Below are positions 1 through 62,117 of a stretch of DNA of 62,117 nt, piece by piece. The stretch's first letter is position 1; each line of letters starts with the position of its first letter. A model generated the notes under the pieces. It was not told the DNA's origin, ran no database searches, and saw only the letters and a program-made list of their open reading frames with translations. This DNA comes from Tannerella forsythia (GTDB lineage: Bacteria; Bacteroidota; Bacteroidia; Bacteroidales; Tannerellaceae). The position numbers and the translations under genes were made by a program. The DNA lies in contig NZ_RQYN01000021.1 in the NCBI RefSeq assembly GCF_003860135.1, positions 1-62,117 of the forward strand, written 5' to 3'.

Positions 1-610
1 CTTTTTTCTCTATCGCTACGCGTTAGAAATTGTAAAATGCAAAGATAAGATTTTTTCTATCGCGGAATCTGGGTTGAAGGGATGACATCCCCCTTCGCTC
101 CGCTCTTCCCTCCTTTGAAGGGGGGGAAGGGGGGATGTTCACCGGCCAACAACTCAACACCCGAAGAGCATACAAGGGCTGAAGGCCTGAATGAAATTCA
201 TGCTTGTTTGTTCTATTGCGGAATCTGGGATAAACCTGATGAGACGAAAAGAGGAATTGGGTAAACATGTACTTTCGCAAGAAAAAAGAACGAAAACGTA
301 GGGAGTGGACGTACACTTTCATCGTGAATATCTCGTACAGACAGAGGAAAGTATGAAGTATACCAGTTGTCGATTACCGGAAGGATTCGGAAAAGAAGGC
401 CGTAGAACGTCCGTTGCGAACTGGTCGGATACGATTCACTTCACTGGGAAAGCGCCTTTCCTGCTATTGGGAAAGCACCTTTCCTAATACTGGGAAAGTA
501 CCCTTCCTGCTACTGGGAAGGCATCTTTCCCGCCACTGGGAAAGCCCCCCCTTCCTAATACTGGGAAAACACCCTTCCCAATACCGGGAAAGCACCTTTC
601 CCAATAGGCC
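1..610. other. Gene-free left edge with hairpin and repeats
   Basis: I see no credible gene here. A TATCTTTG -7 box lies on the minus strand at 40-47, so a leftward gene may begin just outside the window, but no TTG box is placed correctly. A GC-rich inverted repeat spans about 83-139 (ACATCCCCC...GGGGGGATGT) and would form a long hairpin. The phrase GCGGAATCTGGG occurs twice (62-73 and 220-231). A tandem array of GGGAAAG palindromes fills about 438-605. Short reading frames here have no recognisable domains. Confidence 0.6.
438..605. repeat. Tandem array of about seven 22-24 bp palindromic units
   Basis: Units follow the pattern ACTGGGAAAG-CACC-TTTCCTR. Each unit is itself an imperfect palindrome (GGGAAAG/CTTTCCC). 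About seven copies follow one another with 1-4 mismatches and no unique spacers, so this is not a CRISPR array. The array ends just after the stop codon of the convergent permease gene (611-1909). The period of about two helical turns and the GGGAAA core resemble a second array at 56367-56496. Confidence 0.8.
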
Positions 611-1909
611 TTAATCGTAACTTGTCATTCGTAATTGTTTAATGTATGTCAGGTAGCCGATCAGCAAGTTAATCAGCCCGAGCATGCATTCTTTCGTATG
701 ATTGACAAAAGCGAAGGTGATCATCCATAACGAAGCGGCGATAAAGATGATCTGGAAAAGAGGAAAAGCGGGACTTCTGAAACTTTCTACGTTGTCAGGG
801 TGCTCTTTCTTCCTGTATCGGACGAGGATGACACCGATCACGACGAGCAGGGTAGAGATGCTTAACAACACTCCGCAGTAGATCATGATTTGTTCGAAGG
901 TACCGCTCAGCAGCAGGACGGTACTGATCGCGAACTGTAGCCATAAGGCTCTCCGCGGCACATCATGGTCACGTGCCTTGAAAAAACGCCAAAGCGGATA
1001 TTCACGGGCGATGCTTGCCGTTACCCTCGGGCCGATCCAAATCATGGCGCTGATGCCTGAGACGAGCAGCGCCGAGAATCCCCATCCGAAAAGCGCGGCC
1101 GCTCGTTCGCCGAGCATCGAACGAATACCGGGTGTGGCAATGTTTAATTGCCCGACCAGTTCGTGCAAAGGAGTATGTTTCAGAAAGACGTATTGCAGCA
1201 GCGTATACAGTGCGGTTACGATGCATGTTCCGTAGATCAGCGATCGGGGAATCGCCTTCCTCGGATGCTTAAACTCTTCCGTGATATAGGTTGCCGCGTT
1301 CCATCCCGAGTAGGAATAGCTGACGTAGATCAAACTGACGGCAAAGGCCGATGAACCACATTCCCATAGATAGTTGCTGTCGAAAAGAAGGGCATTGTCA
1401 TTATTGGCAGGGAGGAAAAGGCCGACAATAATGATCGCCAATATCAAAAGCACTTTAAAGAGGGTGCTGATGTTTTGGAAACGCGCGCTGTAACGCAAGT
1501 CGAATGTGTGAATCAACGTAATCAGCAGAGTGATGGCAATGGCTGTCCATACAGGAGATGCCGGTCTTACGGGCAGATAATCGGCGAAAGCGAAAGCTGA
1601 GAGTGCGATCGGGGCAGCGAATCCGACGGTCAGCGAAATCCAGCCGGATAAGTATCCTACGACCGGATGATAGATGCGGGAGAGGAATGTAAATTCTCCG
1701 CCCGACTTTTTGATGAGCGTGCCGATCTCCGCATAACTGAAGGCGCCGCTTAACGCGATAAGCCCCCCACATAACCATAAAGTCAGGATTGTAGCGGTGT
1801 TATGTAGCGAAACGAGCTGAAAGCCCAAGCTGGTAAACACACCGGCCCCGATCATGTTGGCCACCACAATCGATGTGCCGGTAAGTGTGTTGATCTTGCT
1901 TTTCGACAC
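611..1909 (-). CDS. APC-family amino-acid permease
   Basis: This is an integral inner-membrane transporter of 432 residues, the usual APC superfamily length, with about 12 hydrophobic segments. The N-terminal motif NMIGAGVFTSLG (residues 18-29) is the glycine-rich TM1 substrate-binding break of amino-acid/polyamine permeases, and the acidic GGxxALSGAFSYAEIG segment of TM2 is also present. The substrate cannot be read from the sequence. It is the last gene of a leftward five-gene run and starts 9 bp after the lipoprotein gene. Co-transcription with a TonB receptor suggests the operon brings an amino acid, peptide or amine across both membranes; that is inference. Confidence 0.85.
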   Translation of the reverse strand: MSKSKINTLTGTSIVVANMIGAGVFTSLGFQLVSLHNTATILTLWLCGGLIALSGAFSYAEIGTLIKKSGGEFTFLSRIYHPVVGYLSGWISLTVGFAAPIALSAFAFADYLPVRPASPVWTAIAITLLITLIHTFDLRYSARFQNISTLFKVLLILAIIIVGLFLPANNDNALLFDSNYLWECGSSAFAVSLIYVSYSYSGWNAATYITEEFKHPRKAIPRSLIYGTCIVTALYTLLQYVFLKHTPLHELVGQLNIATPGIRSMLGERAAALFGWGFSALLVSGISAMIWIGPRVTASIAREYPLWRFFKARDHDVPRRALWLQFAISTVLLLSGTFEQIMIYCGVLLSISTLLVVIGVILVRYRKKEHPDNVESFRSPAFPLFQIIFIAASLWMITFAFVNHTKECMLGLINLLIGYLTYIKQLRMTSYD

Positions 1910-1918
1910 CGGAGCGGT

Positions 1919-2791
1919 CTATTTTAGATGTTCTTCTGCTGCCACAGCATCGAGCAACAGTCGGTATGCCCGTACCGTGCTGTCGGCATTCAGGTAACGG
2001 TCTCTTAATTTTTCATACCTTTCCAGCACCTGCATCGAGCGATGATACAGCAAGGAATCGACTTCGCGCGAAGGCTCGTAGTCTTTGGGATACGCATAGA
2101 CGAAATAACCTTCTTTAGACTGATGTGTGGGGATGTTGAAAAAGTTACGGGGCGTCGGCTTCTGTATGTCACGACGCGTGTGACTGGCCTCAACGAAAAA
2201 GTCGACGGCATAATCCGGATAACCGAACAGATACCCATACCCTCGGTATCGTTCGTAGATTCCTGCGTTCTCTATGGTCGATACCACGGTAGCCGGGTCG
2301 GCACCGGGTACAAGACCGTATTGTCCGAAAAAGCTCTCCTTTGCTTTGAGCAGGCTGTCTAAAAGGCTGACACGTACTACGCTCAACTGTATCGTGCGGT
2401 TACTGTCCTGATGTGCCCGGTAAGGAATAAAGACAAACGCCAGATCGGGCAGGCGGATTGCGTTGATGGCTTTCTGCACATGCGACAGGCGGTCTAAGTA
2501 TCGGCCTTTTTTGGCTCTGTCGACAATCTCGGGGCTGCTCCGTTTGGCAGAATCGGTATTGGCCAGAGGCATCCTGTAAAGCTTCAGAGAACTCATCGGC
2601 TTGATACGTCCCAAAAGGGTGTAGACTGCCTCGCGGTCTAACCCCGTCTGTAAGATGGAATCGATTAATAAGGCGCTTTCGTCGGGTGCGGCTTGTTCCG
2701 TCACTGTTCTTGGCAGAGTGTGCCGGCTGCTTCTGCAACCGAGCAGTAAAAAAACGACCAGGAACATACTCCAGCAATGTTTCATTACCAT
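1919..2791 (-). CDS. Lipoprotein of unknown function
   Basis: The product has 290 residues and a type II signal peptide ending in the lipobox LLLGC (Cys about residue 19), so it should be membrane anchored. The following residues are Ser and Arg rather than a clear surface-export signal. The rest is a soluble, helix-rich domain with many charged residues; I do not recognise the family. A second ATG two codons in (2785) gives a more typical MKHCW start. It lies 34 bp downstream of the barrel gene and 9 bp upstream of the permease, hence probably in the same operon. Confidence 0.7.
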   Translation of the reverse strand: MVMKHCWSMFLVVFLLLGCRSSRHTLPRTVTEQAAPDESALLIDSILQTGLDREAVYTLLGRIKPMSSLKLYRMPLANTDSAKRSSPEIVDRAKKGRYLDRLSHVQKAINAIRLPDLAFVFIPYRAHQDSNRTIQLSVVRVSLLDSLLKAKESFFGQYGLVPGADPATVVSTIENAGIYERYRGYGYLFGYPDYAVDFFVEASHTRRDIQKPTPRNFFNIPTHQSKEGYFVYAYPKDYEPSREVDSLLYHRSMQVLERYEKLRDRYLNADSTVRAYRLLLDAVAAEEHLK

Positions 2792-2825
2792 ATTGTTTCT
2801 TCTTTTTTGTGTTTTGATTTCGTCG

Positions 2826-4382
2826 TTAGAAATTGCAACCTACGCTGATTGATAACATGTTTCTATTGCCGAAACGCTTATTTTGTGCTTTGGCATAAGA
2901 AGCATCCGCGCGAACGTACACGTTCACGTCTGCGGCATGGTTTATTTTCTGCGAATAAACGCCTGAAAGATGCGCGCCAAAGAAGCCCGATGTATCGTAT
3001 TCATTGTCTTTCTTCTCTAACTGCGAATGTATCGGGTACTCTTTATAAGCCCCTCCGTACAGATAGCTTCCGTCGATATTTTTTCCGTACATCAGCCGGG
3101 TGCCCACCAGCAGCTTCTTCGACAACTTGTCCGACAAGGTGAAATTGCGCTTCCCGAAAGCTTCGAACACAATGTTTCTGGCGTGCTTCCTACTTTTGGG
3201 CAGGAGATATTCGTCATTCAGATCCGTATAATTTATTTTACCTCCAAGCAGGTATTTGTACTCGTCACCCTGATTCTTCGTCCATGAATATCCGACACTC
3301 AGGTATTTGCTCGCATAAATTGAACGGATGCTCTTATACAGTGTGACGTATCCTTTGAATGTCTCCGTATCGTCGAATTTCGTAACATACTCGATGCCCT
3401 TCACCATGCGCTGCATATATTCGAGATCAAGATAATGCGTATGATCTTCTCCTTTCGTTTTGAGCGATGCTTTCTGATGCCACACACGATCGATGACCGT
3501 ACCTTCTTTTCTCGGGTTCGTAAACGAAACCTCGGCATCTTCTACACTCGTGAGATAATTACCCGTCAGCATCAGATCGATACTCCCCGAGTAATGATAC
3601 TGCAAGCCTGCTCCAAGGCTTTTACGGATATAGTTCGTCGTTCTTCCGCTGCCGATACCGATGATGGCATTTCCCAAACCGCGCAATTCGTAAAACGGCT
3701 GATCGATATAGACGTTGACGTTTGACATATTCGACTCCTCCTTGAAAACCCCGTATTCGAGATTCAAACCGAGGCGATTGTGGCTATTGACGGAGTAAAC
3801 GACTCCGGGACGGACGGAGAGCTTCATCGCATAATTCTCCGTGCGGATATCGCGTTGCTTGGCCGCCAGATAAGCATAGTATTCTCCTCCGACACCGAAT
3901 AACCATTTCTCTCCGATAGCAGGGAAATTGATCTTGTATTCCAGTTCGTAATACTGATTGTTCCAGTCGCTCGAGAGCGTGTCGGCCACGAAGTAAGGCA
4001 TGCCGCGATAAGGGGTGATCAGCGAAGCGTTAAACCTCGCATCCTTGACCGCGTTCCGTGCGTAATCAAATCTTCCCCAGAAATAGAAGTCGCGAATATT
4101 TACGCCTCCTTCGGTATTTAGCGTAAGATTTTTGTTCTTGTCTCCTTCCATCACCCGATGATACTTGCCGTTTTGCAGCGTATATCCTCCGGAGAGCGTC
4201 GCGTAGTTCTTTGATTGATCGAGCTTCAGACCGGCCGCGTTCGACGATTGATTCCAAACCCACGTCATTTTCATTTTTTCGGCTGCTACCGGTGAGAGGC
4301 CGGCTTCCTGTGCTGACGTGACGGCGACCGACGAAAGGAAAAGCCACAAGAGAAATTGCTTCTTATATGTTGTTCGTTGCAT
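2826..4382 (-). CDS. DUF6850-like outer-membrane beta-barrel protein
   Basis: The 518-residue protein has a Sec signal peptide (about residues 1-24, ending VTSAQ). Alternating amphipathic strands run throughout, and it ends in an aromatic residue (GCNF), the usual C-terminal signature of outer-membrane barrels. The conserved start LSPVAAEKMKMTW and overall length match the DUF6850 family as I know it from Bacteroidales. It follows the DUF4876 gene after 28 bp. This TonB-DUF4876-DUF6850 order recurs in Bacteroidales, so the three probably form one outer-membrane system. No substrate is evident. Confidence 0.75.
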   Translation of the reverse strand: MQRTTYKKQFLLWLFLSSVAVTSAQEAGLSPVAAEKMKMTWVWNQSSNAAGLKLDQSKNYATLSGGYTLQNGKYHRVMEGDKNKNLTLNTEGGVNIRDFYFWGRFDYARNAVKDARFNASLITPYRGMPYFVADTLSSDWNNQYYELEYKINFPAIGEKWLFGVGGEYYAYLAAKQRDIRTENYAMKLSVRPGVVYSVNSHNRLGLNLEYGVFKEESNMSNVNVYIDQPFYELRGLGNAIIGIGSGRTTNYIRKSLGAGLQYHYSGSIDLMLTGNYLTSVEDAEVSFTNPRKEGTVIDRVWHQKASLKTKGEDHTHYLDLEYMQRMVKGIEYVTKFDDTETFKGYVTLYKSIRSIYASKYLSVGYSWTKNQGDEYKYLLGGKINYTDLNDEYLLPKSRKHARNIVFEAFGKRNFTLSDKLSKKLLVGTRLMYGKNIDGSYLYGGAYKEYPIHSQLEKKDNEYDTSGFFGAHLSGVYSQKINHAADVNVYVRADASYAKAQNKRFGNRNMLSISVGCNF

Positions 4383-4410
4383 AGCGTTTCTTTTTACTTC
4401 AAAATGATAC

Positions 4411-5652
4411 TTATTTTAGGGTATGATTCCAACTCGGCATTTTAGCGTTGTAGCGTCTGAACATGGGAACGACCCCTCTTTCAAAATCTTCCGTACTGTT
4501 GTTCGTATCTTGCAAAAAAGGAGTTCCATCAGGGTTCTCTCCGATCTTTTTACGGGCTACACCGAGTGAATTATAGGTCGCACCGACGGTCGTGATTCCG
4601 GCATCCAGTACGCCCGGCATCCGCTTGGCATTGACCTTCGTCTCGTCGTCTACGGCTTCTACACCGTCTAACACATACTCAATCGGAATCTTTGCATAGA
4701 GCATCTTGGATGAACTGCTCTGGTCTTTTGTCTGTAATGCCGGATTATTGACCGGATCATACGTCTCTCCTTCGGGCACTTTGAAAATAACGTAGGCGCC
4801 ACCGAAAACAGAAGTTAAATATTGGGGTGCCCTTCCTTTATCGGCCTTTCCATTGAAATAGACATGTTCCATATCGAGGGCCGGTTGATCCGGGAACTTC
4901 GGATTGTTCATATTAAATTCGAACTCCGAGCTGAAACAGTCGACAGGTGAATTCGGATTGTAAATGTCGAGCTTATGATTGGCAGCGAACTGTGAAATCA
5001 CGCAACTCTCACCGGGCTTCAAAGGGTAAGTCGTTCCATTGCCGGGAAACTTCCATATCCTCTCGGTGTAGACATATTTGTCGCCGTCCTCCTGAGGCCA
5101 TACGGGAAGGGTTGACGTCGACTTGGTCGGATACAGCACGGCAAAATAAATACCGTCCAAATAGTGAAGCTCTTCCGAGTTGTTATATATTTCGTAAAAC
5201 TGATTCCGGAAATAGAAATTCGCGGTTCCCGAATAGAAGATTTCTTTGAATATAAGCGGACTGATTTTCTGACCGGAAATAGGCAAATCGATCGTCGCAC
5301 GATTATTCAATATGGGATGGTTCACTAAACTGCCATTTAAATAATACGATACGCCCTCCTTGTTCTTCAATTTTCCCGAGATGACGATGCTGTACATTCC
5401 GGGAATCAGATTGCCAATCTCTATGGTCGAGGAAGTGAGTTCTTTTTCCACGCGGATTCCTTCGACATAATTATTCAAAATAAGTTTCAGTCCGTTCGTG
5501 TTATCAAAGCCGGACAATGTGATTTTGGACCGAATGGTAATGGAGATCGGCGTTATTTCTTTCGTTTCGAGGGCATCGGAAAACGACTCGCATGATACCA
5601 GCAAAGACGCTAACCCGATGAGTGCAAAATATATTTTTTTATTCATAGTCAA
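4411..5652 (-). CDS. DUF4876 surface lipoprotein
   Basis: The protein has 413 residues with a lipobox LLVSC (Cys about residue 21) followed by E-S, so it is probably a surface-exposed lipoprotein partner of the TonB receptor. Early strands resemble a carboxypeptidase-regulatory/Ig-like domain (residues about 35-125), followed by the FKEIFYSG...FYEIYNNS block typical of DUF4876, a lamin-tail-like beta fold. It starts 8 bp after the TonB receptor stop. Alternative starts MTMNKK (5652) and MNKK (5646) are both possible. In this position it plays the part SusD-like proteins play elsewhere, though it is not SusD-like in sequence. Confidence 0.8.
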   Translation of the reverse strand: MTMNKKIYFALIGLASLLVSCESFSDALETKEITPISITIRSKITLSGFDNTNGLKLILNNYVEGIRVEKELTSSTIEIGNLIPGMYSIVISGKLKNKEGVSYYLNGSLVNHPILNNRATIDLPISGQKISPLIFKEIFYSGTANFYFRNQFYEIYNNSEELHYLDGIYFAVLYPTKSTSTLPVWPQEDGDKYVYTERIWKFPGNGTTYPLKPGESCVISQFAANHKLDIYNPNSPVDCFSSEFEFNMNNPKFPDQPALDMEHVYFNGKADKGRAPQYLTSVFGGAYVIFKVPEGETYDPVNNPALQTKDQSSSSKMLYAKIPIEYVLDGVEAVDDETKVNAKRMPGVLDAGITTVGATYNSLGVARKKIGENPDGTPFLQDTNNSTEDFERGVVPMFRRYNAKMPSWNHTLK

Positions 5653-5659
5653 ACGTGTA

Positions 5660-8527
5660 TTAATGGATTAATAAATTGACTTCTAATCCGAAGAAGAAAT
5701 CTTTGACAGGGAGGAATCCTCTGCTTCCTTGATGGAATGATCCGGGGCTGCGCTTCGATTCCACCACCGGATAATATCTGAACATGTTGTTCGCGAAGAA
5801 GGAGACACGCATAAAATTACGTATTTCTTTCGTGATATTGATATTGAAGTTGAATAACGGCGGGATGGATTCAACGATGTACAAGGCATCGTTGCGTCGA
5901 CGAAGAATGGATTTAAACTCTGGCTCATCCTTCTTCGAGGGATCGAAGTCATATTGCTTTCCGTCGTTTTTGGAGATGTAAGCTACGGGGATGGTGTCGT
6001 TGCCGAAAGTATAACGGTCTCGCTGGCTCCAGACGGTCTCCATCGTGAGGGTAACGACAAATCCTATTTCGGGGATGTTATGCGTAGCTCGTAAGGCGGT
6101 CGAGAAGCGGTCGGTTTTATGTTTGGACATCGCCGGGCCATACAGTCCGACGTGGGTGCGCGAAGCGCCTCCTTCACCGCTGTTGTGATAATACGAATAG
6201 GTGTCCTGATAATTCTCGTTCTGCATGTAAGCGCCTGAGAAAGAAAAGGCGGTACGAATGGCGTCGATCCGGTTGAGGCGTAAATCGAACTCAACGCCTT
6301 GGCTGTTCATGACCAAATGGTTCGAGGGAACATAATATTCCGCCAATACAGGATGAGCAGCCGATAATTGATAAACCGGTTGATTATTCTTGCCTTCCAC
6401 GCGTTTATATTGTTTAAAAGTAACCGGATTGAATCTGGGCGACATGGAATAGCCATTCTTCAGGTGCTCTTTAAAGGCTGTGAGATAAAGCTGGAAATCA
6501 TCGAATAAAAGGTCAACTCCGACCTCTGCTTTCGTGTTGGTTGCCGCTTTCAAGTCGTGATTCTTGGTGTCGAAGATTCGTGTTGTCGTCATAAAGATAC
6601 GTTGATCTTTGGGAATCCGATCGTTCGGTATCTCATTGATGTTGATGTATTCGAAGTATGCTTTCTCCGGATACAAATAAACCAGGGTCGGCATCTTTGC
6701 CGTCACGCCGTATCCGGCTTTCAGGAAAACCTTTTGAGGAATCACTTCGAGTGACGCATTGATACGGGGTGACAAGACGTTCTCTACGTCTTTCATCATG
6801 TCGTATCGTAATCCTGCCTGAATACGTAATTTGTTGTTCGGGGTAAGGTGTGCGGTCAAGTTCTCTTCCACAAAGAACGAACCGTGCCGGATAAATGGAA
6901 TGTCTTTGTAGGCACGCGGTCTGAATGTGGCGTTGAGCGCTTGTAAATTGCGGTAAGGCGGAGCCATCCGGTCGAAGACCTTCCCTTGCCCGACATTTCC
7001 CTCCAAGCGATATTCTCCTCCGAGCAATATCCGATGATCCGTTTTACCCCATCGTTTAAACAAGGTGGCCGATAATTTGGCAAACGCATGAATCTCTTTT
7101 CCGTAAATGTCATATTTCCCTTTGTAGGTGGAAGGCAGAAATACGGCCTGATCCGAAGGATTTACGTGCGTATAGTCGGTAATCTTCTTCCCATCCGCAT
7201 CATATAAATCGAGGCCGGGTTTGTTGGTGATGATAGCACCGTCGACCGTCGTCATGGAGTAGGGAGCGTTCGCCGCGGTATATAATTCTTCATAATGACT
7301 TTTTTTGTCCGTATAGCTTCCAGATAATGCATATTTGATATTTTTCAACCAGCTCTTATCTTTAAAATAAATGGTTCCGTTTGTGTTTAAAGACAATTTG
7401 GCATCTTTACCGCTTGACACGGTTTCCGTGATTTTATCGTCCGGATTACGGTCTCGTTTAGCTTGTCCGTACATGAAATCTACGATGGTATTGCTTTTCC
7501 ATCGATTGTTTAAAAATACATTCGAGTAGATGGCTTTGGACGAGAAGCGCCGATAATATCGATATGATTGAACCGGCGTATTTACATTATATGTATAGTC
7601 GGCGCTCAGGTTTAAATCGCCGCGGTTCTTCCCCAAGTTGGCGCCCTTCTGTGCAAAGAAATGGTAAATATTCGGGTTTGTCCGCGCCTTGATGTTTAAC
7701 GGAGTCTTACCGGCTTTCGATTTGACTAAGACGGCACCCGATGTTAAATCGCCATATTCCGCCGAGGGGATTCCCCGTATCACTTCGACCGATTCGATAG
7801 TCTCGAGCGAGATGTTTCTCGTGTCAACTCCTCCCTCCGGCGAAGCCGTTCCTCCTAACGCATTTAAATTTCCTACTACGGCAGGATGCATGGCCTGCAG
7901 ATTCGCATTGTTCGAGAGCGGTGATCCGTCTTGTATAATGGTCGCGCCAAGCGCATTCATCGCTGACTCTCCCCAACCATTTGAATTTCCGACGGTGCGG
8001 ATATTGATCTGAGAAGCGTAGTTTAGATTGGGATTGGCAGTGATTCCTCCCGGCAGTAAGGCTAATACGTTATTTAAACTTACCGATTGGAGGTGTTCGA
8101 TCGCTTTATGAGAGATGGTGGAGGAAGTCGATTGTCCGCTTCGTCCCGGCTCCACGGTTACAACAACTTCTTTCAATCGGAAATTATCTTCCTTTAACAA
8201 GAAATCAACGTTCGTATCGGCATGCAACTTCAAAAGCGTATCTACCGTTACTTTCCCGATAAAAGACACTTTAAGTCTCACGTCTCCTTCAAGGATGTGA
8301 GTGAGTGTGTACTCGCCATTCGCATCACTTGTCGTTCCGAAACCGGCTGCTTCGATCGTCAGCGACGCTCCGGGAAGAGGTTGTTTTTGATGTCCTGCGG
8401 TCTCCTCATACACGGTTCCCCGTACAGCGTATTTCTTTTGACTCAAAAGAGGAATTGCGTTAAAAGACATACAGATTATTCCGCAGAGGATAAAAAGGAT
8501 TTTTCGTTCTATTCTTATCATAGTCAT
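5660..8527 (-). CDS. TonB-dependent outer-membrane receptor
   Basis: The 955-residue receptor has a signal peptide (about 1-30), a carboxypeptidase-D-regulatory-like domain (about 34-115, YAVRGTVYEE...GTTSDANGEYTL), a plug domain with VEVIRGIPSAEYGDLTSGAV (plug exit, about residues 240-260), and a 22-strand-type barrel ending in hydrophobic LLIH. It imports a ligand using ExbBD-TonB energy. Transcription probably starts at the dyad-bearing promoter 8600-8648. No STN domain precedes the regulatory domain, so it is not an anti-sigma-linked transducer. It is the first gene of a five-gene operon. Its ligand is unknown. Confidence 0.93.
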   Translation of the reverse strand: MTMIRIERKILFILCGIICMSFNAIPLLSQKKYAVRGTVYEETAGHQKQPLPGASLTIEAAGFGTTSDANGEYTLTHILEGDVRLKVSFIGKVTVDTLLKLHADTNVDFLLKEDNFRLKEVVVTVEPGRSGQSTSSTISHKAIEHLQSVSLNNVLALLPGGITANPNLNYASQINIRTVGNSNGWGESAMNALGATIIQDGSPLSNNANLQAMHPAVVGNLNALGGTASPEGGVDTRNISLETIESVEVIRGIPSAEYGDLTSGAVLVKSKAGKTPLNIKARTNPNIYHFFAQKGANLGKNRGDLNLSADYTYNVNTPVQSYRYYRRFSSKAIYSNVFLNNRWKSNTIVDFMYGQAKRDRNPDDKITETVSSGKDAKLSLNTNGTIYFKDKSWLKNIKYALSGSYTDKKSHYEELYTAANAPYSMTTVDGAIITNKPGLDLYDADGKKITDYTHVNPSDQAVFLPSTYKGKYDIYGKEIHAFAKLSATLFKRWGKTDHRILLGGEYRLEGNVGQGKVFDRMAPPYRNLQALNATFRPRAYKDIPFIRHGSFFVEENLTAHLTPNNKLRIQAGLRYDMMKDVENVLSPRINASLEVIPQKVFLKAGYGVTAKMPTLVYLYPEKAYFEYININEIPNDRIPKDQRIFMTTTRIFDTKNHDLKAATNTKAEVGVDLLFDDFQLYLTAFKEHLKNGYSMSPRFNPVTFKQYKRVEGKNNQPVYQLSAAHPVLAEYYVPSNHLVMNSQGVEFDLRLNRIDAIRTAFSFSGAYMQNENYQDTYSYYHNSGEGGASRTHVGLYGPAMSKHKTDRFSTALRATHNIPEIGFVVTLTMETVWSQRDRYTFGNDTIPVAYISKNDGKQYDFDPSKKDEPEFKSILRRRNDALYIVESIPPLFNFNINITKEIRNFMRVSFFANNMFRYYPVVESKRSPGSFHQGSRGFLPVKDFFFGLEVNLLIH

Positions 8528-8599
8528 TGCATAAATTTATCAGACAGTCGTCTTGTCCTATTCTACTAAACAATCTTTTGTTAATTTATTTTTAAGGTG

Positions 8600-8648
8600 C
8601 AAAGATAAGGCATCATGTCGTTCATCCCAATCCCTATTTTAGGGGATT
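8600..8648 (-). promoter_or_regulatory. Promoter of the TonB operon with a 21-bp dyad over -33
   Basis: Read on the minus strand, TATCTTTG (8600-8607) is a consensus Bacteroidetes -7 box. Exactly 20 bp upstream of it, TTG (8628-8630) forms the -33 element. That TTG is the last triplet of a 21-bp dyad, AATCCCCT-N6-GGGATTG (8628-8648). The same dyad with the same 20-bp spacing is found at 14127-14175 and 55548-55596, which suggests a shared regulator binding over the -33 region. Confidence 0.75.
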
Positions 8649-8744
8649 TTTGAGAGGAGAAAAGAACGTCGGTATGCTTCAGAAGTGCGATGAGAAGACC
8701 AAAGTCGACTCAGTGTATGCGATAAAAAACAGATACTGTTTCGG

Positions 8745-8774
8745 TTGTACGTTCAAAAAAAAGCTATACCTTTG
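8745..8774 (+). promoter_or_regulatory. Promoter of the patatin gene
   Basis: TTG (8745-8747), a 19-bp spacer and TACCTTTG (8767-8774) match the Bacteroidetes sigma-ABfr consensus. The start codon at 8795 lies 20 bp downstream of the -7 box, giving a short leader of about 13 nt. Confidence 0.7.
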
Positions 8775-8794
8775 CCTGACGAAGTTTGAGGGTG

Positions 8795-9628
8795 ATGAAA
8801 AAAGGCACAAAAAAACGATATAGACTGGGATTAGCACTAAGTGGAGGCGGAGCAAGGGGCTTCGCGCATATTGGCGTATTCAAACTGTTGGAAGAGTGCG
8901 GCATTCGGCCCGATATCATTGTTGGAACGAGTGCCGGAGCGTTGATGGGTACTTTATTTGCCAGTGGACATACGGCCGGCGAAATCAAACAAATGTTTAC
9001 CGGTCGCGAGTTTTCGGAATTTGCGCAACTGCAAATCCCGAAAGCCGGATTGTTTGACAGTAGCCGTTTTAGCCAGTTTGTTGAACGTCATCTGCGGGTA
9101 AAAACATTCGAGGAGCTTCAAACGCCAATGATTGTTGTCGCCACGGATCTCGATCACGGGTGTAGCCATAATTTCTCGTCCGGCCCTATTGCCGAGCCGA
9201 TTCGGGCCTCATGCAGTATTCCGATTATTTTCAACCCCGTGACCATTGACGGAGTCCATTATGTAGACGGGGGACTCTTTCATAACTTTCCCGTATCGGT
9301 GATTCGTGATCTATGCGATGTGGTGATCGGTGTGAATGTGAACCCTTACACGTCGCCGAAATACAGTCAAAATATTTACAGCATCGCTGAACGGTCGTTT
9401 CATTACCTCTTTGAAGCGAATACAGCTGAGGATCGAGCGAAATGCGATTTGCTGATTGAAACTCCGGAATTTGGAAAATATAAAATGTTCGACTTGAAGA
9501 ATGTCGACCTCATTGTTCATGTCGGATATCATACAGCCCTCAAGGCATTCCACAAATTTGTGAAAGTATCTGACAAAAAAGAGATACTGGCTCATGCCTT
9601 TTTAGAAAGAAATGCAATCAGCACTTAA
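8795..9628 (+). CDS. Patatin-like phospholipase, RssA/NTE type
   Basis: The protein has 277 residues and no signal peptide. An N-terminal glycine-rich oxyanion loop (LSGGGARGFAHIGV, about residues 15-28) is followed by the nucleophile elbow GTSAG (Ser46) and the dyad aspartate in VDGG (Asp158), so the Ser-Asp catalytic pair is complete. Its size fits the cytoplasmic RssA-like lipid acyl hydrolases rather than the much longer surface PlpD-type enzymes. The ATG at 8795 is preferred to an upstream in-frame TTG because it follows GAGGGTG. It is separated by 9 bp from the GH13 gene and may share its transcript. Confidence 0.9.
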   Translation: MKKGTKKRYRLGLALSGGGARGFAHIGVFKLLEECGIRPDIIVGTSAGALMGTLFASGHTAGEIKQMFTGREFSEFAQLQIPKAGLFDSSRFSQFVERHLRVKTFEELQTPMIVVATDLDHGCSHNFSSGPIAEPIRASCSIPIIFNPVTIDGVHYVDGGLFHNFPVSVIRDLCDVVIGVNVNPYTSPKYSQNIYSIAERSFHYLFEANTAEDRAKCDLLIETPEFGKYKMFDLKNVDLIVHVGYHTALKAFHKFVKVSDKKEILAHAFLERNAIST

Positions 9629-9637
9629 CAGAATATT

Positions 9638-11341
9638 ATGGAAAGAGACGAAAAAGTATTTATTTATCAAGCTTTCCCGAGAATTTTCGGAAATATGACG
9701 CACCCATGTGTAAAGCATGGGAGTTTGCGGCAAAACGGATCGGGAAAATTCAACGACTTTACCCCGGTCGCCTTAAAGGCGATCAAGCATTTCGGTATCA
9801 CGCATATATGGTATACCGGTATCATTGAGCATGCCACGCAGACAGACTACACCGCTTTCGGCATCCACAAAGACCATGATGCCGTGGTAAAAGGCAAAGC
9901 CGGTTCACCTTATGCCGTCAAAGATTACTACGATGTAGACCCCGATCTTGCCTGTCGTATTCCTGACCGTATGGCCGAGTTCGAAGCGCTCGTCGAGCGT
10001 ACGCATGAGGCCGGACTGAAAGTCATCATCGACTTCGTTCCCAATCACGTTGCCCGACAATACCATTCCGATGCTAAAAATCCGCTTGTGCACGATTTGG
10101 GAGAAGACGACAACCGAAATATCGCTTTCGATCCCAACAATAATTTTTACTACTTGCCGGGACAAACGCTGGAGCTGCACTTTGGTGCCCAACAGGAAGA
10201 CTTCGAATACAGTGAATTCCCGGCCAAAGTAACCGGAAACGATTGCTTTTCGGCATGTCCGGGGCAAAACGACTGGTACGAAACGGTTAAACTGAATTAC
10301 GGTGTTGATTTCGACCATGGAAAACTCGGACATTTCTATCCTGTGCCTGACACTTGGAAAAAGATGCTGGAGATCCTGAGGTTCTGGATTGGAAAAGGAG
10401 TAGACGGTTTCCGTTGCGACATGGCCGAGATGGTGCCCGTGGAGTTTTGGGAATGGGTCATACCTCGCGTACGCAGCTGGAAACGTGTGATCTTCATCGC
10501 CGAAGTATATAATCCGTCGCTTTACCGCGATTTCCTGAAACGCGGTCAATTCGATTATCTGTATGACAAGGTCGGCCTATACGATACGCTGCGGGAGGTG
10601 ATGTGCGGGCGTGCTCCGGCCAGCCGACTGACCAAATGTTGGCAGGCCGTGGACGATATCCGCCCGCACATGCTGGCTTTTCTCGAAAATCACGACGAAC
10701 AGCGGATTGCTTCCGACTTCTTTGCCGGTGAAGCGCAAGTCGGAATACCCGCATTCCTTACGGTTGCTACGATGGGCACCAATCCGGTAATGATCTATTG
10801 CGGACAGGAATTGGGCGAACGGGGGATGGACGAAGAGGGCTTCAGCGGACGTGACGGACGCACAACCATCTTCGACTACTGGAGCCTCGAATGTCTCCGT
10901 AACTGGAACAACGGCGGACAGTTCGACGAAGCACTGTTGACCGACGAGCAGAAAGCTTTGCGTAGGCAATATGCCGCCATCCTCCATCTCGCCGCGACGG
11001 AAAAGGCCGTTCGTCAAGGGAAATTCTTCGACCTGATGTACGTCAACCTCCATAATCCGTATTTCGATCCGCACCGGCAGTACGCATTCTTGCGCAAATC
11101 AGGCGGTGAAGTTTTGTTGGTGGTCGCGAATTTTGACCGGAAAGCACACACGGTACGCGTTAACATCCCCGACGAAGCTTTCCGAAGCCTGTCGATTCCG
11201 GATAATCAACCTGCCGAACTGACCGACTTGCTTTCAGGAACGAAGAGTATCGGTACGCTGACGTCTACTTGTCCGTACGAGGTCCTTCTGCCGGCATGTT
11301 CGGGAAAAGTATTAAAATTCGACTATGTTGCTCGGAGTTGA
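9638..11341 (+). CDS. GH13 alpha-amylase family glycoside hydrolase
   Basis: The enzyme has 567 residues and no signal peptide, hence cytoplasmic, acting on alpha-glucans or maltodextrins. The four GH13 regions are visible: DFVPNH (region I), GVDGFRCDMAEM with nucleophile Asp261, FIAEVYNP with acid/base Glu289, and FLENHDEQR with Asp353. A C-terminal beta-sandwich domain follows from about residue 450. The catalytic triad is intact. A cytosolic alpha-amylase of this kind commonly works on stored glycogen or imported oligosaccharides; the exact specificity (amylase, glucosidase or branching-type) is not determined. Confidence 0.9.
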   Translation: MERDEKVFIYQAFPRIFGNMTHPCVKHGSLRQNGSGKFNDFTPVALKAIKHFGITHIWYTGIIEHATQTDYTAFGIHKDHDAVVKGKAGSPYAVKDYYDVDPDLACRIPDRMAEFEALVERTHEAGLKVIIDFVPNHVARQYHSDAKNPLVHDLGEDDNRNIAFDPNNNFYYLPGQTLELHFGAQQEDFEYSEFPAKVTGNDCFSACPGQNDWYETVKLNYGVDFDHGKLGHFYPVPDTWKKMLEILRFWIGKGVDGFRCDMAEMVPVEFWEWVIPRVRSWKRVIFIAEVYNPSLYRDFLKRGQFDYLYDKVGLYDTLREVMCGRAPASRLTKCWQAVDDIRPHMLAFLENHDEQRIASDFFAGEAQVGIPAFLTVATMGTNPVMIYCGQELGERGMDEEGFSGRDGRTTIFDYWSLECLRNWNNGGQFDEALLTDEQKALRRQYAAILHLAATEKAVRQGKFFDLMYVNLHNPYFDPHRQYAFLRKSGGEVLLVVANFDRKAHTVRVNIPDEAFRSLSIPDNQPAELTDLLSGTKSIGTLTSTCPYEVLLPACSGKVLKFDYVARS

Positions 11342-11403
11342 ATATTTTTTCGGTCGGACGAGAGTTTTTCGATAAACAGAGAGGTGGTTTCGGAAGAAGT
11401 TTC

Positions 11404-11411
11404 TATTTTTG
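11404..11411 (+). promoter_or_regulatory. Candidate -7 box of prs
   Basis: TATTTTTG matches TAnnTTTG. The upstream element is weak (GGTTTC about 18 bp before), so this is a candidate only. It lies 31 bp before the prs start codon. Confidence 0.45.
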
Positions 11412-11442
11412 TACCACAATTCTTAAATTAAAATTCGATCTG

Positions 11443-12387
11443 ATGAGTGCACATACTCCTTTTGCTGTCTTTTCGGGAACAAACTCCCGTTACCTTGCAG
11501 AAAAAATCTGTAATAGTCTGGGCTGTTCGATGGGACAGATGAACATTGAACACTTCTCCGACGGCGAGTTTTCCGTTTCGTACGAAGAAAGTATACGCGG
11601 GAAAGACGTATTTTTAGTACAATCTACGTTCCCCAATGCCGACAACCTGATGGAACTCCTGCTGATGATGGATGCCGCCAAACGTGCTTCGGCACATTCG
11701 GTCATTGCCGTGATTCCGTATTTCGGGTGGGCGCGTCAAGACCGAAAAGATAAGCCGCGCGTTTCCATCGGGGCGAAAATGATTGCCGATCTGTTGAGTG
11801 TGTCCGGTTTGAACCGGCTCATCACGATGGACCTGCATGCGGATCAGATTCAGGGTTTTTTCGATGTGCCGGTCGACCATCTGTATGCTTCGTCGGTATT
11901 CCTCGATTATATCAAAACGCAGCTCCCGCTCGACAATCTCGTGATGGCGACCCCCGATGTGGGTGGTACAAAACGTGCCAGCAGTTATTCGAAATTCCTC
12001 GAGATACCGATGGTTATTTGTTATAAAAAACGTCTTAAAGCCAACGAGATTGCGGATATGAGGATTATCGGTGACGTGGAAGGGAAAGACGTGTTGTTGG
12101 TTGATGACATTGTCGATACGGCCGGAACGATTACGAAGGCAGCCGACCTGATGATGCAGAATGGTGCCAAATCCGTACGGGCAATGGCAAGTCATGCCGT
12201 GATGTCCGACCCGGCTACGATGCGCATCGACCAGTCGTCGTTAAAAGAAATGATTTTCACCGATTCAATTCCCTATACGAAGAAAAGCGAAAAGATCACG
12301 GTACTGTCGGTGGCCGAAATGTTTGCCGAAGCCATCCGGCGTGTGTGCCGTGACGAATCGATCAGTTCGCTCTATGCGATCAAGTAA
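11443..12387 (+). CDS. prs: Ribose-phosphate pyrophosphokinase (PRPP synthetase)
   Basis: The enzyme makes PRPP from ribose 5-phosphate and ATP for nucleotide, histidine and tryptophan synthesis. It has 314 residues, the usual class I length. Visible motifs are the FSDGE flexible-loop region, the catalytic-loop signature YFGWARQDRKDKPR, the histidine of MDLHADQIQGFF, and the PRPP-binding loop VLLVDDIVDTAGTI. The ATG at 11443 gives MSAHTPFAVFSGTNSR; the frame is open further upstream but that extension overlaps the amylase gene and lacks conservation. It is cytosolic and probably essential. Confidence 0.96.
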   Translation: MSAHTPFAVFSGTNSRYLAEKICNSLGCSMGQMNIEHFSDGEFSVSYEESIRGKDVFLVQSTFPNADNLMELLLMMDAAKRASAHSVIAVIPYFGWARQDRKDKPRVSIGAKMIADLLSVSGLNRLITMDLHADQIQGFFDVPVDHLYASSVFLDYIKTQLPLDNLVMATPDVGGTKRASSYSKFLEIPMVICYKKRLKANEIADMRIIGDVEGKDVLLVDDIVDTAGTITKAADLMMQNGAKSVRAMASHAVMSDPATMRIDQSSLKEMIFTDSIPYTKKSEKITVLSVAEMFAEAIRRVCRDESISSLYAIK

Positions 12388-12487
12388 CGGAGGCTGTTTG
12401 TTAAATGGTTGATTACGAATTGTAAATCGCGAATGACGATCTGCTGACGATTGAAAACTTGATTACTGATTGCTGTGAAAAGCCCTG

Positions 12488-12567
12488 CGGGCGTTTGATT
12501 GTTGGTTTGATTGTTTCTGAGCCCAACTGACTGCCAAACAAAAAACATCGAAACAACTAAACGCCCG
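12488..12567. repeat. Imperfect inverted repeat between prs and the cupin gene
   Basis: The arms CGGGCGTTT-GATTGTT and AACAACT-AAACGCCCG face each other with a central region of about 40 bp. The repeat could form a long hairpin in the 225-bp gap, acting as a prs terminator or representing a REP/MITE-like relic. It lacks a clear T-tract. Confidence 0.55.
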
Positions 12568-12612
12568 AAGGACTGGATACAGACAGTCGAATAACAATTA
12601 TCAAACAATGCC

Positions 12613-12954
12613 ATGATTTTGGATTTTCCGAACATTAAAGAAGAACGGTTGCCGCGCTTTAAAGGCGGCGAAAAGGAGTATATCGCACGTATGTTTGTTG
12701 ATGAGCATAACCGCATCATGTACGGCCGGCTTGAACCCGGTGCGTCCATCGGTATGCATCTGCACGATACGAGCAGCGAAGCCATTTATATTTTGCAAGG
12801 GAACGGTAAGGTGCTGATCGACGAAGGGGAAGAGAGAGTGAGCGCAGGGCAGTGTCATTACTGCCCGAAAGGCCATGCACACAGCCTCGTCAACGACAGT
12901 GATGCCGACCTGATCTTTTTTGCCGTCATCCCGCAACATGAAAGCGTAGGATAA
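12613..12954 (+). CDS. Small single-domain cupin protein
   Basis: This 113-residue cytosolic protein is one cupin_2 barrel. The first cupin motif is GASIGMHLHDTSSEAIYILQG (residues about 38-58, metal ligands His46, His48 and probably Glu53), and the second motif contains CHYCPKGHAHSLVN. Such small cupins bind a metal and act as isomerases, sugar-binding or regulatory proteins; the specific role cannot be assigned. It is convergent with mnmA, whose stop lies 20 bp away. The pair of Cys in CHYC flanking the second motif is slightly unusual. Confidence 0.85.
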   Translation: MILDFPNIKEERLPRFKGGEKEYIARMFVDEHNRIMYGRLEPGASIGMHLHDTSSEAIYILQGNGKVLIDEGEERVSAGQCHYCPKGHAHSLVNDSDADLIFFAVIPQHESVG

Positions 12955-12974
12955 GCCTCTTGCTGCGCTTTTTA

Positions 12975-14039
12975 TCAGATAATCATTCCGCTCCCGATGC
13001 AGAGATGATGGTCTTTGTCGTATACGACAGCAAATTGTCCGGGCGCGATACCCTGCATCTTGTCGTCGCTACGGATCGTATATAAGTCACCGAAACGACG
13101 GATATAGCCATGCGTGAACTCGGGAGTGTGACGGATCTTGAACGTGATTTCTTTCTCATCCTCGAACGTGCCCCAGATATCTTCGGTAATAAAATGAAAG
13201 CCCTCCATGCGGATCGTTTTGCCGTATTGCGTTTCCGGATCGTAACCGTTCGAGACGTAGATAATATTCTCATCCACGTCTTTCCGGATCACAAACCACG
13301 GCCCTCCACTCAAACCTAATCCCTTACGCTGACCGATGGTGTGAAACCAGTAGCCCTGATGCTTTCCAATTACCCTTCCGGTCTCCAGTTCGATGATTTT
13401 CCCTTCACGACGACCAAGATAACGTTCGATAAAATCGTTGTAATCGATCTTGCCGAGAAAGCAGATGCCCTGACTGTCTCTGCGCTGTGCGCTCGGCAGG
13501 TTTTGTGCCGAGGCGATGGCACGTACCTCGCTCTTCATCAGGTGTCCGATCGGAAACATCAGTTTGGAAATTTGCAGATTCGTGATCTGACCGAGGAAGT
13601 CCGTCTGATCTTTCACGGGGTCTTTTGCTGTCGACAGCCATGTCCGACCGTTGATCTCCGTTGTTGTCGCGTAATGTCCCGTAGCGATTTTATCGAAATC
13701 TTTTCCCCATCGGTCTTCAAAGCATCCGAATTTGATGTAGCGATTGCACATCATATCGGGGTTGGGAGTCAGGCCGCGTTTTACGGACTCGATCGTATAG
13801 CTGACCACCTTGTCCCAATATTCGTCGTGCAGCGAGACAACCTCCATCCGGCAGCCATATTTCTTTGCTATATATGTAGTCATTTCGATATCTTCTTCCG
13901 CCGGACAGTCGATGTATCCGTCCTTGTCCTCCATCCCGATACGGATATAAAAAATGGTCGGCTCGTAGCCTGCCTCTTTCAGCAGATGTACTACGACCGA
14001 GCTGTCTACGCCTCCGGAAACCAATGCGACTATTTCCAT
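12975..14039 (-). CDS. mnmA: tRNA 2-thiouridylase MnmA
   Basis: The enzyme transfers sulfur to U34 of tRNA-Lys, -Glu and -Gln. The N-terminal PP-loop SGGVDSSV (residues 8-15), the IGQRKGLG motif and the C-terminal beta-barrel are present. The catalytic cysteines should be the one in [11 protein letters not shown] (first) and the one in SQGICFLG (second). The start at 14039 gives [14 protein letters not shown] and 354 residues, the normal length; a longer frame extends upstream but runs through the promoter. A consensus promoter lies at 14062-14092 on the same strand. Confidence 0.95.
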
Positions 14040-14061
14040 ACTCTTACCGATAACTTTTCCG

Positions 14062-14092
14062 CAAAAGTACAAAAAAGACATCTTTCGAGCAA
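14062..14092 (-). promoter_or_regulatory. Promoter of mnmA
   Basis: On the minus strand TTG (14090-14092), a 20-bp spacer and TACTTTTG (14062-14069) match the Bacteroidetes consensus. The -7 box is 22 bp before the ATG at 14039, which supports that start. Confidence 0.7.
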
Positions 14093-14126
14093 CGGAACCG
14101 CTTCGCTCCTGCCGATTGGCATAGAG

Positions 14127-14175
14127 AATCCCCTCTTTTGGGGATTGCGGCATCTCTCCTTTCGTCGTACCTTTG
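14127..14175 (+). promoter_or_regulatory. Dyad-bearing promoter of the ketopantoate reductase gene
   Basis: A 21-bp dyad AATCCCCT-N6-GGGATTG (14127-14147) ends in the -33 TTG (14145-14147). After exactly 20 bp comes TACCTTTG (14168-14175), and the ATG follows 7 bp later, so the transcript has almost no leader. The architecture is the same as at 8600-8648 and 55548-55596. The neighbouring mnmA promoter is divergent and 35 bp away. Confidence 0.75.
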
Positions 14176-14182
14176 GAGTCGG

Positions 14183-15136
14183 ATGAACAAGCGCATATTG
14201 ATATTCGGTTCAGGAGTGATCGGCTCGGTCTACGGTGGACTGCTGGCAAAGGCGGGCTATGACGTGAGCCTGCTTGCTCGTGGTAAGCGTCTGAAGGATT
14301 TGCAGGAGAAAGGGCTGCTTTTGCGACGGGCGATGCGCCCGCAGGCCGAGACTGAAACTGTCGGTGTACGTGTCGTCCCCGAGCTATGCCCCGACGATGC
14401 TTACGATTACGTCTTTGTTACCCTGCGTGCCGAGCAGGTCGAAGAGGCACTTCCCGTATTGGCTACCAACACTTCGAGTTGTTTCGTTTTTATGGTGAAT
14501 CATGCCGATGGCTACGACTGTTGGGAGTCAACCATAGGTAAGGATCGAGTGATCGCAGCCTTTCCCGGGGCGGGCGGAAGGGTTGACGAAGAGGGTAAGG
14601 TTTTTTACAGCCTCACTAGCCGCCCCATTCAACCCACCACCTTGGGCGAACCCGACGGAAGTCTTACACCCCGTATCCGCGAATTGCGCCGGATGTTGCG
14701 CAAGGCCGGCTTCCCGACTGTCATAAGCCGCAACATGGACGCGTGGCAAAAAACGCACCTTGCTCTGGTTTGTCCCTTAGCCTGTGCCATCTATTTCGAT
14801 GGCGGAAACAGCCGCACGCTGGCAAACAACAGGCATGTCCTCACCCAACTTTGCAAAGCCTTAAGAGAAACCTTTGCCTTTATACAACATTCGGGGATAG
14901 GTATCACTCCCGGCAAGTATCGTTTTATGCGTGTTGTTCCGCTGCCTCTTATGCGCTTTGTGCTGTCTCACATCTACGCTTCGTCGTGGGCGGAAACCTT
15001 TATCGACGACCATACCCGTCATGCCCGTGGCGAGATGATGCACCTTACCGAAGCCCTTATTGCTTTGGCTGCCCGCCACGGATGCGAACTGATCGAACTC
15101 GGAAGGCTCTTAACCGGTAGAATCGATTCAAAATAG
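14183..15136 (+). CDS. Ketopantoate reductase (ApbA/PanE) family protein
   Basis: This 317-residue NAD(P)-dependent oxidoreductase has an N-terminal Rossmann fold starting [21 protein letters not shown] (GxGxxG, residues about 4-24) and a C-terminal helical domain. The family reduces 2-dehydropantoate to pantoate, but many members are paralogues with other substrates. The conserved family lysine is not obvious in the expected HKxxxN context (here [13 protein letters not shown]), so pantothenate synthesis is not assured. The ATG at 14183 lies 7 bp after the -7 box; a longer upstream frame would include the promoter. Confidence 0.8.
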
Positions 15137-15236
15137 ACTTTCGGGAACAAATGGACGTTTCTTTATCCCTGATACATTTTACGCGCTCTTGCTTATTTAC
15201 ATAATAGAAGAGATTTAGCGTTTTCGATAAAAAATA

Positions 15237-15244
15237 TATCTTTG
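15237..15244 (+). promoter_or_regulatory. Candidate -7 box of the DUF4419 gene
   Basis: TATCTTTG matches the -7 consensus. It lies about 120 bp upstream of the start codon. No convincing -33 TTG is seen at the right spacing, so confidence is moderate. The AT-rich leader of roughly 115 nt shows no recognisable riboswitch. Confidence 0.4.
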
Positions 15245-15367
15245 TAGTTGCTTCTTGTCATGTAGTATTTTTTACAGCAAATGGAATGCAATAAAGAATT
15301 CTTTTTAACTTTACAAGTTAGACATAACAAACAGCCATCCAAATAGAACCATCTGAAAAATAACATC

Positions 15368-16888
15368 ATGAAGAAGAATGTATTGATCGTTTTGCTCTTG
15401 CTTCCATTTCTCTCTTTCGGACAAGAAATGACTTTTGAGATTGAAAAGCTCTCCAAGCCCGAAAAATTGCTTCCTCTACAATCATACGATGATATTTACC
15501 AAGGGATGATACTGACGGATGCGCATGTATCGAAATGGGATATCGAAAAGAAAGGGATTGATTTTAAATACCATCTCTTGGCCAAAAGCAAAGCCCCCGA
15601 CAGTCTGGTCAATTACGGTTATCATTCTTTTTTTTACGGGATGTACCAAGCTTATGCGGAGCATCGGCCTTTTGTACTCTCTCCCGACATGATCTGGCTC
15701 TTAATAAGTCAGGGATTTGCCAGACACGTACAGGCCAACCCTGAAAAACTCCGGAAATATTTCGTCGATTTTTCGGGAAAACTCAGCTTAACCGTAGTTG
15801 CCGGAAATGATTTGCTAAAAGATTCCGAGCAGTGGGAAGAGCTTTTTCCCCAGTTCACAGCCCAGATTGCCGGGCATACCGGTGAGGAATTGATAAACAC
15901 CTTGACCGCTGATTTTTCCACAACAACGGCTGTCGAAAAAGTGGCTTCCGAAATTACCATAATGGAAGCCATGGAGCCTTACTTTGAGTTTGTTGTAATC
16001 TATATGGTTTGTGGTATACCGCAAATCACACTAAAAGGGACAACCGAAGATTGGGAGAAAATTCTTGAAAAGACGAGAAAACTGGGAAAATACGATTTGC
16101 GATGGTGGACGAAAGAGTTAGAGCCTATTTTAAAAGAATTTATACGTGCGTCGAAAGGACAAATCAATAAAAGGTTCTGGCGAAACATGTTTAAGTATCA
16201 CTCTAAAAAGAGATACGGAGCTCCTAAAATCATTGACGGTTGGATTGTTAAATTCTTTCCTTACGATAAAGACGGGCGACGCAATAATCTGAACCGACTT
16301 GTTGGTACTCAGAGTTTGCCCGAAGAGATCGTTAAAGTGGACCTGAAATATCTAAAAACGGATGGAGCCCATACCGAAGAGACCATGCTCGAACTCTGGG
16401 CCGGCTTTATTGGCCTTGAGCAAAATACGGAAACCTATGCGCTGACACCACAAATAAGTTGGATGATTAAAAAGAAAGACATCAATCGGGAGGCCTTATA
16501 TCAAAGTCTGGAAAGAGATAACGTGCCTTATACTGGATTAGGCTCAGGGATTGACCTGAAAATAATTGAAGTGCCGGAGGTATTAAAGAAATTTGACACG
16601 ATATATGCACTTGGACTTCGTTTCAAGAAAAAGATCTTCCTCCCCGACTGGATGAAGACGAAAAGAATCGGCAAGCTGTTTATCGACGGAACAATATCGG
16701 ATAAGGAGAAACAAAAGATTTTAGATTGGTTTCCCAATACGGAAATCGAGTTAAACGGTAAAAAATACCACGAGGGGAAAAATACTTGGATCCGGTTTTG
16801 GGGTAAGGAAATCCCTAAGGAGGTCTTGGAGTTGAAACATATCTGGATTTTAGAAATATGGAATATGTACGGGCATAAAAACGAATAA
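15368..16888 (+). CDS. Secreted DUF4419 protein
   Basis: The 506-residue protein has a Sec signal peptide (MKKNVLIVLLLLPFLSFGQ, cut near residue 19). It carries the DUF4419 block with YHSFFYGMYQAYAEHRP (about residues 76-92), LSPDMIWLLISQGFARHV and the later GTTEDWEKILEKTRKLG segment. DUF4419 proteins occur in Bacteroidetes and fungi and have no established activity. The C-terminal third (from about 400) contains an unrelated leucine-rich segment with an IEVPEVLKKF start, possibly a separate domain. The gene is monocistronic, and the prophage lies immediately downstream. Confidence 0.8.
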   Translation: MKKNVLIVLLLLPFLSFGQEMTFEIEKLSKPEKLLPLQSYDDIYQGMILTDAHVSKWDIEKKGIDFKYHLLAKSKAPDSLVNYGYHSFFYGMYQAYAEHRPFVLSPDMIWLLISQGFARHVQANPEKLRKYFVDFSGKLSLTVVAGNDLLKDSEQWEELFPQFTAQIAGHTGEELINTLTADFSTTTAVEKVASEITIMEAMEPYFEFVVIYMVCGIPQITLKGTTEDWEKILEKTRKLGKYDLRWWTKELEPILKEFIRASKGQINKRFWRNMFKYHSKKRYGAPKIIDGWIVKFFPYDKDGRRNNLNRLVGTQSLPEEIVKVDLKYLKTDGAHTEETMLELWAGFIGLEQNTETYALTPQISWMIKKKDINREALYQSLERDNVPYTGLGSGIDLKIIEVPEVLKKFDTIYALGLRFKKKIFLPDWMKTKRIGKLFIDGTISDKEKQKILDWFPNTEIELNGKKYHEGKNTWIRFWGKEIPKEVLELKHIWILEIWNMYGHKNE

Positions 16889-16990
16889 TACAAAAGAGAA
16901 AACCACAAAACTCTAAGGAATAAAGAAATACACAAAACACGATTACAAACGAAACGTACATTTGCTTTACAAACGCTTTACACTTAAAAG

Positions 16991-17010
16991 GCCCACGCGG
17001 GCTTTTTTTT
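16991..17010 (+). terminator. Intrinsic terminator after the DUF4419 gene
   Basis: GCCC-ACGC-GGGC hairpin followed by eight T residues, with an A-rich 5' flank that can extend pairing. It may terminate host transcription before it enters the prophage, or be part of the prophage end. Confidence 0.7.
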
Positions 17011-17319
17011 GCACGGACGCGACAAACGATTGCGAAACCTTTACACAGTGCGGTTTTGAGGCTGAATGCGGGCTGATGTGGGCGCGGGTGTACGTGTTTG
17101 TTTAAACGGCAGTTGTGGGGCTTTTATAAGGCGTTTTAATGGTGTGGGAGGATGTGTGTGCCGGGGCAACTGCTTGCGGCGGGTTCTTTATTGCGTGTTT
17201 TTGTTTGTGTTTCAATATGTTAAATCTCAAAAAAGGCGATGAAACGGGTATAAATGGCTATTTGGCAAAAGGGACGCGAAGTGGCGATAAAAAGTTACAG
17301 AAAACGGCGTTTTTGCAAA

Positions 17320-17351
17320 ACTGGGGTCAAACTGGGGTCAAAACTGGGGTC
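17320..17351. repeat. Three ACTGGGGTC iterations near the prophage left end
   Basis: ACTGGGGTC occurs at 17320, 17331 and 17343, that is at 11- and 12-bp steps, about one helical turn. Same-face spacing suggests a protein-binding array such as transposase or host-factor sites; this is inference. Confidence 0.6.
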
Positions 17352-17588
17352 GTTTTCTTGTTAATTGACCGCGAAGCGAAGTTAAAATAGGGTGTTTTGG
17401 TGTTAAAATTGTGTTAAGCTCAGCGTTTTTTTTGCTTGATTTACTGTTATTTTTGAGTACTTTTACTCCTGATTTTTAGCATGTTGTGTTTTTAAACTTC
17501 TTACTTTGGGCTTAAAATCGGGGATTTTACAAATGGATAGTTTTTTTTGCATGCTCGAATGTGGGATGAATGAGGTAGTATTTGTTCT

Positions 17589-18152
17589 TTATGTGTTGGA
17601 TATTGTATGCTTGTCTGATATGTTGCATAAGAGTCGGTCGATAAACTGATGGTATTCTACTCTGTCGTATTTCGAGAGTTCTTCTTTGTATAAAATAGAG
17701 GTGTTTGCGAGTTTTTCTATTCGTCTGTGTTTCGCCGAGTTCGTTTTTAAGTTGTTTATCTGCTCTACGACGTCTTGGCAGATTCTCGAGAAGCTTGCTA
17801 CGACGATTTTAGCGTACAGGTCGGTGTCGAATACTTTATTCGGGTATAGAATAAAGGAAGACTGAAAATCGCTTATGATTCGGTCGTAATATAATGAATA
17901 ATACTTCTGAACGCCTTCTTCTATCTGACTTTTATAGTTTTTATTATTGACTGACTTTGAGAGATGTGCGGCGAGTTGTCTTCCGAATACATATCTGGCG
18001 GACAGCGTGTCTATTCTTTTGGTGTGCTCGAATATGTAGGCGGTTTCGAGCATTTGTTTTATTCTCGTGGGGGTTGGATCGTATCTTTGGGGTTTGGGCT
18101 TGGAATACGACAATGCAATTAATATGATAATAATGATTGCGGCGAGGATCAT
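17589..18152 (-). CDS. Small membrane-anchored protein in the lysogeny operon
   Basis: The 187-residue protein begins with a strongly hydrophobic anchor (MILAAIIIIILIALSY, residues 1-16) followed by a charged, helical, probably cytoplasmic domain. I do not recognise the family. It starts 4 bp after the repressor stop and must be co-transcribed with it, so it is likely expressed in the lysogen. In temperate phages this position often holds superinfection-exclusion or anti-phage genes. That role is inference from position and topology only. Confidence 0.7.
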   Translation of the reverse strand: MILAAIIIIILIALSYSKPKPQRYDPTPTRIKQMLETAYIFEHTKRIDTLSARYVFGRQLAAHLSKSVNNKNYKSQIEEGVQKYYSLYYDRIISDFQSSFILYPNKVFDTDLYAKIVVASFSRICQDVVEQINNLKTNSAKHRRIEKLANTSILYKEELSKYDRVEYHQFIDRLLCNISDKHTISNT

Positions 18153-18156
18153 TGTA

Positions 18157-18882
18157 TTATATGTTTGTGTTGTAGCGGATGGATATTTTGATGATCGCGA
18201 TAGATTTGATATTTTCTATGAGTACATCTTGCGGCTGATGGTGTTGGTTGTAGCTTACAAGCGTGACATACCTATCTCCTTTCTCGGATTTCTGCAAGTA
18301 TTTGGTGGCGAACATTTCGTCGCCGTCTGCATTTATATATATACCATGTATTTCGCCCCACAGTGCATTTTCTATATTGATTGATTTATAGCATACTATA
18401 TCTCCCGCTTTGAGGATCGGATACATCGAGTCTCCGCGCACAGGTATAGCGCCATCACATTTGGGGGCGTTGGGTATGATTATGTTACCGATCGGGACCT
18501 GATTGGTCTGGTCGCTAAATAGTGAGGTGAGGCCTGCTGATATTTCGGTCTCGTAGAGTGGAATGGTCTGTAATTCATAGCGTCGGTCTGTCGGGCGTCC
18601 GTAGAGGGTGATTGGGGAGCTCTCGTTTACGATCGGTTTTTCTATAGAGGTTATTTTATATTGGTTTTTGAACATTTCTCCCTGTCCGGTGAGAAGCCAC
18701 TCGGGAGAAACATCGGGATAATTTTCAACCAATTTTTCTATCCATTTGCTCTGAATGTCGGTTTTTTTAAGTATGGCACGGGACAAAACACCCTTACTGG
18801 CACCTATTGACCGTTCTAATGCGCCTATTGTAATTCTTTTTCTTTCAGCTATTTGTGAAATTCTGTCTAAAATTATCCCCAT
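18157..18882 (-). CDS. Phage repressor with S24 (LexA-like) peptidase domain
   Basis: The 241-residue protein has an N-terminal helix-turn-helix (about residues 5-65, IGALERSIGASKGVLSRAI) and a C-terminal S24 domain. The latent protease dyad is Ser152 in RGDSMYP and Lys194 in FATKYL, so SOS-type self-cleavage is plausible, though the usual AG cleavage bond is seen only as SAGL near residue 116. It should maintain lysogeny by binding the AAAATTATCCCC repeats at 18869-18932, the first of which overlaps its own start codon. It is divergent from the early operon. Confidence 0.93.
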   Translation of the reverse strand: MGIILDRISQIAERKRITIGALERSIGASKGVLSRAILKKTDIQSKWIEKLVENYPDVSPEWLLTGQGEMFKNQYKITSIEKPIVNESSPITLYGRPTDRRYELQTIPLYETEISAGLTSLFSDQTNQVPIGNIIIPNAPKCDGAIPVRGDSMYPILKAGDIVCYKSINIENALWGEIHGIYINADGDEMFATKYLQKSEKGDRYVTLVSYNQHHQPQDVLIENIKSIAIIKISIRYNTNI

Positions 18883-18932
18883 AAAGTCGAAAATTATCGC
18901 GTAAATATTTGCAGGGGTTGAAAATTATCCCC
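18869..18932. promoter_or_regulatory. Three operator repeats between repressor and early operon
   Basis: AAAATTATCCCC (18869-18880), AAAATTATCGCG (18890-18901) and AAAATTATCCCC (18921-18932) are direct repeats starting 21 and 31 bp apart, that is at two and three helical turns. They lie between the divergent repressor and Cro/Ner-like genes and just before TACTTTG (18933-18939), a near-consensus -7 box for the early promoter. The layout fits cooperative repressor binding. Confidence 0.8.
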
Positions 18933-18982
18933 TACTTTGCACTGTCATTTATTGATTGAACGGCTTCAAAAATACAGAAAAA

Positions 18983-19180
18983 ATGGGATTGGACAAAAAA
19001 AGAATTTTGATTGTGGGCCTTGAGCGTGGAACGAATTTGAAAATCGCACGGACGCTCGGTGTGACAAAGGAAATGGTGTCGATGGCGGTCTGTGGGCGTA
19101 AGAATACCCCGCTGGCGCGGAAAATTCGGCATGTGGCTGTAAAACAGTATGGCGGAAAAGAGGTAGAATTGGAAAATTGA
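18983..19180 (+). CDS. Cro/Ner-like DNA-binding protein
   Basis: This 65-residue basic protein has a helix-turn-helix (KIARTLGVTKEMVSMAVCGRKN, about residues 20-42). It is the first gene of the early operon, opposite the repressor, the position of Ner in Mu and Cro in lambda, so it probably represses lysogenic transcription. The ATG at 18983 follows an A-rich leader; an upstream in-frame ATG at 18956 is less likely. Confidence 0.75.
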   Translation: MGLDKKRILIVGLERGTNLKIARTLGVTKEMVSMAVCGRKNTPLARKIRHVAVKQYGGKEVELEN

Positions 19181-19187
19181 CGACAGT

Positions 19188-19370
19188 ATGGACGCAAAAG
19201 AATTGGTGAAAGGTAGGCTGTACGAGTATGTGCAGCGAGATGGACGTCGGCATAAGGTAAGGTATGAGTATTCGGGCGTAAATAGCTACGTATTCTCCTT
19301 TGTGGCCGGAAACGGCTTGTTGTCGCTATTGTACAGTGTTGTTGGTGAGAAAATAGTAGAAGTGGCATGA
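19188..19370 (+). CDS. Small early protein, unknown function
   Basis: A 60-residue protein with repeated basic/aromatic strands (GRLYEYVQRDGRRHKVRYEYSG), probably a small beta fold. It follows the Cro/Ner-like gene by 7 bp and overlaps the next gene by 4 bp (ATGA), indicating translational coupling. I do not recognise it. Confidence 0.6.
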   Translation: MDAKELVKGRLYEYVQRDGRRHKVRYEYSGVNSYVFSFVAGNGLLSLLYSVVGEKIVEVA

Positions 19371-19600
19371 AAGCACGGGTGAAAATAAAAGATATGCTCT
19401 TAATCTCTTTAGGGGTGATTGTTTTGGTTTTGGTATGTCTGTTTTTTGTGGGATTTGTTGTTTTTATCGCTATAAAGCAGCCTCTTGCTTTTATGGGGGT
19501 TCTAATTTGCGGTGCCGGCTTCTTTATGATGCTGGGAGATATTATAGAAAGGTTTTATGAGATGTATAAAGAACGAAACAAAAAAGATGAAAAGGAATGA
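19367..19600 (+). CDS. Small two-helix membrane protein
   Basis: A 77-residue protein with two hydrophobic segments (about residues 10-35 and 39-58) and a charged tail ending NKKDEKE. It overlaps its neighbours by 4 bp on each side. An early-operon membrane protein could modify the host envelope or exclude other phages; there is no sequence evidence for a specific role. Confidence 0.6.
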   Translation: MKARVKIKDMLLISLGVIVLVLVCLFFVGFVVFIAIKQPLAFMGVLICGAGFFMMLGDIIERFYEMYKERNKKDEKE

Positions 19601-19821
19601 AAGCGCTGAAATTATTACTCGGTTTTTTGCCGGGTGTGACGTTGGGAATGTGGCTGCGGGCAATGTGGTTTTGCGTTTCGCTGGCGATATGCAACCCCAC
19701 AGACAACTGCTCTTTGTGGGTTGTCTGTGGCCTGCTGGTTAATCTGGTCGTTTCGGGGCTGATGGTGGTTCGGGACCGGGAGAAGTGGCGAAAGGTTTGT
19801 GAGAAGATAAATAGTATATAA
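19597..19821 (+). CDS. Small membrane protein
   Basis: A 74-residue protein with hydrophobic segments at about 4-32 and 41-60 and a basic C-terminus. Four-base overlap with the preceding gene. Function unknown; it forms a pair with the upstream membrane protein. Confidence 0.55.
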   Translation: MKALKLLLGFLPGVTLGMWLRAMWFCVSLAICNPTDNCSLWVVCGLLVNLVVSGLMVVRDREKWRKVCEKINSI

Positions 19822-19832
19822 GTGTTAATATT

Positions 19833-20399
19833 ATGTGTATGAAAACAGAAGAGGTACAGAAAGAGGGAGTTATAATAGCTCTCGACGTGGAAAGTGACGG
19901 GCTTCAAGGGAGAATATTTGCAATTGGGGCTGTGGTTTATAACCAAAAAGGAATCGAGATCGGTCGTTATTCTCGAAGGACATCCAGTCTGCTCTTGCTG
20001 GATGGCTGGACATGTGAAAATGTGCTTCCTGCGGTGGAAGAGATAAGGTCGGTGGACGGATGGGAAGCTTTGATGTTTAATTTCGGACGCTTCTACAAGT
20101 ATATGTGCGACTTATACGATGTTCGTGTGCTATGGCATCGAGGCTATCTCTTAGAAGGCTTCTTGTTTAGACAATTAGTCGCGATCGATGCAATAGACGT
20201 ATCTTATATTCCTTATCTTCCCATAGAGGTTGCTTCTTATTTGGAAATAGCCGGATACCCGGGTGACAAGCTTGATAATTATCTCGAATTTAAAGGGATA
20301 AAGATTGAGGGTGAAGGGGTAAGGCATCATCCCGTTTACGATAGCATTGCTGCTTACAGGGCGTATGAGTCTCTGAAAGAAGAATTAAAGCCTTTTTGA
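19833..20399 (+). CDS. DEDD-family 3'-5' exonuclease-like protein
   Basis: The 188-residue protein starts with the ExoI motif ALDVESDG (Asp18 and Glu20). A late HHPVYDSIAAYRAY segment (about 167-180) matches the ExoIII HxxxxD motif of the DEDDh class (DnaQ/RNase T-like), and it ends without other domains. It would degrade DNA or RNA ends. It lies just before the transposase gene, so a role in processing transposition or host nucleic acid is possible. A second ATG at 19839 is an alternative start. Confidence 0.7.
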   Translation: MCMKTEEVQKEGVIIALDVESDGLQGRIFAIGAVVYNQKGIEIGRYSRRTSSLLLLDGWTCENVLPAVEEIRSVDGWEALMFNFGRFYKYMCDLYDVRVLWHRGYLLEGFLFRQLVAIDAIDVSYIPYLPIEVASYLEIAGYPGDKLDNYLEFKGIKIEGEGVRHHPVYDSIAAYRAYESLKEELKPF

Positions 20400-20423
20400 T
20401 TGGGCACTGGCAACGGTTTTCGA

Positions 20424-20447
20424 GGGGGTTCGATTCCCCCTGCCGGA
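20424..20447 (+). other. tRNA 3'-end-like fragment
   Basis: GGGGG-TTCGATT-CCCCC is a perfect 5-bp T-stem with a canonical seven-base T-loop. It is followed directly by TGCCGGA, which has the length of an acceptor 3' strand. No complementary TCCGGCA, D-arm or anticodon arm is found upstream, so this is not a working tRNA. It lies between the exonuclease stop and the transposase ATG. Confidence 0.6.
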
Positions 20448-20464
20448 CAAAAAGATATATTGTT

Positions 20465-22450
20465 ATGTATCAAGTAGTGGATGGAAATTTGTGTTTGAGT
20501 GTGGCGGATTGGATTGGCGCGGGGCTGACTCGGGATCAATTCAAAAACGACTCGAAGCGCGGGGATTTAAAGATATTCCGGCGCAGCAAGCACGATAATA
20601 CATTAATCGACATGTGGTCGATCCGTCGTCCGGAACGGCTGGCGGTGATTGAACGCGCGTTCGGTCTTCGGGGCGAGCGGAATAACAACGCGAAGCACAC
20701 GGGGCTGACGAGGGATGCGGAGGCGTTCGACTATTTCAGAAATTATACCTACGGCGAGGAGGAGACGCATCTCTCGCCGGAAACGATCGATAAATATACG
20801 AACAATGCTACGATCGTACGGGCACTGTTGAAGCGGCTGGAGGTGATCCGGGCCCATCGGCGCATCGCGATGGGCGAGTTCTGGGCGGATTCGACGGCAT
20901 TCGCTATCGAACAGCAGACGAAAGGGTTCCCGAACTCCTTGCCCGAGAGCGAGCGGGGTTTTGAACGACTGGTTAAACGGTATTTAAAAGAGGGTTTATC
21001 GGCGTTTATCTCGAAAAATTACGGCAATGAGGCTGCTATTCGTCTCGAAGAAGAAGCAAAAGAGTGGCTTATCGCACGATATGCGACCCCGATTAACAAG
21101 GTAACGATGAAGCAGCTATGGCGTGAATATAACGCCGTGGCGCCCGGTTACGGCTGGAAAACGGTCAAGGCGGAAAACACGGTTCGGCGCTTTTTGAATC
21201 GTCCGGAGGTTCGCCCGCTATGGTACGCGATGCGGCACGGCGAATTGAAAGCTAAAGAGTTATTTACACGGCAAAATAAAACGATACTGCCGCAGATGCG
21301 CGACGCTCTTTGGTACGGTGACGGTACGAAGCTGAACTATTACTACTTAAATGACGAGGGCAAGATGGATACTTGCTGCGTGTATGAGGTGATGGACGTG
21401 TATAGCGAGGTGCTTCTGGGTTATTATATAAGTAAAAAAGAGGACTTCGAGTCGCAATATTTCGCTTATAAGATGGCGATGAAGTTTTCGGGGCATAAGC
21501 CTTACGAGATCAGGTTTGATAATCAGGGCGGTCACGGGAAATTGAAAAACGGCAGTTTTTTCAAAGAAATGGCGCGGCTGGCGATATCGACACAGCCCTA
21601 TAACGGTAAATCGAAGACGATTGAGAGCGCTTTCGGTCGTTTTCAAGCGGATTTCCTGCATAGGGACTGGTTCTTTACGGGTATGAACGTAAAGACGAAA
21701 AAGGAGGAGAGCCGTGCAAACATGGAATTTATCCTTGCTAATCAAAAGAATTTGAAGACACTCGCCGAAATCAAAGCGATTTATGAGGCTCGTCGGCGCG
21801 AGTGGAACGAGTCGGAACACCCGAACACGGGCCGTCGGAGGATCGATATGTATCGGGAAAGCGTGAACGAGGAGTCGAAGAAGATCACCGCACAGGACAT
21901 GTTTAGCTTGTTCGGAATCCTTGACGATAAAGATTCATGCAAGTTTACGGCGGGTGGCCTGAAAAAGACAATCAAAGGACAAAAATACACGTGGGAGGTG
22001 CTTACGGCTGATGGACAGCCGGATTTGGACTTCTTGCGCAAAAATGTCGGCAGGGATTTCTTCGTAGAATATGATCCCACTGACATGAGCATCGTTGCGC
22101 TCTATACCAAAGACGCTTCGGGCGAGCTGCGATTCGTTACGCTGGCGAAGAAATACATCGAGATACATCGGGCGAAACAAGAGCAGGATGAGCTGGACAG
22201 CAAGTTCCTTAAGCGTATGGAATTGCAAAACAAGGAGCAGCGCGTCGAGATGTTCGAAGAAACGGAGCGGCTGCTCGAGAAGTTCGGTATGCACCCTTCA
22301 CAGCACGGACTTAATATGCCGAAACTTAAGGGCGTGGAGCGGGATGTCCGCGAACGCAGGAAGAAGGTCGACATTGGCACGGTGCTGAAAGACGAAAGCA
22401 ATATGCTGCAGTCGATTGACGGGGATTATGATTTATTAGATAACTATTAA
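20465..22450 (+). CDS. MuA-like DDE transposase/integrase
   Basis: This 661-residue enzyme catalyses replicative transposition and integration. An N-terminal DNA-binding region with a helix-turn-helix part (residues about 1-60) precedes an RNase-H-fold rve domain with the acidic triad Asp286 (WYGDGT), Asp352 (RFDNQGG) and Glu387 (TIESAFGRFQ). The D-66-D-35-E spacing is typical. A C-terminal beta-barrel-like and basic/helical tail (about 480-661) would contact MuB. The ATG at 20465 is chosen because the upstream frame runs through the tRNA-like element. It is preceded by the exonuclease and followed by a small protein and MuB. Confidence 0.93.
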   Translation: MYQVVDGNLCLSVADWIGAGLTRDQFKNDSKRGDLKIFRRSKHDNTLIDMWSIRRPERLAVIERAFGLRGERNNNAKHTGLTRDAEAFDYFRNYTYGEEETHLSPETIDKYTNNATIVRALLKRLEVIRAHRRIAMGEFWADSTAFAIEQQTKGFPNSLPESERGFERLVKRYLKEGLSAFISKNYGNEAAIRLEEEAKEWLIARYATPINKVTMKQLWREYNAVAPGYGWKTVKAENTVRRFLNRPEVRPLWYAMRHGELKAKELFTRQNKTILPQMRDALWYGDGTKLNYYYLNDEGKMDTCCVYEVMDVYSEVLLGYYISKKEDFESQYFAYKMAMKFSGHKPYEIRFDNQGGHGKLKNGSFFKEMARLAISTQPYNGKSKTIESAFGRFQADFLHRDWFFTGMNVKTKKEESRANMEFILANQKNLKTLAEIKAIYEARRREWNESEHPNTGRRRIDMYRESVNEESKKITAQDMFSLFGILDDKDSCKFTAGGLKKTIKGQKYTWEVLTADGQPDLDFLRKNVGRDFFVEYDPTDMSIVALYTKDASGELRFVTLAKKYIEIHRAKQEQDELDSKFLKRMELQNKEQRVEMFEETERLLEKFGMHPSQHGLNMPKLKGVERDVRERRKKVDIGTVLKDESNMLQSIDGDYDLLDNY

Positions 22451-22470
22451 TAACTATAAAACAACGAGTA

Positions 22471-22929
22471 ATGAAAAGAAAGACAAAAAAAGAAATGATC
22501 GAAGAACGCTGTTTGAGCGCACTTCGTTTCGCAGCTGACGAAATGAAAGAAAATTTGACGACACTGCATTCTATGGGTTACATGGAAGTTCAGGAGGATG
22601 AAGGGGATGAACGGTTTCTATATCAAACTTGGCAATGGATGCTTTTTCTCGGCTTAAATCGTCTATCTCCCGGCGCAAGCGAGAGAGAAGACTCGGAATT
22701 TCTGTTGAGCGATCTGTTGAGATACTCAATAGAAACGTCAATTCCATCGGTGAATCTTCAGGGTTGTTCCATCCATCGGACGGATAATGGATTGAACTTC
22801 TGTATTTCAGGTGAAGTTCGCGACGAAGATAGGCTGAGAAGGTTGCACAAAAATCTTGTAGAAAGTCTAAATCGTACGACGAAACATAAACAGCGCAAAA
22901 AGTCGAATCATTCGTGTCGGACATATTGA
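22471..22929 (+). CDS. Hypothetical early protein between MuA and MuB homologues
   Basis: A 152-residue charged protein, helical in its first half, with a basic C-terminus (TTKHKQRKKSNH). No family is recognised. It starts 21 bp after the transposase stop and is in the same direction as the operon. Conservation of the frame without stop codons and its position support it being real. Confidence 0.55.
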   Translation: MKRKTKKEMIEERCLSALRFAADEMKENLTTLHSMGYMEVQEDEGDERFLYQTWQWMLFLGLNRLSPGASEREDSEFLLSDLLRYSIETSIPSVNLQGCSIHRTDNGLNFCISGEVRDEDRLRRLHKNLVESLNRTTKHKQRKKSNHSCRTY

Positions 22930-22971
22930 TTGAATGTTAGTTCGCAAACATACATAAAAAACTTCAAACAG

Positions 22972-23832
22972 ATGATTACACAGGAAGAAAAACAAGTGAT
23001 TTGCACGAGGCTCGCGGAATATTGCGAGATGATGGGCAGTCAGAACAAAGCGGCGAACTCGCTGCAAGGTGTTAGCGGTGCGACGATTACGCAGATGCTA
23101 ACGGAGAACTGGGAGCTTATAAGCGAGAAAATGTGGCGCAGTGTGGCGGCACAGATAGGTGTGAAATATACAAAGTGGAATATCGTGGAAACAAGGAATT
23201 ATAAGGCGCTTACGAGCATCTTCGAGGATGCACAGGAGAACGCGCTGGTGCTTGCCGTGTGCGGCGAGGCGGGCACGGGCAAGACGCTAACGGGCAAGGC
23301 ATACAGCGAAACGCATAAGAATGTCTATCTGCTTGGATGCTCTGAATATTGGAACCGCAAAATCTTCTTGCAGGAGCTTCTGCGGGTAATGGGAAAGAAC
23401 CCCGCCGGGGACACGGTGGGCGATATGGTGCTCGACGTGGTGAATGAGTTGAAGCGCAAGGACGCACCTCTGATCATCCTCGACGAGGCGGATAAATTGA
23501 GCGATCAGGTGCTCTTCTTCTTTATTACATTCTACAATAAATTAGAGGATTACTGCGGCATCGTGATGATGGCGACGGACTACCTCGAGAAGAAGATCCG
23601 CCGGGGGCTGCGGCTTAATAAAAAAGGATACAAGGAAATTTACTCGCGGATCGGTAGGAAGTTTATCCCCATGCCGGGGGTGAGCGTGACGGATATCGCG
23701 GACGTATGCCGTGCAAACGGCGTGCAGGAGCAGCGGATGATCGACGCGGTGAAGACGGATTGCGAGGGCGATCTGCGGCGTGTGAAGCGCAAATGCCATG
23801 CTCTTAACAAGAAGAAGGAGCAGGCTCAATGA
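22972..23832 (+). CDS. MuB-like AAA+ ATPase, target-selection protein
   Basis: The 286-residue protein has an N-terminal helix-turn-helix part (NSLQGVSGATITQML, about 29-43). The AAA+ core has Walker A GEAGTGKT (Lys104) and Walker B LIILDEAD (Asp171-Glu172). MuB homologues bind target DNA as ATP filaments and activate the transposase. The ATG at 22972 is preferred over one at 22930. It overlaps the next ATPase gene by 4 bp. Confidence 0.92.
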   Translation: MITQEEKQVICTRLAEYCEMMGSQNKAANSLQGVSGATITQMLTENWELISEKMWRSVAAQIGVKYTKWNIVETRNYKALTSIFEDAQENALVLAVCGEAGTGKTLTGKAYSETHKNVYLLGCSEYWNRKIFLQELLRVMGKNPAGDTVGDMVLDVVNELKRKDAPLIILDEADKLSDQVLFFFITFYNKLEDYCGIVMMATDYLEKKIRRGLRLNKKGYKEIYSRIGRKFIPMPGVSVTDIADVCRANGVQEQRMIDAVKTDCEGDLRRVKRKCHALNKKKEQAQ

Positions 23833-24443
23833 AGCGAGCGTACAGCGTTCAGGAGCTCGCTAAAATGCGGACGACGTCGAGCGTGAGCTTAGGCGAAGAA
23901 CTCGATGACGCGATGGGCGAGGTAGAGCTGAGCGGGACGTGGTTCGTGTACGGGCCGCCCAAAAACGGCAAAACCTCGATGGCAATGACGCTCGCTAAGG
24001 CGTTGGCGGAGCATAAGAAAGTACTATACAACAGCGTGGAAGAAGGGATTCGGAAGACGGTGCGTATGGCTGTAGAGCGGCAGAATATGCACGAGGTCGG
24101 GCGGAACTTCTTCCTTCTCGATCGGGAGTTTTATGATGACTTGTATTTCAGACTTTCTCATAATCGGAAATATGGGGTTATTTTTATTGATTCCGTGCAG
24201 TTTATGGGGCTTTCTTACGCGGAGTACAAAAAAATGAAACTTGCTTTTCCGGACAAGCTGTTCGTTTTTATCAGTCACGTGAAAGGCAACGTGCCTGATG
24301 GGAAAGCGGCGCTTCGGATTATGCAGGACTCGGATGTGATCTTTAGCGTGCGCGGCTTTAAGGCGTTTGTTACAAGCCGCTTCGGGGGCAATGGCGAGTA
24401 CCTGATTAGCGAGGAGATGGCGGAGAAGTTTTATGTAAAGTGA
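23829..24443 (+). CDS. RecA/RadA-like P-loop ATPase
   Basis: The 204-residue protein has Walker A GPPKNGKT (Lys48) and Walker B VIFIDS (about residues 117-122), with the short size of a single RecA-type core. It is translationally coupled to the MuB-like gene. It may work with the transposase or in replication; the family occurs in Bacteroidetes Mu-like phages but I know of no tested function. Confidence 0.75.
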   Translation: MKRAYSVQELAKMRTTSSVSLGEELDDAMGEVELSGTWFVYGPPKNGKTSMAMTLAKALAEHKKVLYNSVEEGIRKTVRMAVERQNMHEVGRNFFLLDREFYDDLYFRLSHNRKYGVIFIDSVQFMGLSYAEYKKMKLAFPDKLFVFISHVKGNVPDGKAALRIMQDSDVIFSVRGFKAFVTSRFGGNGEYLISEEMAEKFYVK

Positions 24444-24467
24444 AAAACGAAAAGTAAAAAACGAAAA

Positions 24468-24932
24468 ATGATGGAAACAACACTTGAGAAAAGAAAAAAG
24501 GGGCTGATTAAGCGGTTTCATACCCTGCTGGGGGCCGCGCGGCTCGACGACGACGGAAAGATGGAGATACTTGCGGCGTATGGGGTTACGACGTCGAAAG
24601 ATTTATCTGTTAAACAGCTGACGGAAATCTGCAATAAGATGGACGATATGCTGAAGGGTGGGAAGCGCTCGGAGATGGATGCGCTTCGAAAAAGGGTTCT
24701 TGCGGCCGGGTGCGCGTTTATGCGCGCGAACGGTCAGGAGGCAAGCATCGACTATGTGAAAGCGTGGGTGTGTAGGCGTGCGAAGAAAAAGAGCTTCAAC
24801 GCTGTGCCGGCTGATCGGCTTCGGGCCGCATATTTCGCATTTAATAATCAGCGCAAGGCGCTGGAAGATACCAAGGCGGTTGCTGCGGAGGTGGTGCGAC
24901 GTGGAATGAGTCAGGAGTTTAATTTGAATTAA
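24468..24932 (+). CDS. GemA/Gp16-like (DUF1018) early protein
   Basis: The 154-residue protein begins KGLIKRFHTLLGAARLDDD...SKDLSVKQLTEICNKMDDM, which has the layout of the Mu Gp16/GemA family (two short helical repeats and a KDLSVAEL-type motif). GemA-like proteins modulate host gene expression or supercoiling in Mu. The similarity is by eye and moderate. The C-terminal half (100-154) is basic and helical. Confidence 0.55.
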   Translation: MMETTLEKRKKGLIKRFHTLLGAARLDDDGKMEILAAYGVTTSKDLSVKQLTEICNKMDDMLKGGKRSEMDALRKRVLAAGCAFMRANGQEASIDYVKAWVCRRAKKKSFNAVPADRLRAAYFAFNNQRKALEDTKAVAAEVVRRGMSQEFNLN

Positions 24933-24942
24933 ATTGATTGAT

Positions 24943-25146
24943 ATGGATATCGTGAAAATAAAAGAAAATGCAGGCGAGCGTGTTGTGCTTGCATTGGAAC
25001 CCTCGGAAGCGGTGAAATTGGCTAATATTCTTGATTTTGCATGTTATAACAATGCGAAAATCTCGGATGATTCGAGGCGGTTTGTTAAAGAGGTCGTTCG
25101 TTCAGCCGCAAAGCTGGAAAAAGCGATTAAATCGGGGTGGTTATGA
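24943..25146 (+). CDS. Small early protein
   Basis: A 67-residue protein, acidic then basic, of unknown function. Start ATG at 24943. It overlaps the next gene by 4 bp (ATGA), so the pair is translationally coupled. Confidence 0.55.
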   Translation: MDIVKIKENAGERVVLALEPSEAVKLANILDFACYNNAKISDDSRRFVKEVVRSAAKLEKAIKSGWL

Positions 25147-25340
25147 AAACGATTGATATTCAGCAAAAAAAACTAAAGCGCAGGGCGGGAATGCTTTACA
25201 GGCTACGCAAGAAAGGTGTGAGATGTCATACACGGACGCGGACGATCTTCCTTCCCGCCGGCGAGGACATCGAGAGCGCGTGTCAGATCGGGACGCTGCG
25301 GCGAGAATTTGGTTTTGTAGTACAATTTGAAATGATATGA
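25143..25340 (+). CDS. Small basic early protein
   Basis: A 65-residue, strongly basic protein (KKLKRRAGMLYRLRKKG) that may bind nucleic acid. ATGA overlaps at both ends. Family not recognised. Confidence 0.5.
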   Translation: MKTIDIQQKKLKRRAGMLYRLRKKGVRCHTRTRTIFLPAGEDIESACQIGTLRREFGFVVQFEMI

Positions 25341-25528
25341 AAGAAGGGGATTTAGTTGTGGTAAAATATTCGGTGTACGAGGTAAAGAAATCAGAAGATG
25401 GCTATTGTTGTTATTATTGCGCTGGTTTTCAGAAACCGAAGATTTGCAGCAGTTTGCCGATTTGTGCAAGGGGTATTTATTTTAAAAAGTTGACAGAACG
25501 GGAATTAAAGAAAAAAAGAAAAACGTAA
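25337..25528 (+). CDS. Small Cys-rich early protein
   Basis: A 63-residue protein with five cysteines (CCYYC, C..., C) and a very basic tail (ELKKKRKT); it could be a small zinc-binding protein. Coupled to the preceding gene by a 4-base overlap. Function unknown. Confidence 0.5.
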   Translation: MKEGDLVVVKYSVYEVKKSEDGYCCYYCAGFQKPKICSSLPICARGIYFKKLTERELKKKRKT

Positions 25529-25548
25529 ATTTTTAAAGCAATAAGAGT

Positions 25549-26196
25549 ATGGAAATGGTAGAAATGACGCTCGAGGAGCGCAAAGAGTTTGAGGCTTTTA
25601 GAGAAGCACAGAGAAAAAAGGAAGAAGCGGCGAGGCGTAAAGCTGATCGCGAAGCGTATGCTGCTATCGTCGACGAAACGCTGGCAACGGTGATGCCGGA
25701 ATTGCAGGATATTAGCGCGAAAATCGCAGAACGCAAGGCGGCTGTGATGGAAGCGTTTAAGGGTGCGCTTGAGATGAAAGCAGAGCTGTTCGGAATTAAA
25801 GAAGAGCAGCGTACGCATACGTTTACGAATAGCGACTCGTCAATCCGGATCACGGTCGGGCATTATACGCTCGACGGGTATAGGGACACCGTGGAAGAGG
25901 GAATTGCGAAGGTGAAAAATTTTATCGAATCTCTCGCGAAGGACGAGGGAAGTCGGGCGCTCGTGAAGGCTGTTTTTCGCCTGCTGTCTCGCGATAATCA
26001 GGGCAATCTGAAAGCTTCGCGGGTGTTGCAGCTTCGCCGGATGGCTGAAGAGGACGGAAATGAAGACTTTCTTGAGGGCGTGCGGATTATTGAAGAGAGT
26101 TATCTTCCGACTTCTTCGAGCATGTTTATTAAGGCTGCGGTGAAGAACGCGAATGGGAAGTGGGAGTACGTGCCGCTCGGCATGACGGAAGCGTGA
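25549..26196 (+). CDS. DUF3164 family protein
   Basis: The 215-residue protein has a coiled-coil N-terminal half (charged, about residues 5-90) and the block ITVGHYTLDGYRDTVEEGIAKVKNFI typical of DUF3164. The C-terminal part contains LKASRVLQLRRMAEE. DUF3164 is a hallmark of Mu-like phage early regions and has no proven function. Confidence 0.8.
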   Translation: MEMVEMTLEERKEFEAFREAQRKKEEAARRKADREAYAAIVDETLATVMPELQDISAKIAERKAAVMEAFKGALEMKAELFGIKEEQRTHTFTNSDSSIRITVGHYTLDGYRDTVEEGIAKVKNFIESLAKDEGSRALVKAVFRLLSRDNQGNLKASRVLQLRRMAEEDGNEDFLEGVRIIEESYLPTSSSMFIKAAVKNANGKWEYVPLGMTEA

Positions 26197-26221
26197 TACA
26201 ACATTTAAAAAAACAGAGAAT

Positions 26222-26629
26222 ATGGACAGATTAAGTTTAGTTGTCGTGCGTGTGCTGAGACCGAGTGAACAGGTTACAAAGAGTGAACAATATCTTGTAA
26301 AGCATACAGATGAAGAAAGAGCGGACGAAAAAGCGATCGAATATTTAAAACCTTTCTCTCGCGAACCCGTGATCGTTGTGCGCACAGAGCTTCTGAAAGG
26401 CTCTGTGGAGCTATTGGAGCATGAAGAGGCAGATTGCTTCTACAAGTGCATAACAGAGTGGATGGAGCTGCTTGAAACAGGTAGGGAGAAGAAGGTTACA
26501 AGACAGTGCTTTGTGCAGGCGAGTAATATTCATGAGGCTATGTCGCAGCTTCTTAAAGTATATATGCATCTCGACGCTGTAGACGTTAAATCGATTGCAC
26601 GTTCGAAGATTGTTGATGTGATTAAATGA
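26222..26629 (+). CDS. Hypothetical early protein, possibly DUF4494-like
   Basis: A 135-residue protein. The segment KKVTRQCFVQASNIHEAMSQ resembles the DUF4494 core of Bacteroidetes phages, but this is a weak resemblance. It overlaps the DnaA-like gene by 4 bp. Confidence 0.5.
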   Translation: MDRLSLVVVRVLRPSEQVTKSEQYLVKHTDEERADEKAIEYLKPFSREPVIVVRTELLKGSVELLEHEEADCFYKCITEWMELLETGREKKVTRQCFVQASNIHEAMSQLLKVYMHLDAVDVKSIARSKIVDVIK

Positions 26630-26940
26630 AAGAGTGGGCGTTGGTTAATCGGGCGTGTCGTGCTTGCGGCGTATCGAAGGAGGAGCTGCTTTCGAACAGT
26701 CGCAAGCGCGACGTTGTCGTCGCACGACAGATGCTGTGTTACGTCTTGCGAAAGAAAGGCTACGCGTGGCAGATGTGCGGGCGCGTAGTTGGCCGGGATC
26801 ACGCTACTGCCATGCATGGAGCACGGGTATTCGCGGAGCAGCTGAGTCTCGGTGAAACGCTTACCGTGCACGTGTGGCAGGCTTTCGAGGGCGCGAACGC
26901 GCTTATAGCGAGTGCGGGTGATCGTACTTGCAGTTTCTAA
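26626..26940 (+). CDS. Orphan DnaA domain IV-like protein
   Basis: The 104-residue protein corresponds almost entirely to the DNA-binding domain IV of DnaA: SKEELLSNSRKRDVVVARQMLCYVLRK (helices 1-4) followed by GRDHATAMHGAR, the DnaA-box recognition signature (normally GRDHTTVLHA). No AAA+ domain is present. It may compete with host DnaA for DnaA boxes or mark a phage replication site; that is inference. The C-terminal 30 residues are unrelated. Confidence 0.75.
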   Translation: MKEWALVNRACRACGVSKEELLSNSRKRDVVVARQMLCYVLRKKGYAWQMCGRVVGRDHATAMHGARVFAEQLSLGETLTVHVWQAFEGANALIASAGDRTCSF

Positions 26941-26966
26941 AAGAAAAACAGGGAGATTACACAGTT

Positions 26967-27170
26967 ATGAGCAAATACAATCCGCGGGGGCGGAGCTACG
27001 AAAAACGGGTGCGGGAGATTAATCGGATTTACGACGAACACAGTCGTTCGGGGCTCTCGAATCGCGAAATCTGGAGACGATATATTTATCCCGTCTTCGG
27101 GATTTCGGAGCGCACGTTCTACAAAGCACTCAAAGACTCGTCGAAGTTCCCGCCCGCTGTGGAACAATAA
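26967..27170 (+). CDS. Small helix-turn-helix-like early protein
   Basis: A 67-residue basic protein with LSNREIWRRYIYPVFGISERTFYKAL (about residues 33-58), which reads as a helix-turn-helix with an ISERTFYK recognition helix. ATG at 26967. Probably binds DNA; role unknown. Confidence 0.6.
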   Translation: MSKYNPRGRSYEKRVREINRIYDEHSRSGLSNREIWRRYIYPVFGISERTFYKALKDSSKFPPAVEQ

Positions 27171-27181
27171 ATTATAAGAAT

Positions 27182-27631
27182 ATGAGAAAAGAAATCTATG
27201 AATCGATCCGCGAGGCGCTGCTTCGGATCAACGCGCCTTATGCGATTGCGCATATCGACGTGTGGAATCAAAACACGCTGTTTCCGGAGGGGGAGGTGCC
27301 TTTCCCGCTTCCGGCCGTTTTTATCGAGTTTGTGCCCACGGACTGGACGCATCTTGATTTTGGGTTTTATAAAGCTAATCAACAGATTAGACTGCACATT
27401 GTAACCGAGTGGGCGGGGCCGGATGCTTACCCGGGCGTCTTCGACCTTATTAACGAGGTGTCGTGGGCGTTGCATAATTTGTGCGGCAAGAGCTTCAAGG
27501 CTCTGCAGCGCGTAGCGTCGGAGACGACGCATCAATTCGATCAACTGCTCGATATGGTGGAAACGTATCAGTGTGTGGGAGTTGATGAATTTGTGAAGAA
27601 CAGGATGAAAGAGTTAGGAGGTCGGGGATGA
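27182..27631 (+). CDS. Hypothetical protein, possible tail-terminator-like fold
   Basis: A 149-residue protein. The pattern PAVFIEF...NQQIRLHIVTEW... LINEVSWALHNL...ETTHQFDQLLDMVETYQC resembles small tail-terminator/completion proteins, although those usually sit among tail genes, whereas this one is in the early operon. No firm assignment. It overlaps the HAD gene by 4 bp. Confidence 0.5.
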   Translation: MRKEIYESIREALLRINAPYAIAHIDVWNQNTLFPEGEVPFPLPAVFIEFVPTDWTHLDFGFYKANQQIRLHIVTEWAGPDAYPGVFDLINEVSWALHNLCGKSFKALQRVASETTHQFDQLLDMVETYQCVGVDEFVKNRMKELGGRG

Positions 27632-28005
27632 TTATTGCGATAGACTTTGATGGAACGATCCACGACGGCGTGTGGCCCGGGATCGGAGAGCCTCGCGAGG
27701 GGGCAAAGGAAGCGATAAATAACCTTCGGGCAGAGGGGCACTACATTATAATATGGACGTGTCGCGAGGGCGTACAGCAAACAGAGATGGTAAACTGGCT
27801 GCTGGCGCAGGGAATCGGTTTTGATCGCGTGAACGACCACAATCCTGCGCAGGTGGCGATGTATAAGAATAATTCGCGCAAGGTGTACGCTCATTGTTAT
27901 ATAGACGATAAGAATGTGGGCGGGCTGCCGAGCTGGGGCGAAATTGCGCTGCTGGTACGTAGGCAGGAAGCGGAATATCAAGGGAAAGTGAAAAGTGAAG
28001 AGTGA
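27628..28005 (+). CDS. HAD-superfamily hydrolase
   Basis: The 125-residue single-domain protein has the HAD motif I DFDGT (Asp6, Asp8) and a late IDDKN (motif IV-like), plus WTCREG in the motif II position. It is the small phage-type phosphatase that acts on nucleotides or polynucleotide ends. Its location next to the PAPS-reductase-like gene suggests nucleotide or DNA modification metabolism (inference). Confidence 0.8.
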   Translation: MIIAIDFDGTIHDGVWPGIGEPREGAKEAINNLRAEGHYIIIWTCREGVQQTEMVNWLLAQGIGFDRVNDHNPAQVAMYKNNSRKVYAHCYIDDKNVGGLPSWGEIALLVRRQEAEYQGKVKSEE

Positions 28006-28015
28006 AAAGGGAAAA

Positions 28016-28888
28016 ATGAAGATAATAGTTACATTTTCAGGAGGGAAAGATAGCCTTGCAGCTCTTTTGTGGGTAAGAAATAACATGTCGAAAAAAATCA
28101 CAATCGTTTTTTGTGACACGGGGTGGGAGAGCGATTTGACGTACAAGTATATCGACGAAATAGACAAGAGATTAAACCTTAACATTGTAAGGTTGAAGTC
28201 AAAGAAGTATAGCAGCTTGGTAGACTTGGCGGAAAAGAAGACGAGATTTCCGTCGTCTCAACGACGGTTCTGTACAAGTGAATTAAAGAGCATTCCGATG
28301 ATTGACTACATCCTCGACGAAGTGAATGATGATTTCATAGTCGTTCAGGGTATTCGAGGCGCAGAAAGCGCGTCAAGAGCGGCAATGAACTCGCAATGCA
28401 ACTACTTCAAGTATTATATAAACCCATACAAAGTAGACAAAAACGGCAAGCCTAAATTTCACACTTACAGAAGAAAAGAGATATTAAAGTTCTGCGAAAA
28501 GCATGCAACGGACGTGCTTAGACCTGTCTTTAATTGGTCTGCACAGCAGGTGGTCAATTATATCCTTGACAATGGTTTAGAACCGAACCCTCTCTACCGC
28601 ATGGGGATGAAGCGTGTTGGGTGTTTTCCTTGTGTTATGTGCGGGCTATCGGAAATTCACCAGATCGCGACTCGTTTTCCAGACAGGATAGCAGAAGTAT
28701 CCGAACATGAAAAGAGAATTGGTAGCAGCTTCTTCGGCCCAGACAAGATACCGAGTAGATTTTACGACAGAGAATACCCGCTTGTAAACGATGTGGTGCG
28801 ATATGCAAAGAATAAATATGATGCAGGACAATTGTTCGACGACTCGACTGAAACTACCTGCATGAGTTACTATGGATTATGTGAATAG
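28016..28888 (+). CDS. PAPS reductase-family (PP-loop) protein
   Basis: The 290-residue protein has the N-terminal PP-loop SGGKDSLAA (residues about 8-16) and an adenylation-type fold. Cysteines in RRFCTSELKS, CFPCVMCG and the tail TCMSYYGLC could hold a metal cluster. Relatives include sulfate-assimilation reductases and DndC of DNA phosphorothioation, but phage members have no established role. ATG at 28016 gives MKIIVTFSGGKDS; an upstream GTG is in frame. A remnant of a second copy's 3' end lies at 29760-29819. Confidence 0.8.
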   Translation: MKIIVTFSGGKDSLAALLWVRNNMSKKITIVFCDTGWESDLTYKYIDEIDKRLNLNIVRLKSKKYSSLVDLAEKKTRFPSSQRRFCTSELKSIPMIDYILDEVNDDFIVVQGIRGAESASRAAMNSQCNYFKYYINPYKVDKNGKPKFHTYRRKEILKFCEKHATDVLRPVFNWSAQQVVNYILDNGLEPNPLYRMGMKRVGCFPCVMCGLSEIHQIATRFPDRIAEVSEHEKRIGSSFFGPDKIPSRFYDREYPLVNDVVRYAKNKYDAGQLFDDSTETTCMSYYGLCE

Positions 28889-28897
28889 AATAAAATA

Positions 28898-29113
28898 ATG
28901 GATACTGGATATTTGGAAGAAGCGTTAAAAAGTCATGCGATTGTAGTTTCGCAGGCTGTTTCTGCATTGGCGGAAATAGAGGCGATGAAAGCTGCTAATG
29001 TCATGGCTGCTGATCTCGGTCATACAATCCCCTACGGGCCTGAGGCTTTCAAGGACGTTGTTGGCGAGTGTGGGCTTGATTATAATGCGGTGGTAGGGAT
29101 GTTTATAAGATGA
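28898..29113 (+). CDS. Small hypothetical protein
   Basis: A 71-residue, mildly acidic helical protein of unknown function. Its stop overlaps the start of the methyltransferase-like gene (ATGA), so the two are translationally coupled and appear to have been inserted together. Confidence 0.5.
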   Translation: MDTGYLEEALKSHAIVVSQAVSALAEIEAMKAANVMAADLGHTIPYGPEAFKDVVGECGLDYNAVVGMFIR

Positions 29114-29739
29114 ACGCAAACGGTAGAAGAATGCTGGTAGCATGTGAATTTTCAGGGCGAGTTCGGGACGCCTTCGCAGCGCAGGGATGGGACGCGTGGA
29201 GCTGCGATCTGCTTCCGACGGAGACGCCGGGACAGCATTATCAGTGCGATGTTAGGGAGGTGTTAAACGAAGGATGGGATTTGATGATTGCGCATCCGCC
29301 GTGCACGTATCTCGCTGTCTCCGGAAATCGGAGTATACCTTGTAATCCGGAGCGATGGGGCAAGCGATATGAGGCTCTGATGTTCGTGTGGGAGCTGTAT
29401 TCCGCAGATATCAAACATATCGCGATTGAAAATCCGGTGTCGGTGCTTTCGACGTATCTGCGTAAGCCCGACCAGATCGTGCACCCGTTTTTCTTCGGTG
29501 ATAAGGTTTCAAAATCAACGTGTTTGTGGTTGAAGGGATTGCCTGTACTGCATGCGACGGATATGGTTCAACCCGAATACGAGCTGTGCAGAAGCAAGAA
29601 AAACAAAAGCGGTTTCTCGAAGTATTCCAGAACCGCGATGTTAGGTTCCGGGAAGGGGCACCAGCGTAGCATTACTTTTCCCGGATTTGCCCGCGCGATG
29701 GCGGAGCAATGGACGAAGTATATTATATCGAATGAGTGA
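29110..29739 (+). CDS. Phage cytosine-methyltransferase-like protein
   Basis: The 209-residue protein has a Rossmann-type start (RMLVACEFSGRVRDAFAAQGWDAWSCD), AHPPCTYLAVSG with a PPC motif like the catalytic loop of C5 methyltransferases, and IENPVSVL in the position of the ENV motif. It lacks a clear target-recognition domain and is shorter than a complete Dcm enzyme, so a reduced or divergent activity is possible. It may protect phage DNA from restriction. Confidence 0.7.
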   Translation: MNANGRRMLVACEFSGRVRDAFAAQGWDAWSCDLLPTETPGQHYQCDVREVLNEGWDLMIAHPPCTYLAVSGNRSIPCNPERWGKRYEALMFVWELYSADIKHIAIENPVSVLSTYLRKPDQIVHPFFFGDKVSKSTCLWLKGLPVLHATDMVQPEYELCRSKKNKSGFSKYSRTAMLGSGKGHQRSITFPGFARAMAEQWTKYIISNE

Positions 29740-29759
29740 TTGTTTTTCATGATTAAGGG

Positions 29760-29819
29760 CAACTGTTCGATAATGGCGAGGCAATAACTTGCATGAGTTA
29801 TTACGGATTATGTGAATAG
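29760..29819 (+). pseudogene. Remnant of a second PAPS-reductase gene 3' end
   Basis: These 20 codons read QLFDNGEAITCMSYYGLCE-stop, against QLFDDSTETTCMSYYGLCE-stop at the end of the PAPS-reductase-like gene (28829-28888). Nucleotide similarity begins just before, but a TAA interrupts the frame, and continues past the stop (GAATAGAATAA). The intervening 0.9 kb holds the small ORF and methyltransferase, as if these were inserted between or recombined with a paralogous copy. Confidence 0.8.
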
Positions 29820-29846
29820 AATAATATTAAAAAAAATCAGCAAACT

Positions 29847-30155
29847 ATGAAAGAGTGTGACTTAAAAAGCCTGATGTCAGAATATTTCGCCAATAAAGAC
29901 GAAATAAAAAGGATGAAGCGTGCAAGGCGTGATTTGATGATTAAGAGCAACTTCTTCAGTATAGAAGAATGTAAAGAGTGTACATGGAAAATATCTGAAG
30001 ATGGGGATGACAGGGTGGTAGTATTGTGTGAAACATGTAAGACCATCGATGAATACTACGAGGCCATTAAAAAAATGGCTGAAAAGAATAGAGGTATAAT
30101 TAATCGTGTTAGAGGTATTTGTAGAAAAAATATTAAAAGCGACAGGGTCGGATAA
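29847..30155 (+). CDS. Hypothetical protein with paired cysteines
   Basis: The 102-residue charged protein has CKECTW (about residues 38-43) and LCETCKTIDEYYEAI (about 60-74); the two CxxC pairs could bind zinc. Function unknown. It is the last gene before the antirepressor cassette and is followed by a hairpin at 30208-30240. Confidence 0.6.
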   Translation: MKECDLKSLMSEYFANKDEIKRMKRARRDLMIKSNFFSIEECKECTWKISEDGDDRVVVLCETCKTIDEYYEAIKKMAEKNRGIINRVRGICRKNIKSDRVG

Positions 30156-30207
30156 AAGAGATCGATTTGTTATTTTTATATAGTTGTTTGTTTTAGTTGA
30201 TTTTTGG

Positions 30208-30240
30208 GCTGCCTGTTCGGGAGAATCGGCAGCTTGTTTA
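30208..30240 (+). terminator. Hairpin ending the early operon
   Basis: GCTGCC-N14-GGCAGC followed by TTGTTT. A moderate intrinsic terminator downstream of the 29847-30155 gene. Confidence 0.5.
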
Positions 30241-30356
30241 AAAAGATTATCGAGGACGAGCCTTGCCTCGAAAAATAAACAAGGTGCGTTCGCTACGCTT
30301 AAACACTTACTGGGTCGCTCCCGTGTCTGACGAACGAACTTGTATTAAGTTGCATA

Positions 30357-30398
30357 AACGGCTCTGCGAGATGGCAGCTTCCAGCTCAACCGTTTTTT
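30357..30398 (+). terminator. AAACGG/CCGTTTTTT hairpin
   Basis: Nested hairpin: outer AAACGG pairs with CCGTTT and inner TGG-CAGCTT-CCA can pair, followed by a run of T. It sits just upstream of the promoter of the structured RNA and could insulate it from upstream transcription. Confidence 0.5.
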
Positions 30399-30418
30399 AT
30401 AAAAAACAACTTGCGTGA

Positions 30419-30448
30419 TTGGAATTAGAAAAATTGTTTGTATGTTTG
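30419..30448 (+). promoter_or_regulatory. Promoter of the structured RNA upstream of BRO
   Basis: TTG (30419-30421), a 19-bp spacer and TATGTTTG (30441-30448) match the Bacteroidetes consensus exactly. Transcription would begin about 30455, at the 5' side of the closing helix of the RNA. Confidence 0.7.
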
Positions 30449-30452
30449 CAAC

Positions 30453-30603
30453 GCTAAAGTTTATTAAGTGTAGGCAGTTAGACTGCCCAAACATTGCGTT
30501 GAGGGCATTTTTTATGTCCGGCAACATGCTTGCAATATGCGGCGCACCAACCCCGTGCATACGTTGTAATGGCGTATGCAAGCCTACACTAATAGACTTT
30601 AGC
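30453..30603 (+). ncRNA. Candidate structured RNA controlling the antirepressor
   Basis: GCTAAAGT (30453-30460) pairs perfectly with ACTTTAGC (30596-30603), and AGTGTAGGC (30467-30475) pairs perfectly with GCCTACACT (30582-30590). The short linkers also pair (one G-U and one bulged A), giving a nearly continuous helix of about 22 bp. Inside are TGCATACG/CGTATGCA (30556-30563/30573-30580), a CAG-TTAGA-CTG hairpin (30475-30485) and an A/T-rich arm. It has its own promoter and lies 53 nt before the BRO start. By analogy with phage P1/P7 C4 RNA it may regulate antirepressor expression. Confidence 0.65.
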
Positions 30604-30656
30604 AGCGGGAAGTGGAGCGCCGTTTTCTGTTCCACATGCTATAAATATTAGTGATT

Positions 30657-31367
30657 ATGAACAAAAAAGAAAGCCCAGCTCAGGCGGTAAACGAGCAAAC
30701 CGAAGTGATTACTTTCCAGTTCTCGGAAAGTAAAAAGGAAATCAGAAATGTGTTTATCGGTGAAATACCGCATTTTGTAGGTGTAGACGTCGCGAATGCA
30801 CTGGGATACAGTAATACTCGTGATGCCCTTAGACAACATTGTAGGTACGTCGTAAAATGCGACGTACCCCATCCGCAGAACCCCCAAAAGCAGCTCGAGG
30901 TGTCCGTTATCCCCGAAAGCGATGTATATCGGCTGATAATGAAAAGCACGTTGCCAAGCGCACAGGCGTTTGAACGGTGGGTAATGGAAGAAGTGCTTCC
31001 ATCGTTGCGCCGTCGGGGTTTTTACGGCATCCAGCGTTCGGCTGACAGCGATTTTATCGATGCCCGCGATATGCCTTACGACGAATATCCTGTAAATGGC
31101 TTCAATGTCCGAAGCATCACCATCGACGGCACGGTTTGGGCATCGGTAAATGACATTAATAAGGCCATACACGCCAGCACAGGCAGCTATCAAGTAGTAA
31201 AGAAGTTGAATGCCAAGCAAACGCTTGCCGTTAAAATCTGGCTTTACGGAAACACGCATCCGGCGTGGTTTACCAACGAACTTGGGTTGAAACTGATCCT
31301 TTCAGGAAGCCGCAAGCTGAGAAATGCTAACCAGTTGGTTTTACCGATGGAAGGAGGTGCGCAATGA
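30657..31367 (+). CDS. BRO-N antirepressor
   Basis: The 236-residue protein has a BRO-N domain (residues about 15-115; FQFSESKKEIRNVFIGE...FVGVDVANALGYSNTRDALRQHC) followed by a second domain from about 140 (NVRSITIDGTVWASVNDINKAI). BRO-N/Ant proteins typically antagonise phage repressors. No strong ribosome site precedes the ATG at 30657, and a hairpin (GTGGA/TCCAC, 30612-30635) lies in the leader, so translation may be controlled. The 3' end carries the GGAGGTGCGC junction shared with following genes. Confidence 0.85.
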   Translation: MNKKESPAQAVNEQTEVITFQFSESKKEIRNVFIGEIPHFVGVDVANALGYSNTRDALRQHCRYVVKCDVPHPQNPQKQLEVSVIPESDVYRLIMKSTLPSAQAFERWVMEEVLPSLRRRGFYGIQRSADSDFIDARDMPYDEYPVNGFNVRSITIDGTVWASVNDINKAIHASTGSYQVVKKLNAKQTLAVKIWLYGNTHPAWFTNELGLKLILSGSRKLRNANQLVLPMEGGAQ

Positions 31368-31993
31368 TGATGGCGGTAAACGAGCTACGTGTAGTGATGA
31401 TCAACGATCGTCGCTTTGCCGTAGAAGAGAGAAACGGCAATATCAGTTTTAACCTGACCATGATGGCCAAGCCGTTCGGAAAAGTGCCCAAAGATTGGCG
31501 CAAAACCGATGAAGCGCAACGCTATTTGGAGGCTTTGACCAAAGGGAGAAAAATCCCTTTGGCTGATTTATTGGAAGTTAGAAAGGGAGGGGTGCCCCAT
31601 CTTGCAGGAACGTGGGCTACGGATTACCGTATTGCGATGCGTTTTGCCCAATGGCTTGATCCGGATTTTGCGATTGCTGTAGACGAGTTGGTGTTTAATG
31701 TGCTCACGAGACAGGCTGCTGTGGCTCACGCCCCGCTAAAATATGGCGTTTCGGCTGTTATACACGACGGCATGCCACTTTATCCTTACGCAGATATTGT
31801 ACGAGCCTTGGGAGGCAGCGCACGCGGCGGTACACAATGGCGGCGGGCGAAGTTCCCGCATCACTTTGTAAAACTCTTCGGACGCAATTTTATCACTCCA
31901 CAGTACGCTGATCTGTTAGCGAGTTATTACAGTTATCGGCAGGCGCAGTTGTCTCTGGATTTTGGTTTGTCGGAGAAAGGGGGTGCGCGATGA
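31364..31993 (+). CDS. KilA-N domain protein
   Basis: The 209-residue protein has a KilA-N core (SFNLTMMAKPFGKVPKDWRKTDEAQRYL, about residues 26-53, continuing to MRFAQWLDPDFAIAVDELV, about 90-108). KilA-N proteins bind nucleic acid and often act as antirepressors or antitermination-type regulators. It overlaps BRO by 4 bp and starts in the shared motif GGAGGTGCGCAATGATG. The C-terminal part (about 125-209) may be a separate DNA-binding domain. Confidence 0.8.
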   Translation: MMMAVNELRVVMINDRRFAVEERNGNISFNLTMMAKPFGKVPKDWRKTDEAQRYLEALTKGRKIPLADLLEVRKGGVPHLAGTWATDYRIAMRFAQWLDPDFAIAVDELVFNVLTRQAAVAHAPLKYGVSAVIHDGMPLYPYADIVRALGGSARGGTQWRRAKFPHHFVKLFGRNFITPQYADLLASYYSYRQAQLSLDFGLSEKGGAR

Positions 31994-32331
31994 TGCTTGA
32001 ATTGAAAAATGTGAAGCGTTACGTTGCTCTGAGCGATACGCATCTGCAGGTCTTTATGGATGGCGAGGATTTCTTTATCAAAAGCCCTTGGGTAAAGTTG
32101 TTCCGCATTTGTGTGAAAAAACTGGTTCTGCGGGTTGAAGGGCGTCGCTGTGTTGGGACTGTTCCTGTGCCGGCGCATATTGCTGCCATGCCGGTTCCGG
32201 GGCGCGAAACACGCGCCAACCGGCTTACGCCAAACCGCATGATTCACCTGCTTACACTGGCGCATCAGATTAAGGACGAAAAGTTGCGCCTCGAACTCGT
32301 TCGGGAGCTGACGGAAGGAGGTGCGCAATGA
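31990..32331 (+). CDS. Small antirepressor-cassette protein A
   Basis: A 113-residue protein starting MMLELKNVKRYVALSDTHLQVFMDGEDFF, paralogous at its N-terminus with the next gene. The middle is basic with a hydrophobic patch. Function unknown. It begins at a conserved GGGGGTGCGCGATGATG junction (31979-31995) and overlaps the KilA-N gene by 4 bp. Confidence 0.6.
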   Translation: MMLELKNVKRYVALSDTHLQVFMDGEDFFIKSPWVKLFRICVKKLVLRVEGRRCVGTVPVPAHIAAMPVPGRETRANRLTPNRMIHLLTLAHQIKDEKLRLELVRELTEGGAQ

Positions 32332-32534
32332 TGCTCGAACTGAAAAATGTGAAGCGTTGTGATGTGCTGAGCGATACACATTTCCTTATATTTGTGGACT
32401 GTGAGGATTTCTTCGATATGCTTGATCAGCGTTCGCCGAATTTGTTGATTCAGTACCTGAACAGCCGACACGGAATGACTATACAGCCGATTGACGGTAG
32501 GAAGAAAGGAGGCGTATATGGTTGTGTTTTATAA
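32328..32534 (+). CDS. Small antirepressor-cassette protein B
   Basis: A 68-residue protein starting MMLELKNVKRCDVLSDTHFLIF, clearly a paralogue of protein A in the first 25 residues; the remainder differs. It begins at the third GGAGGTGCGCAATGATG junction (32317-32333). Function unknown. Confidence 0.6.
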   Translation: MMLELKNVKRCDVLSDTHFLIFVDCEDFFDMLDQRSPNLLIQYLNSRHGMTIQPIDGRKKGGVYGCVL

Positions 32535-32763
32535 AGATGGTTTTTCCATACATATTAAAACGGGAAACGCCCCATACGAGGATTGGATACGGCTGCACGA
32601 TGAGTTAATGTGGTTGATGTCGTGTGTCAATGAGGATAATGTTCTGATAGGCGGAATGTCTGCCGTATGCGGACTGATTGGCGATCTTATGCCGCGTTAT
32701 AAGGATGCCCAAAGCCTTCCGGCTGTTACCGGTACATGTCCGGTCGATGAAGATTTGCCATAG
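32518..32763 (+). CDS. Small antirepressor-cassette protein C
   Basis: An 81-residue protein of unknown function (MVVFYKDGFSIHIKTGNAPYEDW). An AGGAGG site eight bases upstream of the ATG at 32518 supports this start; it overlaps protein B in another frame. The operon ends 7 bp later at a strong terminator. Confidence 0.6.
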   Translation: MVVFYKDGFSIHIKTGNAPYEDWIRLHDELMWLMSCVNEDNVLIGGMSAVCGLIGDLMPRYKDAQSLPAVTGTCPVDEDLP

Positions 32764-32769
32764 ATGAAA

Positions 32770-32796
32770 GCCCCGACCGATTGGTCGGGGCTTTTC
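32770..32796. terminator. Bidirectional terminator between early and leftward late operons
   Basis: GCCCCGACC-GATT-GGTCGGGGC is a perfect 9-bp stem with T-rich tails on the plus strand and A-rich sequence on the other side. It separates the convergent antirepressor and head operons. Confidence 0.9.
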
Positions 32797-32800
32797 TTCT

Positions 32801-33256
32801 TTAAGCCTTTTTAAACAGCTTTTCGATGTCTTTTAAAATCATGCCCTCGATTTTCTTGTCGAGAGTTTCCGAGTCGCCGATGAACTGCCGCTTCGGGATC
32901 ACGGATCGCAGTCCCCGGCCGGCTCGTCCGCCTTCGTTGTGGATAGCGGCGTAAGGCGTATCATTCCAGATTGTAACCTCGCCGTTCCGCACTTCGCTTT
33001 TGTTCGATGACATTAAATGCTGCCGCTTGCTCTTCAGGGGTAAGTATTTCGATGCGGTCGTGGGCGGCTTCCGATCCTGTCTCTTTGTGCGTACCCACTT
33101 CGTCCTGTTTTTGTCGAGAAACCCGCCTTTTCGGAAGTTTTCGTTAAACATATTTAGAGCAAATGTTTCTGCTTTTATGGGCCAAGCTCTTGCCTGCATC
33201 TTTTCAATATTTTTCATTACGATGTTCATGCGTCGTAAAAATTCTTTTTCTGTCAT
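32801..33256 (-). CDS. gpG-like virion morphogenesis / tail completion protein
   Basis: The 151-residue protein has an N-terminal helical part and the motif PKRQFIGDSETLDKKI (about 124-139), which matches the iPaRpflG signature of the phage virion morphogenesis/tail completion family (Mu gpG, P2 gpS). It is the last gene of the leftward head operon. About 105 bp separate it from the MuF-type gene. Confidence 0.8.
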   Translation of the reverse strand: MTEKEFLRRMNIVMKNIEKMQARAWPIKAETFALNMFNENFRKGGFLDKNRTKWVRTKRQDRKPPTTASKYLPLKSKRQHLMSSNKSEVRNGEVTIWNDTPYAAIHNEGGRAGRGLRSVIPKRQFIGDSETLDKKIEGMILKDIEKLFKKA

Positions 33257-33274
33257 TTTTTTTCGCGTTTTGCT

Positions 33275-33303
33275 TTGTGTTATAAAAAACTTTTGTATCT
33301 TTG
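33275..33303 (+). promoter_or_regulatory. Antisense promoter candidate in the gpG-MuF gap
   Basis: TTG (33275-33277), an 18-bp spacer and TATCTTTG (33296-33303) point right, against the MuF-type gene. A GC-rich hairpin-forming stretch (about 33310-33352) follows, so a short antisense RNA to the 3' end of the MuF gene is possible. Spacing is one base shorter than usual. Confidence 0.45.
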
Positions 33304-33361
33304 TGGTGGCTGGGGGTGTGAATAAGATTCCCCCCGGCCCCCCTTGGGGCTGATCGCAAGA

Positions 33362-34612
33362 TTAGTCCCATTGTATTTTAAAGTCTTCTGAAAGAATCTC
33401 TTCCCGCGTATATAGCCTGTCAAACTCTCCCTTTATAATCCATATCGATTTTACGTTAGAGGATCGTTTAACCCGTTTTTTTATTGCGTTTGAAAGAGCT
33501 CCTTCCGGGATGTCAGAGCGAATATCAAGAACAATATCGTCTGCTTGGTCTTTGCCGTAGCGGATTGCGGTGTCGATCGAATTTGCCGTGCCTGCAACAT
33601 TTCGTTTAAATTCTTGTTTGCATTGCAATGTGTGATTGTATGCGTCCGCATTTTTGTTTTCATCGCTCTTCGCAAGCAGATCGATTTCGTGCTTATGTTT
33701 GTTTGCGAGGTGCGACGCAATTTCAACATTCTCTTGCATTTCGTTCTTTCCGTGCAATGAGCTTACACGCACGCGCCCCGCTTTCGTTTCGATCGTGTTC
33801 CACGTCTCCGGACGCTTTGCTTTCTCTATCACTTGTTTCGCTGCAGGACAATTATAACAGTCCTTTTTTCTCGCTGCCGTAAGGTCTGTTTCCTTCGCAG
33901 CTTGCAACATGCTCGCGAACGGGCACGACGCGCAGGACGAAGGGAAAAACGGCCCTTTGTCGGAAAACAGGCGCTTCGTTTTTGCAGGGTTTTCTTCCAG
34001 CCCCGGCGACGGATCTCCGCCCTTCCCGCCAGCACTCACGGGTATATTCGTCTCTTCGTCCGTCTGCTCCAGCCCGCATTTACACCCCCAGCGGTCGCCG
34101 GGACGGTGGGCATCCCAGAACGGGTCATTGACGGGCGCGATGGTGTTCCGAAAATCAAAATGTTCTTTGTCTTTTTGCACTGCCCATGATTCGATCCATC
34201 GCAGATTGGGAAAAATGTCGAGATCGTCTTCGTACGTCTTCCACTTCTCCGCCAAATGTGCCCGCCGAACAGCTGTATTATATTCGGTTTCAAGCCACTG
34301 TTTTACGTGATGGTCGGCGATGGGTTTTACATCCTCGCGAAACTTCGTAAACGACTTCAATTTCCCGTCTTCGTCGAGCATCTTTGCCGCCATATCGCGC
34401 CCCATGCGATGCGATCGAAAGGCGGAATACACTTCGTTGTTTGTGCGCAGCTCGTGCGCGAATCCTCCGTGCTTTTTGCTGTTAACAGACACATCCACAG
34501 CCTTATTGAAATTTTGCAAGATACCATCGAAGAGCGCCGGATCGGCCTCGCGTTTCGGGTCTACATGCTTGCGATACAGGCTGCGAATCGCTTTTTTAAC
34601 ATACCTGTCCAT
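33362..34612 (-). CDS. MuF-type minor head protein with C-terminal toxin-like domain
   Basis: The 416-residue protein has an N-terminal MuF/minor head region (about 1-215; KTYEDDLDIFPNLRWIESWAVQ, WDAHRPGDRWGCKC). A cysteine-rich linker (CASCPF, CYNCPAAK) follows, and then a C-terminal domain of about 110 residues with ADAYN...LQCKQEFKR, SIDTAIRYGKDQADDIVLDI and VKRSSNVKSIWII. The last part has the layout of CdiA-type tRNase toxins. An open frame continues upstream of the ATG to about 34690 and encodes ACPQC, hinting at an alternative start. It follows the portal gene. Confidence 0.75.
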   Translation of the reverse strand: MDRYVKKAIRSLYRKHVDPKREADPALFDGILQNFNKAVDVSVNSKKHGGFAHELRTNNEVYSAFRSHRMGRDMAAKMLDEDGKLKSFTKFREDVKPIADHHVKQWLETEYNTAVRRAHLAEKWKTYEDDLDIFPNLRWIESWAVQKDKEHFDFRNTIAPVNDPFWDAHRPGDRWGCKCGLEQTDEETNIPVSAGGKGGDPSPGLEENPAKTKRLFSDKGPFFPSSCASCPFASMLQAAKETDLTAARKKDCYNCPAAKQVIEKAKRPETWNTIETKAGRVRVSSLHGKNEMQENVEIASHLANKHKHEIDLLAKSDENKNADAYNHTLQCKQEFKRNVAGTANSIDTAIRYGKDQADDIVLDIRSDIPEGALSNAIKKRVKRSSNVKSIWIIKGEFDRLYTREEILSEDFKIQWD

Positions 34613-34695
34613 GTCGACCGGAAGCCTTGCTTCGCCTTTCTTCGCGGCTGCGCATTGCGGGCACGCGTGCGCGGTGTCGTAATACTGTTTATCGA

Positions 34696-36045
34696 CTAAA
34701 AGTCGAAAAGAAGCGGATCGCCCCCTGTCGTGGGGGCTTGCGCGAAAAAACCGCGCAGCATCTTATACATTTTCTCCTCGTCCTTTTCTTCATCGCCTCC
34801 GGAGGGCGGAACCGGAGCAGGCGCCGGAGTGCGTCTGCCGAGGATTTTTATGCCGTATTTCTCCTCGAAGTAATTTCCTTCCACCTCGAAATTATTCAGC
34901 AGCATCGTCTCGATCGCGGTCATTTGATCAGCCGAGTAATCTTCCGCGTAATCCCACTCGAATGTGCATCCTTTTAAGGGAAACCCATGTGCAATCATGC
35001 GCGGGATAAGCTGTACATTGACCATATCCCGCAGCCCGTCTGCAATGTCTTCGATCAGGTTCTTCAGCACTTTTAGATGTACTTCCGACTGCGACAAACT
35101 GCTTCCGTTGTCGATCGTCATCGTCTGATATAACATGATCTTCGACAGCTCCGAATTGGCACGCTCGATGCGTTTGTCGTAGATATTGAAGGCGTCTGTG
35201 CGCTGGTTCTCCTTCAAATCGATTTCTGTCCCCTCCGGAAAGATACCCCAGAATTTCGCGCCCATATTCTGCATCATCTGTTCTATTTTGCGGCGGGCGG
35301 CCGGGTCGCGGGACGTGGTTTTCGCAATCCGCATCGGCATGCTGAACACTTCGCCGAACGTGTCCCAGTACGCTAACATATTCTTCTTCGGGATCGTGTG
35401 CGGAGAGGCTTTAAGATACAAGCCAAGATCATGCGTGCCGCCGATTTCGATTAACCACTTCGAAAATTTCGGGTCTCGGTAGTTGATGCCTTTGCGCCAG
35501 TCGTCGCCGAGCTCACCAACCACACGCCCGTACTCGGAAACGACGTGTTTACGCGGGATTAACAGTACATTATCGTAGGCCGGCACGCCCTCGGCTGTCG
35601 TAATCACGTCGCCGAGCTGCACGAGCGAGTGTCCCCAGTACCGTGCTTCGAAATAAAATCCCATCAGGGTTTTAAACCAGATGCTGTCGAAAATTTTCTT
35701 CAGCTCCTCGTCCTCTTTCTCGCCTTTCATAATCTTGAAGCTGCGAGCCTTGACAAAGCCGTTAATCTGCCCGATCGCGCCCGACAGGTGCCCGTCGATG
35801 GCCGTATCGCGATAAACGTCATAAAGCCGCACGCGCGTGGGATTTTCCACATCAAGCGCCTGCTGCCAGCCCATGCGCCAATTGTTAATTTCCTGTCGCG
35901 TGAGCGACTCGGTTTGCCGCTGCACGCTAATGGCGATCGTACGCAGTTTCTTTACGTCACTTTCTTTCGCGAGATCGAAGCGTCCGTGCGGCGTCTGCAC
36001 AACCGTGATATCGCTCTTTTTCCCAAATAAATCCAAAAGTCCCAT
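34696..36045 (-). CDS. Mu gp29-like (DUF935) portal protein
   Basis: The 449-residue protein carries the DUF935 signature blocks RDTAIDGHLSGAIGQINGFV (residues about 78-97), FYFEARYWGHSLVQLGD, the MMQNMGAKFWGIFPEGTEI block and YQTMTIDNGSSLSQSEVH. It should form the dodecameric portal of the head. The C-terminus has an acidic/proline tail. It is preceded by gp36-like and followed by the MuF-type gene, as in Mu (order reversed because of strand). Confidence 0.9.
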   Translation of the reverse strand: MGLLDLFGKKSDITVVQTPHGRFDLAKESDVKKLRTIAISVQRQTESLTRQEINNWRMGWQQALDVENPTRVRLYDVYRDTAIDGHLSGAIGQINGFVKARSFKIMKGEKEDEELKKIFDSIWFKTLMGFYFEARYWGHSLVQLGDVITTAEGVPAYDNVLLIPRKHVVSEYGRVVGELGDDWRKGINYRDPKFSKWLIEIGGTHDLGLYLKASPHTIPKKNMLAYWDTFGEVFSMPMRIAKTTSRDPAARRKIEQMMQNMGAKFWGIFPEGTEIDLKENQRTDAFNIYDKRIERANSELSKIMLYQTMTIDNGSSLSQSEVHLKVLKNLIEDIADGLRDMVNVQLIPRMIAHGFPLKGCTFEWDYAEDYSADQMTAIETMLLNNFEVEGNYFEEKYGIKILGRRTPAPAPVPPSGGDEEKDEEKMYKMLRGFFAQAPTTGGDPLLFDF

Positions 36046-36060
36046 ATTGTAATTGCTTTA

Positions 36061-36480
36061 TTACCACATATAATTATTTCTCTTTTCGCCTCCGTATCGG
36101 ATTTCGGAAGCTCCTGTTTCGCCGTCTTCGTCGACCGCGAGATCGAGATCGGGCACGATCTTTCCCTTCTGCACGCCCTCTAACCACTCGATTGCGCGCT
36201 TGTATCTGATTTCCCGTATTTCATAGCCCATCTTACTCGGCAGCCACGACACGAGGTGGTACAGCGCCATGTCGCATAAGGTCATGACGAGGTGCATATT
36301 TCGCTCCTCGCCTCTCTTTGCGAAGATTTTATGGATGTTGTATTTCGGGCGCAGGTATCCCGCCATTTCTTCCATCGCCATCTCCTCGGCCTTGAGCCTG
36401 TTAGCTTCTTCGCTTTGTTGGATCAGGTCGAACGCCCGCTCGCCGATGGTTACCTTATAATCGAGACTGTCTAAGAACAT
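36061..36480 (-). CDS. gp36-like (DUF1320) head-tail protein
   Basis: The 139-residue protein has the DUF1320 layout: RAFDLIQQSEEANRLKAEEMAMEEMAGYLRPKYN near the N-terminus and LCDMALYHLVSWLP in the middle. In Mu, gp36 is a head-tail connector-region protein. The ATG at 36480 (MFLDSLDYKV) is preferred over the upstream 36507. The gap to the portal gene is 15 bp. Confidence 0.8.
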   Translation of the reverse strand: MFLDSLDYKVTIGERAFDLIQQSEEANRLKAEEMAMEEMAGYLRPKYNIHKIFAKRGEERNMHLVMTLCDMALYHLVSWLPSKMGYEIREIRYKRAIEWLEGVQKGKIVPDLDLAVDEDGETGASEIRYGGEKRNNYMW

Positions 36481-36481
36481 G

Positions 36482-36721
36482 TTATTTCGATTTAGGAAGT
36501 GCCACATGAAGCGCCTTGCGCTCGATATCGCCCGCCGTCACGCCGGGGCGGAAATATTTTTGTCGCACCAGCTCGGTAAGCCGCTTTTTCGCGATCACCA
36601 CGAGTTTGCCTCGCCTGTTAATAACCACATACTTGCGTCTGTATCGCTTCGCGAGCTTGTTTGCTTTATTCACCGCGTAATTAAACCGAATCCCATAGAT
36701 GATTTTTCGTATCTGTTTCAT
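36482..36721 (-). CDS. Small basic protein
   Basis: A 79-residue, very basic protein (KKLAKRYRRKYVVINRRGKLVVIAKKRL-type pattern) of unknown function. Located between terL and the gp36-like gene on the same strand with a 1-bp gap to the latter. May be a head accessory or DNA-binding protein. Confidence 0.6.
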   Translation of the reverse strand: MKQIRKIIYGIRFNYAVNKANKLAKRYRRKYVVINRRGKLVVIAKKRLTELVRQKYFRPGVTAGDIERKALHVALPKSK

Positions 36722-36770
36722 ATCTCTTGTTTTTTAAATGCTCTTTAGTTTTCATCCGCTAACCGCCACT

Positions 36771-36806
36771 TTTCACTCTTCACTTTTCACTTTTCACTCT
36801 TCACTA
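36771..36806. repeat. GTGAARAGT short tandem repeats
   Basis: Read on the minus strand, about four copies of GTGAAAAGT/GTGAAGAGT lie just after the terL stop. Similar A-rich GTGAAAAGT strings occur at about 27985-28010. They are low-complexity and may be translation-spacing sequence. Confidence 0.6.
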
Positions 36807-38366
36807 CCAACTCCCCTTCGGGGCGGGTCGGTCTCCGAATACGGGCTCGAATCGCTCTTCGCGCGAGCCTTTTTGCAGCTTGTAAATCGCTCCTTCGTCC
36901 GCGTCCGGAGCGTCGTCGTGCGCCCGGCTGCCGCGGGCAAGGGAAAGCGTCTGATCTATTCCGGTTTCCATATCCGTGTCGTTTCGCAGCGCTTCGTTGT
37001 AGAAGACGTATCCACGCTCCCACAGCGGCGAGACCGCCTCGATACGCTGTATTTTATCGGGCTTCTTACGCTTATCCGGCATAACCGGAAGCTGATACCC
37101 CCGGATGTCGCCCTCGGCCTCGAACTCGTCGAGGATCGTATCCTGCATAAAGTTGGCTTCCATGTAGTAGCTTACAGCCACGTCCTCCGGTAGCGACTCG
37201 TCGAAATTGTAGAGCCAGCGCACCATCCCGCTGACTGTATCTTGCCGCACATAACAGGCGATGAGATGTAGTTCCCGCCCTATCTTACCCCATACGCGCG
37301 CGGCTTTGTAGTCGTTTGCCGTCGTGGATTTGAAGGACGGATCGATGTAGCAAATGATTTGGTCGTACTTCCGGAGCGGTAATATCTTTTTGTAGCGAAT
37401 CCACTGCCATTTAAAAATGCCCCCTTCGGAGATCGGGTTGTGCATCATCTCGCTTTGCCAAGCCGAGTAGCCCACAAAATCGGCATAAGCTTCCGCCTCT
37501 TCCTTCGTCCATTTCTCTGCCCATGTGGGATTGCCGTTTTTGTCGACCGCGTAAACAACCGAGAGCTTGACGTTCTTGATCGCCGCGATGTTTCGCAGTA
37601 CCATGTTCTTTGCGAAGCCGTTTCCGACCATCAAAAAGCGCCCGCGGCCCACATCCAACGCCCCGAAAAGCGCCTGTTTTACCCATTTGGTGCATTCCCG
37701 TATGCGCTCTTCATTTCGCGACATTTCGTCGTCGTCGAGGTCGTCAATAACGATATAATCAGGCCGTTGTGCCTGTTTTTTTAATCCACGCGGAGACTGC
37801 CCGCGACCGACGGCAAACCACTTCGTGCCCCGCGTCGTCGAGAACTCGCCTCTCTGCCAATCGCCTGCGTTCTTTTGCGTCCCGAAATCGGCAATCAGGC
37901 GTTGGTTGTATTCGAGCTCCGCTTGCAAGTCGCCGAGTAAGGTCTTCGCGCCGTCTTCGGATTTATTTACGACGATCCCGCAGCGGATTTCCTGCACCTC
38001 GCGCATCATGAGGTTGACCGGAATAAATATGCCGAGGTGGGTAGATTTCGCATGACCGCGCGGCCACATAAATACGGCCTTCAACGTTTTGTTTTTTAAG
38101 ATGTCGCGATGCGCCTCGTTGTGAAATTTAGCATTGCCTACCAAGCCCTTGTCTTCGCCTGTTTCGGGGTCTACTTTGCGCATATAATGCGGGAAGTAGT
38201 ATTCGCAGAAACGTGGGTAATCGGCAAGCAGCTTCTTAATCCGCTTTTCTTTTTCGATTTTTGTTTCGCGCTGTGCCGTTACCGACAGCGCAGTAAGAGC
38301 CTGCACACGTTTACAATGCTCTTCCCATATTCGCCTCGCTTCTTTTTCTTCCCGTGTCTGTGCCAT
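36804..38366 (-). CDS. Terminase large subunit
   Basis: The 520-residue DNA-packaging motor has an ATPase with Walker A-like WPRGHAKST (about residues 100-108) and Walker B VIDDLDDDE (about 207-215). A nuclease domain has IDPSFKSTTANDYKA and VSYYMEANFMQD (acidic residues) in the second half. It packages concatemeric or integrated phage DNA into the head. It overlaps in operon order with terS (1-bp gap). Length and motifs are complete. Confidence 0.92.
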   Translation of the reverse strand: MAQTREEKEARRIWEEHCKRVQALTALSVTAQRETKIEKEKRIKKLLADYPRFCEYYFPHYMRKVDPETGEDKGLVGNAKFHNEAHRDILKNKTLKAVFMWPRGHAKSTHLGIFIPVNLMMREVQEIRCGIVVNKSEDGAKTLLGDLQAELEYNQRLIADFGTQKNAGDWQRGEFSTTRGTKWFAVGRGQSPRGLKKQAQRPDYIVIDDLDDDEMSRNEERIRECTKWVKQALFGALDVGRGRFLMVGNGFAKNMVLRNIAAIKNVKLSVVYAVDKNGNPTWAEKWTKEEAEAYADFVGYSAWQSEMMHNPISEGGIFKWQWIRYKKILPLRKYDQIICYIDPSFKSTTANDYKAARVWGKIGRELHLIACYVRQDTVSGMVRWLYNFDESLPEDVAVSYYMEANFMQDTILDEFEAEGDIRGYQLPVMPDKRKKPDKIQRIEAVSPLWERGYVFYNEALRNDTDMETGIDQTLSLARGSRAHDDAPDADEGAIYKLQKGSREERFEPVFGDRPAPKGSW

Positions 38367-38367
38367 C

Positions 38368-38835
38368 TTAGTCTTTTTTGTCTACTCGTTCGAGTAAGTA
38401 AGCGTTTTGTAGCCTGTTCAGCGTCTTGACAAATTGAAGGGATACTTCGTGGTCGAATTGCGACTGATATTCAACCCATTTTGAGAATGCCATGAACACG
38501 TCCACCGCTTGCACGACGTTGGCTTTCTTATCTAATTTCTCGATAACGACCGAAAGTTTCGACAGCTTATCTGCCAGCCCGCCGACGGCGGCCGGATCGT
38601 CGCTCTCGTTCACATTCTCGATTAAGTTGTTGATTGCGAGGAGCAATTTGTTTACAAGCTCCGGGCGCGTAATGTTATGCGCTGCGCGTAGCTGCTTCCA
38701 TCCCCCCTTGCTGATCCATGCCGATACGGATTGCCGAGACACTGCCACTTTGTCGGCAATCTCCGTCGCATCTGAACCGTTCATGTACAGCATCCTCGCC
38801 AGTTCGCGCTTATTCTCCAATTCCTTTTTACTCAT
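38368..38835 (-). CDS. Terminase small subunit (DUF1804-like)
   Basis: The 155-residue protein starts MSKKELENKRELARMLYMNGSDATEIADKVAVSRQSVSAWISKGGW, a helix-turn-helix for DNA-end recognition, followed by a helical oligomerisation region. The ATG at 38835 is preferred; the frame continues upstream without conservation. First gene of the leftward late operon. Confidence 0.8.
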   Translation of the reverse strand: MSKKELENKRELARMLYMNGSDATEIADKVAVSRQSVSAWISKGGWKQLRAAHNITRPELVNKLLLAINNLIENVNESDDPAAVGGLADKLSKLSVVIEKLDKKANVVQAVDVFMAFSKWVEYQSQFDHEVSLQFVKTLNRLQNAYLLERVDKKD

Positions 38836-38910
38836 CCGATTTTCTTGATTTAGTGCTGCAAAGATGCCCCTTTTACCCCCTGAAATGAAAATATCTGCGC
38901 AACACTCTCG

Positions 38911-38970
38911 CAAATGTATGCGGCTAATTCATAGTTATTTGGATGTCGTACCGGGGTGCCTCTATATTTG
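38911..38970. promoter_or_regulatory. Divergent late promoter region
   Basis: Rightward: TTG (38939-38941), 21-bp spacer, TATATTTG (38963-38970), 30 bp before the protease ATG. Leftward: TACATTTG on the minus strand (38911-38918) without a clear -33 TTG. This is the switch point of the two virion operons. Confidence 0.6.
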
Positions 38971-38999
38971 CCGCAGTTTTTTGAAGTAAAAGAGACGAA

Positions 39000-39962
39000 A
39001 TGGCAGAAAAAACGAAAAGGGTTCGGCTTACGAACAGCGGAATAAATGCGTACGGCACGCGTATTTTGACAGAGGGCATGGAGCTTAAACAGTATGCCCG
39101 CAATCCGGTGCTGCTGTATATGCACAATCGCGGCGAGGTGATCGGATTGGTGAAGGATGTCGTGGTCGATGGCGAAGAGATTACAGCAGAGCTTGTCTTC
39201 GACGAAGCTTCGGAGCTCAGTAAACGCTGTAAGAAGCAATTCGAGTTCGGCAGCTTGCGCATGGTAAGCGTGGGCATTGATATTTTGGAGCTGAGCTCGG
39301 ACAAAAAGCACTTGCTGCAAGGGCAGACGCGCCCCACGATCTCAAAATCGAAACTCGTCGAGGTTTCGCTTGTCGATGTCGGTGCGAATGACGATGCGAT
39401 TGTCCTCTATCGAGGTGGAAAACAGTTAAATTTTGCCAGCGGCGCGGACGCTGCATTGCTTCCTGAATTATTAAATCATAAAGAAAATCAAGAAATTATG
39501 AACGAAGAGTTAAAGAAAGAAGTGGCGCTGCTGCTCGGATTGCCCGACACGGCGAGCGTGGACGCGGTGCTTGCAAAGATGAAAGAAGTGTTTGCTGCGA
39601 AAGACGCGGAAATTACGCGTTTGAAGGGAGAGGTTGACACGGCGAAGTTGGCAGCTGTGACGGACTTGGTTGCGGCAGCTGTAACGGCGAAAAAGATCGC
39701 TCCGGAGAAGAAGGATTTCTTCGTTGAGATGGGTAAAAAAATCGGCAGCGAAGAGCTGGCGAAGGTCTTTGATTCGATGCACGCGGAGACGAAAATCACG
39801 GATGTAGTCGACTTCAAGGGTGGAAACTCCGCTACAGGAAAAGCAGAGTATAAGAAACTATCGGAAGTGCCTGCGAATGAAATTCTGGAGCTGCGGACAA
39901 ACAACCCGCAGAGGTACGCAGAACTGTACAAGGCTGAGTACGGAATTGAGTGTCCGGTCTGA
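39000..39962 (+). CDS. Prohead protease/scaffold protein
   Basis: The 320-residue protein has an N-terminal serine-protease-like domain (about 1-140; YMHNRGEVIGLVKDVVVDGEEITAELVFDEA..SELSKR..FEFGSLRMVSVGIDI) and a C-terminal helical scaffold-like region from about 167. An internal ATG at 39498 (MNEELKKEVALL) lies at the start of the scaffold half, so a separate scaffold could be made from the same frame, as with Mu I/Z. It precedes the capsid gene. Confidence 0.8.
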   Translation: MAEKTKRVRLTNSGINAYGTRILTEGMELKQYARNPVLLYMHNRGEVIGLVKDVVVDGEEITAELVFDEASELSKRCKKQFEFGSLRMVSVGIDILELSSDKKHLLQGQTRPTISKSKLVEVSLVDVGANDDAIVLYRGGKQLNFASGADAALLPELLNHKENQEIMNEELKKEVALLLGLPDTASVDAVLAKMKEVFAAKDAEITRLKGEVDTAKLAAVTDLVAAAVTAKKIAPEKKDFFVEMGKKIGSEELAKVFDSMHAETKITDVVDFKGGNSATGKAEYKKLSEVPANEILELRTNNPQRYAELYKAEYGIECPV

Positions 39963-40009
39963 TCAAAGAAGAAGAATTATTCATGTTTTAAATAGTAATT
40001 AAACGAATT

Positions 40010-41059
40010 ATGGGAAGATTTTTAAAAGTTGTTATGGCGTTACTGATTAACGCCACTTTGGGCTTCGCTACGGCGTTGGCCGTCGGGGCTCCTCCCGTTG
40101 TCGGCGCCATGGGCGCGTGTGCGTTAGGCACGCTTACAGGCGGCGGTTCCGGGTCCCTGAACGCGGGGGTGCTGGTGGAAGTGTGGACGGGCGAGTTGAT
40201 TAAAAAGTTGCAGGAAGATGAGCGAGGGACGTGGCTGGAGGGTATTCCGGATTATTCCCGTTTTGCGGAGAATGACGTCATTCACATGGTCGACGTGGGT
40301 GGCGATCCGGATGTGCTAATCGACAATACGTCTTATCCAATCGACGTTCAAGCGCTGACCGATACAGATGTTGTCTTTAAGTTAGCGAAGTTTCAGACGA
40401 AAGCGACCCCGATTACGGACGATGAGCTGTACGCTCTTTCGTACGATAAAATGGCGTCTGTCAAGGAAAGACATGGCGATGCGATTACGGAAACGAAGTT
40501 TAAAAAAGGGGTTCACGCCCTTGCCCCTGATTCGCACACGGCTAAGACGCCTGTGCTGAAGACAACGGGCGATATCGAAGATGGCAGCGGATCCGGACGC
40601 AAACGCTTCACGAGGCACGACATTATCGAAATGAAAAAGGCTTTTGACAAAATGGGAGTGCCACAGAAGGGCCGTCGTCTCGTGTTGTGCCCGGATCACG
40701 TGGCTGACCTGCTCGAGAATGATCAGAAGTTTGCCGGACAGTATTATAACTATACGACCGGAAGGATATCAAATCTCTATAGCTTTGATATTTATGAAGA
40801 GACGGACTGCCCGACGTACAACCAGGCAGGCGCGAAACAAGCGCTCGGCACGGCTTCCGTCGGCGGCTCGATCTATCAGGCTTCGGTAGCATTCTATACG
40901 AAGCGCGTGTTCAAGGCAACCGGATCGACGAAATTCTACTATTCGGAAGCAGCGAAAGACCCGCTCTATCAGCGTTCGTTAGTGAACTATCGGCATCGGT
41001 TTATTGCCCTGCCGAAGAAGAAGGAAGCAATCGGAGCTATTTATTCCGCATACGTGTAA
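40010..41059 (+). CDS. Major capsid protein
   Basis: The 349-residue protein is in the canonical place after the protease/scaffold and carries an HK97-like pattern (VDVQALTDTDVVFKLAKFQTKATPITDDELYALSYDKMASV; ITETKFKKGVHALAP; KRRLVLCPDHVADLL-type blocks). The first 50 residues are unusual: KVVMALLINATLGFATALAV and GAPPVVGAMGACALGTLTGG are hydrophobic, as if a membrane-like N-terminal peptide that may be cleaved by the protease. Confidence 0.8.
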   Translation: MGRFLKVVMALLINATLGFATALAVGAPPVVGAMGACALGTLTGGGSGSLNAGVLVEVWTGELIKKLQEDERGTWLEGIPDYSRFAENDVIHMVDVGGDPDVLIDNTSYPIDVQALTDTDVVFKLAKFQTKATPITDDELYALSYDKMASVKERHGDAITETKFKKGVHALAPDSHTAKTPVLKTTGDIEDGSGSGRKRFTRHDIIEMKKAFDKMGVPQKGRRLVLCPDHVADLLENDQKFAGQYYNYTTGRISNLYSFDIYEETDCPTYNQAGAKQALGTASVGGSIYQASVAFYTKRVFKATGSTKFYYSEAAKDPLYQRSLVNYRHRFIALPKKKEAIGAIYSAYV

Positions 41060-41078
41060 TCTCTGTTTTCATGGAGCC

Positions 41079-41103
41079 GGGGAGCAGGCGTAGCCTGCCT
41101 CCC
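41079..41103 (+). terminator. Hairpin after the capsid gene without T-tract
   Basis: GGGGAGCAGGC-GTA-GCCTGCCTCCC. Lacks a run of T, so it may be a processing or attenuation site that sets capsid mRNA level above downstream genes. Confidence 0.5.
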
Positions 41104-41135
41104 TGACTCTTCAAAACGCAAAAGATGAAAAAGAT

Positions 41136-41429
41136 ATGGCTAAGAAAGCAAAGACAGCAAAAGTAAATGCCGCCGCGCCCCCCGAGCAGGTCGAGATGGC
41201 AAACAAAATTTTGGATCAAAATCCGGAGATGCAGGCGGTTTATATCGTCGATGGCCTGTACTACGCAAGTGAGAAGATGGCGAAAGAAGCAGCTGCGCAG
41301 ATTGGATTTGAGATTGTAACGATTAAGCGCGGGCAGAAAGAGCAGCCCAAGCCCGAAGACGAGGGCGAAACTCTCGAAAGCGAGCTGGACAATGATGCGG
41401 AAGGAGCGCAGGATGAAGACGAAGAGTAA
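41136..41429 (+). CDS. Small acidic virion-region protein
   Basis: A 97-residue protein with a basic/alanine-rich start (MAKKAKTAKVNAAAPPEQ) and a highly acidic tail (GETLESELDNDAEGAQDEDEE in broken form). Unknown function; comparable head-tail joining proteins occur here. It overlaps the next gene by 17 bp. Confidence 0.6.
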   Translation: MAKKAKTAKVNAAAPPEQVEMANKILDQNPEMQAVYIVDGLYYASEKMAKEAAAQIGFEIVTIKRGQKEQPKPEDEGETLESELDNDAEGAQDEDEE

Positions 41430-41826
41430 CCTCGCGCGCGGGCTGCGCAACAACAACCCCGGGAATATTCGGCTGAGCAAACAGCCGTGGCGGGGTGAGG
41501 TGCGTCCGGGTCGGGATCAGTCTTTCTGTACGTTTCAGACCATCGAGTACGGATATCGCGCATTGCTTAAGCTGCTGCGCAATTATCGCTTGAAGCATAG
41601 TTGTAGGACTGTGCGGCAGATGATTGAGCGCTGGGCGCCGCCTTCGGAAAACAACACTGAGGCGTATATCCGCACGGTTTGTAAGCGCACTGGGATGCTT
41701 GAAACGTACGCGGTTAATATCGACAGCAAGCGCGAAATGTGTAAACTGGCCGAGGCGATTAGCTATCAGGAGAATGGCGTTGCGGGCCATATGCCCGACA
41801 TCGAGGCCGGGTGGGAATTACTGTAA
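41413..41826 (+). CDS. Probable phage muralytic/structural P5-like protein
   Basis: The 137-residue protein has RGLRNNNPGNIR near the N-terminus, WRGEV, FQTIEYGYRALLKLL, and RWAPPSENNTEAYIRTV, the pattern of phage structural protein P5-like cell-wall-active proteins. It is followed by two spanin-like genes, so it may be the endolysin of this phage; that is inference from position. Start ATG at 41413 gives MKTKSNLARG. Confidence 0.65.
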   Translation: MKTKSNLARGLRNNNPGNIRLSKQPWRGEVRPGRDQSFCTFQTIEYGYRALLKLLRNYRLKHSCRTVRQMIERWAPPSENNTEAYIRTVCKRTGMLETYAVNIDSKREMCKLAEAISYQENGVAGHMPDIEAGWELL

Positions 41827-41855
41827 CTGTTAAGGTTGCAAAAAAATGAGTGTTC

Positions 41856-42227
41856 ATGATCGAAATACTAAGTGTTGTTTTGAATGCCGTTCTCGGCGGC
41901 GGGCTGATAGTGTCGCTTGTGACACTTCGGTCCGTCCGCCGCAAGGCGGCGGCGGAGTCGAAGAAGGCGGAACTCGAGAATGCGGAGCAGGCAGCCCGCA
42001 TCGTGATGGAATCCATCGCCGAGCCGATCAGAAAGGAGTTGAAGCATGTCAGCAGTGAATTGTCAAGATTTAGGCGGGCAGTCGAAAAGGGCTATACTTG
42101 TAAGTATCATGTTAATTGCCCTATTCTTGCAGAGTTGCAGCGCGAAGAGGCTGGCAACTACAGAGGTTACGACGAAGGTCGAGGTGTTAGAGATTACCCG
42201 CGACACGATCGTGACAGTTCTTCCTGA
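41856..42227 (+). CDS. Inner-membrane spanin/holin-like protein
   Basis: The 123-residue protein has one N-terminal hydrophobic segment (MIEILSVVLNAVLGGGLIVSLV, broken as about 1-22) followed by a charged coiled-coil region and two Cys near residue 85. N-terminal anchor plus periplasmic coiled coil is the i-spanin (Rz-like) pattern. It overlaps the next lipoprotein gene in another frame, as Rz/Rz1 do. Confidence 0.6.
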   Translation: MIEILSVVLNAVLGGGLIVSLVTLRSVRRKAAAESKKAELENAEQAARIVMESIAEPIRKELKHVSSELSRFRRAVEKGYTCKYHVNCPILAELQREEAGNYRGYDEGRGVRDYPRHDRDSSS

Positions 42228-42564
42228 TTCCGCGCTGATTCGAGCGTACCTCGAATGCCAGCAGGGCCGCGTCGCGCTGTCCCGGCTGATCTCGTTGCCG
42301 GGCGCTCGGATTGTTCCGGATTTGACGCTTACGCAGGTAAATGAAAGCGAATCGCTTTTGACATTTCGTTGTCGCGAAGACAGTCTGCGCATCGAGCTGC
42401 AACTGCGCGATAAGCTGATCCGCGAACTTCACGAAAACAAAGCAACAGAAACCGTTATCGAGGTCAGGGACACGCCTCTGAAATGGTGGCAAAAAGGGCT
42501 GATGGCCTGCGGGGCATGCTTTATTGTGCTTTGCCTCGTCGGGATCATCAGAGTATTAAAGTGA
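42046..42564 (+). CDS. Lipoprotein with C-terminal membrane anchor, u-spanin-like
   Basis: The 172-residue protein has a signal sequence ending in lipobox LFLQSC (Cys about residue 31), a periplasmic helical middle with coiled-coil heptads (about 100-140) and a C-terminal transmembrane segment (GLMACGACFIVLCLVGII, about 150-167). An outer-membrane lipid plus an inner-membrane anchor in one chain is the unimolecular-spanin design of phage T1 gp11. An AGGAG site precedes ATG 42046. It overlaps the previous gene by 182 nt. Confidence 0.65.
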   Translation: MSAVNCQDLGGQSKRAILVSIMLIALFLQSCSAKRLATTEVTTKVEVLEITRDTIVTVLPDSALIRAYLECQQGRVALSRLISLPGARIVPDLTLTQVNESESLLTFRCREDSLRIELQLRDKLIRELHENKATETVIEVRDTPLKWWQKGLMACGACFIVLCLVGIIRVLK

Positions 42565-42597
42565 GTTATATAGAATTAATTTTCAAATTATTACATT

Positions 42598-43035
42598 ATG
42601 GCAGAAGGATATATTCACGGCAGTAATTTGCTGGTTTTTATCGGGGGTAAGGCGATCGGGCATTGTACGTCGTGTACGATTACGCACAACACCGAGTCGA
42701 AAGAGCGCGCCGTAAAGCCGGCTTCGAGCGTGGCAGGCGGAAATACGGGTAAGTGGACGGAGAAGTCGGTCACGAAGCTGAGCGAATCGATCAGCGGTGA
42801 GGGTTTTTGTTTCTACAACGAAGCCGAGTGTGGCTACACTCAGCTCCTCGATTTGTGGCAGAAAGCACAGCCCGTCGACGTGAAGTATGCGCACCGCGGC
42901 GAAGACGCGACGAAGTACCGGGCTGGGAAATTTGTGATTACGAACTTGGAGCAAACGCGCCCCGCTGACGATGATGCGTCGTACAGTATCTCGTTAGAAT
43001 CGACCGGAGAAGTAAAAGACCATCCGGGGGGATAA
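42598..43035 (+). CDS. Tail tube protein
   Basis: The 145-residue protein is beta-rich (GSNLLVFIGGKAIGHCTSCTITHN; GKWTEKSVTKLSESISGEGFCFY; YSISLESTGEV), the pattern of TP901-1-like major tail proteins, just before the chaperone frameshift pair and tape measure. This order is standard for a siphovirus tail. Confidence 0.8.
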   Translation: MAEGYIHGSNLLVFIGGKAIGHCTSCTITHNTESKERAVKPASSVAGGNTGKWTEKSVTKLSESISGEGFCFYNEAECGYTQLLDLWQKAQPVDVKYAHRGEDATKYRAGKFVITNLEQTRPADDDASYSISLESTGEVKDHPGG

Positions 43036-43069
43036 GGTAAGTATGTTTAACACTTAGAAAATAAAGAAC

Positions 43070-43366
43070 ATGAACAAAATCAGAATCGGCGGCAAGGAGT
43101 ACCCTTGCCAAATGACGATGGGAGCCCTGATTCGCTTTAAAAAAGAGACAGGGCGCGAGGTGACGGAAGTGAGAAGCGACGGAGTGTCGGACATGATCAC
43201 GCTGCTGTGGTGCTGCGTCGCGTCCGCGTGCAACCGTCTCAATCATCCTTTCGATATGTCGCTGATGGATATGGCTGACAGCATGGATCAGGACGATTTT
43301 GCAGAGTGGCAAAAGACGTCGTTCGAAGCTGTTCCGGCACCGAAGTCGGACAAAAAAAAAGCGTGA
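43070..43366 (+). CDS. Tail assembly chaperone, zero-frame product (gpG-like)
   Basis: The 98-residue protein is located between tail tube and tape measure. It ends at a run of nine A (43352-43360) followed by GCGTGA. A -1 slip on this A tract continues into the next frame (43363-43692), as in lambda G/GT. The N-terminal half begins MNKIRIGGKEYPCQMTMGAL. Confidence 0.75.
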   Translation: MNKIRIGGKEYPCQMTMGALIRFKKETGREVTEVRSDGVSDMITLLWCCVASACNRLNHPFDMSLMDMADSMDQDDFAEWQKTSFEAVPAPKSDKKKA

Positions 43367-43692
43367 GCATCGAAACCCTGCTGGGGATCGCCCTCGGCAG
43401 GGTCGGGCTGCGCCTCGCGGACTTCGAAGCGCTCACGCCGGATGAGCTGGACGAGGTGCTAAAGCAATATGCCGAACAGGAAGAAGCGAGACAACGGAAT
43501 GGATGGGAACAAGCGCGGATGATTGCTTTTTCGGCCGTGGCGCCGCATTCAAAACGCATCCGCAGGCCGACAGACTTGCTGAAATTCGACTGGGACGGCA
43601 AGCCGATTCGGAAGGAAGAAGACGAAAAAATGACGCTCGAGGAGCGTCGCAGGCTCATGGATGAGCTAACGGAAAAATGGAAAGAAGATTAG
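43363..43692 (+). CDS. Tail assembly chaperone extension (gpT-like)
   Basis: The downstream reading frame is -1 relative to the upstream chaperone and opens at the A9 tract. It could be made by -1 frameshifting as a fusion or from the GTG at 43363 overlapping the upstream stop. The product (109 residues from GTG) has GLRLADFEALTPDELDEVLKQY, typical of tape-measure chaperone extensions. The 3' end overlaps the antisense small gene by 4 bp. Confidence 0.75.
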   Translation: MSIETLLGIALGRVGLRLADFEALTPDELDEVLKQYAEQEEARQRNGWEQARMIAFSAVAPHSKRIRRPTDLLKFDWDGKPIRKEEDEKMTLEERRRLMDELTEKWKED

Positions 43693-43790
43693 TCTCTTTC
43701 GCCCTTTTCCTCTCTCCGCATCGCGGCGTATAAGCCTCCGAAGACAACGGCAACAATCGCCGCAGCAGTAATCATAACAAGCAGTGCCAT
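43689..43790 (-). CDS. 33-residue antisense membrane protein
   Basis: On the minus strand an ATG at 43790 opens MALLVMITAAAIVAVVFGG followed by LYAAMRREEKGERD. It is a single transmembrane helix with a charged C-tail. A consensus promoter (43814-43844) is correctly placed 23 bp upstream. The gene lies in the gap between chaperone and tape measure and is the only opposing gene in that operon. No family recognised; no clear ribosome site. Confidence 0.6.
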   Translation of the reverse strand: MALLVMITAAAIVAVVFGGLYAAMRREEKGERD

Positions 43791-43813
43791 TTGTTCAATT
43801 TTTAAAAACGCTT

Positions 43814-43844
43814 CAAAGATAATTTAAACGCTTGAAATAAACAA
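43814..43844 (-). promoter_or_regulatory. Promoter of the antisense membrane protein
   Basis: Minus strand: TTG (43842-43844), exactly 20 bp, then TATCTTTG (43814-43821). Full match to the Bacteroidetes consensus, facing left against the late operon. Confidence 0.7.
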
Positions 43845-43849
43845 GAAAA

Positions 43850-46120
43850 ATGTCGGGAAAAACGGTCATATATCAGATTAAGCTGAAAAATGTCAGTGGA
43901 GATGCGACGGGCAAGCTGAAAAAGCAGCTCGAAGGGCTCGGCGCGACCGTAGAAGTCGTAAGCAAACAAGTTGAAGATTTAAATACAAGATTCTTGAATT
44001 TCAATCAGTTTGTTTCTTCGATACAGCATATTTCCGACGCTATCACGCAGGTTTCAAGCACAATGAACACGCTCACGGGTTTCTACGCTTCGCAGGTGGA
44101 AGTAGAAAACAAGCTGCAAACCGTGATGCGCAACACCATGAACGCGACCGACGAGGAGGTGCAGGCAATCAAAGAGCTGTGCGCCGCACAGCAGGAATTA
44201 GGCGTCATTGGTGACGAGGTGCAGCTCGCCGGGGCGCAAGAGCTTGCGACGTATATGTCGAAAAAAGAGTCGCTCGCCGAGCTGATCCCTGTAATGAACG
44301 ACATTATCGCCCAGCAGTACGGCTTTAACGCTACGCAGGAATCGGCCGTAAATATCGCCACGATGATGGGTAAAGTGTTTGCTGGTCAGGTGTCTGCGTT
44401 AAGCCGCTACGGGTATACCTTCGATGAAGTACAAGAAAAAATCTTGAAATTCGGCACGGAGGAGCAGAAGGCAGCCACACTCGCCGAAGTGGTGCGGCAG
44501 AGTGTGGGTAACGTGAATGCCGAATTAGCCAAGACCGATGCCGGGCGGATGGTGCAATTAAACAACACCATCGGCGATATGAAAGAGCAAATCGGACAGA
44601 TGCTTATGCCCTTTCAGGCTGTTATCACGCAAGCGGCCGAGCTGGGTGTCGCCGCGAGCGGATTGATCCAGCTTACGAAAGCCATCCAAACGGTCGGGGT
44701 TGCGACAAAAGTGTGGACGGCAGCGCAATGGTTGCTCAACGCGGCCCTCGAAGCAAACCCCATCGGGCTGCTTATCACCGCGCTGGCGGCTATCGTGGCG
44801 GGTTTGATTTACGCTTATAACCATTCCGAAAGTTTCCGGCGCGTCGTCGACGAGGCGTGGGCAGCCGTGAAGGTGCTCGCCGAGGTGTTGTGGAAAATCC
44901 TCGGCAAGGCAATCGAGTGGCTTATCAAGAGCTTTAAGGATGTGGTTGCATGGCTGAAAGAGTTCGCGAAATGGTTTTCGAACACGAAGCTTGCGGGCGG
45001 CATTATGAAATTTCATAATCTTATCAAAGAGAATGTCTTGAAAGTCTTTGATAAGATTGTAGCTGGGGTTCGAAAGGTGGCCGAATGGCTTGGGAAAGTC
45101 TTCGATATTCAGATCGGCGGTGGCGCGATGGACGCATACGAAGAAGCCCTCGATCTAACGAATCAGCTTATACAAAAAACGAAGGAAGCTGCAAAAGAAA
45201 AAGAAAACCTGTTCGGTGGGGGCTTTTCCGGAGGCGGCGATGGCAAAGACAAGAAAAAACAGGAAGAAGAAGTCTTTAACCCCGACACGATCGGTTATTT
45301 TCAGCAAAAAATCTCTGAGCTGCAGAAGCAGCAGCGGGCGGCTGACACAGAGCACGCGATTGAACTGCAACGGCAGATAAACTTGCTGCAAAAGCAGTTA
45401 AAACTGAAAGAATTGTACATTAATATGGTTGCCAGCGACGTGGGTAAAGAGCCTTTAAAGGCCTCTCCGCTGCCTGCAAAAAACAAATTCGCGGGGAAAA
45501 CAGGGCCCGTCAATTTGCCTGTACGTTTCGACAAAAATACACTAAAGCGCTCGGCGAAAGAGCTCAAAGATCGCTTTAAAAAAATAATCCCCAAGGAGGC
45601 TTATTTTAAGGGAGCAGCCGAGGGTATTGAAGGGGTCGCTGACGTGATGGGGCGTCTAAGCCGCGTCGTTGGCGAGGCGGCGGGAGCTTGGCTTGAGTGG
45701 GGACAAAGCCTCTTGCAAGCTATCTCTGCAGCGATCCCAAAAATCGCGGCGTTGACAATGGCCGAAGAAGAACGAGGCAACGCGAACATGTATTCCGCCG
45801 GAACGGGTGCGGCTTCGGCCGTTTCTTCGATTCCGTTCGTCGGCCCCATTCTCGCGATTGCGGCCGTGGCGTCGGTTCTTGCGGCGATTGCGTCGATTCC
45901 GCGTTACGCAGAAGGGGGTATCGCGTACGGCAAAACAATCGGTATGTTCGGAGAGTATGCAAACGCTTCGACGAACCCCGAAGTCGTCGCGCCGCTTTCG
46001 AAGCTGCGCGATCTCATCGAACCCTCCGGAGGTGTCGGGCAGGTGGTTTTCCGCATCTCCGGACGCGATTTGGAGGGGGTATTAAATAAACGTTCGCAAG
46101 TAAACAGAAGAACGAGATAA
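43850..46120 (+). CDS. Tail tape measure protein
   Basis: The 756-residue protein has a coiled-coil N-terminus, a TP901-type tape-measure domain (about 85-250; AGAQELATYMSKK...AVNIATMMGKVFAGQ...GRMVQLNNTIGDMKEQIG), hydrophobic segments (about 260-330, 630-690) and a GGIAYGKTIGMFGEYANA C-terminal motif. It sets tail length and passes through the membrane on injection. It follows the chaperone pair by 157 bp, which contains the antisense gene. Confidence 0.9.
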   Translation: MSGKTVIYQIKLKNVSGDATGKLKKQLEGLGATVEVVSKQVEDLNTRFLNFNQFVSSIQHISDAITQVSSTMNTLTGFYASQVEVENKLQTVMRNTMNATDEEVQAIKELCAAQQELGVIGDEVQLAGAQELATYMSKKESLAELIPVMNDIIAQQYGFNATQESAVNIATMMGKVFAGQVSALSRYGYTFDEVQEKILKFGTEEQKAATLAEVVRQSVGNVNAELAKTDAGRMVQLNNTIGDMKEQIGQMLMPFQAVITQAAELGVAASGLIQLTKAIQTVGVATKVWTAAQWLLNAALEANPIGLLITALAAIVAGLIYAYNHSESFRRVVDEAWAAVKVLAEVLWKILGKAIEWLIKSFKDVVAWLKEFAKWFSNTKLAGGIMKFHNLIKENVLKVFDKIVAGVRKVAEWLGKVFDIQIGGGAMDAYEEALDLTNQLIQKTKEAAKEKENLFGGGFSGGGDGKDKKKQEEEVFNPDTIGYFQQKISELQKQQRAADTEHAIELQRQINLLQKQLKLKELYINMVASDVGKEPLKASPLPAKNKFAGKTGPVNLPVRFDKNTLKRSAKELKDRFKKIIPKEAYFKGAAEGIEGVADVMGRLSRVVGEAAGAWLEWGQSLLQAISAAIPKIAALTMAEEERGNANMYSAGTGAASAVSSIPFVGPILAIAAVASVLAAIASIPRYAEGGIAYGKTIGMFGEYANASTNPEVVAPLSKLRDLIEPSGGVGQVVFRISGRDLEGVLNKRSQVNRRTR

Positions 46121-46150
46121 TCGATTACGAATTACGAAATACGAGTTACG

Positions 46151-48277
46151 ATGGCAAAAGGAAAAAGATATGAGGGCGAATTTATTAGCGTAGCGGGAGT
46201 GCGCTATCGGGTCGAAATTTGGCAAGAGGGCTACTCCGGCAACGTAGGAGAACTGTCCTTCCCTTACGACACGCCGCTCACAATCGAGTGGAGCGAGGTG
46301 AATAAAATCGAACCTGTCATGTCGTCTGCCGCGACGCTGACCGTTATCTCCGATAGCGATCGTCGCTTCGTCGATCTCTATACCACCGTCGCGGGCAGCA
46401 TCCGCTTAGACGTCTATCGCGAAAATAAAAAGTATTGGAGCGGAACGCTCGATCCGGAAATCTACGAAGAGCCGTTTGCGCAGCAAGACGGCTACGATGT
46501 GACGCTTACATTTAGCGATTTCGCCATCCTCGACCGGATTAAATTCGAGAAAACGACGCGGCGCTTTTGGTCGCTGCAGTCGCTTATCGATTTGTGTATC
46601 GAAAAAAGCGGTATCGAGCTTGAAGGCGTACAGGAATATATCTCGACGACAACGGATAAAGGCGCGTTGCTGCTCGCAAACACGTGCCTGATAGACGAGA
46701 ACTTCTTCGACGAAGACAACGAGCCCATGACCTTGCGCGAAATCTTAGACGAGATGCTGCGTCCCTTCGCGCTGCGCATGCAGCAAAAGGACGGTAAGGC
46801 GCATGTGTATGATATTCACGCGCTCCACTCCCTGCAAACGAAGCCTGTGCGCTGGTGCCTCGACGACTCCACTCTCGGCGTCGATCAGACATTTAATAAC
46901 TGTGAACTAACGTTCTCGCCGTACATGAAGAACAAACTCATTGAGGCCGAGAACGACCCTGCGTGGATCAAAGATTCGGAATGCACGTCGCACCGCGTCA
47001 ACGTCGATTATTCGGATAACAACTTTCCCGGATTCGATATGCTGCTTAAACCGCACAATTTCGCGAAGAGTAAGTTCCGCATCTACGACGTGCTTAATCT
47101 CACGAAGTATTTTAAAATCAAACCGCAGCTGTCCGGCGATTCCGAGTCGGGCGTCGCGTTTGTTTTTCATACCCGCCGCGGCCATCAGGATTATGTGCCC
47201 CAATGCGGGCATGTATCTAACACTAACGTCGGGGCGTGGGTTGAAATGAAAGAAAAACCTTTCGTTTTCTACGATTACGACAAAGAAAAAGATTACTTGA
47301 TTAATCTCAAGATCGAGGCGCTCGTCGATGTTCGCTATAACCCCTTCGAGGACGCGGGCGACGACAACGAGCGAGGCTGGTGGAAAGAGTTTAATCATCA
47401 ATGCAATTACTCGTATATCCCATTTCGATTAATTCTGCGCGACGAAAACGGACAGGCGCTGTTTCACTACGATAACTCCGAAGTTTTAAATACGTGGCTG
47501 AATGTCAATACGTATGAGACAGGGCGTCGGTGGGAACCGGGCGAGGGCAACTGGGAGTCGGCACATGCGGCGTATTACGAAAAAGACGTTGATGGGCGCA
47601 AGAAAAAAACAGGCTGGGGCGGTTGGAAAACGAATCAGCCCATTATCGGCTACTATCGTTGGGAGTTGCCTTCCATCTTCGATAAAATGTTCGAAGGGGA
47701 GTATATCCCCATGCCGCCCGTCTCGGGATGGCTGGAGGTGCAGGTGGGCGGCGCGCTGAAAATGAAGGATTACGGGTTCGAACAAACGTTCGATCATCAA
47801 AAAATTCATTGGTTCTTAATTAAAAACGTGAGTATGAACCTCGTCGGCGCATACGGGCAGGAACTGAGCGAAGGCGATATCGTCGTGCGGGCATGGGTCG
47901 ATAAGGCTGCAAAGGAGGGCATGGAAATCGACACCGTCTGCGGCACAATGCCCGACGGCGCGCACCCGACGGCACGGGGGCAATTCTTTCTGTCGTCGCG
48001 GGAGGTTATCTCAAATTTCACGCGTGCGGGCGTGACGGATAAGGTTGAACGCCTCTTGCTCGGCACGGTTTATTCGCAGTATTACGGCCGCAAAAAGAAG
48101 CTGTCCGGAACGGCCGATATCGTCAGCGAGCTAAGTCCGATGACCGACGAGCACGAAGCGGGTAAATTTATGATTGTGTCCGAGATACAGGATTTAATCA
48201 AAGACGAAAGCAACCTCGCGATGGTGGAGATCGCGCAGGATAATTTCACGGGAGTACCTTTTGAGGAGGAGGATTAA
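46151..48277 (+). CDS. Distal tail / baseplate protein
   Basis: The 708-residue protein is in the position after the tape measure. The N-terminal region (YEGEFISVAGVRYRVEIWQEGY... IEPVMSSAATLTVISDSDRRFVDLYT) is the beta-sandwich typical of distal tail hub proteins in Bacteroidetes siphophages. Enzyme motifs are not evident. The next gene starts 2 bp after the stop. Confidence 0.75.
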   Translation: MAKGKRYEGEFISVAGVRYRVEIWQEGYSGNVGELSFPYDTPLTIEWSEVNKIEPVMSSAATLTVISDSDRRFVDLYTTVAGSIRLDVYRENKKYWSGTLDPEIYEEPFAQQDGYDVTLTFSDFAILDRIKFEKTTRRFWSLQSLIDLCIEKSGIELEGVQEYISTTTDKGALLLANTCLIDENFFDEDNEPMTLREILDEMLRPFALRMQQKDGKAHVYDIHALHSLQTKPVRWCLDDSTLGVDQTFNNCELTFSPYMKNKLIEAENDPAWIKDSECTSHRVNVDYSDNNFPGFDMLLKPHNFAKSKFRIYDVLNLTKYFKIKPQLSGDSESGVAFVFHTRRGHQDYVPQCGHVSNTNVGAWVEMKEKPFVFYDYDKEKDYLINLKIEALVDVRYNPFEDAGDDNERGWWKEFNHQCNYSYIPFRLILRDENGQALFHYDNSEVLNTWLNVNTYETGRRWEPGEGNWESAHAAYYEKDVDGRKKKTGWGGWKTNQPIIGYYRWELPSIFDKMFEGEYIPMPPVSGWLEVQVGGALKMKDYGFEQTFDHQKIHWFLIKNVSMNLVGAYGQELSEGDIVVRAWVDKAAKEGMEIDTVCGTMPDGAHPTARGQFFLSSREVISNFTRAGVTDKVERLLLGTVYSQYYGRKKKLSGTADIVSELSPMTDEHEAGKFMIVSEIQDLIKDESNLAMVEIAQDNFTGVPFEEED

Positions 48278-48279
48278 GC

Positions 48280-50799
48280 ATGAGCAATTATTCATATCGC
48301 ATATTAACAAAGCCGGCGCGTTTGCGTATCGAAGCCGGTACTGACAAAGCGGGCGGCCAGGCCCGCGAAATCGGGGGCAGTGGCAGCGGATCGGGCTCGA
48401 CGGGTTCCGGATCGGCTCCGGGCGCGTCTGCGAACTCGTTTGTGGCAGGCGATCGCATACAAATCGACGCGAATAAAAGCGTTATAAAAATATCGCACGA
48501 AGAAGCAAAAGAAGAGAATAAAGATTCGCAGACGCTCAACGAAAAAGGATATTTTGTTAAATGTCTGCACTTAGACAAGCAAGGTCATATCGTTAAAGTC
48601 GAGACAGAAGAAATCGCGGGCACGTTCGACGATCGTTATCTGCGCAAAGACAAGCCCGATGAGACGAATTTTAAAATAACGTTTCTACAGGGGGCTGATT
48701 TCGGACATTTTGTCGAGGGTTTTTTGGGCAGTGGCGGCCGAATTGACGAAAATGGGAACTGCTGGTTCGGAGGGATGCGGCTGCGGGATTTTCTCGAAGT
48801 GCCGGAGCTGCGTTTTAATCGTATCGACGTGGTTAGCGGCGAGTTGTGGAACTCGATCGCGTTCGGACTTATCGAAGATGTCGACACGGCAAACAGGATC
48901 GTGACGCTCAAGCTCGAAGAAGGCGAGCGCTCCGGATTGCATGTAAACGATTTCTGCCGCGGGCTATTTCACAACCTGACCGGAAACGAGACGACGGCAG
49001 GCGTCGACGCTTGCGGCTTTGATAAGCTGCCCGGGTTCTCGACGTCGTATTTTATGCCCGTGCAAATTCTCGATAATAAGCGGTTTAAGTACAATCTTAA
49101 ACCGGGTACGACGGTACATCCGTGCAAGGCGATGAAATTCGCCGTGTACGGTAATGCAACCGACAAAGCACGACAATCGTCCGCATACCATACGCGTAAT
49201 TATGTACGTTATCTGTGCGACGTCGACACGTGGGAGATTAAACCCCAGCACATTGGCGTGCAGATGGGAGACCTTTCGGGGCTGGTTATCGATGGCGAAA
49301 ATCTCGGGAGAAAGTCGATCTATCTCGACAACGTGTATTTCGGCAAGAATATTTTACAAACGCCCGGACTCAAAGAATCATTGAAGGGAAAAGACGCCTA
49401 TACCGTCGGCCTCGATCGCTATTCGCAGGCGTACAATTCCGCAAATGGAGGTGTAAATCAAATCACCTTCACCGCTTTTGCCTCGAAGGGCGGGCAGCCG
49501 CTCGCGTTTTCGACCGTGTCCGGAGAGGGTAAATTTACCCTTTCTGTCAAATCCGTGTCGGGTTGCACAGTCGCGCAGGCTGGTGCATCCGTGCGCTTTA
49601 CGTCGTTCTCAAGTACGAGCACCGGAACCGTCGTTGTAACTGTAAATTGCGAGGGGCTTGTCTCTTATCAGCTGTCTTTCGTTGCTACGAGGGTGGCCGA
49701 TGGGAGTCCCGGCGATCCGGGCAAAAAAGGGGATGTCGTTCGCAGTGTTTATCGTCGCTCCGCATCCCAGCCCGGATATCCGCAAGGGAATCCGCCATTT
49801 GGGTGGCAATTCGACCCGTTTGCTGGCACGAATCCGCTGTGGATGTCGCAGGCGACGTTCAATGCTGCGGGCGAGGTGGTTACAAGCTGGTCTTATCCTG
49901 TGCGTATCACGGGCGACGCCGGATTGCCGGGCACGAATGGAACACCCGGCCCGATGCCGAGCATGCGCGGCACGTGGGATAGTAACAAAACCTATAACGG
50001 CTCGTCGTTCTTTGTCGATGTCGTTATGTATAATAATCGATACTACAGAGCGAAGCCAAACGCGGGCGTGTTCAGCGGCGTGCATCCGTCGAATCCTAAC
50101 AAATGGGAATTATTAAACTCGTTCGAAAACGTTGCGACCAAGCTGCTTATCGCAGAAGAAGCAAATATAGCGGGGTGGCTGTTTAATAAGAACTACATCC
50201 TAAGCCAGAACCGCAATGTCGGCATGGACGGTTCTGCAGATAATAAGCCGCGGTTCTGGGCCGGGTCAGGCTATGCAGGCAGGGATAACGCGCCGTTTCG
50301 AGTGTATGAAAACGGTACGATCGTGGCTAAAGAAGGGCAAATCGGAGGTTTTATGATACGAGAAGAAAGCCTTACGAATACGTCCGGACACAAGGTGAAC
50401 GGCGCGTGGACGGGTCTTCAACTCTCACCGTGGGGATTTATTCACCTTTCAGACAGTAATAATAATCGCTCGGCGATGATGACGCATTACAGCTCGCCGG
50501 TTACTCAGAATGCGCTGCTTACACTCCGTGTCAGTCGCGAAGATGACGGGGTTCCAGCCGAATTTTTTAACTGTTTTTATTCTGCGTCCGGAAGCCTTCG
50601 GGGTTTTTGTGTAACCGCACAGAATCTCGGAGATGCGAGCTGGTATCGACGAATATGTATTACAGCAAGCCACATGCCGCATCGAAATCAAGCCGTAAGG
50701 TTGCCCAAATGGAGTAATTCTGATATAAACGATCCGGAATTTTACGAAGTGTTATGGGATAGACGTTCCGGAACGTTCGTGATTGGTAATATTCGGTAA
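48280..50799 (+). CDS. Tail fibre / receptor-binding protein
   Basis: The 839-residue protein has an N-terminal G/S-rich linker (GGSGSGSGSTGSGS, about 32-45), an ISHEEAKEE region, an Ig-like domain (about 395-480; VSGEGKFTLSVKSVSGCTVAQ), collagen-like GSPGDPGKKGD and GDAGLPGTNGTPGP stretches (about 480-570), and a C-terminal trimeric head-like region. This modular layout suits a host-recognition fibre. Confidence 0.75.
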   Translation: MSNYSYRILTKPARLRIEAGTDKAGGQAREIGGSGSGSGSTGSGSAPGASANSFVAGDRIQIDANKSVIKISHEEAKEENKDSQTLNEKGYFVKCLHLDKQGHIVKVETEEIAGTFDDRYLRKDKPDETNFKITFLQGADFGHFVEGFLGSGGRIDENGNCWFGGMRLRDFLEVPELRFNRIDVVSGELWNSIAFGLIEDVDTANRIVTLKLEEGERSGLHVNDFCRGLFHNLTGNETTAGVDACGFDKLPGFSTSYFMPVQILDNKRFKYNLKPGTTVHPCKAMKFAVYGNATDKARQSSAYHTRNYVRYLCDVDTWEIKPQHIGVQMGDLSGLVIDGENLGRKSIYLDNVYFGKNILQTPGLKESLKGKDAYTVGLDRYSQAYNSANGGVNQITFTAFASKGGQPLAFSTVSGEGKFTLSVKSVSGCTVAQAGASVRFTSFSSTSTGTVVVTVNCEGLVSYQLSFVATRVADGSPGDPGKKGDVVRSVYRRSASQPGYPQGNPPFGWQFDPFAGTNPLWMSQATFNAAGEVVTSWSYPVRITGDAGLPGTNGTPGPMPSMRGTWDSNKTYNGSSFFVDVVMYNNRYYRAKPNAGVFSGVHPSNPNKWELLNSFENVATKLLIAEEANIAGWLFNKNYILSQNRNVGMDGSADNKPRFWAGSGYAGRDNAPFRVYENGTIVAKEGQIGGFMIREESLTNTSGHKVNGAWTGLQLSPWGFIHLSDSNNNRSAMMTHYSSPVTQNALLTLRVSREDDGVPAEFFNCFYSASGSLRGFCVTAQNLGDASWYRRICITASHMPHRNQAVRLPKWSNSDINDPEFYEVLWDRRSGTFVIGNIR

Positions 50800-50831
50800 A
50801 ATAGCATTTTATAAGATTTGATATAAGAGAT

Positions 50832-51107
50832 ATGAAAGTTGATTTTTCAAAGTTAGAATTAGAAACGCGCATTGATCAGTTTGACAACCTCGATTTGCGC
50901 GAAGATGTTGGGAATATTGTATTTGCGACTGCGACGACAATCGCGGAGGATGAACTTGCGCGGCGTATCTACAAAAGCAAAGGCCCGGTCGAGTTGACCG
51001 AGCGCGAGTATGAAATGCTGATGCAGTCGTTGCGTACGAATCAGGTCGCATTCCGTCTTGTCAGCGCGATTGAAAGGCAGGTTAAACAGCCTTTAGAAAA
51101 TGATTAA
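50832..51107 (+). CDS. Small virion-region protein
   Basis: A 91-residue acidic helical protein of unknown function in the tail-fibre operon. Starts 33 bp after the fibre gene. Confidence 0.6.
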   Translation: MKVDFSKLELETRIDQFDNLDLREDVGNIVFATATTIAEDELARRIYKSKGPVELTEREYEMLMQSLRTNQVAFRLVSAIERQVKQPLEND

Positions 51108-51136
51108 AAAGTGATAGACGCATTTTTTTGTTAGTT

Positions 51137-51478
51137 ATGAATATGGAATTGTTACAAAAACGATCTGATGCGAAGTTTCGCATCAGCATCTCCGATTCGG
51201 ACGGCCGCCCGGTCGATCCGAAAAAGTGTGATCTGCGCTTTGATTTTTACACGTCGAAAGCGCGGCGTGTAAGGGTAGAGCGAAAAGCCGAAGAACCGCT
51301 CCCGCCGGGTATGAGCTTTGATGGCAATCAAATTATTATTGCCCTCGATGCGCCAAACTTCGCCGAAGGGGCGCTGTATGTCCGTTTTCGAACGCGTGTA
51401 CACGATCCCGCTTTCCCGGACAGGTTTTATGACATCTCGTCGAATGAGATAAAAACGAATATTGTTGTTGTAGATTAA
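51137..51478 (+). CDS. Small tail-region protein
   Basis: A 113-residue beta-rich protein with pattern KFRISISDSDGRPVDPKKCDLRFDFYT, probably a BppU-like baseplate upper protein domain. The ATG at 51137 is preferred over an upstream TTG. Function not established. Confidence 0.6.
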   Translation: MNMELLQKRSDAKFRISISDSDGRPVDPKKCDLRFDFYTSKARRVRVERKAEEPLPPGMSFDGNQIIIALDAPNFAEGALYVRFRTRVHDPAFPDRFYDISSNEIKTNIVVVD

Positions 51479-51490
51479 ATTTTAAAAGAA

Positions 51491-52684
51491 ATGAAAGGTA
51501 AAGAATTTGAGGTAAATGTACAGCTTGAACAAACGCTCGGAATGAACGGGAAATCTGCCTACGAAATTTGGCTTGAAGCCGGGAATGAGGGCACGGTGGA
51601 AGACTTCCTGAACGCATTGAAGTGGAATCAAGGAAAGCATCGAATCACGATTGATTTGGTCCCGAATTGGCCCGCCGCACGTCGTTTCCTGCTTGGAGAA
51701 AATGTGCAGATTCAGGTTGAAGAGGAGGTTACAAACATCGCCTATCAAGGCAACCCCATCACGGTAAATGTGAAGCCCGGAAAGACTGTTCGCATCATTC
51801 CGCCCGTGGTCTCGCGATTCGCGGCGCCGAAAACGCACGAATTCGTAGCGCAAGCTAACGCGGAAGACACTATAAACATTGCATACGACACGACGCTCGT
51901 TCTGTGCACAGTTGCCCGTACTGTGCGACCGAGACGAACCGAACCAGACGACGCGGCTATTCCTGTTGTCGTAGAATGTGGAAGCATTACCGATCGCGTC
52001 GAATGTGGGGAGGCTCCAGCGATGATTTATCTCCCTCGTCATGCAGAAGCAATATTTACGCCCGAAGCGTCAGCAGGTTACACGGAAGGTGTTAAAACGT
52101 TGCAGACGTCTGACGATCTCGTTTTTGTTGCCTTGAAGCAAAAGGCGGCGTGGGTATATTTCAAACCTTGGACGGGGGGGATCAACGATGCTACCATGGA
52201 GCAAGTTTTTATAAAAATTACAAACGCAGACACCTCTGTTGTTATCCATGAACACCTCCCTCTTTCATCTGTAAATAGCGAAGAGCTGGCGATTCCTGTT
52301 CCTGCGGCTGTAAACCTGCGCATCGAATTCGAGGTGCCGTATGGTGTTCTACCCGTCGAAGCGCAAACAGTAGAGAGTCTTTCAGCAGGAAGCGCAAATG
52401 AAATAACCGTAAGCTTGACGGGAGGCTTGGTTGAAATCTTTGCGCCCGGATTAGACGGAGAGGCGGATTTTGACATTTTATACGCTGAAGGAGAAAAAGA
52501 AGGTCAGGTATTACGGTCTGGAACCTTGTCTGGATATAAAACAGCTTTTATGTTTGTTGATTTGGTGAACTTTAAAATTCGATTCAAGCCGTCTAAGAGC
52601 GGTTTAAATCCGAGTCCTGAAGAGGCGATCGCTAACAGGAAAACCGCGTACGAGTACTTCTCTGTATATATATCTTATTCGTAG
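51491..52684 (+). CDS. Tail-fibre-associated protein
   Basis: A 397-residue protein starting MKGKEFEVNVQLEQTLGMNGKSAYEIWLEAGNEGT (broken motif), which is common to Bacteroidetes tail and fibre proteins (a short collar-binding repeat), followed by several beta-sandwich domains. Last gene of the tail operon. Confidence 0.65.
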   Translation: MKGKEFEVNVQLEQTLGMNGKSAYEIWLEAGNEGTVEDFLNALKWNQGKHRITIDLVPNWPAARRFLLGENVQIQVEEEVTNIAYQGNPITVNVKPGKTVRIIPPVVSRFAAPKTHEFVAQANAEDTINIAYDTTLVLCTVARTVRPRRTEPDDAAIPVVVECGSITDRVECGEAPAMIYLPRHAEAIFTPEASAGYTEGVKTLQTSDDLVFVALKQKAAWVYFKPWTGGINDATMEQVFIKITNADTSVVIHEHLPLSSVNSEELAIPVPAAVNLRIEFEVPYGVLPVEAQTVESLSAGSANEITVSLTGGLVEIFAPGLDGEADFDILYAEGEKEGQVLRSGTLSGYKTAFMFVDLVNFKIRFKPSKSGLNPSPEEAIANRKTAYEYFSVYISYS

Positions 52685-52692
52685 TATTTTCG

Positions 52693-52846
52693 AGGCAGAG
52701 GGTGAGAAAAAGCCCCTGCCTTCGTAGAGAGTGTTTCTCAGGCGTCTCTCTACGACAAAGGTGCCACAACACCACGACAGGGGCGCAAGCCCTTGCGGTG
52801 TTGTGGCACCTTATTTTTTTTTACCTGAGAGACTGCAAAGATAGAA
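52693..52846 (+). ncRNA. Structured intergenic RNA with strong terminator
   Basis: Three stacked hairpins lie between the tail fibre and Dam genes: AGGCAGAGGG/CCCCTGCCT (52695-52720), CGTAGAGAG/CTCTCTACG (52723-52754) and the perfect 16-bp AAGGTGCCACAACACC/GGTGTTGTGGCACCTT stem (52757-52812) followed by nine T. The GCCCCTG/CAGGGGC words can also pair between hairpins. A minus-strand TATCTTTG (52839-52846) suggests possible transcription in the opposite direction. Confidence 0.55.
52757..52822 (+). terminator. Strong late-operon terminator
   Basis: Perfect 16-bp stem AAGGTGCCACAACACC/GGTGTTGTGGCACCTT with a 24-base loop containing a further GGGC/GCCC hairpin, ending in a T tract (52814-52822). 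It should stop transcription before the Dam gene, which then needs its own promoter. Confidence 0.85.
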
Positions 52847-52876
52847 TTTTTATAAACATTTTAAATAGTATTCAAG

Positions 52877-53701
52877 ATGAAAAAGAATGTAATTCAAATA
52901 AAGCCGGCAATGAAGACCCCGGTAACCTACTACGGCGGGAAGCAACGAATGTTAAGCATCATCCTGCCCATGATTCCGCAACATCAAATCTATGTCGAGC
53001 CGTTTATGGGAGGCGGTGCCGTGTTTTTTGCCAAAGAACCCGCGAAAGTGGAGCTGATAAATGATAAGAACGGCGAAGTCGTCAACTTTTACAATGTTGT
53101 TAAAACCCGCTTCTCTGAGCTAAAAGCACTCGTCGATGCAACGCTTCACAGCGAGAAGCAGCAAAAAGAAGCTAAGCACATCTACTTCCATCCCGACGAC
53201 TCCGACGAGGTGCGCCGGGCGTGGGCGTTGTGGGTGCTTTCGCATCAAAGTTTTTATAGCATATTAGGAAATACGTGGAAATGCAGCAAAGGCCGCAGCA
53301 CAGCCGTTCAGTTGCTTGCGCGAAGAGATTCTTTCACAGATGTCTACTGCGCACGATTAGAGCATACATCCATCTTCTGTCGCGATGCGTTAGATGTTAT
53401 CCGGAAAGCAGACCATGAAGACGCGTTTCACTATGTCGATCCTCCCTACTTCAACGCCGACATGGGCCACTACGCGGGCTACACGAGAGAGGACTTCCAA
53501 GCCCTGCTCGACACGCTTGTAAACGTGCGCGGGAAATTCATGCTGTCGTCGTATCCGTCCGACGTTCTGCGCGAGTACTCCCAAGCGAACGGCTGGCGAA
53601 CGTACGAGTTTTTGCTGCCGAGGTCTGCGGGAGGTGGAAGTAAAGTAGAAGTGTTAACGCTCAACTACACGCCGCCCTCAGAACTCGTCGTCGCAGCGTG
53701 A
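52877..53701 (+). CDS. Dam-type (D12 class) adenine-N6 methyltransferase
   Basis: The 274-residue protein has TYYGGKQRM (motif X/I region), FMGGGAVFFA (SAM-binding FxGxG) and YVDPPYFN (catalytic DPPY). It methylates adenines in DNA and protects phage DNA or regulates genes. Alternative start at 52910. Located at the right end of the prophage, separate from the structural operon by the strong terminator. Confidence 0.88.
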   Translation: MKKNVIQIKPAMKTPVTYYGGKQRMLSIILPMIPQHQIYVEPFMGGGAVFFAKEPAKVELINDKNGEVVNFYNVVKTRFSELKALVDATLHSEKQQKEAKHIYFHPDDSDEVRRAWALWVLSHQSFYSILGNTWKCSKGRSTAVQLLARRDSFTDVYCARLEHTSIFCRDALDVIRKADHEDAFHYVDPPYFNADMGHYAGYTREDFQALLDTLVNVRGKFMLSSYPSDVLREYSQANGWRTYEFLLPRSAGGGSKVEVLTLNYTPPSELVVAA

Positions 53702-53704
53702 AAA

Positions 53705-53743
53705 AAAACTCGGCACTGAGAAAAAAAAGTGTCGAGTTTTTTT
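53705..53743 (+). terminator. Terminator after the Dam gene
   Basis: AAAACTCGGCACT/AGTGTCGAGTTTT stem (one G-U) followed by T residues. Directly downstream of the dam stop. Confidence 0.8.
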
Positions 53744-53779
53744 GGACTTTTCGTTTTGCGTTTTTGGACTTTTCGTTTT
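53739..53779. repeat. Direct repeat pair at the prophage right end
   Basis: TTTTTGGACTTTTCGTTTT occurs at 53739-53757 and 53761-53779, separated by GCG. Two near-adjacent copies within 260 bp of the host junction are candidate transposase-binding sites. Confidence 0.6.
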
Positions 53780-53790
53780 TCTGATTGTAT

Positions 53791-53949
53791 ATGGCAGATG
53801 ATCAAGAACTTGTTCTTCCGGATGAACTTGGAAAGATAAAGATTGAAATCCTCTCTTTAATGGAAGCTGTGTCCGATGAAAATCTGAAAAAAATAAAACG
53901 CTTGCTCCCCGATACGGATATTTATGTCGATGGGGAGAAACTTCCATAA
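53791..53949 (+). CDS. Small protein near prophage right end
   Basis: A 52-residue acidic helical protein (MADDQELVLPDELGKIKIEI) of unknown function. No clear domain. It is the last candidate phage gene before the host junction. Confidence 0.45.
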   Translation: MADDQELVLPDELGKIKIEILSLMEAVSDENLKKIKRLLPDTDIYVDGEKLP

Positions 53950-54039
53950 AATAAGGTGGCTTACTATTCTCTCGTTCTGAGTATGTTAGAGGCTTCAAAA
54001 AGACATCATGACATATCGATCCTGAAAATAAAAAAGAAT

Positions 54040-55338
54040 ATGAAAACACTAATCGCACTCTCGCTATTGTTGAGTTTAAGCATGAGCTTGAAGGCTCAAG
54101 AGATTCTAACCGCAGCACAATCCGATCCCAATACAATGGGTTGGATGACTGGTTTCCCGCCCCCTAAAGAACGGGTGGTTTCCGCCATAGACGGAAGCTT
54201 TTTCCGCTTCCCGGCTTTGAGATACAGCGTTTGCCACATGCGCCAATTCATGCCGACCACCGAAGTCAAGGCTGCTTCAAGCAAACAATACAAGTTCAAG
54301 CTTAAAATCGACGGGAATATCGACGGGCTCACATTTATCCCTTGGGGTAGCACCGAAGCAATGACTTGGAAAGAGTCTCTTTCGAAGAACTATACGGACG
54401 GCATACTGATATTGCACCGGGGAAAGATTGTTTACGAGAATTATTTCGCTGCGCTGAAGCCGGATGGTGTCCATGCGGCCATGTCCGTCAGCAAAAGCTT
54501 TACGGGAACTCTCGGCGCACTGTTGCTTGCGCAAGGTCTCCTTGATGAGAATAAAACCGCAGCCGATTACGTTCCCGAATTGAAAAATTCGGCCTTTGGG
54601 GATGCAAGCATAAGACAAATCCTCGATATGACGACGGGCTTGAAATACAGCGAAGACTATTCGGATCCCAACGCCGAAATCTGGTCGTTTTCGGCAGCCG
54701 GTAATCCCTTCTCCAAACCGGCATCGCCCGAAGCCCCTGCAAATTACTACGACTATCTCGTTACGCTTCGGAAAGAAGGACAGCACGGTGCGGCCTTCGG
54801 CTACAAAACCGTCAATACCGATGTGATGGGCTGGATTATCTCCAGAGTAACGGGGAAAAGCATCCCCACTTTACTATCGGAGCTCATTTGGAAGCCCCTC
54901 GGGACACATGTGGACGGTTATTATCAGGTCGATGGATCCGGGATAGCCTTTGCCGGTGGAGGTTTTGGTGCCAATATGCGTGATATGGCCATGTTCGGAG
55001 AAATGATCCGCAATAAGGGGAAGTTCAACAAGCGGCAAATATTGCCCGCCGAAGTGGTGGAGGACATCATGAAAGGTGGCAACCGGGAGGCTTTCGCCAA
55101 GTCGGCACATGCCGCTACGCTCAAGAACTGGAGTTACCGGAATATGTGGTGGGTTTTGCACAACAGTCATGGAGCATTTATGGCACGGGGCGTACACGGA
55201 CAAAGCATTTACATCGACCCTACGGCGGAGATGGTTATTGTGCGTTTTGCCTCGCACCCCGAAGCAAAGAACTCAAAAAACGACCCGACCTCACTGCCTG
55301 CTTATCAAGCCGTAGCCGAATATCTTATAAGCAAGTAA
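54040..55338 (+). CDS. Serine hydrolase / class C beta-lactamase-like protein
   Basis: The 432-residue protein has a Sec signal peptide (MKTLIALSLLLSLSMS-LKAQ). The active-site motifs are S-x-x-K in AMSVSKSFTG, the Tyr in FGYKTVNTD (YxN equivalent) and GVHGQSIY (HxG equivalent). The fold is that of penicillin-binding/esterase serine hydrolases. Its substrate is unknown; periplasmic or surface. The prophage may have separated it from its promoter. Confidence 0.85.
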   Translation: MKTLIALSLLLSLSMSLKAQEILTAAQSDPNTMGWMTGFPPPKERVVSAIDGSFFRFPALRYSVCHMRQFMPTTEVKAASSKQYKFKLKIDGNIDGLTFIPWGSTEAMTWKESLSKNYTDGILILHRGKIVYENYFAALKPDGVHAAMSVSKSFTGTLGALLLAQGLLDENKTAADYVPELKNSAFGDASIRQILDMTTGLKYSEDYSDPNAEIWSFSAAGNPFSKPASPEAPANYYDYLVTLRKEGQHGAAFGYKTVNTDVMGWIISRVTGKSIPTLLSELIWKPLGTHVDGYYQVDGSGIAFAGGGFGANMRDMAMFGEMIRNKGKFNKRQILPAEVVEDIMKGGNREAFAKSAHAATLKNWSYRNMWWVLHNSHGAFMARGVHGQSIYIDPTAEMVIVRFASHPEAKNSKNDPTSLPAYQAVAEYLISK

Positions 55339-55432
55339 GGCCTGAGAAAATAACCTGACTTTCAGGTGGCTTGAGCGCGAGTTTGAACTCCTCGCTTCTT
55401 TTGTAGTATTGCTTCCTTCTTTTTTTACGAGA

Positions 55433-55463
55433 CCCCAAAGGTGTGAATAAAGCTTTTGGGGCT
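55433..55463 (+). terminator. Terminator after the serine hydrolase
   Basis: CCCCAAA/TTTGGGG stem with a 15-base loop and a T-containing tail. Located about 100 bp after the stop. Confidence 0.55.
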
Positions 55464-55547
55464 TCTTCGTTTATACATCGATGTTCTTACTTGAGTGCCT
55501 TGAATCGAACTTCCCCCATCCCCAACAAAGGGGATGTGCGTCTTGAA

Positions 55548-55596
55548 AATCCCCTCTTTTAGGGATTGTGAACACTGTTCAGATATTCTAACTTTG
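55548..55596 (+). promoter_or_regulatory. Dyad-bearing promoter of the TetR gene
   Basis: AATCCCCT-N6-GGGATTG (55548-55568) with TTG at 55566-55568, a 20-bp spacer and TAACTTTG (55589-55596). This is the third copy of the 21-bp dyad promoter in this window. Confidence 0.75.
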
Positions 55597-55628
55597 CAGT
55601 CGTAATTTTGAATATATTTTTCGATAAA

Positions 55629-56246
55629 ATGGCACAAGTACAGAAAGACAATATACGTCGTATCATTCTCGAATCGGCTCGCGGAGAGTTTTTGCAGAAG
55701 GGTTTCAAGAATACGTCGATGCGAACCATATCCCGACTTTCGGGCATAACGTTGAGCAACATATACAACTATTTCAGAGACAAAGATGAAATTTTCCGTG
55801 CAGTACTGACTCCATTACTCGATGCCTTCGAACTGCTGTTTACCGAACACAATAATGATGAGTATCTGAGTAAGGAATTTTTCTCGATGGACTCGCACCA
55901 GAAAAAAGTCATTGACGAATTTATGGTTATACCGACAAATTACAGGACGGAACTGAAGATATTGCTTTTCAATTCGGCGGGGTCGTCGCTCGAAAATTTC
56001 AGAGACACCTTTGCCGACCGCTACACGGAGGAGAGCCTGCGGTATCTGAAGGTGATGAAAGAACGATACCCGAATATCAAGACGGATTTTTCAGATTTCT
56101 TCCTGCACTTGATGTGTTCGCTATGGCTGACGGTGATGGGCGAAATCGTATCGCACGACGAGTTGACTGATACCGACATTGAACGGTTTATTACGGAATA
56201 CATTACATTCGGTACTGCCGGGTGGAAAGCCTTGATGAAGATATGA
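55629..56246 (+). CDS. TetR-family transcriptional regulator
   Basis: The 205-residue protein has an N-terminal TetR helix-turn-helix (about 8-55; LESARGEFLQKGFKNTSMRTISRLSGITLSNIYNYFRDKDEIF) and an all-helical ligand domain. It is adjacent to the RND operon it may control. The ATG at 55629 is preferred. Its own promoter carries the 21-bp dyad. Confidence 0.9.
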   Translation: MAQVQKDNIRRIILESARGEFLQKGFKNTSMRTISRLSGITLSNIYNYFRDKDEIFRAVLTPLLDAFELLFTEHNNDEYLSKEFFSMDSHQKKVIDEFMVIPTNYRTELKILLFNSAGSSLENFRDTFADRYTEESLRYLKVMKERYPNIKTDFSDFFLHLMCSLWLTVMGEIVSHDELTDTDIERFITEYITFGTAGWKALMKI

Positions 56247-56282
56247 GAAGGATATTTTAGGTTTTGGGTGTTGGGTACGTAG

Positions 56283-56304
56283 GGGCGAACCCACGTGTTC
56301 GCCC
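56283..56304. repeat. REP-like hairpin
   Basis: GGGCGAAC-CCACGT-GTTCGCCC, a perfect 8-bp stem. Such GGGCGAACAC hairpins are dispersed in Bacteroidetes genomes. Confidence 0.75.
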
Positions 56305-56366
56305 GGTAAGATGAAATGCCCGTCCCGATAAAATACAATAAATATGATAATAATGGAAAATCACTT

Positions 56367-56496
56367 CCCCTACGTGGGAAATTGTCTCCCCTACATGGGA
56401 AATTGTCTCCCCTACGTGGGAAATCGTTCCCCCTACGTGGGAAATTGTTTCCCCCACGTGGGAAATTGCTTCCCCTACGTGGGAAATTGTTCCCCC
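56367..56496. repeat. Tandem array of six 21-bp units
   Basis: Units read CCCCTACGTGGGAAATTGTCT with 1-4 differences, six in a row, then a truncated CCCC. The core CCCTACGTGGGA is an imperfect palindrome, and period 21 equals two helical turns. It lies between the TetR-type regulator and the RND operon. Not a CRISPR (no spacers). Confidence 0.85.
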
Positions 56497-56549
56497 AACA
56501 CCCAACACCTAATACCTAAACAAGAAATTTTAATAAATACATAATACAG

Positions 56550-58898
56550 ATGAAAATAGAAAAAATCAACGGATGGTTTGCCCTGCGGGGCGAATGGATT
56601 GTAAAAAGGCGCTGGTGGGTGCTTGCTGCCTTTGTGGTATTATTTGCCGTAGGATTTTACGGGCTACAGTTTATGAACATCAACGACTCGTGGGACAGTT
56701 ATTTCCTCGAAGACGACCCGATGCTCATTAAAACGGAGGAGTTCAAAGCCGTTTTCGGCAATGACAACTACGCTGCCGTACTTACCGAGTGCGACAACAC
56801 TTTTACGAAAGAGAATCTGGAACTGATACGCGAACTATCGAACGAAATACTCGACAGTCTTTCGTATGCCGATAAGATTACTTCACTTACCGATATTGAG
56901 TTTATGATCGGCAATGAGGAGGGTATGTCCATCGAGCAGATTGTACCCGAAGAGATTCCTTCGGATGCCGAAGGACTTGCCGCCATACGGCGAATGGCTT
57001 ATATGAAGCCTCATATAGCCAACCGATTGGTATCGAAAGACGGCAGGCTTACGTGGGTGCTGCTCAAGTTGCGTCCCTTCCCCGAAGATTCGGTATGGAA
57101 TACGGGCAAGGGAGCAGCATCGCCTGAGAAAATTACCGGGATGGAGTTAGACCGCATTGTGCAGAAAGCCAAATACGCTCCACTCAATCCGAGAGGAGCG
57201 GGATTGCCTTACCTGACCGAACAGAAGATGCAGTGGATAGGCAAAGAGATGCCTCGTGTGATGGGTTTGGCTATTCTCCTGGCTATTATTGTTCTGGCGT
57301 TTGCTACCCGTTCGCTGCGGGGCGTGGTGGTGCCGGTGGTTACCGCATTGGCTTCGATTATAGTTACTTACGGCATGCTGGGATATATGCGTTTCAGTAT
57401 CGACAGCGGTATGATGATGATTCCCATGCTGCTGGCATTTGCAGTAGCCATAGCTTACAACATACACGTTCATTCCTATTTCCGAAGGCAGTTCATGCTG
57501 CACGGCAATCGCCGCCGTGCAGTAGTAGAGACCGTCGGCGAGATGGGCTGGCCGGTGCTTTTCAGTGCTCTTACCACCTTTGCTGCCCTGCTCTCCTTCC
57601 TTGCCATCCCTGTAGTGCCCCTGCACTTTGTTGGGATAGCCACTTCGACAAGTGTTATACTTACTTTCCTGATAGCTGTTACGGTGATGCCCGCCGTGCT
57701 TAGCTTCGGTAAAGACGGTAAACCTTGTCCGAAAGTGCAGGCAGCGGGTGGTGGCTGGCTCGACCGTCGGCTGGAAGCATTCGGGCAGATAGTACTGCGC
57801 CGTGAGAAGATAATATTGAGTGTTTTCGTGCTACTTACCGCATTCTTAATTTATCAGATGACGAAAATAGAGACCTCTTTCGATGTAGAGCGTACTATGG
57901 GGCGTAACGTGCCTTATGTAAAAAAGATACTGGAAGTAACCGAAAGTGAGTTGGGTTCTATTTATTCATACGATATGATGATAGATATGCCCGAAGACGG
58001 AATGGCCAAATCGCCCCAAGCCCTTATGGCACTCGATTCGTTGCAGCGTACGGCAGACAAGTATCCGCTGACCAAGCGTACCACTTCGATTCTGAACATA
58101 CTCAAAGACCTTAACCAGACACTAAACAATGGTGAGCCCGCCTATTATACCGTTCCCGACAATGAGGAGGAGATTGCCCAGCAGATGTTGCTGTATGAGA
58201 ATGCCGGCGGAAGCGAAGCCGAAAGCTGGATAGACTACGACTATCGCCGTCTGCGGTTGATGGTAGAGTTGGATAAATACAATTCGACCGAAGCCGAACG
58301 CGAGCTGAATGAGATTACCGCACTTGCGGGACGCCTCTTCCCCGGTGCACAGATTACACCTGTGGGTTCGATGCCGCAATTCACTACGATGATGCAATAC
58401 GTCGTACGCGGACAGATTACCTCCTTCGGTATATCCTTACTGATTATCGGTCTGCTGATGATGTTTGTCTTCGGAAGCGTACGCATTGGCTTGATTGGCT
58501 TGATACCGAACGTAATGCCTGCCGTTGTGGTGGGCGGACTGATGGGTTGGATGGGCTATCCGCTCGATATGATGACCGCCACCATTATGCCGATGATACT
58601 TGGGCTGGCGGTGGACGATACTATCCACTTCATCAACCACGGACATTTGGAGTTCGACCGTCAGCGGAATTACAAAGGAGCCATCTTGCGGACATTCCGT
58701 GTGGTAGGTACGCCTATTCTGCTTACCAGCTTAGTTATCGGAGCTAATTTTGCGGTCTATACCACTTCCAAGAGCCTTTCGTTCATACACATGGGCATCC
58801 TCTCGGTAGCGGGGATATTTACGGCGTTCTTAGCCGATGTGTGTATTACGCCGCTCTTGTTCCGCCGATTTAAAATGTTCGGAAAAGAGGAAGAATGA
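56550..58898 (+). CDS. RND/MMPL-family transporter
   Basis: The 782-residue protein has an N-terminal transmembrane helix (about 25-43), a large periplasmic loop, six-helix bundle 1 (about 230-400; GDLLAI-type hydrophobic segments with ALTTFAALLSFLAIPVVPL), a second periplasmic loop, and bundle 2 (about 600-775; DDTIHFINHGHLEFDRQ). It belongs to the hydrophobe/lipid exporter type of the RND superfamily, which often partners with LolA-like and outer-membrane proteins. Probably exports lipids or hydrophobic compounds. Confidence 0.88.
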   Translation: MKIEKINGWFALRGEWIVKRRWWVLAAFVVLFAVGFYGLQFMNINDSWDSYFLEDDPMLIKTEEFKAVFGNDNYAAVLTECDNTFTKENLELIRELSNEILDSLSYADKITSLTDIEFMIGNEEGMSIEQIVPEEIPSDAEGLAAIRRMAYMKPHIANRLVSKDGRLTWVLLKLRPFPEDSVWNTGKGAASPEKITGMELDRIVQKAKYAPLNPRGAGLPYLTEQKMQWIGKEMPRVMGLAILLAIIVLAFATRSLRGVVVPVVTALASIIVTYGMLGYMRFSIDSGMMMIPMLLAFAVAIAYNIHVHSYFRRQFMLHGNRRRAVVETVGEMGWPVLFSALTTFAALLSFLAIPVVPLHFVGIATSTSVILTFLIAVTVMPAVLSFGKDGKPCPKVQAAGGGWLDRRLEAFGQIVLRREKIILSVFVLLTAFLIYQMTKIETSFDVERTMGRNVPYVKKILEVTESELGSIYSYDMMIDMPEDGMAKSPQALMALDSLQRTADKYPLTKRTTSILNILKDLNQTLNNGEPAYYTVPDNEEEIAQQMLLYENAGGSEAESWIDYDYRRLRLMVELDKYNSTEAERELNEITALAGRLFPGAQITPVGSMPQFTTMMQYVVRGQITSFGISLLIIGLLMMFVFGSVRIGLIGLIPNVMPAVVVGGLMGWMGYPLDMMTATIMPMILGLAVDDTIHFINHGHLEFDRQRNYKGAILRTFRVVGTPILLTSLVIGANFAVYTTSKSLSFIHMGILSVAGIFTAFLADVCITPLLFRRFKMFGKEEE

Positions 58899-58899
58899 G

Positions 58900-58977
58900 G
58901 GGTGTTAGGTGTTAGGTGTTGGGGGTTAGGCAAACACAACCCAAAACCCAATACCCAAAACTTAACACCCAAAACCT
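58900..58977. repeat. GTTAGGTGTTGGG / CCCAATACC inverted repeat
   Basis: GGTGTTAGGTGTTGGGGG (about 58905-58928) and CCCAATACCCAAAACTTAACACC (about 58946-58969) form an imperfect long hairpin in the gap between the RND and LolA-like genes. Similar strings occur at about 56262-56280, 56495-56521 and 60507-60532. Confidence 0.7.
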
Positions 58978-59010
58978 ATTTAAAAACATAATTAAATACA
59001 TAATAAAGAT

Positions 59011-59799
59011 ATGAACACAACAATCAGAACAATTGCCGCAGCGGCATTCATGACACTGGCGACCGCTGCATTTGCACAGACCGGGCGAGACATTGCCCTG
59101 AAGGTAAAAGACCGCCCCGACGGCGATACACGTCAGTCGGAAATGGTGATGAAACTCATCAACAAACGAGGCAGCGTGCGCGAACGCAAGCTCATCTCCT
59201 ATTCAATCGACGTGGGCAAAGACAAGAAAGACCGCAAGTCGATAATGTTTTTCGTCTATCCGGGCGACGTGAAAGGGACGGGCTTCCTCACCTGGGATTA
59301 CGACCAGACAGGCAAGGACGACGACAAATGGCTCTACCTGCCGGCTATGAAGAAGACACGCCGCATCAGCGGATCGTCGGCGAAGACCGACTATTTTATG
59401 GGCAGCGACTTTACTTACGACGATATGGGCAGCCGCAATGTGGACGAGGATACGCACAAGCTGCTGGGCGAAGAAACCATCGACGGACACACCTGCTGGA
59501 AACTCGAATCGACCCCGAAAGACAGCCGCGACATCTTCTCCCGAAAAGTATCGTGGGTGCGTCAGGATTGTTTGATACCCATAAAGGTAGAGTATTACGA
59601 CAAGATGAACAAGCTGCACCGCAAGCTCACGATGTCGGGCATCAAGCAGGTAGACGGCTTCTGGATGGCTTCCCAAATGCAGATGACCAACGTGCAGACA
59701 GGGCACCAGACCCTCCTCGAAATCAATAATCCGAAGTACAACACCTCGTTGAACGAAGCCAAATTTAACGTAACGACACTGGAGAAAGGGGCGATGTAA
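59011..59799 (+). CDS. LolA-like outer membrane lipoprotein-sorting protein
   Basis: The 262-residue protein has a signal peptide ([22 protein letters not shown]) and the LolA-like/DUF1329-type body ([68 protein letters not shown]). Such proteins shuttle lipophilic cargo in the periplasm and commonly accompany RND transporters. It follows the RND gene. Confidence 0.85.
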
Positions 59800-59810
59800 T
59801 GGCGTTTTCG

Positions 59811-59875
59811 TAGAGACAATTCATTCGTAGAGACAATTCATTCATAGAGACAATTCATGAATTGTCTCTATAACG
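59811..59875. repeat. Palindromic TAGAGACAATTCAT repeats upstream of the RAYT gene
   Basis: GTAGAGACAATTCATT occurs twice (about 59810, 59827) and TAGAGACAATTCATGAATTGTCTCTA (26 bp, perfect palindrome, about 59847-59872) once. They flank the RAYT gene and match copies inside it, the arrangement of REP elements with their transposase. Confidence 0.85.
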
Positions 59876-59929
59876 AATGAACGACAATAACGCCGACAAA
59901 TTGAATACGAAAATATTTGTGGATAATTG

Positions 59930-60526
59930 ATGACCAGATATAAAAACAGGTATCGTGTAGAAACAATCCGATGGCAGAATTGGGATTATTCCGATGTGGG
60001 ACAATATTTTATTACCATTTGCATAAATAAACGGGATAAGATATTGGGTATGGTAGAAAATGGCAAAATGATATTATCTCCATACGGCGAAATCGTGAAA
60101 TCCGAGATTTTGGCAATACATACGTATTTTGATAATGTTGATGTCGACGAATGGGTTATTATGCCGAACCATTTGCATTTGATAATAACGATATATGATG
60201 TAGAGACAATTCATGAATTGTCTCTACATCAACAACAACAACAAATTCATGAATTGTCTCTACAACGACGGCAACAACATGATAAACAATATCATATAAA
60301 ACGCAGACAGATGTTGATACCCAAAATTATCGGAAAATTTAAAATGAGAACCTCCAAAAAGATGAACGAAATCCGTCATACCGAAGGATACAAAAACTGG
60401 CAGTCCGATTATTTCGACCGTGTCATCCGTAATGAAAAGGAATATTACAGGATAAAACAATATATAGTTAATAACCCTTTAAACTGGTACAAAGATAAAT
60501 TATATACCGAAAAACCCAACACCTAA
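59930..60526 (+). CDS. REP-associated tyrosine transposase (RAYT)
   Basis: The 198-residue Y1-type transposase has GQYFITICINKRDKILG (about 25-41) and VIMPNHLHLIIT (HUH motif HLH, about 79-89), plus the IIGKFKMRTSK segment and the EYYRIKQYIVNNPLNWYKDKL tail. Residues about 92-118 are an insertion (VETIHELSLHQQQQQIHELSLQ, split) translated from the repeat palindrome (60200-60263). The gene sits between the LolA-like and outer-membrane genes of the efflux operon. The catalytic Tyr is likely one of those near KEYY. Confidence 0.85.
   Translation: MTRYKNRYRVETIRWQNWDYSDVGQYFITICINKRDKILGMVENGKMILSPYGEIVKSEILAIHTYFDNVDVDEWVIMPNHLHLIITIYDVETIHELSLHQQQQQIHELSLQRRQQHDKQYHIKRRQMLIPKIIGKFKMRTSKKMNEIRHTEGYKNWQSDYFDRVIRNEKEYYRIKQYIVNNPLNWYKDKLYTEKPNT
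60200..60263. repeat. REP palindrome copies inside the RAYT coding frame
   Basis: GTAGAGACAATTCATGAATTGTCTCTAC (28-bp palindrome, 60200-60227; split here by its centre) and AATTCATGAATTGTCTCTAC (60244-60263) are in frame inside the transposase gene, separated by CAACAA repeats. The same palindrome lies at 59847-59872. Confidence 0.9.
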
Positions 60527-60541
60527 CACCCAATAATAATA

Positions 60542-61783
60542 ATGAAAAATCATACAACAATACTGTTATTCACCCTCCTCTGTGCAGTGGTATCGGCTCA
60601 TGCACAGACCGACGAAGCCGGTTTTCGTATACGTGGCTTTGTCGACACGTATCACGCCGTGCGTAGCGGCGAGCCGAACAATCTGATGAGTTCGCGTACG
60701 CGGGTACGCGGCGAAATTTCGCGAGAGGTGGGCGATGCCTCAATGTTCGTGTCGTTCAACACCACCTACAACGCACTGCTCAAAGACCGCACGGGGTTCG
60801 ACCTGCGTGAGGCATACCTCGACTACCACGCACGCCATTGGGGATTGCGTGCCGGACGTCAGCTCGTCATCTGGGGAGCAGCCGATGGCGTACGCATCAC
60901 CGACCTGGTGTCGCCGATGGATATGACCGAATTTCTGGCACAGGACTACGACGATATACGCATGCCGGTCAATGCCCTGCGTCTCTTCTTCTACAACGAA
61001 AAGATGAAGTTCGAAGCCATTGCCCTGCCCACGTTTCAAGGCTATGTGCTGCCCGTAACGGCATCGAATCCGTGGAACATCCTGCCTGTCGGCTCTCCGC
61101 TGCCTGTCGTGTGGGACGGCAAAGCGGGGCAACCCGCTTTTCGTCTGTCGAACATGGAATACGGCGGACGCCTGAGCTTCACGCTGCCGGGCATCGACTT
61201 TGCCGTCGCCGGACTCTATACGTGGAACAAGATGCCTGTATTGCGGTATAAACCAACGATGACCCAAATCACCGTTTCGCCCCACTATTACCGTATGGGC
61301 TTCATCGGTGGCGACTTCTCCAAACCGCTTGGGCAGTTCGTGCTGCGGGGCGAGGCGGCTTACAACATCGACAAGCATTTCAACTACACCGCCGAAGCGA
61401 TGGCTATTCCCCCAAAAGGCTTCCATTCGCTCAACTGGCTGGCGGGTATCGACTGGTACGCCCCCCACGAGTGGATAGTATCGGCACAGTTATCGTCCGA
61501 AAGCATCTTCGGATACGAAGACTTCATCGCACAGCCGCGCAACGCTTCGCTGATAACGCTCAACATATCCAAAAAGTTGCTCAATGGCAATCTCCAGCTC
61601 TCCGACTTCACCTACTTCGATGCGAACAACAGCGGATGGTTCAGCCGTTTTGCGGTCGATTACGCCCTCACCGACCAGATTCGCCTCATGGCGGGTTACG
61701 ACTGGTTCGGCGGCAACAAAGGCATCTTCGGAAACTACAAAAACAACTCCGAAGTATGGATAAAGGCAAAGTATAGTTTTTAG
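60542..61783 (+). CDS. Outer-membrane protein of the efflux operon (DUF1302-like)
   Basis: The 413-residue protein has a signal peptide (about 1-20, ending AHAQ), a barrel of repeated amphipathic strands and a C-terminal aromatic F (KYSF). The middle includes LRAGRQLVIWGAADGVRITDLVSPMDMTEF, similar to DUF1302-type porins that accompany RND/LolA-like partners in other bacteria. Probably the outer-membrane component of the exporter. The RAYT insertion precedes it by 15 bp. Confidence 0.75.
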   Translation: MKNHTTILLFTLLCAVVSAHAQTDEAGFRIRGFVDTYHAVRSGEPNNLMSSRTRVRGEISREVGDASMFVSFNTTYNALLKDRTGFDLREAYLDYHARHWGLRAGRQLVIWGAADGVRITDLVSPMDMTEFLAQDYDDIRMPVNALRLFFYNEKMKFEAIALPTFQGYVLPVTASNPWNILPVGSPLPVVWDGKAGQPAFRLSNMEYGGRLSFTLPGIDFAVAGLYTWNKMPVLRYKPTMTQITVSPHYYRMGFIGGDFSKPLGQFVLRGEAAYNIDKHFNYTAEAMAIPPKGFHSLNWLAGIDWYAPHEWIVSAQLSSESIFGYEDFIAQPRNASLITLNISKKLLNGNLQLSDFTYFDANNSGWFSRFAVDYALTDQIRLMAGYDWFGGNKGIFGNYKNNSEVWIKAKYSF

Positions 61784-61823
61784 GAGGGCACGCTATTTCA
61801 AGAATAAGACGACTGCATGTAAA

Positions 61824-61854
61824 AAAAGCGGATATCATCTCGACATCCGCTTTT
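61824..61854. terminator. Bidirectional terminator at the end of the efflux operon
   Basis: AAAAGCGGAT-N11-ATCCGCTTTT perfect 10-bp stem with T tails on both strands, located between the convergent outer-membrane gene and the T9SS gene. Confidence 0.85.
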
Positions 61855-61933
61855 CGCTTGTAGTTAAACTTTAAAATTAAATATCATGAAAAACATGAAA
61901 CGCATCAACAAAAGACGACACGTTTTTTTGCTT

Positions 61934-62117
61934 TTACCGTATCACCACTTTCTGTCTGGCTTGGCCATCGAGGGTAACGATGTATAGGCCCTGTGCCAGC
62001 GGAATGGAGGTTTGTCCTTCGGAAATCCGAGCCCGGTAAACCACCTGCCCGGTAAGCGAATAGACTTGCACATCCGTTGCTTTTGTCGTCCGGATCTGTA
62101 ACATACCCTCTTCCGTG
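61934..62117 (-). CDS. Type IX secreted protein, C-terminal sorting domain (partial)
   Basis: The 3' part of a gene extending beyond the window, ending VYSLTGQVVYRA...QGLYIVTLDGQARQKVVIR-stop. This is the typical T9SS type A sorting domain with GQVV, GLYIV and terminal KVVIR motifs. The cargo part is outside the window. It shows that the host uses type IX secretion. Confidence 0.9.
   Translation of the reverse strand, partial: TEEGMLQIRTTKATDVQVYSLTGQVVYRARISEGQTSIPLAQGLYIVTLDGQARQKVVIR

What the first reader, a model, noticed from the sequence alone, without database searches (positions are those of the whole stretch)
30453..30603. Helix-closed structured RNA with its own promoter in front of the BRO antirepressor
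Seen directly: two perfect segments, GCTAAAGT/ACTTTAGC and AGTGTAGGC/GCCTACACT, plus pairing linkers, make a nearly continuous 22-bp helix enclosing about 105 nt with at least two internal hairpins. A consensus promoter (TTG-N19-TATGTTTG) places transcription start at its 5' edge. The P1/P7 C4 antisense RNA is an established precedent for RNA control of an antirepressor. Inference: this is a Bacteroidetes phage counterpart, possibly undescribed.
Basis: partly seen in the sequence, partly recalled or inferred. Interest (0 to 1): 0.75.

Follow-up and report, generated by a model that had tools for sequence, protein, structure and literature searches.

The report
C4-type antisense RNA controlling phage antirepressor
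A prophage of a Bacteroidota bacterium carries, just before its antirepressor gene, an RNA module laid out like the C4 antisense RNA of phage P1; relatives with different sequences but the same pairings sit before antirepressors, toxin-like and small unknown genes in other members of the phylum.

Summary
The helix lies at 30453-30603 and beats shuffles (z -3.4). Relatives keep it by compensatory change; the 78-codon frame is not conserved. The window reads: promoter, a1b1 arm (30453-30475), C4-like body (30540-30626: closing stem, hairpin, a'b' strand 30582-30603), then a partial copy of a1b1 at the BRO start codon (30638-30653). This is the order annotated in phage P1: a1, b1, C4, a2, b2, icd/ant. 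The 'closing helix' is the a1b1:a'b' duplex; a'b' can instead pair, more weakly, with the BRO start. Over 37 loci each pairing prefers its own locus (0 of 20,000 within-type permutations each), though the start-codon pairing is weak in one subtype. Three of 20 relatives scanned match Rfam c4-2; the window matches no C4 family even at E up to 10. Related modules precede BRO, KilA-N, AntA, Rha and SymE-like genes and unknown small proteins. In two near-identical contigs the RNA plus the Bro-N half of the gene has been exchanged. Best reading: a C4-type antisense system repressing BRO translation, a new variant of a known kind. Expression, processing and trans action are inferred.

The parts
30419..30448 (+). 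Bacteroidota-type promoter TTG-N19-TATGTTTG
   Evidence: read directly; TAnnTTTG at the same place in 33 of 41 loci
   Evidence: pairs with 30582-30603, -32.0 kcal/mol; own partner ranked first in 37 of 37 loci (segmentation chose the best own helix, so this rank is biased)
30540..30556 (+). 5' strand of the C4-like closing stem
   Evidence: fold z -3.86; 13 type I bodies: 6 of 14 pairs with changes on both sides (1 of 500 shuffles), covariation score 0 of 500 shuffles
30557..30579 (+). hairpin P2 of the C4-like body
   Evidence: shorter in 6 of the 13 type I bodies aligned
   Evidence: pairs with a1b1 (-32.0) or with the BRO start region (-12.0); own start region favoured over permuted ones
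30605..30622 (+). 3' strand of the C4-like closing stem, followed by UUUU (30623-30626)
30638..30653 (+). a2b2: proposed target of a'b', just before the BRO start codon
30657..31367 (+). BRO antirepressor (Bro-N), the gene proposed to be regulated; ATG at 30657
   Evidence: PF02498 1.5e-23, phrog_130 1.3e-39
31364..31993 (+). KilA-N protein, probably same operon; in L045 the RNA sits directly on a KilA-N gene
   Evidence: PF04383 4.4e-12; L045
18157..18882 (-). CI-like repressor, plausible object of the antirepressor (context only)
   Evidence: phrog_4 4.7e-23

Best explanation
30453-30653 is a C4-type antisense immunity module. A transcript starting at about 30449 carries in order a1b1, a C4-like body containing the antisense strand a'b', and a2b2 at the BRO start codon. 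When the C4-like RNA is available (inferred: released by processing at the foot of its closing stem and/or ended at the U-run after it), a'b' pairs with a2b2 and blocks translation of the antirepressor, keeping the prophage quiet and making the cell immune to phages of the same type. In the unprocessed transcript a'b' is held by a1b1 in the 22-bp helix, which would keep it off the BRO start (inferred). Shown: the layout, the possible pairings, their covariation and their preference for the own locus. Inferred: expression, processing, trans action, effect on BRO, and that BRO antagonises the CI-like repressor.
For: Same order of parts as annotated for phage P1, and the same calculation on P1 gives -21.2 (a1b1) and -18.7 (a2b2). 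37 loci: a1b1 x a'b' own -23.7 vs within-type permuted -10.5; closing stem -23.5 vs -17.4; a'b' x start -11.0 vs -6.8; 0 of 20,000 each. Compensatory changes in 12 of 12 helix pairs (8 of the 11 rows were found by BRO similarity, without regard to the helix). 3 of 20 scanned relatives (L222, L224, L225) pass the Rfam c4-2 threshold. A mechanical detector finds the arrangement before 16 of 16 relatives tested, against 4 of 198 other ORFs (its thresholds were set after these loci had been seen). Downstream genes include four kinds of phage regulator: BRO, KilA-N, AntA, Rha. L032 and L035 are identical in 30-nt blocks up to the promoter end and again from mid-BRO, and differ in between, as expected of an exchangeable immunity cassette.
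Against: Neither RF01695, RF02944 nor RF03163 hits the window. The window itself fails the detector: its closing stem has an uninterrupted run of only 6 Watson-Crick pairs (threshold 7). Its a'b':a2b2 pairing is much weaker than a'b':a1b1 (-12.0 vs -32.0); a cofold of body and target predicts no a'b':a2b2 contact; and the start region is predicted about equally open with and without the a1b1 arm (0.53 and 0.59 unpaired), so plain folding does not show the proposed switch. Over all 37 loci the own start region ranks first for a'b' in only 17; in type III the preference is weak (153 of 20,000; first in 2 of 12). The a1b1 x a'b' test is biased, because segmentation picked the best own helix; the closing-stem test is slightly biased for 6 loci picked by a detector that asked for such a stem. 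Four remoter BRO loci (L040-L043) lack the arrangement. No expression data.
Confidence: 0.77

Rival explanations
1. A purely cis-acting leader switch: a'b' chooses between a1b1 (start free) and a2b2 (start blocked) within one mRNA, with no separate small RNA. The a'b':a2b2 pairing plus the closing stem would make an H-type pseudoknot over the start region.
For: All segments are in one presumed transcript, and in 21 of 23 loci the closing stem's 3' strand begins within 2 nt of the end of a'b'; the a1b1 arm is present in all 37 tested loci.
Against: The far stronger a1b1 pairing would nearly always win in cis unless a1b1 is removed; start-region openness hardly changes with the arm in a plain fold; P1 C4, the characterised system with this layout, acts as a processed RNA of about 77 nt (passages of PMC5320573).
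Confidence: 0.17
2. The region encodes a 78-aa Cys-containing protein (30415-30651).
For: The frame is open in the window and up to the start codon in L045 and L057.
Against: L002 and L055 have stops in all three frames; L045 is 89% identical in DNA over 557 nt but only 47% in this frame, with gaps that shift the frame; no Pfam or PHROG match.
Confidence: 0.02
3. The pairings are a by-product of DNA-level repeats (operators or recombination sites) rather than RNA structure.
For: a1b1 and a2b2 are partial direct repeats, and cassette exchange has occurred.
Against: GU pairs are used, and the closing-stem and hairpin covariation with a C4-like fold fits RNA.
Confidence: 0.03

Closest known systems
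C4 antisense RNA of phages P1 and P7 (Rfam RF01695) with its a1b1 target (RF03163)
   Same: Order promoter - a1b1 - C4 - a2b2 - antirepressor operon; closing stem, P2, antisense strand next to the closing stem; a'b' complementary to both a1b1 and a2b2; phage antirepressor as target.
   Different: No covariance-model hit in the window; closing-stem sequence unlike (5' CGGCGC..CCCCG against 5' GGTGGGG..GGGG); the target directly abuts the start codon; no icd-like gene between; stronger a1b1 duplex (-32.0 vs -21.2) and weaker a2b2 duplex (-12.0 vs -18.7).
c4-2 RNA (Rfam RF02944, clan CL00128)
   Same: 3 type III relatives (L222, L224, L225) pass its threshold; its closing stem and GAAA hairpin correspond to those seen here in types II and III.
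   Different: The Rfam model has neither a1b1 nor a2b2, and does not detect the window's type I subtype. Whether its describers named its targets was not checked: their paper was not held.
SymE/SymR type I toxin-antitoxin (recalled from general knowledge)
   Same: Three type I relatives (L212, L232, L235) precede SymE-like genes.
   Different: E. coli SymR is, as recalled, an overlapping antisense RNA; here a C4-like module lies upstream on the same strand.
Sar antisense RNA of phage P22 (passage of PMC12197685)
   Same: Small RNA that represses an antirepressor by pairing with its mRNA and hindering translation initiation.
   Different: As recalled, a different structure without the a1b1/C4/a2b2 layout.

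Membership tests
C4 antisense RNA (RF01695) | score above the family's gathering threshold | tested here: not met
   no hit in the window at gathering nor at E up to 10 in 30150-30800 or 28900-32160 (L001); P1 itself scores 68.8 in the same tool
C4 antisense RNA (RF01695) | a1b1 upstream and a2b2 downstream, both complementary to the RNA, before an antirepressor operon | tested here: met
   the a2b2 pairing is the weaker one
C4 antisense RNA (RF01695) | closing stem enclosing hairpins and the antisense strand | tested here: met
   fold of 30540-30626; covariation in 13 bodies
C4 antisense RNA (RF01695) | processing by RNase P to a short RNA of about 77 nt | not testable with these tools
   known for P1/P7 from passages of PMC5320573
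C4 antisense RNA (RF01695) | represses antirepressor translation in trans | not testable with these tools
   -
c4-a1b1 (RF03163) | score above the family's gathering threshold | tested here: not met
   no hit in the window; P1 scores 51.0
c4-2 RNA (RF02944) | score above the family's gathering threshold | tested here: not met
   window and own genome: no hit; of 20 relatives scanned 3 pass: L222 53.6, L224 43.5, L225 43.5 bits against 41
c4-2 RNA (RF02944) | closing stem in two parts, about 10 + 4 pairs | tested here: met
   window 6 + 3 + 5 pairs; two-part form in types I, II and III
protein-coding gene (78-codon frame) | frame conserved in relatives | tested here: not met
   stops in L002 and L055, frame-shifting gaps in L045; L057 open

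The most novel reading that the evidence does not exclude
Bacteroidota carry a large, mostly unrecognised family of C4-like plug-in antisense cassettes. Each brings its own lock (a1b1), key (a'b') and keyhole (a2b2 at the start codon, sometimes within codons 2-4, so that the protein's N-terminus covaries with the RNA). They are used for phage immunity type, for SymE-like toxins and for multi-copy unknown small proteins. The a1b1 lock makes nascent transcripts resistant, so that repression depends on RNA already accumulated by the resident copy: a self/non-self memory.
Probability: 0.32. Interest if true: 0.8.

Novelty: new variant of a known kind. Interest (0 to 1): 0.62.

Why it matters
It extends the C4 immunity logic (listed for Proteobacteria and phages in the table seen) to a Mu-like Bacteroidota prophage, with a subtype that matches nothing in Rfam 15. 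It suggests a concrete target for relatives of Rfam's c4-2 motif, the start region of the downstream gene. It also shows the same device in front of toxin-like and unknown genes, so each of some 40 loci becomes a testable antisense-target pair. It offers a handle on superinfection immunity in Bacteroidota phages.

Tried and rejected
Rfam on the window at gathering and at E up to 10: nothing relevant. Rfam at E up to 10 on 12 type I or related loci: no C4 or c4-2 hit. DNA search of the phage collection: no match. DNA search of 197 genomes: 161 had some match at E up to 1, but besides the own genome only G158 (L002, 2.5e-21) is convincing; the next match, 1.3e-4, covers 35 nt. BRO protein in phages and plasmids: hits below 60% identity, not followed. 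My first reading, a pseudoknotted leader unrelated to any Rfam family (notes, though C4 was already noted as an analogy), was dropped after the c4-2 hit and the P1 comparison: the 'pseudoknot' is the C4 closing stem.

Pattern searches of viral contigs, judged by the script. Type I pattern: 10 stretches, 9 showed the arrangement, L071 (the same public contig as L031, whose 551-nt stretch here is identical to the window's) failed. Type III pattern: 12 stretches, only L200 (the contig of L033) passed. R1 hits L215, L217 and L234 look unrelated. L216 (no ORF of 50 aa at the expected place) and L211 (contig end) were left out of the tests. Of 41 segmented loci, 4 near-duplicates were dropped (L219, L220, L227, L228), leaving 37; for L066, L068, L212 and L214 the end of a'b' was set by hand. 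L232, L233, L235-L237 and L240 were read but not put into the tests. L036-L039 (same identity as L035) and L031/L044 (window-like) were treated as copies. The first permutation test on 23 loci gave the same verdict. Alignment A3 had one row from wrong coordinates and was not used; in A2 the L070 row lacks its first bases.

Papers: PMC2864571, PMC5320573, PMC8546580 and PMC12197685 seen as passages only; PMC6847099 as the start of its abstract in a listing; others as listings. PMC312442 (C4 of P1) and the paper I took to describe c4-2 were not held. No listed paper of searches was seen to treat C4-like RNAs in Bacteroidota phages, but these listings were cut (one search listed 10 of 242, 15 of 96, 15 of 20) and the library lacks most subscription journals.

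On checking, confidence was lowered from 0.80 to 0.77 and the novel case from 0.35 to 0.32, because the start-region openness result had been left out; the cis rival was raised from 0.15 to 0.17.

Full report
What is there. The region folds better than all 200 shuffles (z -3.38), and the helix forms 22 pairs with one bulge at -32.0 kcal/mol. A Bacteroidota-type promoter ends at 30448. The window is a Mu-like prophage: Mu-type portal, transposase, DNA transposition protein and terminase, with a CI-like repressor at 18157-18882. The RNA stands directly before a BRO antirepressor (PF02498; PHROG anti-repressor Ant) and a KilA-N gene. Rfam finds no C4-type family in the window.

Relatives. BRO homologues were collected from viral contigs and bacterial genomes; the RNA itself was sought in viral contigs and 197 genomes, which added L045 and L002. 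The RNA sequence is often unrecognisable between loci, yet the layout returns: promoter, 5' arm A1, an enclosed region, A' pairing with A1, then a strand pairing with the enclosed region, then a partial copy of A1 at or near the start codon. Examples of arm against start: L032 GACTGT / ATGACTGTCAAC; L061 TGCAAACA / ATGCAAACAG; L210, 14 nt shared just before the ATG; L209, 11 nt shared within the first codons. A mechanical detector, its thresholds set after seeing the loci, finds all three relations before 16 of 16 relatives tested, against 4 of 198 other ORFs of the same sequences. It misses the window itself, whose closing stem has an uninterrupted run of only 6 Watson-Crick pairs (threshold 7), and finds 0 of 4 among the remoter BRO loci L040-L043.

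Tests. In A4 (11 relatives, types II and III; 8 of them found by BRO similarity, 3 by a detector that asked for a helix) all 12 helix pairs have changes on both sides; over the 14 pairs tested 98.1% of cells are paired against 67.8% in shuffles, 0 of 500. In A2 (window and 6 type I relatives) 6 of the 12 helix pairs do. For 37 loci (41 minus 4 near-duplicates), duplex energies with the own partner against within-type permuted partners were -23.7 vs -10.5 (A1 x A'), -23.5 vs -17.4 (closing stem) and -11.0 vs -6.8 (A' x start region); 0 of 20,000 in each. The own partner ranked first in 37, 18 and 17 of 37. The first of these tests is biased, because A' was placed by its best own pairing with A1; the third is not chosen on that pairing. 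By type, the start-region preference is strong in type I (0 of 20,000; first in 13 of 15), clear in II (2 of 20,000; 5 of 9) and weak in III (153 of 20,000; 2 of 12). In 13 type I bodies 6 of 14 closing-stem pairs have changes on both sides (1 of 500 shuffles), 95.4% of cells are paired and the covariation score exceeds all 500 shuffles; the number of further pair types does not (401 of 500 reach it).

Coding is disfavoured. L002 and L055 have stops in all frames; L045 is 89% identical in DNA over 557 nt but 47% in the frame; L057 stays open. Neither Pfam nor PHROGs matches the 78-aa frame.

What it is. Rfam c4-2 (RF02944, clan CL00128) hits 3 of 20 scanned relatives above threshold: L222, L224, L225. 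Its consensus shows that the 'internal strand pairing downstream' is the closing stem of a C4-like body. In phage P1 the record annotates a1 48255-48261, b1 48269-48276, C4 48343-48419, a2 48423-48429, b2 48452-48459, icd 48470, and Rfam finds C4 and c4-a1b1 there. The window has the same order: a1b1 30453-30475, C4-like body 30540-30626 (own fold z -3.86), a'b' 30582-30603, a2b2 30638-30653, BRO ATG 30657. The same calculation on P1 gives -21.2 for a'b':a1b1 and -18.7 for a'b':a2b2; on the window -32.0 and -12.0.

How it likely works. For P1/P7 (passages of PMC5320573; PMC12197685): C4 is processed by RNase P and its a' and b' parts pair with the antirepressor mRNA around the ribosome-binding site. 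By analogy, a'b' of the window's RNA would block the BRO start. In Bacteroidota, which lack Shine-Dalgarno sequences (start of the abstract of PMC6847099 in the listing), a target at the start codon makes sense. A1 is present in every tested locus and pairs best of all, which suggests a lock on the unprocessed transcript; this is inference. Plain folding does not show the switch: a cofold of body and target predicts no a'b':a2b2 contact, and the start region is about equally open with the a1b1 arm (0.53) and without it (0.59). Processing, kinetics or a helper must be assumed.

Spread and portability. Model R1 (type I) matched 10 of 294 other genomes of the order. Of its 11 places outside the own genome, L207 (= L002), L209, L210, L212, L213, L214 and L218 were segmented; L211 is cut by the contig end, L216 has no ORF at the expected place, L215 and L217 look unrelated. 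R2 (types II/III) matched 9 of 395 genomes of the phylum, 12 places, all segmented. R1 over the phylum gave 3 other genomes (L234 looks unrelated), R2 over the order 2 of 295. RF02944 matched 3 of 41 genomes, 2 above cut-off, not the own one; of these L240, below the cut-off, shows arm and start copies by eye, and L238 and L239 were not examined further.

Downstream genes of the 41 segmented loci: 16 BRO relatives (largely because BRO was the bait); KilA-N in L045 and L185, AntA in L159, Rha in L209, SymE in L212; a roughly 90-aa protein in 11 of the 12 places, one of which was scanned without a significant Pfam match; 9 others weak or unknown (L066, L068, L070, L089, L210, L213, L214, L218, L221). 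Outside that set L232 and L235 also precede SymE-like genes. By eye, the first 14 or so codons (SPAQAxNE-like) stay alike over different domains in the window, L045, L159, L185 and L236. L045 drives a KilA-N protein carrying the BRO N-terminus. L032 and L035 are near-identical over 8 kb; in the 1.5 kb aligned, 30-nt blocks are identical up to 3840 and from 4431 to 4790, and only the stretch between, RNA plus Bro-N, differs (30-67% identity in most blocks, 87-90% over 4017-4076).

Verdict. A C4-type antisense module, new variant of a known kind. Not filed as a member of RF01695 or RF02944, because the window fails both covariance models, but it is laid out, and probably works, like C4. Expression, processing and regulation remain to be shown.

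Noticed in passing
window 31977-32075 and 32315-32413: Partial duplication: 99 nt, 79.8% identical, giving two ORFs that begin MMLELKNVKR.. at 31990 and 32328.
   Followed up: partly
L032 3841-4430 against L035: Near-identical phage contigs differ by a cassette of RNA plus Bro-N domain, as in an immunity-type exchange.
   Followed up: yes
L212, L232, L235: C4-like RNA modules directly before SymE-like toxin genes.
   Followed up: partly
L219-L230: C4-like modules before, in 11 of 12 places, a roughly 90-aa protein of unknown function, two places in 3 of 9 genomes; codons 2-4 vary together with the RNA arm by eye.
   Followed up: partly
L065 3501 onward: A type I module followed by what looks by eye like a second closing-stem/antisense unit without its own a1b1 arm.
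   Followed up: no
L061 144-226: Rfam RT-17 RNA just above its threshold (40.6 against 40.4 bits) upstream of the type III module.
   Followed up: no
window 30160-30400: Spacer of about 240 nt upstream of the promoter with an apparent hairpin (GCTGCCTG..CGGCAGC, by eye), also present in L045 within an 89% identical stretch.
   Followed up: no
window 27995-28888 and 29110-29739: PAPS-reductase-like and DNA-methyltransferase-like genes upstream of the module.
   Followed up: no
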